Source: a virus
IMG/VR virus record: IMGVR_UViG_3300031772_000276
Coordinates: 1 to 24,256 of that record
DNA length: 24,256 nucleotides
Direction: 5' to 3' (one strand)
Below, piece after piece: positions 1 to 24,256 of this stretch (the first letter of the stretch is position 1; each line of letters starts with the position of its first letter). The notes beneath the pieces are model-generated. The model was not told the DNA's origin. It made no database searches and saw only the letters and a program-made list of their open reading frames with translations. A program made the translations under genes and the position numbers.

Positions 1-2
1 TC

Positions 3-833
3 CTCCGGGTGCCGACCGGGTTCCCGACTCTGGACCTGTGGATGCACGGCGGCCACCGCCTCGGCAACATGACCTTCCTCGGCGGCTCCCCCGGCGCCGG
101 GAAGACCTCGTTCATGCTCAAGCTCGGGATGAACGCTGCGAAGAGGGGCTACAAGGCAGTGTTCCTCGAAGGCGAGATGCCCACCGACGAGATTCTCTCC
201 CGGCTGAACGGCCAGTTCTCCGGGCGCCCGGTCCACGAGATCGAGGGCGGGAGGCACATGGACGCGGCGATGGAGTTCTACGAGGAGATGGCCCGAGTGA
301 AGTACGAGGTCAAGGGCACGTTCGAGCGGAACATCACGTCCCTGCTGGCACACATCCGGTCTGCCTGTCACGCCGGGGCCAAGCTGATCCTCGTGGACTA
401 CCTTCAGGTCTTCGTCGAGAAGGGCGGCAGGTCGAGCGACGAGTTCACCAAGATCAAGGCCCTCTCCGAGGCTCTGAGGAAGGCCACGCTGGTGAACAAC
501 ATCCACATCATCGCCGCCTCGTCCCTGAACCGCCTCGACCACAACACGGGCAGGCTCACGCTCAACAGCTTCTACGGCGGCTCGCAGCTCGGGCACGACT
601 GCAACGTGGGGATCATCCTCCATGATGACGCTGACGAGGTGAGCGCTGATCCCAACCGCAGGACGGTGATCTGTGACGTGGTGAAGAATCGTGGCGGCAG
701 GATGGGCGAGATGCGGATCGAGTACACGCTGAACACGCAGGACATGGTCGAGCAGGCCGATGTCGCGATCATACCACCAGTACCATTCCAAGAAAGGGCA
801 GAACATGAGGACGAAGGCTTCTTTGGAGCGTAG
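3..833 (+). CDS. DnaB-like replicative helicase, C-terminal RecA domain (5' partial)
   Basis: ATP-dependent hexameric helicase that would unwind phage DNA at the replication fork. The frame is open to the left edge, so the N-terminal domain lies outside the window; the GTG at 9 is probably internal. Numbering from that codon, the helicase-type entry TGFPTLD is followed by Walker A GGSPGAGKTS at residues 25-34, Walker B LILVDYLQ with Asp130, an ASSLNR segment matching the DnaB sensor SQLNR motif, and a C-terminal VKNRGGRMGE loop matching the DnaB KNR(N/G)G segment. A KaiC/RadA-like ATPase is the alternative, but VDYLQ and KNRGG favour DnaB. The 3' end overlaps the next small gene by 29 nt. Confidence 0.88.
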   Translation, partial: LRVPTGFPTLDLWMHGGHRLGNMTFLGGSPGAGKTSFMLKLGMNAAKRGYKAVFLEGEMPTDEILSRLNGQFSGRPVHEIEGGRHMDAAMEFYEEMARVKYEVKGTFERNITSLLAHIRSACHAGAKLILVDYLQVFVEKGGRSSDEFTKIKALSEALRKATLVNNIHIIAASSLNRLDHNTGRLTLNSFYGGSQLGHDCNVGIILHDDADEVSADPNRRTVICDVVKNRGGRMGEMRIEYTLNTQDMVEQADVAIIPPVPFQERAEHEDEGFFGA

Positions 834-963
834 CACGATCATCGAGCAGTGCATCAAGAACGATACCGAGGCGCCCCGTGGTGGAGCTGCGGTGTACGCT
901 CTGGTGGCCTTCGGGCTGCTGATCGCTGCGTGGGTGATCTACTGCGTGTCGAGGTGGCTATGA
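805..963 (+). CDS. Small single-span membrane protein
   Basis: This 52-residue protein is of unknown function. The ATG at 805 is chosen over an in-frame ATG at 760 because AAAGGG lies just upstream (about 794-799) and because 760 would sit deep inside the helicase gene. Residues 1-27 are polar and charged. A hydrophobic stretch follows, starting AVYALVAFGLLIAAWVIY, and is long enough for one membrane helix; the tail is CVSRWL. The start overlaps the helicase end by 29 nt and the stop overlaps the next start as ATGA, so translation is probably coupled. It could be a small inner-membrane effector or holin-like protein, but nothing visible decides this. Confidence 0.7.
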   Translation: MRTKASLERSTIIEQCIKNDTEAPRGGAAVYALVAFGLLIAAWVIYCVSRWL

Positions 964-1301
964 TGGCGAGGCTCATCGAGGGCCTCGGTCTGGTCCCGGC
1001 GAACCTCGGACTGCCAAGGGCCTGCGGAGAGATCAGCGACCGCATGGCGAAGGCCGGGTTCAGGCTGTCCACGGTGACGCAGATGGCGGGGGACAAGCCC
1101 CTGATCTCGGTGAAGTTCATCAAACACGATGGAGAGGTGATCCATGCTGTCGGACAATCGGATTTCACTCAGGTCTTCCAAGCCTGCCTCGCCGAGGCCA
1201 TCCGTAGGTACAGGGCGGGAGTGCTCGCACGAGACGGGGCACAAAATGTTCGGCATGAACGCGATGGAGACGGGGATCGTGGCGTTCTGCCCGAGTTGTA
1301 A
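960..1301 (+). CDS. Hypothetical protein, 113 aa
   Basis: The family is not recognised. The start codon is in an ATGA overlap with the upstream gene and has GAGGTGG close by (951-957). Residues about 1-87 look like ordinary globular protein: a glycine/leucine-rich N-terminus, a VKFIKHDGEVIHA strand pair, and an amphipathic helix ending ACLAEAIRRYRAG. The last 25 or so residues are rich in Arg, Asp and Gly and read like the shadow of another frame. In the +1 frame the same DNA encodes a Cys/His-rich segment, so the true 3' end may be earlier, or the gene may be joined to the next one by a frameshift. Confidence 0.6.
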   Translation: MMARLIEGLGLVPANLGLPRACGEISDRMAKAGFRLSTVTQMAGDKPLISVKFIKHDGEVIHAVGQSDFTQVFQACLAEAIRRYRAGVLARDGAQNVRHERDGDGDRGVLPEL

Positions 1302-1380
1302 CATCGTGGGCACGTTCTTCTTCGTTGATATGGAGTCGCTGAATCCACTGAAGTTCAACGAGCCACTGAGGGGCAAGTGA
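1144..1380 (+). CDS. Small Cys/His (zinc-type) protein, start uncertain
   Basis: The convincing part is the C-terminal half, with CSHETGH at residues 27-33 followed by FCPSC, a pattern suited to binding one zinc ion. The tail FFFVDMESLNPLKFNEPLRGK looks genuine. ATG 1144 has a good ribosome site, GGAGAGG at 1131-1137, but it overlaps the previous gene by 158 nt and its first 24 residues look like an out-of-frame shadow. ATG 1246 would shorten the protein to 44 residues and lose the CSHETGH part. A third option is a frameshift product with the upstream gene. The stop overlaps the next gene's GTG start (GTGA). Confidence 0.5.
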   Translation: MLSDNRISLRSSKPASPRPSVGTGRECSHETGHKMFGMNAMETGIVAFCPSCNIVGTFFFVDMESLNPLKFNEPLRGK

Positions 1381-1667
1381 CACTGAAGCAGGAGCAGGTC
1401 TTCGAGAAGATGCTCGTGATCTTTGAGCGAACAGTCAGGCAGTGCGCTGCCTACGGAGAGGACGTGCCGTTCTGCGCGATCTCTGACCGGACCTCGATCA
1501 GCTACGCGGCAAGGGATCGCCTGCTCAGGCTCGGGTACATCGTGAAGCGCAACGCAGGCAGTGGTGTTGGTGGTTCCCGCCCGGTCTTCTCCGTGACCGA
1601 CGTGGGCAGGCAGTGGTACGGAGCAGCAAAATCACAGTTCCTCAATCAACCTCACAGAAAGGTCTGA
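1377..1667 (+). CDS. Winged-helix-like DNA-binding protein
   Basis: This 96-residue protein starts at a GTG that overlaps the previous stop as GTGA, with AGGGG at 1369-1373 as ribosome site. An N-terminal helix (EQVFEKMLVIFERTV) is followed by FCAISDRTSISYAARDRLLRLGYIVKR split by a short turn, a helix-turn-helix with recognition helix. SRPVFSVTDVGRQWY then resembles the wing and last helix of small winged-helix regulators. The gene's position just after the helicase fits an early transcriptional regulator. The function is inferred from pattern only, and no operator can be assigned. Confidence 0.6.
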   Translation: MTLKQEQVFEKMLVIFERTVRQCAAYGEDVPFCAISDRTSISYAARDRLLRLGYIVKRNAGSGVGGSRPVFSVTDVGRQWYGAAKSQFLNQPHRKV

Positions 1668-1668
1668 T

Positions 1669-2148
1669 ATGCACAAGGCAGAGTTGGAGCTTGGCAAGGC
1701 GTGCCGGAAGATCGCGAAGTGGTACCCGGACAAGGTCGCGTTCCAGAAGCACGATCAGGGCTTCATCCTGAAGCTGCACGGGGATCAGCAGATGGTCCCG
1801 ACCATTGGCGTGATGAACGGTCAGCTCATCGGCGCTCAGGACGACTACGACATCATGCTCGACGTGATCGGCTACGAGGCCCAGATCGAGCGGGTGCTGT
1901 TCGACGCGGAGAGGAAGACCTTCATCCTCGACGCTGGATGGAGCGGGAAGTATTGGCCGAAGCCCGAGCAGCAGACGCAGGTGAGCCTGACGGCGACGGA
2001 GGAGGGGAAGCGCGACTTCATGGTGGACACGATCGGTGTCCGGCTGCCGCACAAGATCACCGCTCTGGCCGTGTGCCTGATCGCTGCGACTGTGCGTCAT
2101 GGTCGGAAGCGCCTCGGGAAGAAGCTCATGTCCCTCGTCGGGATGTGA
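1669..2148 (+). CDS. Hypothetical protein, 159 aa
   Basis: The family is not recognised. ATG 1669 follows AAAGG at 1658-1662. The protein looks like a soluble alpha/beta protein: helix ELELGKACRKIAKWYPDKVAF, strands around GFILKLHGDQQMVPTIGVMNG, and an acidic middle section DDYDIMLDVIGYEAQ. Near the end, HKITALAVCLIAATV is hydrophobic, and the C-terminus is strongly basic (RHGRKRLGKKLMS). It follows the winged-helix gene directly. Its TGA stop is the first triplet of a promoter-like element that recurs at 10131. Confidence 0.7.
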   Translation: MHKAELELGKACRKIAKWYPDKVAFQKHDQGFILKLHGDQQMVPTIGVMNGQLIGAQDDYDIMLDVIGYEAQIERVLFDAERKTFILDAGWSGKYWPKPEQQTQVSLTATEEGKRDFMVDTIGVRLPHKITALAVCLIAATVRHGRKRLGKKLMSLVGM

Positions 2149-2186
2149 AAATTGAGGTTGACTTTGTAGCAAACAGAACCTACACT
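2146..2186 (+). promoter_or_regulatory. Promoter with repeated upstream element (copy 1)
   Basis: A sigma70-type promoter: TTGACT at 2158-2163, a 17-nt spacer, and TACACT at 2181-2186. It is preceded by TGAAAATTGAGGTTGA (2146-2161), which is identical over 16 nt to the sequence at 10131-10146. Both copies begin with the TGA stop of the upstream gene. A strong ribosome site AAGGAGG and the ATG at 2211 follow. Confidence 0.65.
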
Positions 2187-2210
2187 GAGGACAGGAAAAA
2201 GGAGGACGGT

Positions 2211-2453
2211 ATGGCTGAGACTCTGTATGTGAAGCTGCCAAAATGTGCCTGCTGTGGGCAGGAGAGGTTCGTGGAGAAGATCGTCCCGGCGCCCGCCCCC
2301 GAGCTGAAGAAGGTGTGGCCTACGAGGGAGGACCGGGAGGCCAAGATCGCACGGTTCAAGAAGAGGGTGGACGAGGCGATGCAGGAGGAGCTGAAGGGGG
2401 TGAGCGCACGAGCCGCGATGACACTGTTCTATGATGGAGGGGAGCAGGGATGA
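2211..2453 (+). CDS. Small CxxC protein with charged helix, 80 aa
   Basis: The start is set by a near-perfect ribosome site, AAAAAGGAGG, ending at 2204 just upstream of ATG 2211. The N-terminus carries CACCGQERF, which could form half of a zinc-binding site. A Pro/Ala linker (VPAPAPELKKVWP) follows, and then a highly charged helix (TREDREAKIARFKKRVDEAMQEELKG). The length and composition suggest a small regulatory or DNA/RNA-binding protein, but the family is not recognised. It is the first gene after the promoter at 2158-2186 and its stop overlaps the next start as ATGA. Confidence 0.75.
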   Translation: MAETLYVKLPKCACCGQERFVEKIVPAPAPELKKVWPTREDREAKIARFKKRVDEAMQEELKGVSARAAMTLFYDGGEQG

Positions 2454-2869
2454 CCTTCGTCGGTCACGCATACACCGGGGCTGTCGCTGCGCTGCTGCTG
2501 AGCCGAGCAATCGGAGTTGACGCACCAGTAGCAGCCCCGGTGATTGGGGGCCTGCTTGGAGCTGCGCCCGATGTCGTGGATTGGGTGGGCGCGAAGCTGA
2601 AGCTGTGGCCCCGGTGGTGGATGTACGTCATCATGCACCACCAGCGGCTTGTCGTTCTGATCGAGTGCCTGCTGATCTTCCCCGGACTCCACCTGCTGTT
2701 CGACAAGCTCCCGCACTATCCCGCGATCCCACGGAAGGGCACGAGCGCTGACTACGACATGGAGCTGTTCACCCTGTTCGGCAAGTCGATCAAGCGCAGG
2801 GACATCCACTGGCTGACGGGCGAGATCATGATGGCGTCTCTCACCACCAACGCACTGATATGGCTGTGA
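2450..2869 (+). CDS. Membrane protein, possible metal-dependent hydrolase (YdjM/DUF457-like)
   Basis: This 139-residue protein begins HAYTGAVAALLLSRAIG, then has PVIGGLLGAAPDVVDWVG, a second hydrophobic stretch with MYVIMHHQRLVVLIECLLIFPGLHLLF split by a histidine pair, and a C-terminal WLTGEIMMASLTTNALIWL. A His near the N-terminus, a PDxxD motif after the first membrane segment and a later HH resemble the YdjM/DUF457 membrane-bound metal-dependent hydrolases, in which these groups bind metal. The similarity is by motif only. The start overlaps the upstream stop (ATGA) and the last codons overlap the next gene. It may act on the host envelope or lipids. Confidence 0.5.
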   Translation: MTFVGHAYTGAVAALLLSRAIGVDAPVAAPVIGGLLGAAPDVVDWVGAKLKLWPRWWMYVIMHHQRLVVLIECLLIFPGLHLLFDKLPHYPAIPRKGTSADYDMELFTLFGKSIKRRDIHWLTGEIMMASLTTNALIWL

Positions 2870-3078
2870 CACAATTCGAGCGGACACGGTGCCAGCGGCA
2901 GCTCGCCGCGATGAATACGACGGAGCTGAAGGAGCTGGCCGAGATGTTGGAGTGCGAGAACAGCGTGGAGAACGAAGCCCTCACGCTGGCGCTCTCCGAG
3001 CTGAGGAGTCGTGGGGTTCACACTGAGAACATCAAGATCATGGGACGCGCAGATGCGGCCATCGAGTACAGACCCTGA
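2860..3078 (+). CDS. Hypothetical small protein, 72 aa
   Basis: The protein is soluble and helical, with a central segment rich in Leu and Glu (NTTELKELAEMLECENSVEN, then EALTLALSELRSRGV). No ribosome site is seen at ATG 2860, which overlaps the end of the membrane protein gene, so translation is probably coupled. An in-frame ATG at 2911 is an alternative start that keeps the helical core. No family is recognised. Confidence 0.6.
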   Translation: MAVTQFERTRCQRQLAAMNTTELKELAEMLECENSVENEALTLALSELRSRGVHTENIKIMGRADAAIEYRP

Positions 3079-3088
3079 CGGAGGTGTT

Positions 3089-3739
3089 ATGGATATGTCG
3101 AGCATGAAGATGAGCGGCACTGGCATCGTCTTCAACGGCGTGGAGCCGGGGGACATCGTGCTGGTGAATAATACGAAGGGCGGCATCCTGCCTGCCCTCA
3201 TTCGTTTCATCACTGGCAGGCCGTGGTCGCACACTGCGGTCGGGAGCCTGCCTTTGCACGCTCTGGTCGAGCAGAAGGCATACGATCAGGTATTCGAGGC
3301 GAACCTGCTCTGTATGCAGACGCTGTTCTACGACTATCGCAAGAACAGCTTCATGGGCCTCCGGGTGTATCGCTTCCGCGATCTGCCGATGTCGTGGGCC
3401 GAGAGAATCTGCGTGATGCAGCTCGATCACTACAACGGTGAGGTGTACGGGTTCGCTCAGCTCCTGTGGTTCGTCTACCGGAGACTGATCGAGCTGCTGC
3501 ACCTGCCGACGAGGTGGGCCGTCTACAACTTCTTCCCCAAGAACCGTATCTGCACCGAGGTCGTGTGGGAGTATCTCGGGGCGCTGAGGTATGGCATGGT
3601 GGGAACACCCACCGCCATCTTCCTCGCGCAGGCGCTGAACCTGAGGGATCAGAACAGCGTCCACCCCGGCGACATCGAGGACATCATGCAGAGCTGTGTG
3701 CGCCTCGGCTACGCTGACGTGGTCTATGAGCGTGGCTGA
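3089..3739 (+). CDS. Permuted papain-like amidase/protease (YiiX/NlpC-P60 superfamily)
   Basis: This 216-residue protein is a probable cysteine hydrolase of the circularly permuted NlpC/P60 group. ATG 3089 is chosen because GGAGG at 3080-3084 is well placed and the upstream in-frame residues look like shadow. The order of motifs is diagnostic: VEPGDIVLV at 18-26, then WSHTAVG with catalytic His48, an acidic VFEANL strand, and RICTEVVWEYL with candidate nucleophile Cys155. In classical papain-like folds the Cys comes first; here His precedes Cys, as in YiiX/YaeF. Members cleave amide or ester bonds in peptidoglycan or lipid-linked substrates. No signal peptide is seen. The neighbouring small membrane proteins would fit an envelope or lysis role, but that is inference. 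Confidence 0.68.
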   Translation: MDMSSMKMSGTGIVFNGVEPGDIVLVNNTKGGILPALIRFITGRPWSHTAVGSLPLHALVEQKAYDQVFEANLLCMQTLFYDYRKNSFMGLRVYRFRDLPMSWAERICVMQLDHYNGEVYGFAQLLWFVYRRLIELLHLPTRWAVYNFFPKNRICTEVVWEYLGALRYGMVGTPTAIFLAQALNLRDQNSVHPGDIEDIMQSCVRLGYADVVYERG

Positions 3740-3953
3740 GATGTACGCGAACGAGACGAGGCTGGACCGCAGACGTAGAGCTGTGGTCCAGCTTCTGCGT
3801 CATCTGAACGTCCTCGAACGGGACATGGACCTGCCGATGACTGCATGGAATGTCGAGGGCGTATCGACATACTCTGTACCTGACATGGACGACGTTCTAC
3901 TGAGGGAGAAGCATGGCCGATGCGTCGGAACACGGGGTGGGACTTCGTCCTGA
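3726..3953 (+). CDS. Hypothetical small charged protein, 75 aa
   Basis: The start ATG overlaps the amidase gene by 14 nt. The N-terminal half is a basic amphipathic helix (YANETRLDRRRRAVVQLLRHLNVLERDMD), given here in two parts: YANETRLDRRRRA and VVQLLRHLNVLERDMD. It is followed by MTAWNVEGVSTYSVPDMDDVLLREK. The last 15 or so residues overlap the next gene and may be of little functional weight. The family is not recognised. Gly/Arg content at the very end resembles a read-into-next-gene tail. Confidence 0.5.
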   Translation: MSVAEMYANETRLDRRRRAVVQLLRHLNVLERDMDLPMTAWNVEGVSTYSVPDMDDVLLREKHGRCVGTRGGTSS

Positions 3954-4183
3954 TTTTTGTGGCTGGATTCATCTGGGACGCGCTGCTCTCGGTCGATACT
4001 ATCTGGACCGCGCACTTCTCGGCTATCGGCGCATCGTTCAGCACGATTGCTGTGACCATGTTGTCGTACTTCATGTACGACAGGATCAGGGAGGAGACGG
4101 GCGTCAACTGGCGCAAGGCGTGGACTCTCGCGATAGGATCGGGACTCGGGGCGGGGCTGGCGACGTATCTCCTGTCGCTATGA
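3920..4183 (+). CDS. Small multi-span membrane protein, holin candidate
   Basis: This 87-residue protein has three probable membrane segments: DFVLIFVAGFIWDALLSV, then FSAIGASFSTIAVTMLSYFM, then AWTLAIGSGLGAGLATYLLS. A polar loop (YDRIREETGVNWRK) lies between the second and third. Aspartates in the first segment and after the second, and a Gly-rich last segment, resemble a group of small phage membrane proteins of unknown role. The position next to an amidase candidate suggests a holin, but the same size and topology fit other functions. GGGAGAAG at 3903-3910 is the likely ribosome site. Confidence 0.65.
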   Translation: MRRNTGWDFVLIFVAGFIWDALLSVDTIWTAHFSAIGASFSTIAVTMLSYFMYDRIREETGVNWRKAWTLAIGSGLGAGLATYLLSL

Positions 4184-4287
4184 TCGTGAGCGATGAGCAG
4201 GCAAGGCAGATCACGATGGACGATGTGTGGCGCAGCATCGAGAGGGCGATGTTGACTCGTGAGTGGCAGGCGGGGCCGCCCGAGTAG
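4180..4287 (+). CDS. Very small protein, 35 aa
   Basis: A short open frame starts in an ATGA overlap with the membrane protein stop and ends at a TAG immediately before a GC hairpin. The product is MIVSDEQARQITMDDVWRS followed by IERAMLTREWQAGPPE, an acidic helical peptide. No ribosome site is visible, so it would depend on coupled translation. The exact overlap and the hairpin right after the stop support a real gene, but a peptide this short carries little evidence. Confidence 0.5.
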   Translation: MIVSDEQARQITMDDVWRSIERAMLTREWQAGPPE

Positions 4288-4295
4288 AAAGGCGG

Positions 4296-4318
4296 GCGCC
4301 CGGTGGTTGGCCGGGCGC
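4296..4318. terminator. GC-rich hairpin between convergent genes
   Basis: A perfect 8-bp stem: GCGCCCGG (4296-4303) pairs with CCGGGCGC (4311-4318) around a 7-nt loop. It sits between a plus-strand stop (4287) and a minus-strand stop (4332), the usual place for a two-way terminator. In the minus direction a CCTTTCT stretch follows; in the plus direction there is no T-run, so plus-strand termination may be weak. Confidence 0.6.
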
Positions 4319-4331
4319 GTGGGAGATTTGG

Positions 4332-4775
4332 TTACTTGGACTTTCTGACGTACGGCTTGTGGCGCGGGACGGTCCCGGTGCCAGTACCGACTGCCTTGCC
4401 GCACACCGGGCAGGGGACGTAGAGGCGGCGGTAGGGGTCGCCAGCGCTCTTGAAGGGCATACCCTGACCCGAGCAGAAGCCCTCGGCAACGGGCTTCTTG
4501 GCTACCGGGCCGTGCTCGCAGCAGGGGAGGACGCGACCGTTGAAGTACGCGAGCACTTCGTCCGGGGTGTTGAAGGTCCGCTCAAACTCCTCAGCGTACT
4601 CGCCAAGGGCGCAGCAGTAGTTCGCGAGGATGCTCTGGGCCAGCGCCGTTTCGGGGGAGTCGCCCTCGACGTCGTAGATCGAGTCTTCGCTGCGTGCGTT
4701 CCTGTGGAGGTCGGCGCAACCGACTGCGTGCAGCTCCCAAGCGCCTGTCCGGGTGATCTTCTCTTGGTACTTCAT
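4332..4775 (-). CDS. Zinc-ribbon protein, 147 aa
   Basis: The gene is read leftward from ATG 4775 with AAGGAGA just upstream as ribosome site. The N-terminal part (KITRTGAWELHAVGCADLHR) and the helix ALAQSILANYCCALGEYAEEF form one region. The C-terminal part has spaced cysteines: CCEHGP, FCSGQGM, then YVPCPVCGKAVG and a basic PRHKPYVRKSK tail. A CxxC plus earlier Cys/His residues suits a zinc ribbon. Similar CPxCG...PxHxP tails are common in small proteins of high-GC phages, with unknown function. It is the second gene of a two-gene minus-strand unit. Confidence 0.7.
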   Translation of the reverse strand: MKYQEKITRTGAWELHAVGCADLHRNARSEDSIYDVEGDSPETALAQSILANYCCALGEYAEEFERTFNTPDEVLAYFNGRVLPCCEHGPVAKKPVAEGFCSGQGMPFKSAGDPYRRLYVPCPVCGKAVGTGTGTVPRHKPYVRKSK

Positions 4776-4800
4776 GGCTGTCTCCTTGGTTGGTGGTGAG

Positions 4801-4845
4801 AGGCCGGGCGAGGAGTCGAACCTCGCGGGAATCCCGTCCCGGCCT
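4801..4845 (-). ncRNA. tRNA-like minihelix (acceptor stem plus T-arm, no D or anticodon arm)
   Basis: Read on the minus strand, a 7-bp acceptor-like stem (GGCCGGG 4844-4838 with CCCGGCC 4808-4802) encloses a 4-bp hairpin with a 3-nt loop (CGGGATTCCCG, 4836-4826) and a 17-nt T-arm: CGAGG, loop TTCGACT, CCTCG (4825-4809). The T-arm joins the acceptor with no spare base, as in tRNA, and GGTTCGACTCC matches the conserved T-arm positions. The D-arm and a normal anticodon arm are absent. It lies in the 73-nt gap between the two minus-strand genes, upstream of the 4775 start. It could be a tRNA remnant, an RNase P-cleavable mRNA element or a transcription attenuator. Confidence 0.6.
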
Positions 4846-4850
4846 GCGTT

Positions 4851-5204
4851 CTACTGGTTGCTGACGATGTCGCAGGCGTACTTGGTGAAGTTGCCGACCT
4901 TGGACGGGTTGCCGTCCTTCTTCAGGGGGGCCAAGTGGCACATCAGCTTGCCGCCCCACGAGTAGCTGTGGCCCATGATCTGTCCGGTGACTTTGCTGCC
5001 CCGGTGCCATACCTCGACGACCTGACCCTTGTCCAGACCGTCGCTTTCGGCTTCGCGGGCCTGCATTTCTGCTTCTGCCCACTCCCGGTCGCTGCGGGTG
5101 ATCTTGAGGAGGGCCGCGTACTTGGACTCGGCGAGGCGCAGGTCGTGGAGGCGATCCTTGAGGCTGTCGAGGGTGAGGATCGAGTATTCGGTCTTGCTGT
5201 CCAT
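4851..5204 (-). CDS. Coiled-coil plus SH3/KOW-like protein, 117 aa
   Basis: The leftward start at ATG 5204 is chosen over an upstream in-frame ATG at 5288 because GAAGAGGA (5216-5209) is well placed and the 28 extra residues look random and overlap the promoter region. The N-terminal half is a long charged helix (LDSLKDRLHDLRLAESKYAA continuing to AEAEMQAREAES), likely a coiled coil. The C-terminal half (KGQVVEVWHRGSKVTGQI, then GGKLMCHLAPLKKDG) looks like a small beta-barrel of SH3/KOW type. Function is unknown; binding to nucleic acid or protein is a guess. First gene of the minus-strand unit. Confidence 0.7.
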   Translation of the reverse strand: MDSKTEYSILTLDSLKDRLHDLRLAESKYAALLKITRSDREWAEAEMQAREAESDGLDKGQVVEVWHRGSKVTGQIMGHSYSWGGKLMCHLAPLKKDGNPSKVGNFTKYACDIVSNQ

Positions 5205-5253
5205 GATGTCCTCTTCTGGGTGATTGTGGGTGATCTGTCTGACTGCAAGCACA

Positions 5254-5282
5254 TCGACTACACCTACAATATAGTATGTCAA
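5254..5282 (-). promoter_or_regulatory. Candidate leftward promoter
   Basis: On the minus strand a consensus -35 box TTGACA occupies 5282-5277. Sixteen to seventeen bases on, TAGTCG or AGTCGA is a poor -10, so the exact -10 is unclear; TATATT lies within the spacer. The position, upstream of the minus-strand gene start at 5204, supports a promoter for the two-gene unit. Confidence 0.45.
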
Positions 5283-5289
5283 GGGCAAA

Positions 5290-5318
5290 TTGGTACCCTG
5301 AAAAAAGATATTTATTTT
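5290..5318 (+). promoter_or_regulatory. Candidate rightward promoter for the packaging block
   Basis: TTGGTA at 5290-5295, a 17-nt spacer and TATTTT at 5313-5318 form a plausible sigma70-type promoter in an AT-rich stretch. It lies upstream of the small terminase candidate at 5406. The TTGGTAC core recurs downstream at 5336 and, with one change, at 5346. Confidence 0.4.
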
Positions 5319-5334
5319 GAGTATCCGGGTGGTT

Positions 5335-5354
5335 TTTGGTACGGTTTGGCACGG
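5335..5354. repeat. Tandem 10-bp operator-like repeat
   Basis: TTTGGTACGG (5335-5344) is followed directly by TTTGGCACGG (5345-5354), with one mismatch. A third related core, TTGGTACC, is at 5290-5297. Spacing of one helical turn in a divergent promoter region suggests binding of a regulator. Confidence 0.4.
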
Positions 5355-5405
5355 AGCTTGATGTAGCGTTTCCTATGTGGAATAAGGACTTGGAGTAGAG
5401 ATACG

Positions 5406-5747
5406 ATGGGCAGACCCGCTGGTTCAAAGAACAAGACGCCGACTCTGGCCCTGCGCGACCTGATCGACCGGGGCAGCGAGTTCAGGCTGACCCGCGATGG
5501 GCGCTCGGGCTTGCAGCAGGTCGTGGACATGATGTACGAGAAGGCGATGGGTGTGACCGTGCAGCAGCCTGATCCAAACGCTCCCGGCGGCCAGCGCATC
5601 TTCTCGATCCCGCCTGACGCTGTCGCGGCCAAGCTGCTATTCGAGCAACGCTTTGGACGGGCGAAGGAGACGGTCGAGATCACAGAGAAGGGCGGGCACA
5701 GGCAGCAGCACCTGATCTGGGTGCCGCAGGTGAAGCTCTCGAAGTGA
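5406..5747 (+). CDS. Putative terminase small subunit
   Basis: This 113-residue protein would recognise phage DNA for packaging. The N-terminus GRPAGSKNKTP is an AT-hook-like, basic segment common to phage DNA-binding and small terminase proteins. It is followed by helical ALRDLIDRGSEFR, QQVVDMMYEKAMG, and a conserved-looking PPDAVAAKLLFEQRFGRAKE segment, with a short C-terminal tail HLIWVPQVKLSK. The assignment rests mostly on position: the stop overlaps the large terminase start as GTGA. GGAGTAGAG just upstream acts as ribosome site. A general DNA-binding protein of the DUF5681 type is the alternative. Confidence 0.6.
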   Translation: MGRPAGSKNKTPTLALRDLIDRGSEFRLTRDGRSGLQQVVDMMYEKAMGVTVQQPDPNAPGGQRIFSIPPDAVAAKLLFEQRFGRAKETVEITEKGGHRQQHLIWVPQVKLSK

Positions 5748-7267
5748 AGCGCCTGAAGGTAGGGGGCAAGATCGTCGCGCAGGTCGAGGACAGCGGCATC
5801 ATCGACGCTCCTCAGCCCGGCGGCCAGCTCTCAGCGTTCACTGCCTTGGAGGACGAGCTGCTGTGTGGCGGCTCTGCCGGAGGGGGCAAGTCGTGGTTCC
5901 TCGTGGTCGATGCGCTCGGGCTTCAGTTCACCGAGGCCCTCGGGCGAGCGTCGTACGAGCACGCAGGCTATCGAGCCGTCCTCTTTCGTAGGGAGAGCAC
6001 GCAGCTCGACCGACTGATCTCCGAGGCCAAGCTGATCTACCCGATGTTCGGCGGCGAGTACGTCGGCGGCAGGCAGGGTGAACCCGGACCATGCTTCGAG
6101 TTCCCTGACTACGGGAGCAAGATATTCTTCTGCCACCTTCAGAACGAGAACGACAAGGAGAATCACCAAGGGCAGGAGTATCAGTACGTCGGCTTCGATG
6201 AGTTGACGCACTTCACGATCACGCAGTACCTGTACCTGTTCTCCCGTCTGCGCTCTGTGATCCCGAAGCTGCCGTGTCGTATGCGCTCCACGACGAACCC
6301 GACGGGCGAGGGACTCTGGTGGGTGCGGAAGCGGTTCATCGACAACTGGACTCCCAACACGCGGCGCTACTTCATGCCGCCCGATGACCCCGAGCGTGAT
6401 CCGCGAGGACGCGCAGTCGCAGGGGGAACGAAGAACGCGATGTCCCGCAGGTTCATCCCGTTCTGGTTGCAGGAGAACAAGAAGCTGTACGACAACGACC
6501 CGATGTACGCCGTACGCATCATGGCGCTCGGCGGGCAGATGGAGAAGGCGCTGCTCGGTGGGGACTGGTATGCGTTCGGCGGCGATATGTTCCCCGGCTT
6601 CGACCGTCACACAGAGCTGATCCAACCCTTCACGATCCCCGACAAGTGGACGCTGATCGGCAGCATCGACCCCGGCTTCAGCTCGCCTTGCTCTTTCGGT
6701 CTGACGGCGTCGGACTTCAAGGACAACTACTACCGGGTCGCGACGTACTATCAGGACCAGACCGCACCCGACAGGCACGCGGAGAACATCGTCAAGTTCG
6801 TCAAGGAGTGCAAGTGGACGCAGGGCAGGATGCCCGGTCGCATTGTCTCCGGGCACGATGCGTTCGCGAAGATGGATCGGTACAGCGTGATCGAGAGCGA
6901 CAAGACGTTCGCCGACTCGTTCATGGCGAAGGGCCTCTTCCTTGAGAAGGCGTACACGGACAGGTTGAACGGCTGGTGGAATTGGAAGCAGCTCATGCCG
7001 AAGCGCTGGTTCGTGTTCAATCAGGGCAACGGTGCGCTCTTGGACGAGATGTCGGCAGCGGTCAGCGATGAGAAGGTGCCCGAGGACTTGAAGGGGCGCG
7101 GCAACGATCCGAGTGTGAAGGACCACGCCCTCGATGAGTGCCGCTACGGACTCATGGCGATTGTCAAGAGCATCGAGCAGAAGCCCATCGAGAAGCCGTG
7201 GGAGGACGTGTATCTCCACGGGGCTGCGCGACGCGAGGAGTCGGGCTGGTCGCCGGGGCGCGGGTAA
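5744..7267 (+). CDS. terL: Terminase large subunit
   Basis: ATP-driven packaging motor and headful/end-cutting nuclease, 507 residues, normal length for the family. Visible motifs are Walker A GGSAGGGKS at 42-50, an FRRESTQL segment after it, Walker B YVGFDE with Asp152 and catalytic Glu153, and a TTNPTGEG coupling-type motif. In the C-terminal RNase H-like nuclease, candidate metal-binding aspartates are Asp309 (IGSIDPGF), Asp372 (SGHDAF) and Asp464 (HALDECRYG). The GTG start overlaps the upstream stop. Domain order and motifs are complete, so the enzyme is probably active. The tRNA cluster follows directly. Confidence 0.93.
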   Translation: MKRLKVGGKIVAQVEDSGIIDAPQPGGQLSAFTALEDELLCGGSAGGGKSWFLVVDALGLQFTEALGRASYEHAGYRAVLFRRESTQLDRLISEAKLIYPMFGGEYVGGRQGEPGPCFEFPDYGSKIFFCHLQNENDKENHQGQEYQYVGFDELTHFTITQYLYLFSRLRSVIPKLPCRMRSTTNPTGEGLWWVRKRFIDNWTPNTRRYFMPPDDPERDPRGRAVAGGTKNAMSRRFIPFWLQENKKLYDNDPMYAVRIMALGGQMEKALLGGDWYAFGGDMFPGFDRHTELIQPFTIPDKWTLIGSIDPGFSSPCSFGLTASDFKDNYYRVATYYQDQTAPDRHAENIVKFVKECKWTQGRMPGRIVSGHDAFAKMDRYSVIESDKTFADSFMAKGLFLEKAYTDRLNGWWNWKQLMPKRWFVFNQGNGALLDEMSAAVSDEKVPEDLKGRGNDPSVKDHALDECRYGLMAIVKSIEQKPIEKPWEDVYLHGAARREESGWSPGRG

Positions 7268-7314
7268 CATCCCGACTGCACAGTAACATTGGCGATGTTA
7301 TATTATAGTTTGAC

Positions 7315-7349
7315 GCACCAAAGTACCCTTCGCAAGGGTAGTTCGGTGC
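7315..7349 (+). other. Long imperfect hairpin upstream of the tRNA cluster
   Basis: An inner 7-bp stem, TACCCTT (7324-7330) with AAGGGTA (7334-7340) and a 3-nt loop, lies inside an outer 5-bp stem, GCACC (7315-7319) with GGTGC (7345-7349). It starts 47 nt after the terminase stop and ends 12 nt before the first tRNA. No T-run follows, so a processing or leader structure is as likely as a terminator. Confidence 0.5.
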
Positions 7350-7361
7350 AGCAAAATGTAT

Positions 7362-7435
7362 AGCGGGGTGGAGCAGTCCGGTAGCTCGCAAGGCTCATAA
7401 CCTTGAGGTCGGTGGTTCAAATCCATCCCCCGCTA
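7362..7435 (+). tRNA. tRNA-Met (CAT), initiator-like
   Basis: Full cloverleaf: acceptor AGCGGGG with CCCCGCT, D-stem GAGC/GCTC, anticodon stem CAAGG/CCTTG with loop CTCATAA (anticodon CAT), T-stem GGTGG/CCATC with loop TTCAAAT, and discriminator A7435. CCA is not encoded. The body (GGGGTGGAGCAG, GGTAGCTCG, GGCTCATAACC, TTCAAATCC) follows bacterial initiator tRNA, including the A11:T24 pair. It departs from the initiator in having an A1:T72 pair instead of a mismatch, and A29:T41 instead of the first of the three G:C pairs. Confidence 0.93.
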
Positions 7436-7436
7436 C

Positions 7437-7509
7437 GCTGGAATAGCTCAGCAGGTAGAGCGGCTGCCTTGTAAGCAGCGGGTCGTGGGTTCGATTCCTA
7501 CTTCCAGCT
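7437..7509 (+). tRNA. tRNA-Thr (TGT)
   Basis: Acceptor GCTGGAA with TTCCAGC, D-stem GCTC/GAGC, anticodon stem GCTGC/GCAGC with loop CTTGTAA (anticodon TGT at 7470-7472), T-stem GTGGG/CCTAC with loop TTCGATT, and discriminator T. CCA is not encoded. It begins one base after the previous tRNA, so the two are surely co-transcribed and separated by processing. Confidence 0.95.
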
Positions 7510-7514
7510 CAGAA

Positions 7515-7543
7515 TGTCGGCACGCTTCGATGATCTGCCGACA
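7515..7543 (+). other. Intergenic hairpin between tRNA-Thr and tRNA-Ala
   Basis: TGTCGGCA (7515-7522) pairs perfectly with TGCCGACA (7536-7543) around a 13-nt loop. The hairpin lies 5 nt after tRNA-Thr and 42 nt before tRNA-Ala. No T-run follows. It may be a processing site or a weak terminator. Confidence 0.5.
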
Positions 7544-7585
7544 CTGTGCGTCAAGCGGTGAATGAATATCATCCACGGCATGAAT

Positions 7586-7658
7586 GGGGATGTAGCTCAG
7601 ATGGGAGAGCGCCTGCCCTGCAAGCAGGATGTCGCGGGTTCGATCCCTGCCATCTCCA
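7586..7658 (+). tRNA. tRNA-Ala (TGC)
   Basis: Acceptor GGGGATG with CATCTCC contains the G3:T70 wobble pair that specifies alanine, and the discriminator is A. The D-stem is GCTC/GAGC, and the anticodon stem is CCTGC/GCAGG. The loop reads CCTGCAA with anticodon TGC at 7619-7621. T-stem GCGGG/CCTGC has loop TTCGATC. Position 33 is C rather than the nearly invariant T. CCA is not encoded. The portal gene starts 28 nt after the tRNA ends. Confidence 0.93.
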
Positions 7659-7686
7659 CAGACGGTTCAACTGAAAGGGAACAGGC

Positions 7687-9786
7687 GTGGCATACACAGT
7701 GAGTGTGCTGGACACGGGTGCTCAGGGCAACCGTGTGATGAAGATGCAGTCGATCTACGAACGGATGCGGCAGCAGTGGAACGTGTTCCGCTCGCAGAGC
7801 TTGAGGGCGTACGAGTACACCATCGGCAATCAGATCGACGACGACATCCGTGACCAGCTCAGGAAGGAGAACCGCCCGGCGCTGGTCTTCAACCTGATGC
7901 AGCCCAAGATCGTGACCATCGCTGGTCTGCTCGAATCCAACAAGATGTATATGCGTGCCGTGCCCATCAACGAGGGCGACGAGCTGCTCGCTGATATGCA
8001 CACGCAGATCGTGTCCGATTGGGGCATGAGAAACTGCAACGGCGTGAAGGAAGTGACCAAGGCCGCCATCGACGCTGCCATCGGGAAGATCGGCTGGCTG
8101 AACAACTACTGGTCAACGAAGGAGAACCCTGAGGGCCTGTGGTACACGGAGAGCTACGATCCGTTCATGGTCCTGTTCGATTCCGACGCACGCAGGCAGG
8201 ATCAACGTGATTGGCGCTACCTGTGCGTCACCGGGTTCTACACTGCCGACGAGATCATCTCCCTCTGGGCAGAGCACCTCGACGAGGAGACGATTGCCAA
8301 GATCAGAGAAGCGGACGAGCGCGTCAGTGGCATCAAGAAGGGTTCGATGCCGACGTCGTGGATCGAGCGGGTATGGTCTGGTGTCAACGACTTCTTCACC
8401 CGTGCATCACTGACGAAGAAGACCAGCAACTACGAGGGCGGGACGATCAACGACTTCGTAGACTCGCGCATGGGCCGCTACCGCGTGATCGAGTTCCACG
8501 ACAGACGGACCAAGGTCCGCACCGTCTACTACAACGCGCAGACCCGAGATACGCAGGAGCTGGCCGAGGGTGCGTCACTGTCGCCCTCAGAGGAGTTGGA
8601 GCAGGGACAGCAGCAGCTCGACGCACTGAATATGCAGACGGGTGGAGGCTGGACCCGGAAGACCATCGTGACGCAGGAGATATGGATCACCGCCTGCGCT
8701 CCGTGGCTCCTGCCGTCTCAGGTGCTCTATGAGCAGCCGTACCCGGTGCAGGGGAAGGGCTTCCAGTTCAAGCCCATCTTCTGCTACGACTTCCATCCCG
8801 ACATCACGAAGATGCAGTCGCTGATCGACGTGCTGATCGACCCGCAGGACTCCTACAATCAGCGGAGGATGACGTTCCTCGAATGGCTGATGGACGCTGT
8901 GAACCCGGACATCTGGGCGCCGCAGAACAGCATCGAGGGGAACGATCTCCCGGTGTGGCAGTCGAAGACTCGGGGGAAGATCAAGTTCTACAAGGGGATC
9001 ATGGGCGAGAAGCCCGAGCGTCAGCATCCCCTTGCAGAGGGCACGGCGCTGAAGACATTCAGCGACGAGGACCGCGACCTCGCCGAGACGCTGACCAACA
9101 TCACGCCCAACACGCAGGGGCAGTCGGAGGCGGGCAAGCAGGAGTCTGGTGTGCTCTTCGCGCAGAAGGTGCAGCGTGCCTTGACCGCGCTCTCGTACTT
9201 CTTCGGCAACGTGCAGGCCGCGATGAAGGAGTCGTTCAAGTACGCGGACGCGAACCTTCAGGTCTTTATGACCATGCCGCGCAAGATCAGGCTGCTCGAC
9301 AAGAGCAATCAGCCGTACTGGATGCAGGTCAATATGCCGACCTTGGAGGGCGTGCAGAACGACATGAGCCAAGGCGAGTTCGACTTCGAGGCCGACACGC
9401 TGACTCTGGGCGAGACTGCCAAGCAGGTGAAGTTCGCCGAGGCGATGGAGTTCGTTCGTACTGTGCCGCCCGAGCTGGTGAAGTGGGACGAGCTGTTCAA
9501 GCTCTGGGATTCTCCTGTCGCTGACATCATGTCGCAGTTCGCTGCTCAGATGATGGGCATCGCTCTCGCTGGTCAGCAGCAGGCACTGAATCAGCAGGCG
9601 ACCGCTGGACAGCTCGCCAACGTGCAGGCGGGCGCGAACGCTGTCTCCTCGCTCGATCAGGCGGCAGGCGCCGGGCCGGACCAGATGCTCGCGAACAAGG
9701 AGCAGCAGGCGCAGGCGGCGATGGCTCAGCAGGGCGGAGGGGCGCAGATGGCGGGACGGAGCACGATACCCAACGGTAGCGCATGA
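7687..9786 (+). CDS. Portal protein, P22-like
   Basis: This 699-residue protein forms the ring through which DNA enters the head and to which the terminase and adaptors bind. The GTG start is supported by AAAGGGAA at 7674-7681. The N-terminal region (QLRKENRPALVFNLMQPKIV then TIAGLLESNK) and the segment NYWSTKENPEGLWYTESYDP followed by FMVLFDSDARRQDQRDWRYL are typical of P22-type portals, as is the central IDPQDSYNQRRMTFLEWLMD. The C-terminus is a Gln/Ala-rich helical tail of about 100 residues, like the barrel of P22 portal. The size is usual for this type. The stop overlaps the next start as ATGA. Confidence 0.87.
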   Translation: MAYTVSVLDTGAQGNRVMKMQSIYERMRQQWNVFRSQSLRAYEYTIGNQIDDDIRDQLRKENRPALVFNLMQPKIVTIAGLLESNKMYMRAVPINEGDELLADMHTQIVSDWGMRNCNGVKEVTKAAIDAAIGKIGWLNNYWSTKENPEGLWYTESYDPFMVLFDSDARRQDQRDWRYLCVTGFYTADEIISLWAEHLDEETIAKIREADERVSGIKKGSMPTSWIERVWSGVNDFFTRASLTKKTSNYEGGTINDFVDSRMGRYRVIEFHDRRTKVRTVYYNAQTRDTQELAEGASLSPSEELEQGQQQLDALNMQTGGGWTRKTIVTQEIWITACAPWLLPSQVLYEQPYPVQGKGFQFKPIFCYDFHPDITKMQSLIDVLIDPQDSYNQRRMTFLEWLMDAVNPDIWAPQNSIEGNDLPVWQSKTRGKIKFYKGIMGEKPERQHPLAEGTALKTFSDEDRDLAETLTNITPNTQGQSEAGKQESGVLFAQKVQRALTALSYFFGNVQAAMKESFKYADANLQVFMTMPRKIRLLDKSNQPYWMQVNMPTLEGVQNDMSQGEFDFEADTLTLGETAKQVKFAEAMEFVRTVPPELVKWDELFKLWDSPVADIMSQFAAQMMGIALAGQQQALNQQATAGQLANVQAGANAVSSLDQAAGAGPDQMLANKEQQAQAAMAQQGGGAQMAGRSTIPNGSA

Positions 9787-10133
9787 GCTGGCTCAAGAGG
9801 CTGAAGCGTGGGGGCTGGATTGGCGTCGATCTCGACGGCACTCTGGCCCACTACGACGGCAACATCTCGATGATCGGCGAGCCGCTGAAGCCCATGATGG
9901 ACCGGGTGCAGGAGTGGCTCAAGGCGGGCCACACGGTCAAGCTGGTGACTGCCAGAGCGGGCAAGAAGGGCCAGAAGGAGCTGATCCACAGGTGGTGCCT
10001 CGACCACGGCCTCCCATCGCTTGAGGTCACTGACCGGAAGGACTTCCAGATGACCGAGCTGTGGGATGATAGAGCGATACAGGTCGAGACGAACACTGGC
10101 CACCCGATGCTCTGGCGTAATCACGCCGTCTGA
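9783..10133 (+). CDS. HAD-superfamily phosphatase
   Basis: This 116-residue hydrolase has all four HAD motifs: GVDLDGTL with nucleophile Asp16 and acid/base Asp18, LVTAR with Thr56, Lys86, and LWDDRA with Asp95/Asp96. The short cap region and size match small phage HAD proteins related to nucleotidases and polynucleotide 3'-phosphatases. The substrate cannot be told from sequence. It sits in an ATGA overlap with the portal gene, so it is made along with structural proteins even though it is probably not part of the virion. Its TGA stop begins the second copy of the repeated promoter element. Confidence 0.85.
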   Translation: MSWLKRLKRGGWIGVDLDGTLAHYDGNISMIGEPLKPMMDRVQEWLKAGHTVKLVTARAGKKGQKELIHRWCLDHGLPSLEVTDRKDFQMTELWDDRAIQVETNTGHPMLWRNHAV

Positions 10134-10170
10134 AAATTGAGGTTGATTTCGAGCAAAAAAAAGCGATCAT
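10131..10170 (+). promoter_or_regulatory. Promoter with repeated upstream element (copy 2)
   Basis: TGAAAATTGAGGTTGA (10131-10146) repeats the sequence at 2146. TTGATT (10143-10148) is a likely -35, and GATCAT (10165-10170) a 16-nt-spaced -10 with four of six consensus bases. An A-tract of eight follows the -35. AAGGAGAG and the ATG at 10208 come next. Confidence 0.5.
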
Positions 10171-10207
10171 GTAGTCACACCCGCTGTACCCACCAAGGAG
10201 AGACTCG

Positions 10208-11011
10208 ATGTATTGCAACTGCAAGGACAAAGAGGTCAGGTTCGATATTGACATCCGTGGCACGGGTGTCGCTGTCGGATCGCTGGCCGATCTGCGTGGC
10301 TCGAACAGAATCGTCGAGCAGTTCGCCGTGCTCGCCAAGGGCTACGGCACCAACGTCATCAACCTCGTCTACCGCAACGGTGGAATGGAGACTGCTGGCA
10401 CGCCGCTCGGAACGTGGACGTACGCGCAGGCTGGCACGACCGCCATCACGCGCATCACGTCGAACCAGCGCACCGGGACTGCGGCGGCTCAGTGGGTGTG
10501 CGATGGCACGCCTGCCGTTGCCTCTCTCACGCAGACCGTGCTGACGAGCGGGCGCATCTACACCTATGAGTTTTGGGCGATGGGCACCACGGGCGGAGAG
10601 GTGCTCGAAGTGTACGAGGGTGCTGGCGCGACTCTCGTTGCGACGCACACCATGTCCACAGCCTATCAGCGGTTCACCGGGACGTTCACTGCGACGGGCA
10701 CATCGTTCAAGATCGCCTCGAAGAACGTCGCCGCGAACATCAACAAGACGATCCGGCTGGACGACGTGGTTCTGATCGACACCGTTCCGTTCTCTGTCGT
10801 GCCGACGACTCTCACGAGTGCGCTCGAAGTCTCGATGGACGGCGTGTACTGGACGAGCGCTCAGGCTGTCTCTCAGGCGAATGACGGGACGGTGCTGTTC
10901 GTGACCGGGAAACCGTGTCAGGTGTTCCGGTGGAACGTCTCCGCTCTCACGCTGAACGCGGGCGCCGACAACACCACGGACTTTGTGCGACTCTCACTAC
11001 TCGGAACATGA
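10208..11011 (+). CDS. Virion protein with carbohydrate-binding (CBM4/9-like) domain
   Basis: This 267-residue protein has three parts. An N-terminal part of about 55 residues ends VINLVYRNGG. A jelly-roll domain follows at about 57-190, showing the CBM4/9 pattern: NGGMET, a central W, AITRITSNQRTGTAAAQ, YTYEFWAMG, YQRFTGTFTATGTSFKI and a final IRLDDVVLID. A C-terminal beta domain has SMDGVYWTSAQAVS and ends VRLSLLGT, a layout common in phage decoration proteins. It is probably on the capsid or fibre surface and may bind glycans. AAGGAGAG precedes the ATG. First gene after promoter copy 2. Confidence 0.65.
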   Translation: MYCNCKDKEVRFDIDIRGTGVAVGSLADLRGSNRIVEQFAVLAKGYGTNVINLVYRNGGMETAGTPLGTWTYAQAGTTAITRITSNQRTGTAAAQWVCDGTPAVASLTQTVLTSGRIYTYEFWAMGTTGGEVLEVYEGAGATLVATHTMSTAYQRFTGTFTATGTSFKIASKNVAANINKTIRLDDVVLIDTVPFSVVPTTLTSALEVSMDGVYWTSAQAVSQANDGTVLFVTGKPCQVFRWNVSALTLNAGADNTTDFVRLSLLGT

Positions 11012-11014
11012 CCC

Positions 11015-11398
11015 ATGCCCTTCCCACTGAAGAACGACGAACCGACTGCCAAGCCCGGCTTTCCGACGCAGTCTCCTGCGGGCAACGCGCCCGCCTTGCC
11101 CATTGGGGGCGCACCCTCGCCGAGCATCACGACCGAGATGGGGCAGCCGATGGGCGGATTGCCGATGCCGGGCACGCCTGCGGGCGCTGCTGGTGCTGCC
11201 GATCCCGTCGAGCTGGTGACGCAGATTCAGACGCTGCTCGATCAGCTTGCTGAGATGGTCGGTGGGCCGCCCGAGGAAGAGGTAGAGATGGAGCCGCAGT
11301 CCGACGAGGAGGTCATGGCCGGACTGAAGCCGAGTCCGAAGAAGCCGCCCGTTGAGGCCGCGTCCAAGGAGGAGGAGCCGCTTGGAAAACCGTTCTGA
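11015..11398 (+). CDS. Pro/Gly-rich hypothetical protein, 127 aa
   Basis: The protein is largely disordered: the N-terminal half is rich in Pro, Gly and Ala (GAPSPSITTEMGQPMGGLPM, then PGTPAGAAGAAD). A short helix, PVELVTQIQTLLDQLAEMVG, follows, and then a very acidic stretch (PPEEEVEMEPQSDEEVM) and a charged tail. This composition resembles small scaffold-like or linker proteins found near portals, but the scaffold candidate is elsewhere (16671). The family is not recognised. The end overlaps the next gene by 17 nt. Confidence 0.6.
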   Translation: MPFPLKNDEPTAKPGFPTQSPAGNAPALPIGGAPSPSITTEMGQPMGGLPMPGTPAGAAGAADPVELVTQIQTLLDQLAEMVGGPPEEEVEMEPQSDEEVMAGLKPSPKKPPVEAASKEEEPLGKPF

Positions 11399-11561
11399 GC
11401 TGAGCGAGGAAGTGGTCGTAGCGCCGAGCGGACTGTTCTTCAACGATGTCCAGCACGGCATGGTGAGAGTGTACGGTGTAGGTGGAGACGAGAAGGTTCA
11501 GTTCTGGCTTGACGAGCCGCCTTCCGAGTATGACGGTCACGAATTGAGGGCGTACGAATGA
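11382..11561 (+). CDS. Small hypothetical protein, 59 aa, TTG start
   Basis: The TTG at 11382 is chosen because the strong ribosome site AAGGAGGAGGAG (11366-11377) lies just upstream. The longer in-frame ATG at 11352 would lie upstream of that site and adds only a run of Arg/Pro. The product starts with ENRSELSEEVVVAPSGLFFN and continues with strands GMVRVYGVGG and EKVQFWLDEPP, a small beta-rich domain. It overlaps both neighbours: 17 nt upstream and ATGA downstream. The family is not recognised. Confidence 0.6.
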   Translation: MENRSELSEEVVVAPSGLFFNDVQHGMVRVYGVGGDEKVQFWLDEPPSEYDGHELRAYE

Positions 11562-11815
11562 AGAACGACAAGATTCCCGAGGGCGGCAAGGTGAAGGGCA
11601 CGCCCATCAACTACACCGAGATCACGATCAAGGACAAGGACACTCTCGGTGCGTACCTGAAGGCGAAGGCTCGGGTCACGGATCAGGGTGGGACCGGGAA
11701 GGCGGTTATGGACGCGCCGCAGAAGAAGTCCTACTCGGGTTCCGTGTCGCGCTTCGCGAGCAAGAAACTGAAGGGCGAGGAAGTGAATCCTCCCGCCAAG
11801 TCCAAGAAAGGGTAG
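11558..11815 (+). CDS. Basic hypothetical protein, 85 aa
   Basis: A lysine-rich protein with many Gly and Ser, mostly polar: IPEGGKVKGTPINYTEITIK, DKDTLGAYLKAKARVTDQ, then SYSGSVSRFASKKLKG and a PPAKSKKG tail. No membrane segment or known motif is seen. The start is in an ATGA overlap with the upstream gene. In this place, between small structural genes, it could be a minor head protein. No function is claimed. Confidence 0.6.
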   Translation: MKNDKIPEGGKVKGTPINYTEITIKDKDTLGAYLKAKARVTDQGGTGKAVMDAPQKKSYSGSVSRFASKKLKGEEVNPPAKSKKG

Positions 11816-11818
11816 ACC

Positions 11819-12223
11819 GTGGCCAACAACTTCAAGCTGAGCGTCTCCTACTGCAACGCCCTGCTCGACGGAGCAAAGGCAAACTTCAACAGCGGCAAGC
11901 TCCGCATCTACGACGGAACGCAGGCCGTGACTCCTGACACCGCGATTGGTGGTCAGGTCTTGCTCGCCGAGCTGACGATGAACGCTGCCGCCTTTGGTGC
12001 GGCCTCGAACCGCGTCATCACCGCTGCTACGATCACTGGCGCGACCGCTGGCAACAGTGGCACCGCGACATGGTTCCGCATGACAGCGTCCAACGGCACG
12101 ACCGTGCTGGCCGATGGATCGGTGGGGACAGCGGCCTGCGACATCAACTTCAACAGCGTTGCGATCTCGTCTGGTGCCACGGTCAACGTGACCGCGTTCA
12201 CCATCACGCAGCCTGTCCCGTAA
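11819..12223 (+). CDS. Phage structural protein, beta-rich, 134 aa
   Basis: The GTG at 11819 starts a protein of a kind common near phage head genes. It begins with YCNALLDGAKANFNSGKLRI, then YDGTQAVTPDTAIGGQVLLA, a TMNAAAFGAASNRVITAATI segment, ATWFRMTASNGTTVLADGSV and a final NSVAISSGATVNVTAFTITQ. This repeated beta-strand layout, with GxLRIYDGTQ near the front and GATVxVTxFTIT at the end, is typical of small virion proteins of unknown detailed role. It opens the run of beta-rich proteins between portal and scaffold. Confidence 0.65.
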   Translation: MANNFKLSVSYCNALLDGAKANFNSGKLRIYDGTQAVTPDTAIGGQVLLAELTMNAAAFGAASNRVITAATITGATAGNSGTATWFRMTASNGTTVLADGSVGTAACDINFNSVAISSGATVNVTAFTITQPVP

Positions 12224-12232
12224 GAGGATCGA

Positions 12233-12760
12233 ATGAGCAGACAGTTCTGGACAGAGGCGCTCGCGTGGGCGACCGCGAGCGGTACGGCGGTTGCGAACAG
12301 CGTTACCGAAACGATCATGTTCCCCAACGTGACCATCCCGGCAAACTTCTTGCAGGATGGCCGCGTGCTTCACATACAGGCGCAGGGCCAGCACTCGACC
12401 ACGGGCACGCCGACCCTGATCTTCCGGCTGAGGTGGGGAGGGGTATCGGGGACGGTGATCTGTCTCAGCCCGACCTTCACCTGCGGCTCCGGCGTGACCG
12501 CGAACCTGTGGGAGCTTGACCTGCTGTTGCAGGTGCGGGCGAACGGATCGAGCGGCACGGTTGTGGTCATCGGCTCTGCGACGGTGCAGGGCGCGACGGT
12601 CCCCGGCCAGCTCATGTGCGTTGCGGGTGGGGCAACCCCCGCCGCGACCACCGTCGATCTGACCGCCGACGCAGCGCTCGCCATCACCGCAACGTGGGGA
12701 ACGCAATCGGCCAGCAACACCCTGACGGGATGGAATTACGTCATCAGTGCATTGAATTGA
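12233..12760 (+). CDS. Putative virion protein, beta-rich, 175 aa
   Basis: AGAGGATC just upstream of ATG 12233 is the ribosome site. The protein is nearly all beta-strand and Gly/Thr-rich: NVTIPANFLQDGRVLHIQAQ, TGTPTLIFRLRWGGVSGTVI, ELDLLLQVRANGSSGTVVVI, then AALAITATWGTQSASNTLTG and a WNYVISALN end. This resembles jelly-roll proteins of phage capsids or fibres. The final WxTxSxSNTLTGWNY segment is a frequent end in such proteins. The role is inferred from composition and position. Confidence 0.6.
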   Translation: MSRQFWTEALAWATASGTAVANSVTETIMFPNVTIPANFLQDGRVLHIQAQGQHSTTGTPTLIFRLRWGGVSGTVICLSPTFTCGSGVTANLWELDLLLQVRANGSSGTVVVIGSATVQGATVPGQLMCVAGGATPAATTVDLTADAALAITATWGTQSASNTLTGWNYVISALN

Positions 12761-12761
12761 C

Positions 12762-13457
12762 ATGGCCAAGACTCGCTTCTACCTGAACGAGTCTGCGGCC
12801 ACGACGCTGACGCCTGCCTTCGACGGCTCATGGGAGCAGACGGGGCAGGCGGTGCGGCGCATGATGTACCCGTACAAGAGCAACACGACGCTGACGGGGA
12901 TGACGGTGACGGTCCCGACTACCACGACGCAGGACATTCTGGCGCGGCAGTATCAGTCGCCTCCCCTGCGTGCGGCGATCAACTTCAAGACGTCGGTGCA
13001 GATGTCGATACGATGCTCGGAGAGCCTTGCGGCGGCAAACGCCTACCTTGCGTTCGTGCTTCGGGTGATCTCTGGCGATGGACAGGGAACGGTGCGCGGG
13101 ACCATCGACTCGCGGCAGACTACGACGGGAGCGACGGAGTTTCCCACCACGGCCAATGCCGCGACAAGAATCTGGGACATCGCCGCCTCCGCGAACACGA
13201 TCTACGGTCAGGTGGGCGACATCATCGTTTTTGAGGTGGGCGTCAGAGCGAACTCGCCGGGGAGCGCACAGTCGGCGGTGCTGACGTTCGGCGACAACAA
13301 CGCGAACGACCTGCCGCTCACGAGCGCGAATACGAACAACTACAACCCGTGGCTCGACCTCGGAATGTACTGCTTCGGCGGCTTCGACCTTCAGAATTGG
13401 ACGCCGAGCGCTCTGCGCGTTGGCGATGGCATGGGGACAACGGAGAGGTTTAGGTGA
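12762..13457 (+). CDS. Putative virion protein, beta-rich, 231 aa
   Basis: Begins AKTRFYLNESAATTLTPAFD and GSWEQTGQAVRRMMYPYKSN, then strands AINFKTSVQMSIRCSESLAA and AYLAFVLRVISGDGQGTVRG, and IVFEVGVRANSPGSAQSAVL. The section TFGDNNANDLPLTSANTNNY followed by NPWLDLGMYC is typical of phage surface proteins with a receptor- or glycan-facing beta-sandwich. No membrane segment or enzyme motif is seen. It follows the previous gene by one base and its stop overlaps the next start (GTGA), so it is translated as part of the set. Confidence 0.6.
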   Translation: MAKTRFYLNESAATTLTPAFDGSWEQTGQAVRRMMYPYKSNTTLTGMTVTVPTTTTQDILARQYQSPPLRAAINFKTSVQMSIRCSESLAAANAYLAFVLRVISGDGQGTVRGTIDSRQTTTGATEFPTTANAATRIWDIAASANTIYGQVGDIIVFEVGVRANSPGSAQSAVLTFGDNNANDLPLTSANTNNYNPWLDLGMYCFGGFDLQNWTPSALRVGDGMGTTERFR

Positions 13458-14026
13458 ACGTCTACATCGTTCCGATTATCTATTCCGCGTGGGGACCGTT
13501 CACCTCAATACGGGTGCCGAAGTACATGACCCCTGCGGACAAGTTCTCCATGCTCGACTACGGATGGGAGCCGACCTGCCTACTCGTGACTGAGACGGCA
13601 ACCGCTTCTGGCAACGACGTCATCGACCTGAGCCTGCTCGATGCGAACGTCGGCAACACGAACAAGATGCGGAACGATCTCCGGGCGGTCAATCTGCCGG
13701 GGACGTGGCTCGACAACACGACAACGAACCGTCACGTTGCGAGGGTGACGGCGGCTGTCTCTCAGGTCATGCAGCACCTGAAGAAGTACCTCACGACCTA
13801 CATCGACAACGTACGCTCTGCCCACGGCATCTTCACGAACCAGACCCTCGGCACGCAGTGGGGGTCGCTGACCGCTGACCAGCAGAAGATATACGGCGAC
13901 GCGATGGTGGCCTGCGGCTACGACATTTCATGGTTCGTCCCGACAACGACCATCGAAGAGACGCTCGACTACATCGCGTCGATTGCGAAGGATCAGCCGA
14001 TTGCTGTGGGGCTGATGACAGTATGA
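13454..14026 (+). CDS. Hypothetical virion-cluster protein, 190 aa
   Basis: GTG start in an overlap with the upstream stop. Unlike its neighbours it is mixed alpha/beta: N-terminal strands NVYIVPIIYSAWGPFTSIRV, a helix near ARVTAAVSQVMQHLKKYLTT, a second helix TADQQKIYGDAMVACGYDIS and a C-terminal helix TIEETLDYIASIAKDQPIAV. No known motif is recognised. The helix-rich composition suggests an assembly or connector function among fibre-like proteins, but this is a guess. Its stop overlaps the next ATG as ATGA. Confidence 0.6.
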   Translation: MNVYIVPIIYSAWGPFTSIRVPKYMTPADKFSMLDYGWEPTCLLVTETATASGNDVIDLSLLDANVGNTNKMRNDLRAVNLPGTWLDNTTTNRHVARVTAAVSQVMQHLKKYLTTYIDNVRSAHGIFTNQTLGTQWGSLTADQQKIYGDAMVACGYDISWFVPTTTIEETLDYIASIAKDQPIAVGLMTV

Positions 14027-15261
14027 CCGTCACCGACAACTTCAACCGCGCCTCCCTTGGCACGGATTGGGCGCAGCGCTGGCCGACGTTACAGATATAC
14101 AACAGCGCCGAGGTTCTCGTCAACGTCAACAACGACGAGTGCCGTGCGGATTGGGTTGCCAATGTCTGCCACCGCAATCAGCGGGCACAGATCACAGTCG
14201 CACAGATTCACTCTGCCAACTACACGCAGTACATCGGCGTCTCGCTGCGAGGGCTTGGGGCGGTTTCGACGAACAAGACCTACTACGGATTTCAGTGCGA
14301 CCGCATCTCGCAGTATTGCTTCTCGTACGTTGACTACGTCTCGACGATGTACCTGAACGGCGGGGCGACGGGTGTTGCGGTCAACGACGTCATCAAGATG
14401 GAGATCGTTGGCACGACGCTGAAGGCGTGGGTCAATTCGACGGAGCTGGTCAACACAACGTCGAGCGACATCTACGGCGGGCAGGTTGGTGTTTGCGGGT
14501 TTGACAACGCGCCACACACCGGATCGGACTCGACTCGGGGTGATAACTTCGAGGCATCGTGGGACGATTGGGCTGGCGTCTTCCCTGATCGTTCGGACTA
14601 CCTGACGGGAGCGACAAGCTCGTCTCCGTCCGGCACGGCGATCATCAACGCGGCATCGAACGTCGTGTACGCTTACATCGTCGGCTATTACAGCGGCGGG
14701 GCATGGTCGGTGTCGAGCGTGTCCTTTGGTGGACAGGCCATGTCCCTCGTGTCCGCGTACGACCATCCAGAGCAGGTCAACCATCGTTCGGAAATCTGGA
14801 AGCTGGTGAACCCGCCGACGGGAAGTCAGACGCTCTCGTGGACGTTGTCAGCGACAGTGGTCACACTGTCGGGCTGGTGCAGCTTCGGTAAGGCGGGGAC
14901 GCAGCGGACGGTGGCGAAGGCCGCCGCAGGCGCTACGATTGTCTCCCCGAGCGTGTCCAGCATCGACAGCGCGACCGGAGAGGTGATACTGTCGGTGATC
15001 TCGTACTTCGGGGGAAACTCCAAGATTTGCAACAACTCGACGAACGACATCACCAACAGGTACTATCAGGACACCGATTGGTACGACATGGCGACGAGCT
15101 GGAAGGACGGCGTCGCGAGCACGACCGTCGGCTGGACGATCAGCGGACAGGACAACAGCAGGTGGACGATCCAAGCGTTCTCTGTTCAAGCTGGGGACAG
15201 GCCATCGTTCCAGATACGTCCACTGAGGCCCGCGATCTTCACACCGGGATTTGGGAGATGA
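14023..15261 (+). CDS. Two-domain lectin-like virion protein, 412 aa
   Basis: ATG 14023 is chosen because the in-frame extension upstream is shadow of the previous gene and the start is an ATGA overlap. The first domain (about 1-185) has DNFNRASLGTDWAQRWPT, IGVSLRGLGAVSTNKTYYGF, DVIKMEIVGTTLKAWVNSTE and QVGVCGFDNAPH, and ends GDNFEASW: a concanavalin/LamG-like sandwich. The second (about 190-395) has YAYIVGYYSGGAWSVSSVSF, GGQAMSLVSAYD, IWKLVNPPTGSQTLSWTLSA, and GWTISGQDNSRWTIQAFSVQ, a pattern seen in phage and bacterial surface proteins. It probably binds carbohydrate on the virion surface. Confidence 0.65.
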   Translation: MTVTDNFNRASLGTDWAQRWPTLQIYNSAEVLVNVNNDECRADWVANVCHRNQRAQITVAQIHSANYTQYIGVSLRGLGAVSTNKTYYGFQCDRISQYCFSYVDYVSTMYLNGGATGVAVNDVIKMEIVGTTLKAWVNSTELVNTTSSDIYGGQVGVCGFDNAPHTGSDSTRGDNFEASWDDWAGVFPDRSDYLTGATSSSPSGTAIINAASNVVYAYIVGYYSGGAWSVSSVSFGGQAMSLVSAYDHPEQVNHRSEIWKLVNPPTGSQTLSWTLSATVVTLSGWCSFGKAGTQRTVAKAAAGATIVSPSVSSIDSATGEVILSVISYFGGNSKICNNSTNDITNRYYQDTDWYDMATSWKDGVASTTVGWTISGQDNSRWTIQAFSVQAGDRPSFQIRPLRPAIFTPGFGR

Positions 15262-15264
15262 CCG

Positions 15265-16662
15265 TTGGCCAGCTTCAGACAATCGCGATCTCTGCGGTTC
15301 AACAATATACTCGCGTCAATTCCCGAGTCGGTGGATGTCACCGGGACGGGCGCGTGCTCTCAGGCGGCGCAAACCGCTTCGGGTACTGGCCAGCACTACG
15401 CGGGGTCCGGTAGCGCAACACAGGCGGCTCAGACCGCCAGTGGCAGCGGCACTCAGTACCTCAACATCACTGGCACCGGGGCCGCGACTCAGGCGGCTCA
15501 GACTGCAAGCGGAACGGGCAAGCACTACGCTGGCGCGGGAGCCGTAACGCAGGCCGCCCAGACCGCCAGCGGCACAGGTTCGGAAGTATTCACTGCTACT
15601 GGCGCGGCGACACAGGCCGCCCAGACAGCAACGGGTTCGGGGTCTGAGGTCTTCACCGCGACGGGTGCCCCCACTCAGGCGGCGCAGACTGCAACGGGAA
15701 CAGGCTCCGAAGTTTTCAGCGGTTCGGGAGCGGCAACACAGGCGGCGCAAACCGCCAACGGTACGGGACAGCATACTGCGGGACAGGGCGCCTGTACTCA
15801 AGCCGCTCAGACCGCAACTGGCTCGGGCGCTCTCGTCTTCACATCGACGGGCGCTGCTACTCAGGCCGCTGAAACCGCTGCTGGTACGGGTGACGTCCCC
15901 GGCGTGTTCAGTGGAAGCGGGGCCGTGGTGCAGGCTGCCCAGACTGCCTCCGGCACTGGTCAGCACTTCGCCGGGCAGGGCGCGGCATCTCAGGCAGCGC
16001 AGACAGCGAGCGGGACGGGCGCCGAGGCGTACTCGGGCACGGGGTCCGCGACACAGGCCGCAGAGACGGCGTCTGGATCAGGCTCGGAGGTGTTCACCTC
16101 CACTGGTGCAGCGACGCAGGCGGCAGAGACTGCGTCCGGTACTGGCGACAATCAGAACGGTGTCACCGGGACGGGCGCGGTCACTCAGGCTGCCCAGACT
16201 TCAAGCGGAACAGGGCAGAGCACATCAGGACAGGGTGCCGTTTCACAGGCGGCACAGACAGCAAGTGGTACTGGCCAGTACATCCTCTCGGGGAGCGGCG
16301 CGGTGCTTCAGGCCGCCGAAGTGTGCTCTGGCTCTGGAACCGCTGGTGGTAACATCACCGGGACCGCAGCCTGCACACAGGCCGCTCAGGTCTGCGAGGG
16401 ATACTCTCCCTCGGGCGAAAAGAGCGGAGGCTCTGACGGTATCGGTGGCAGGCGTCGCAAGCGGATCATCAAGGGTCCGATTTGGAAGGACATCTACTCG
16501 AAGTATGCCAAGGGCGAGCTGCACAGTGGCCGGAAGGACGGCCCCATCGTGACGAACCCGAGGCAGGGCCGAGCGATTGCGTACTCCGTCGAGGAGAAGG
16601 CTCAGGAGAAGCGCCCGGTGTACGACGATGAGATGGAGAACCCATTCAACAAACAACACTGA
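15265..16662 (+). CDS. Protein with 17 Gly/Ala/Thr/Gln repeats and basic C-terminal domain
   Basis: The TTG start at 15265 has GGGAG upstream (15253-15257) and gives 465 residues. After about 25 residues come 17 tandem repeats of 20-23 residues (about residues 26-380) with core GxGAxTQAAQTASGTG and a variable 4-7 residue linker such as SEVFT or QHYA. Such regular short repeats would suit a fibre or beta-solenoid. The last 70 residues differ: GGRRRKRIIKGPIWKDIYSK, then YAKGELHSGRKDGPIVTNPR and QGRAIAYSVEEKA, which resembles the small phage domain DUF6496 (GxLxSGxxxxVxxxxQAxAIAxS). Function is unknown; a virion fibre or spike is the simplest reading. Confidence 0.7.
   Translation: MASFRQSRSLRFNNILASIPESVDVTGTGACSQAAQTASGTGQHYAGSGSATQAAQTASGSGTQYLNITGTGAATQAAQTASGTGKHYAGAGAVTQAAQTASGTGSEVFTATGAATQAAQTATGSGSEVFTATGAPTQAAQTATGTGSEVFSGSGAATQAAQTANGTGQHTAGQGACTQAAQTATGSGALVFTSTGAATQAAETAAGTGDVPGVFSGSGAVVQAAQTASGTGQHFAGQGAASQAAQTASGTGAEAYSGTGSATQAAETASGSGSEVFTSTGAATQAAETASGTGDNQNGVTGTGAVTQAAQTSSGTGQSTSGQGAVSQAAQTASGTGQYILSGSGAVLQAAEVCSGSGTAGGNITGTAACTQAAQVCEGYSPSGEKSGGSDGIGGRRRKRIIKGPIWKDIYSKYAKGELHSGRKDGPIVTNPRQGRAIAYSVEEKAQEKRPVYDDEMENPFNKQH
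15340..16404 (+). repeat. 17 tandem coding repeats of about 63 bp
   Basis: Each unit encodes a core such as GTGAATQAAQTASGTG. The protein is well conserved but codons differ from unit to unit: the Ala-Ala-Gln triplet is written many ways, and the same serine is encoded by TCG, TCC, TCT, AGT and AGC. Units are 60-69 nt long because the linker varies by up to three residues. Confidence 0.9.
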
Positions 16663-16670
16663 GGTAGTGT

Positions 16671-17876
16671 ATGGCTGAGGAAGTGAAGGACGGGACACTT
16701 GAGGGCGCTCCGGCGCCAACGGGGGAGCAACAGCAGGCGGAACACTCTACGCCCCCCGCCTTCGATCCGTCGAAGGTAGACCCCAACGACGGCGACGCGC
16801 TCGTCAATTTGTCCGACGAGCAGATCGAGGCAGTACACAAGTTTCAAACCGCCACACCGACCCCCGAGAAGGCCCCGGCGACGGACACGCCTGCCCCGGA
16901 CACGGTTGTGAAGCCCGCAGGCTCTCCCGCGCCTGCCGGAAGTGCGACGGTGTACGCAGGGAAGTACGCATCGACTGACGATCTCTTGAAAGGTGTCGGG
17001 GAGATCGGAAAGAAGGTGGGTGCTGATGATGTTGCTATGCAGGTCGTGATCGACGCAGCGAAGAAGAGCGGCGACTTCAGTTCGGTCGAGACGCTCTACA
17101 AGCTGTACGAGTCGCGGCTTGGTGCTGTGGCAGCCTCGGAGACAGGGGACTCGACCGCGCCCGGTGAGGATACCGCCGTCGATATAGCCGCGCTTCAGCG
17201 CGATCCCGAAGTCACCGCTCAGATTGACAGCCTGACCACATCACAGCTCGCGCAGTCCAACCTCGCGCAACAGATGGCCGCGAAGGGTCTTGCCCTCCCC
17301 AAGAACATGGAGGAGTTCTCGACCCTGACAGAGGTAGCGCCATACTTTGCGATGGCTTTCCAACAGGCTTACAAGGAGCTGTTCACCGCCAACCTCGAAG
17401 AGGCCAAGGGCTTCGTCGAGGCGGAGAGGTCACTGGAATCTTCCAATGCGCGGGTGATTACCACCGACACTCAGTCCATTCAGGACTTCGCGAAGGAGCA
17501 GGGTTTCAAGCTCTCCGATGCGGAGGTCGCTGCGGTCAAGACGGCAGCTCTGGCGAACCCCGGAAACTACGAGTCTCGCTACGGGCACAAGTTCTTGCGC
17601 GAAGGCGCACTGCGGGATCAGTTTATGATTACCGCGATGCCGTCCAAGCTCGCAGAGATCAAGATCGCAAAGGAAGCGGAGGGCAGGATGCAGGCGGTGA
17701 ACGATCTCAAGAATATCCACCGGAAGGAAGTCACTTCCATTGGGACGTCGCGCCTCACGACCAAGACCCGCGCCGCGCAGAAGATGCCTGATCTCAACGA
17801 CCCCGATGTGGTTGCTCAGCTCCCGATGGCGGCGCTGGAAGACCCCGAGGGGTACTTCAAACAGTTCACGAAGTAA
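16671..17876 (+). CDS. Putative scaffold protein
   Basis: This 401-residue protein lies directly before the major capsid gene, the usual place for the scaffold. It has an acidic, Pro/Ala/Thr-rich disordered N-terminus (PAPTGEQQQAEHS; ATDTPAPDTVVKPAG), then helical segments with LLKGVGEIGKKVGADDVAMQ, IDAAKKSGDFSSVETLYKLY, SQLAQSNLAQQMAAKG and ELFTANLEEAKGFVEAERSL. Charged, helical and low in Cys, it fits a coiled scaffold. The C-terminus AQLPMAALEDPEGYFKQFTK may contact the capsid shell. No protease motif is visible. A weak GAGGT ribosome site precedes the ATG. Confidence 0.7.
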   Translation: MAEEVKDGTLEGAPAPTGEQQQAEHSTPPAFDPSKVDPNDGDALVNLSDEQIEAVHKFQTATPTPEKAPATDTPAPDTVVKPAGSPAPAGSATVYAGKYASTDDLLKGVGEIGKKVGADDVAMQVVIDAAKKSGDFSSVETLYKLYESRLGAVAASETGDSTAPGEDTAVDIAALQRDPEVTAQIDSLTTSQLAQSNLAQQMAAKGLALPKNMEEFSTLTEVAPYFAMAFQQAYKELFTANLEEAKGFVEAERSLESSNARVITTDTQSIQDFAKEQGFKLSDAEVAAVKTAALANPGNYESRYGHKFLREGALRDQFMITAMPSKLAEIKIAKEAEGRMQAVNDLKNIHRKEVTSIGTSRLTTKTRAAQKMPDLNDPDVVAQLPMAALEDPEGYFKQFTK

Positions 17877-17888
17877 GGAGAAACAAAC

Positions 17889-19241
17889 GTGGCTTACACG
17901 ATTTTCAGTCTCACCGGGCGGGCGAACCCGAATATCCTCGCCGAGAAGCTGTACCGCCAACAGTGGAAGCGGAACAGTTTCGGTCTGTGGGTGGCCCCGG
18001 AGTTCATCAAGGCAACCCGCGACACCAGTGACGTCGTGGTTCCGGGCGTCGATGAGAGCGGCGTGAAGTTCGTCGGCTCCCCCATCGAGGTCTTCAAGCA
18101 GTTCGTCACACAGGGTAAGACGACCCTCGACATCCCGGTGCGCGTCCGTCTGACGGGCAACCCGGTGTACGGCGACAAAGTGCTGAAGGGCACCGAAGAG
18201 AGCGGCAAGATCGTCTTCCGCACGGTCAAGATCAACCTGACCCGGAAGGCGTACATGAAGCCGTCGCTCATCTCGGCCCAGATCACCCTGCCGTATCTGG
18301 AAAACCTGATGATGGAGGCGTCGGAGTATCTGACGCAGTGGTTCAACGACTACCATCCCGGCAACTTCATTCAGGCGATGTGCGCTGGTGGGTCCATCGA
18401 CCTCATCAATGGAGTGGCGGCTGGTGGGCGTGGTCAGACGATCATGTCGCACCCGCACTTCTACGTCCTCGGGATCGGCAAGATCACATGGGCCAACAGG
18501 CCGGGCAGTGCCGCGTACGAAACCGCCGTCACAACTCAGGTGGACAACGCGAGCAGCTCCACGACCCACGCGGTCACTGTGAAGAAGCTCGCAGGACTCG
18601 TCCTCGAAGCGCAGCGTCAGAGGATTCAGCCGCTCGTTATGAAGGCCGGGTTCCGGCGCTACGCGATCTGGCTGAGCGACGCTCAGTGGCATCAGCTCCG
18701 TCAGGACACGGAGTTCAAAGACTTCTACATCCGGCTCCCCAATGAGCTGGACAATCACCCGTTGGCAACTGGTGCGCGGGCGGACCTGCACGGCGCGATC
18801 ATCTACGTCGATCAGAATATGCCGCACGTTTCCACCAACACCAACTACGACTCCAACTACGAGCGCCCCGCGTCGAACAAGCAGGTCTACGGACCCGCCC
18901 CGACCGCAGCCGAGTTCGCGGCTGGCTACGTCGTGGGCAACATGATCGAGCGTAGGTCCGACCTTCCCCGGAAGATCGGGTTCCTCATCGGTCAGAGCGC
19001 CCTCTCGGTTGGTGTGGGTGTCCCGGTCAGCGGTGGGAAGAAGGGGCCGTCCATGCAGTTCGTCGAGCAGTTCGATGACTACGGAGCCATCTCGGGCATC
19101 GGGATCGCGACGATTCAGTCGGTCGTGCGCTCCGACATCTACGATCAGGACGGCGTGACCGGACTGACCGCTGGCGACTTCTACGAGAACACCAGCTCGC
19201 TCGTGTTCTGCTCCAACAGCCCCGACTCCGTGATTGCGTAG
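17889..19241 (+). CDS. Major capsid protein, N4 gp56-like
   Basis: This 450-residue protein is the probable shell protein (HK97 fold). GTG 17889 follows AAGGAG (17875-17880). The N-terminus (GRANPNILAEKLYRQQWKRN) and the segment EVFKQFVTQGKTTLDIPVRV followed by RLTGNPVYGDKVLKGTEES then GKIVFRTVKINLTRKAYM match the N4 gp56/DUF4043 capsid pattern, in which a K/Q-rich E-loop precedes L-GxxVxGDxxLxGxEE. Later AGFRRYAIWLSDAQWHQLRQ and the C-terminal beta/alpha part fit the A-domain. Its position after the scaffold and its size agree. A perfect 10-bp hairpin follows the stop, which may set expression above the next genes. Confidence 0.82.
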   Translation: MAYTIFSLTGRANPNILAEKLYRQQWKRNSFGLWVAPEFIKATRDTSDVVVPGVDESGVKFVGSPIEVFKQFVTQGKTTLDIPVRVRLTGNPVYGDKVLKGTEESGKIVFRTVKINLTRKAYMKPSLISAQITLPYLENLMMEASEYLTQWFNDYHPGNFIQAMCAGGSIDLINGVAAGGRGQTIMSHPHFYVLGIGKITWANRPGSAAYETAVTTQVDNASSSTTHAVTVKKLAGLVLEAQRQRIQPLVMKAGFRRYAIWLSDAQWHQLRQDTEFKDFYIRLPNELDNHPLATGARADLHGAIIYVDQNMPHVSTNTNYDSNYERPASNKQVYGPAPTAAEFAAGYVVGNMIERRSDLPRKIGFLIGQSALSVGVGVPVSGGKKGPSMQFVEQFDDYGAISGIGIATIQSVVRSDIYDQDGVTGLTAGDFYENTSSLVFCSNSPDSVIA

Positions 19242-19258
19242 TCGAGTATATGAATGGA

Positions 19259-19286
19259 TACCGGGGTGTATGATCCCACCCCGGTA
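19259..19286 (+). terminator. Hairpin after the major capsid gene
   Basis: TACCGGGGTG (19259-19268) pairs perfectly with CACCCCGGTA (19277-19286) around an 8-nt loop. No T-run follows, so it may be a partial terminator or a 3' stabilising structure for capsid mRNA rather than a full stop. Confidence 0.5.
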
Positions 19287-19324
19287 GACCACAACAGTTG
19301 GATCAACGAGAAGGAGATACACAA

Positions 19325-19636
19325 GTGGCAAACTACCTGCAACAGATCGTCGCGACCCGGCAGAGTTCGGACGCGGTTGAGTTTGGGTACCCTGCTGGTG
19401 CTCAGGTGTTCGTGATGGGGAACGGCGTGAATCAGTTCCATCTGATTTTCGGCCCCGCCTCCGGCGACACCATCACCAGCGCGGGACTCGACGCAGCCTA
19501 CGCGAACGCGCCCAACGGGTCGTTCTACGTCTGCGGCGACGGCGTCACGACCAAGAAGATCGCGATCAAGTTCGGCAACGCCGGACTGAAGACCGGGTCG
19601 TTCTTGTTCAGCTCGGCGGCTTACGCCACCGTGTAG
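19325..19636 (+). CDS. Small head-associated protein, 103 aa
   Basis: GTG 19325 is set by AAGGAGA at 19311-19317; a longer in-frame ATG at 19298 lies upstream of that site. The protein is compact and beta-rich: ANYLQQIVATRQSSDAVEFG, YPAGAQVFVMGNGVNQFHLI, TSAGLDAAYANAPNGSFYVC and KKIAIKFGNAGLKTGSFLFS. It directly follows the capsid gene, so a decoration or cement protein is the most likely role. The family is not recognised. A second hairpin follows. Confidence 0.65.
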   Translation: MANYLQQIVATRQSSDAVEFGYPAGAQVFVMGNGVNQFHLIFGPASGDTITSAGLDAAYANAPNGSFYVCGDGVTTKKIAIKFGNAGLKTGSFLFSSAAYATV

Positions 19637-19656
19637 TCGCTTCAGAAGATGTCAAC

Positions 19657-19692
19657 GCAGGGGCCATAGGCTACAAGGCCCGTGGCCCCTGC
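19657..19692 (+). terminator. Hairpin with alternative pairing after the small head gene
   Basis: GCAGGGGCC (19657-19665) pairs with GGCCCCTGC (19684-19692), followed by TTCATTC. GGGCC (19661-19665) can instead pair with GGCCC (19677-19681), so two exclusive folds exist. It could be a weak terminator or attenuator before the next block. Confidence 0.5.
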
Positions 19693-19714
19693 TTCATTCA
19701 ATCAGGAGAAGACT

Positions 19715-20041
19715 ATGGCGTGGCTCAGAGCAACAGCGCACTACAAGGGGTACTTCCCGCTGGACGCTGGCGGGGTGATGCTCGGTGGATACGGTCCCAA
19801 AGAGGTGACGCCCGATGTGTTCGCTGCTCAGGTGGCAGCACAAAACTTCCCGTTCGTTGTACAGTGTGACCGGGAGGGGAATTACCTCGTGGACGTCCCC
19901 GCTGTCGAGATCAAGACCGAGGTTCTCGTCGCCGCGACGGTGGCCAAGGTCGCTGGCGTGACGAACGAGGTGGCAGAGGAGAAGGTCGCGGAGGCTCAGC
20001 CCGCTGTCGAGGTTGAGACGTCCAAGAAGAAAGGGAAGTAG
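19715..20041 (+). CDS. Hypothetical structural-block protein, 108 aa
   Basis: ATG 19715 has AGGAGAAG just upstream; an in-frame GTG at 19682 lies inside the hairpin and is rejected. The N-terminal part is a small folded segment (AWLRATAHYKGYFPLDAGGV, YGPKEVTPDVFAAQVAAQNF, VVQCDREGNYLVDVPAVEIK). The C-terminal third is Val/Ala/Glu-rich and ends KKKGK, like a disordered tail. The family is not recognised. Position between head genes and adaptors suggests a minor head component. Confidence 0.6.
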   Translation: MAWLRATAHYKGYFPLDAGGVMLGGYGPKEVTPDVFAAQVAAQNFPFVVQCDREGNYLVDVPAVEIKTEVLVAATVAKVAGVTNEVAEEKVAEAQPAVEVETSKKKGK

Positions 20042-20043
20042 CC

Positions 20044-20679
20044 GTGGCGAACCGGATCAACCGAAACCTTCGGTGGGTGAAGCGCCAGCTCGACAAGGCT
20101 GGCCTCGCCGACGTCCTCGAAGAGGAAATCCTCGACGCGATGTCTGGTGTCGAGCTGGAAATCTTGGGGCGCACCGGGAGCATCATCGACAAGACGGCGC
20201 TCACGTTCGACTCCACCGCTCCTCACGACACAGGCCAGTACGTCCTCGGGGCGACTCAGGGGAGCGTGCTGACGGTGGCTCCCCCGGCGACGTGGTCCAA
20301 GACGCTCACGCTCACCAACAGCATCGAGCAGTACGAGGCGCTGAAGGCCGAGATCATCAGCGGGGAGCAGCCGGAGATCGTGTTGCAGATGAACGGCTCG
20401 CTCTACTTCTGGCCCGTGGGGGTCGATGGCGACATCGTTACCATCTACTCCATCGCGACGAAGGGGGCCTACTCTCAGGTGGAGGGGGCTGGCGATCCGA
20501 CCGTTGATTGGGGATGGGACCAGACCCTCCGCTACGGAGCGCTGTCGCGGCTGCTGCCGCCCGGCAATCCGTGGGAGAAGAAGTACGAGGACGAGTACAA
20601 AACTCAGGCTCACACGGCTATCCAACAGAGCGGCGCACCGCTGCTCGTGGACCACAGCAGCAACAGGTTGGGATTCTGA
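20044..20679 (+). CDS. Putative head-tail adaptor (first of two)
   Basis: This 211-residue protein starts at GTG 20044, two bases after the upstream stop, with AAAGGGAA inside the upstream gene as ribosome site. The N-terminal helices (RINRNLRWVKRQLDKAGLAD, VLEEEILDAMSGVELEILGR), an inserted beta segment and the C-terminal helical part (RYGALSRLLPPGNPWEKKYE, DEYKTQAHTAIQQ) resemble P22 gp4/T7 gp11-type adaptor proteins that sit under the portal. The match is by layout. A related-looking protein follows, which supports a connector function. Confidence 0.55.
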   Translation: MANRINRNLRWVKRQLDKAGLADVLEEEILDAMSGVELEILGRTGSIIDKTALTFDSTAPHDTGQYVLGATQGSVLTVAPPATWSKTLTLTNSIEQYEALKAEIISGEQPEIVLQMNGSLYFWPVGVDGDIVTIYSIATKGAYSQVEGAGDPTVDWGWDQTLRYGALSRLLPPGNPWEKKYEDEYKTQAHTAIQQSGAPLLVDHSSNRLGF

Positions 20680-20680
20680 C

Positions 20681-21274
20681 ATGGCCTACTCGACAAGGTT
20701 TGCCGCAAACATCATCACCGCTGCCCGGCGCCTCCACGACAACAGGACCGTTGCCGAGGCGTCCGGCGATGGGGTGCTGCGCTACTCAAGCGATCTCCTG
20801 CGCCAGTACCAGAACACGGCGCAGAAGGACATCGTTCGCGACCTGTACCAGAAGTATGGGGACAAGGTTTCCAGCATCATCCCCGAGATGGTCATCGAGT
20901 CGGGCAACATCACCCTGACCACTGGACTCGGGACTCTGCCCGCTGGCACATGGATCGTGCTTGAGACTTCGTCGAGCGATTGGGCGACCTACTACACGAA
21001 GATCGACGCGAACCCGCTGAAGGTGAGGGCGGGCCGCGACTCCCTGTTGACCCCATCGGCGGGGAAGCCGCTCTTCTACCAGATCGGCCTCACGATTCAG
21101 ATTCTGCCGACGAGCGTTGCTGGCCCGGTTCACACATGGTCACTGACGGTCCCGGTGGACACTGCCGTTGACGCGGCGGGCGAGGTTGCGCTCGCTACCG
21201 TGTGGGATGCTGAGATCGTTCGGCGTATGGTGGACTACGGTCTTCAGGATGCGAAGAGTGCAGTTGCTATTTAA
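20681..21274 (+). CDS. Putative head-tail connector protein (second)
   Basis: ATG 20681 follows the previous stop by one base; the ribosome site is weak. The 197-residue protein has an N-terminal helical part (STRFAANIITAARRLHDNRT, LRYSSDLLRQYQNTAQKDIV, RDLYQKYGDK), a central beta part (NITLTTGLGTLPAGTWIVLE) and a C-terminal helix (AEIVRRMVDYGLQDAKSAVA). This is again a connector-like layout. The large upstream in-frame extension is shadow of the first adaptor. Function is inferred from place and shape. Confidence 0.55.
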   Translation: MAYSTRFAANIITAARRLHDNRTVAEASGDGVLRYSSDLLRQYQNTAQKDIVRDLYQKYGDKVSSIIPEMVIESGNITLTTGLGTLPAGTWIVLETSSSDWATYYTKIDANPLKVRAGRDSLLTPSAGKPLFYQIGLTIQILPTSVAGPVHTWSLTVPVDTAVDAAGEVALATVWDAEIVRRMVDYGLQDAKSAVAI

Positions 21275-21287
21275 GATTCAAGTGGCA

Positions 21288-21328
21288 ACTTTACACAACG
21301 GGGTTTGCTGTTCACAGACTTTACACAA
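21288..21328 (+). repeat. Pair of 11-bp direct repeats, 30 bp apart
   Basis: ACTTTACACAA occurs at 21288-21298 and 21318-21328. The second copy partly overlaps the ribosome site AAGGAG of the next gene. The spacing equals about three helical turns. Each copy contains TTTACA, similar to a -35 box, but no good -10 is seen. Confidence 0.5.
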
Positions 21329-21338
21329 GGAGTAGGCA

Positions 21339-22256
21339 GTGAAAAACTATCTCACCTTCCGCGCCCTCGACTCTGCCCTGCTCCACAAGGCGAGCCTCAA
21401 CGAGAACGACGTCATCCCCGCTCTTCGGATCACAATGATTAACCAGAAGCTGATGAAAATCTATCGGCTTCTCGATGGTCTGAACGATCCGTGGTATCAC
21501 AAACAGGGCTTGGCCGTCACCGTTGCTGGCGACGTCGAGTTCTTGGGCACGGCCTCGATCACGTCCTACACCGCCTCGACGAACACCATCGTCCGCAGCG
21601 CGGGTTCATGGATCAACGGGCAGCTCCTGTCCTGTGTGATTAACAACGGCTCGGGTACACTGGTGGCCAACTTCCTCGGGATCGTCGCCTCCGGCGGGGG
21701 AACGGCAACCGCCGTCCTGACCGTCATCGGGACCGACGCCGACAAGTCCAGCAACACGATGAACGTCACCGTGCTCAAGTCTCCTGCGGCTGCGGTCATC
21801 GACCTCTCCGCCACCTACGTCAAGGACATCCTTCGCGTCTGGGACAACGGGTACACCGGGGGCAAGCCCCGAATCTTCACCCAGATCAAAGACCCGCAGA
21901 TTTTCTCGGTCCTCCACCGCGATCCGTTCTTCGACGGCAGAGTCGCATGGTTCCACCGTGGCGATACCGTCGAGCTGTATATCGGCGCGAGCGCGACGGC
22001 CTTGGCCACCGTCAACTACGAGTACCGTGGCAAGCCCACGCTCTGCGCCGACTTCGACTCGGACGTCGTGATCGACCTGCCCCCGGAGGACAATCAGGTT
22101 CTCATGGACGAGGTGCTCTCCGAGTACCTTCAGGCCGCGAACAAGGAAGTCCCCCCGGACGTCGCAGCACGCACGCTTGAGTTCTCGAAGCGCTACGAGG
22201 TCGCGATGAACGATCTCGCCAAGCAACAGGCCACGAGAGGAGTGCGAGGCGGCTGA
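21339..22256 (+). CDS. Putative virion connector/tail protein, 305 aa
   Basis: GTG 21339 has AAGGAG just upstream. The N-terminus NYLTFRALDSALLHKASLNE and NDVIPALRITMINQKLMKIY is helical, similar in style to the two preceding proteins. A beta-rich central domain follows, Thr/Ser/Gly-rich (AVTVAGDVEFLGTASITSYT, TAVLTVIGTDADKSSNTMNV), and then a C-terminal helical part (DNQVLMDEVLSEYLQAANKE, RTLEFSKRYEVAMNDLAKQQ). The domain may be an Ig-like insertion in an adaptor-type protein. Stop and next start overlap as TGATG. Confidence 0.55.
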   Translation: MKNYLTFRALDSALLHKASLNENDVIPALRITMINQKLMKIYRLLDGLNDPWYHKQGLAVTVAGDVEFLGTASITSYTASTNTIVRSAGSWINGQLLSCVINNGSGTLVANFLGIVASGGGTATAVLTVIGTDADKSSNTMNVTVLKSPAAAVIDLSATYVKDILRVWDNGYTGGKPRIFTQIKDPQIFSVLHRDPFFDGRVAWFHRGDTVELYIGASATALATVNYEYRGKPTLCADFDSDVVIDLPPEDNQVLMDEVLSEYLQAANKEVPPDVAARTLEFSKRYEVAMNDLAKQQATRGVRGG

Positions 22257-24256
22257 TGGCAAACTTTCCGATTAAGCAGTTTCTGGGTCTGCGCCAAACC
22301 GCAGACCCCGAGATCGGGACCGCCCTCAGCGTAAGCAACTTCAAACGGAACGTGACGCGGGGCCGCCTCGAAAACATGGACGGGGCGGCTCTGCTGTCGG
22401 CGCTTCCCTCGCCTGCGGGCAATCTCGGGTACAGCAGCATCGTGTTCAAGAAGCCCTTCTCGTTCTACATCGCGGACGAGACGGGAAAGAATATCTATGC
22501 CGTCGCCGCAACCTACACCAAGGCCCCGCACGGGTACAACGGAACCCCCAACACTACCGCTGGCGTCTGGATCAACCCATACTACGATGGCGGTTGGCAG
22601 ACCGCATGGAGGGAGCTGACGGAATACTACTGCCTCAAGTACGGGAGCAGCGCTGCCAGCGACGACGGGGACGGGGTGACGTGTTATATCCCGCTCGCCA
22701 ACGGCTACGGCAACGATCCGAGCGTTCTCGCCTCCACCGTCACAGAGGGGTGGGTTGTCGTGCGGGACGGCAACCACTCTCTTACGTCCAACACGGGCTT
22801 CAGGGTCCACTCGCTCACCGGGAACACTCTCAGAATCTATGGCCGCGTCTCCGACCTCACCGGGTGGGCGCAGAACACTACGGTGTTCTACGTCTACCGA
22901 AATAACATTGGAGGGGTATTTCCCACCAATATAACCTCTCAGTTCCGTGGCGTCCTCGACGAGGTCCGGGTGAACACCGGGAACGGCGTCTCTGATTTGG
23001 ACGTCGCTCTCTTCTACCGGGACAAGACCTTCTTCCAAGGCGTCACCCTCGCCCGCAAGGGCACCTTCTCGGAGTTCGGACAGCTCCGGGTTCCCTCTCC
23101 CACGTTCAAGCTCAGGAACGCTTCCGTTGTCGGCAGTCAGACCCTCGGGCTTGAGGCTGGCACCTACACACTCCGTCAGTCTATGCTCATGGACGATGGA
23201 CAGGAGACGGAGCTTCGGGATGGACTCGTTGGCGGGTTCCCCGACGCTCTGTCGCTATCCCTCACCAAGAGCGTCACTGGCGTTGCGACGGGTCAGGGGA
23301 TTGCCACCGACGGCACATCCATCTTTGCCGCTGGCGGAGCCGCAGCAACCTATGGATTCAAGGCTCTGGTCAAGATGGACAAGGATACGCTCGAAGTCCT
23401 TGTCTCGACCCCCCTCCCTGTGGATTGGGCCTGCGTCAGTGTCGGCGTCAGCAACGGACTCGTCTACGCCCTGTGCTGGAACACCGTCAACTACCACTGG
23501 CGCCTGTGCTCCTACGATTCTGGCCTTGGGCTTGTGGGCACTGGTGCAGACTTCGATTTTGGCCCGACCAACTATCCCGTGCTGAACGGCGTCTCGTCCA
23601 GCAGGCTCTCGCGCAGCTCGTTCTACTGCGTTGCCTTCAACGGCTCGACTACGTTCTACACGGCGCGGTTCAATCTTCTCTCTCTCACTGGATCGACGTC
23701 CCGCACGTTCACGACAGGCTCGATCTTCCCCATGTGCCTCGGAGAGTCCGTGGAGGGCGACGTCTACTACTCCGACGTCTCAAGCCAAACCCCTGCCCGG
23801 CTCATCCGGCTCAATAATGCCCTGAGCAGCGAGACAACGATGAGCCTCGGCGGAACCTCGGTCCCGGCGGAGGATGGGGTGTTCTACGGCAGCTTCCTGT
23901 ACGTCGGGGCCAACAGCTCGATCTACCGGATTGCCACGGACACCTTCGGTGTGACGCAGTGGAAGTCCGGCATGGCCGCATCTGGCGTGTGGGGAATCAA
24001 GACGAACGGGACAAACCTGTTCTTCAACAAAGCCTACAATACGTTCGTCGTTCGGATGTCGGATGCGGCAACGCTTCTGACCTACTCAGGCTCTGATCTT
24101 CACTATGATCTCGTGATGATCGGACAGAACGTCTACGTCTCCTCGAACACCTATCAGTCCACAATTCTCTTGCTCATGTGGAGTCAAGCCTCCGCATCGT
24201 TTGTCTCCAACGGATACCTGTATCCTCAGTACGATCTGGCAGTCTCTCCGGGGTTC
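22256..24256 (+). CDS. Tail nozzle-like protein (3' partial)
   Basis: The frame from ATG 22256 stays open for 667 codons to the window edge. GAGG (22246-22249) is the ribosome site. The N-terminus IKQFLGLRQTADPEIGTALS, then VSNFKRNVTRGRLENMDG follows the pattern GLxTxxxPxxLxxGxxxxxxNxxxxxGRLRxRxG found in T7 gp12/P22 gp10-type nozzle proteins. The rest is rich in beta-strand repeats with Tyr/Trp/Phe and Gly/Ser (YSSIVFKKPFSFYIADETGK, IYAVAATYTK, GLVYALCWNTVNYHWRLCSY, FLYVGANSSIYRIATDTF), as in a beta-propeller. It comes after the adaptor candidates, where a nozzle gene is expected. Partial; true length is unknown. Confidence 0.6.
   Translation, partial: MANFPIKQFLGLRQTADPEIGTALSVSNFKRNVTRGRLENMDGAALLSALPSPAGNLGYSSIVFKKPFSFYIADETGKNIYAVAATYTKAPHGYNGTPNTTAGVWINPYYDGGWQTAWRELTEYYCLKYGSSAASDDGDGVTCYIPLANGYGNDPSVLASTVTEGWVVVRDGNHSLTSNTGFRVHSLTGNTLRIYGRVSDLTGWAQNTTVFYVYRNNIGGVFPTNITSQFRGVLDEVRVNTGNGVSDLDVALFYRDKTFFQGVTLARKGTFSEFGQLRVPSPTFKLRNASVVGSQTLGLEAGTYTLRQSMLMDDGQETELRDGLVGGFPDALSLSLTKSVTGVATGQGIATDGTSIFAAGGAAATYGFKALVKMDKDTLEVLVSTPLPVDWACVSVGVSNGLVYALCWNTVNYHWRLCSYDSGLGLVGTGADFDFGPTNYPVLNGVSSSRLSRSSFYCVAFNGSTTFYTARFNLLSLTGSTSRTFTTGSIFPMCLGESVEGDVYYSDVSSQTPARLIRLNNALSSETTMSLGGTSVPAEDGVFYGSFLYVGANSSIYRIATDTFGVTQWKSGMAASGVWGIKTNGTNLFFNKAYNTFVVRMSDAATLLTYSGSDLHYDLVMIGQNVYVSSNTYQSTILLLMWSQASASFVSNGYLYPQYDLAVSPGF

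Follow-up and report, generated by a model that had tools for sequence, protein, structure and literature searches.

A small structure that resembles a tRNA reduced to its acceptor stem and T-arm lies between two minus-strand genes of a phage. It occupies positions 4802..4844 of a 24,256-nucleotide stretch of DNA, the IMG/VR virus record IMGVR_UViG_3300031772_000276. This whole stretch is called the window below. Structures of this mini tRNA-like kind form a class that occurs in phage intergenic gaps, and the element is a member of it. It is probably a minimal tRNA mimic that marks an intercistronic RNase P processing site in a polycistronic phage mRNA. It also seems rather likely that many dsDNA phages, above all those of Actinobacteria, use dedicated mini-tRNAs as punctuation in their polycistronic early mRNAs; these would be cut by host RNase P and perhaps by RNase Z.

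On the minus strand, from 4844 to 4802, the element reads GGCCGGG, A, CGGGATTCCCG, CGAGGTTCGACTCCTCG and CCCGGCC. Within these 43 nt, a 7-bp acceptor encloses a 12-nt insert followed by a canonical T-arm. As a preliminary description of this DNA had claimed, the acceptor is perfect: all seven bases of the 5' strand (GGCCGGG, 4838..4844) form Watson-Crick pairs with the 3' strand (CCCGGCC, 4802..4808), and A4845 with T4801 is a possible eighth pair. The T-arm (4809..4825, minus strand) has the stem CGAGG/CCTCG and the loop TTCGACT. It was correctly described as 17 nt long and joined to the acceptor without an extra base, which can be read from the sequence and is also returned by folding. The discriminator position is U73 (4801), followed by C74 (4800); CCA is not encoded. 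The fold had been given as 44 nt, and while the fold itself stands, its length is 43 nt, with 4801 being the discriminator position.

The insert ACGGGATTCCCG (4826..4837, minus strand) takes the position of the D-arm. It consists of the single base A4837 and the 11 nt of CGGGATTCCCG (4836-4826), which can fold as a 4-bp hairpin with a 3-nt loop. This is the tiny hairpin noticed earlier, and the D-arm and anticodon arm are indeed both absent. It had also been suggested that the hairpin is what is left of a class II variable arm. Since the hairpin occupies the D-arm place of a tRNA and the insert of relatives carries a conserved GG, a D-loop mimic is the better reading. The window element has its GG at insert positions 3-4, in line with the class GG in the covariance model R1, described below. 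Whether this GG would dock in the window element is uncertain, because it may be locked in the 4-bp hairpin.

RNA folding returns exactly the acceptor, hairpin and T-arm structure at -26.5 kcal/mol, a value equalled by 2 out of 200 shuffles. If the T-arm is kept fixed and the upstream sequence is shuffled, the fold is reproduced in 0 of 200 trials. Among 1000 dinucleotide-shuffled windows there are 3 occurrences of the full descriptor, which asks for a T-loop TTCRANN, 12 perfect pairs and 4-30 nt of insert.

The two flanking genes form an operon, as read from the ORF list. The upstream gene (4851..5204, minus strand) starts at ATG 5204, which is preceded by GAGG, and stops at TAG 4853-4851. 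Its translation has no match in PHROGs and only a sub-threshold match in Pfam. The downstream gene (4332..4775, minus strand) encodes 147 aa from ATG 4775, with the Shine-Dalgarno sequence AAGGAG at 4782..4787. Its profile search gave only a sub-threshold, zinc-finger-like match in Pfam. The element begins 6 nt past the upstream stop codon (4851) and ends 26 nt before ATG 4775. Its place, between a stop codon and a Shine-Dalgarno sequence or start on the same strand, is that of the class. It is present in a single copy, and there is no array.

IMG/VR contains no relatives of either flanking protein, and the 451-bp region shows no DNA similarity to phages. The nearest contigs by terminase (L002 and L003, 67-71% identity) have no element; L002 carries other genes in the corresponding place, and L003 reaches only about 1.1 kb upstream of the terminase. 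The window also contains three ordinary tRNA genes (Met, Thr and Ala; 7362-7659, plus strand) between its terminase and portal genes. In L002 and L003, ARAGORN calls none.

A blastn search of the 54-nt element against named phages matched 18 Arthrobacter phage records and Gordonia phage Octobien14, mostly in unannotated gaps. The sites that were inspected lack a tRNA but have a T-arm and, upstream of it, a complementary acceptor strand; Octobien14 has three elements with a short insert. Pattern scans of IMG/VR and a descriptor script then yielded 100 distinct perfect mini elements. Each fits the full descriptor given above and lies outside the tRNAs called by ARAGORN. Both the prevalence and the acceptor consensus are biased by the scans, in which the T-loop core and four acceptor pairs were set in advance.

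Members of the class combine a 12-bp stack of acceptor and T-stem with a TTCRANT T-loop and a short insert that has its GG in the right place. The insert can interrupt the stack after 5, 6 or 7 pairs. The consensus begins with G-C-C-C-N-G, followed by the insert A-N-G-G-T-N-G-N-N-N. Next come six pairs ending in GG, the loop TTCGACT, the complementary twelve bases, a discriminator A or G, and C74, which is found in 67 of the 100 members. GGT occurs in 65 of the 100 inserts, where shuffling predicts 26.9, and the first GG is at insert offset 2-3 in 52 out of 67 short inserts.

Support for the pairing that does not depend on selection comes from a permuted-loop control, an upstream-shuffle control and the distribution of helix lengths. 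The permuted-loop control took only matches that the search patterns could not have selected. The loop TTCGA then has 7 matches (174 arms), with about 0.14 expected; the 59 permuted loops have 8 between them (912 arms). In the second control, the T-arm and 3' strand were fixed and the upstream sequence was shuffled. A perfect helix is present in 6 of 6 cases on contig L375 (0.10 expected), 6 of 11 on L370 (0.19), 6 of 9 on L371 (0.07) and 3 of 5 in Octobien14 (0.13). Finally, across 76 arms with unselected helix length, the helix is 12 bp long in 33 (expected 1.2) and 13 bp in 18 (expected 0.3), with 9-11 bp at expectation. The peak at 12 and 13 bp means that the stack length is that of the tRNA acceptor plus T stem, 7+5. 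The 13th pair, N-1:N73, is present in 34 of the 100 elements, which by our own estimate is roughly chance for GC-rich sequence.

The preliminary description had proposed looking for paired substitutions in relatives, and at the level of the class these are found. In an alignment of 28 members from different phages and gaps, 11 of the 12 pairs have changes on both sides. In this alignment 99.7% of cells pair (68.9% if shuffled) and the covariation score is 0.747 (0.145 if shuffled), figures that are inflated because the members were chosen for pairing. There is also an exchange between orthologous gaps, which share the same downstream sequence. The T-stem is TGAGG/CCTCA in Octobien14 and TGGGG/CCCCA in Sephiroth and Syleon, which on the sequences reads as a compensatory A-U to G-C change.

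Covariance model R1 was built from the 28 members, leaving out the window. It finds the window element at 39.1 bits (E 1.7e-5 in 24 kb) and gives one true tRNA of the window 11.7 bits. At E 0.001 or better it has 13 matches in VanLee, 8 in Morgana, 7 each in Aleemily and Indlulamithi, 3 each in Konstantine and Octobien14, 2 in Dagobah, and 1 each in HINdeR, SWU2 and StAB; some of these phages had supplied training sequences for R1. Beyond its reach are the Arthrobacter forms with a long insert and the forms of Sephiroth, Syleon and Kudefre. Among bacterial chromosomes, R1 has matches in 2 of the 296 genomes scanned from one phylum and in none of the 299 from another, and since only the best 21 candidates per genome were scored, absence from chromosomes is weak evidence.

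The hosts of the named carriers are Gordonia (Octobien14, VanLee, Morgana, Aleemily), Mycobacterium smegmatis (Indlulamithi, Konstantine, SWU2, HINdeR), Streptomyces (Dagobah) and Corynebacterium (StAB). The place of the elements is best seen in VanLee. In an annotated minus-strand operon of this phage, exactly one element is present in 16 of the 17 gaps of at least 40 nt, and in 0 of the 14 shorter gaps. In most gaps it starts 2-13 nt past the stop codon and ends 29-51 nt before the next start.

This placement is general. Of the 100 elements, 41 have an upstream stop codon 5-10 nt before them, versus 3.5% of random positions. A start led by a Shine-Dalgarno sequence follows within 50 nt in 58 of the 100, versus 20% in a random control, where gene starts outside annotated records are based on simple rules. 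Four IMG/VR contigs (G018, G022, G026 and G028) contain 6-12 copies of GGTTCGANTCC, and pattern-reversed controls gave zero. All but one of these copies are on the same strand within each contig, and many have a Shine-Dalgarno sequence and a start codon within tens of bases on that strand.

Known Rfam families do not cover the element. It is called neither by ARAGORN nor by Rfam at the gathering threshold, RF00005 included, and without a D-arm and anticodon arm it has no tRNA cloverleaf. At a relaxed threshold the best Rfam match is mascRNA-menRNA (RF01684), with 27.6 bits and E 5e-4; this is below the curated gathering score of 42.5. DUF3800-VI RNA (RF02915) scores 13.1 bits, with a gathering score of 35. 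This family is likewise a short phage and bacterial motif of a stem with an inner hairpin, but it lacks a T-loop. The array contigs L370 and L375 have no Rfam match at the gathering score, and their only match is again mascRNA-menRNA, at 24.3 bits. A megablast of L370, L371 and L375 against named phages gave nothing.

The acceptor and T stems would stack into a 12-bp helix, and the GG of the insert would dock into the T-loop like G18 and G19 of a tRNA D-loop. RNase P stacks on G19-C56 of the elbow. Host RNase P would recognise the elbow, and a cleavage site one acceptor-plus-T-stem length away. The predicted cut is between A4845 (-1) and G4844 (+1), 6 nt past the upstream stop codon. The dicistronic message would be split such that the upstream mRNA ends right after its own stop codon, and the tRNA-like structure forms the 5' end of the downstream mRNA. 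A second cut by RNase Z, behind the discriminator, would leave a downstream mRNA with a short leader and its own Shine-Dalgarno sequence. The likely benefit is that, in GC-rich operons, the mRNA of every gene or gene group would have a stability and translation of its own. The structure, the class, its intergenic place, the 12-bp length and the covariation are shown by the sequences; docking of the GG, both cuts and the benefit are inferred.

Parts of this are known biochemistry. RNase P cleaves acceptor/T-arm hairpins efficiently and at the correct site (PMC11143913). The elbow of tRNA, which RNase P and RNase Z read, arises when two guanines of the D-loop lock into the T-loop (PMC4810234), and mascRNA likewise relies on two D-loop guanines and its T-loop for both enzymes (PMC11693755). 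Because the elements encode no CCA and favour C74 alone, the primary transcript would offer RNase P a weak RCCA contact. The preliminary description had offered three readings of the element. Its mRNA-processing signal is the best supported of these, because the class sits between stop codon and Shine-Dalgarno sequence, keeps the 12-bp stack and resembles RNase P model substrates. Its tRNA remnant is not supported, as discussed below. Counting against processing are the single copy in the window phage and the lack of an element in its two nearest relatives. Also, a 12-bp helix 6-9 nt past a stop codon could act on terminating or re-initiating ribosomes.

This last point leads to the main rival, in which the fold is not cut. 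Past the stop codon it would block ribosome drift or re-initiation, or bind a translation factor. Very stable stems at a fixed place, 5-10 nt past stop codons and before a Shine-Dalgarno sequence, are what such an insulator would look like, and VanLee has the element only in real gaps and never where genes overlap or nearly abut. Any stable hairpin would serve this purpose, however, which leaves the conserved T-loop, the GG insert and the exact 12-bp length unexplained. An insulating role is considered unlikely. The other explanations are weaker still. That the elements are decoys or sponges for tRNA enzymes, or for defence systems that cut tRNA, is quite improbable. Minihelices of acceptor and T-arm are substrates of several tRNA enzymes (PMC4810234 cites a TruB-minihelix cocrystal), and there are multiple copies per genome. 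But a decoy would not need to be at operon joints, in register with stop and start codons, and with no anticodon arm it would be no decoy for anticodon nucleases.

Even less probable is that the element derives from the 3' half of a tRNA, as a remnant or an integration (att) site. The T-arm and the acceptor 3' strand are what attP cores that target tRNAs contain, and phage tRNAs are 2.5 kb away. The 5' acceptor strand, however, is present and perfectly paired, the D-arm and anticodon arm are missing, and among the 395 loci compared the exact 3' half occurs only here. In addition, around a hundred distinct copies with unrelated stems, often many per genome and at times in arrays like that of VanLee, contradict this origin. 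Nor is there an integrase among the PHROGs and Pfam matches of the ORFs tested. An attP core from a tRNA gene, or a tRNA remnant, was rejected on the fully paired 5' acceptor and the absence of the 3' half from the other loci compared. Equally remote is an intrinsic terminator or attenuator. A GC-rich stem between genes would suit one, but a conserved T-loop is not expected there. A terminator was rejected as the site lacks a U-tract and matches no terminator-like pattern.

tRNA mimicry, RNase P model substrates and tRNA punctuation are all already known. One of the systems closest to the phage class is mascRNA/menRNA, found at the ends of vertebrate MALAT1 and MEN-beta. It too is a tRNA mimic within a longer transcript, with an acceptor, a T-arm and a reduced D-arm with two guanines. 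In mascRNA/menRNA these guanines form the elbow, and both RNase P and RNase Z cut (PMC11693755), where in the phage class docking and cleavage would be analogous. It differs in being part of a vertebrate lncRNA, with one copy at the 3' end, an anticodon-stem-like hairpin and a length of about 56-60 nt. The phage elements are about 40-45 nt, lack the anticodon-stem-like arm, and are repeated between protein genes.

The artificial RNase P substrates AT1 and pMini3bp consist of an acceptor stem, T-stem and T-loop, the same paired parts, and are cut at the canonical site (PMC11143913). They were designed in vitro without a D-loop-like insert, whereas the phage elements are natural and have a GG insert. 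Plant viruses also mimic tRNA, and according to PMC7881203 their 3' tRNA-like structures can be cut by RNase P. Unlike the phage class, these are at the 3' end of RNA genomes, are often aminoacylated and have pseudoknotted acceptors.

The marks that punctuate the phage mRNAs would be mini mimics without an anticodon, in dsDNA phages. The marks in mitochondrial punctuation are working tRNAs. There, polycistronic RNAs are cut into mRNAs at the tRNA folds that lie between the genes. As far as could be found, minimal tRNA mimics that recur as gap elements in dsDNA phages are undescribed; the literature search, which found no description of such phage elements, had partial full-text coverage, with most subscription journals and bioRxiv outside it.

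If the processing reading is true, this is a phage version of mitochondrial tRNA punctuation, made of natural minimal RNase P substrates that went unnoticed in long-public genomes. Phages would have a way of dividing their polycistronic mRNAs into units, at fixed places and by means of a host enzyme. The elements would also be a natural set of minimal substrates for testing the rules of RNase P (12-bp length, elbow, CCA) in vivo. Several carriers are M. smegmatis phages, which makes this testable in an ordinary laboratory. Blank stretches of phage annotation would become readable; in the VanLee operon, nearly every real gap would be explained by one element.

Some further observations concern individual genomes. 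In VanLee (L384, NC_073474.1, 71.5-82 kb) many elements are followed by a small hairpin and then by a conserved leader motif, CACGGCACCCAAC, before the Shine-Dalgarno sequence. Morgana has this leader motif as well. VanLee also has a gene for a Ro-like RNA-binding protein (20752-22368). Ro proteins bind Y RNAs, some of which have tRNA-like domains; a link to the mini elements is conceivable. One VanLee mini element (35227-35269, minus strand) is called tRNA-Val by ARAGORN, and some reported phage tRNAs may be such mini elements.

In Arthrobacter phages of the Azeevirinae type, the element is directly before the DNA polymerase I gene. At this place, the phages L007-L009 and L011-L020 have a T-arm and acceptor with variable inserts, which in one subset are 84-85 nt long. 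This long insert contains a further helix with a compensatory change, CGCGCTC/GAGCGCG in Crewmate and CTCGCTC/GAGCGAG in Amyev.

The element GGCCTT..TTCGANT..AAGGCC recurs in two Paenibacillus genomes (L314 and L359) and in the IMG/VR contigs L095 and L104. Because it is found in Paenibacillus, the design is not limited to Actinobacteria. To judge by their sequences, the genes nearby may encode an ArpU-type regulator and a tyrosine recombinase. An actinobacterial chromosome (L389, G162) has a consensus copy close to a gene with a RRQLRAEGLRPGG motif, perhaps within an integrative element. Finally, L005 (6100-6204) and L006 share the same intergenic stretch of about 105 nt, which has a 7-bp acceptor-like stem, the T-arm GGGGTTCGATTCCCC and a large, unusual middle.
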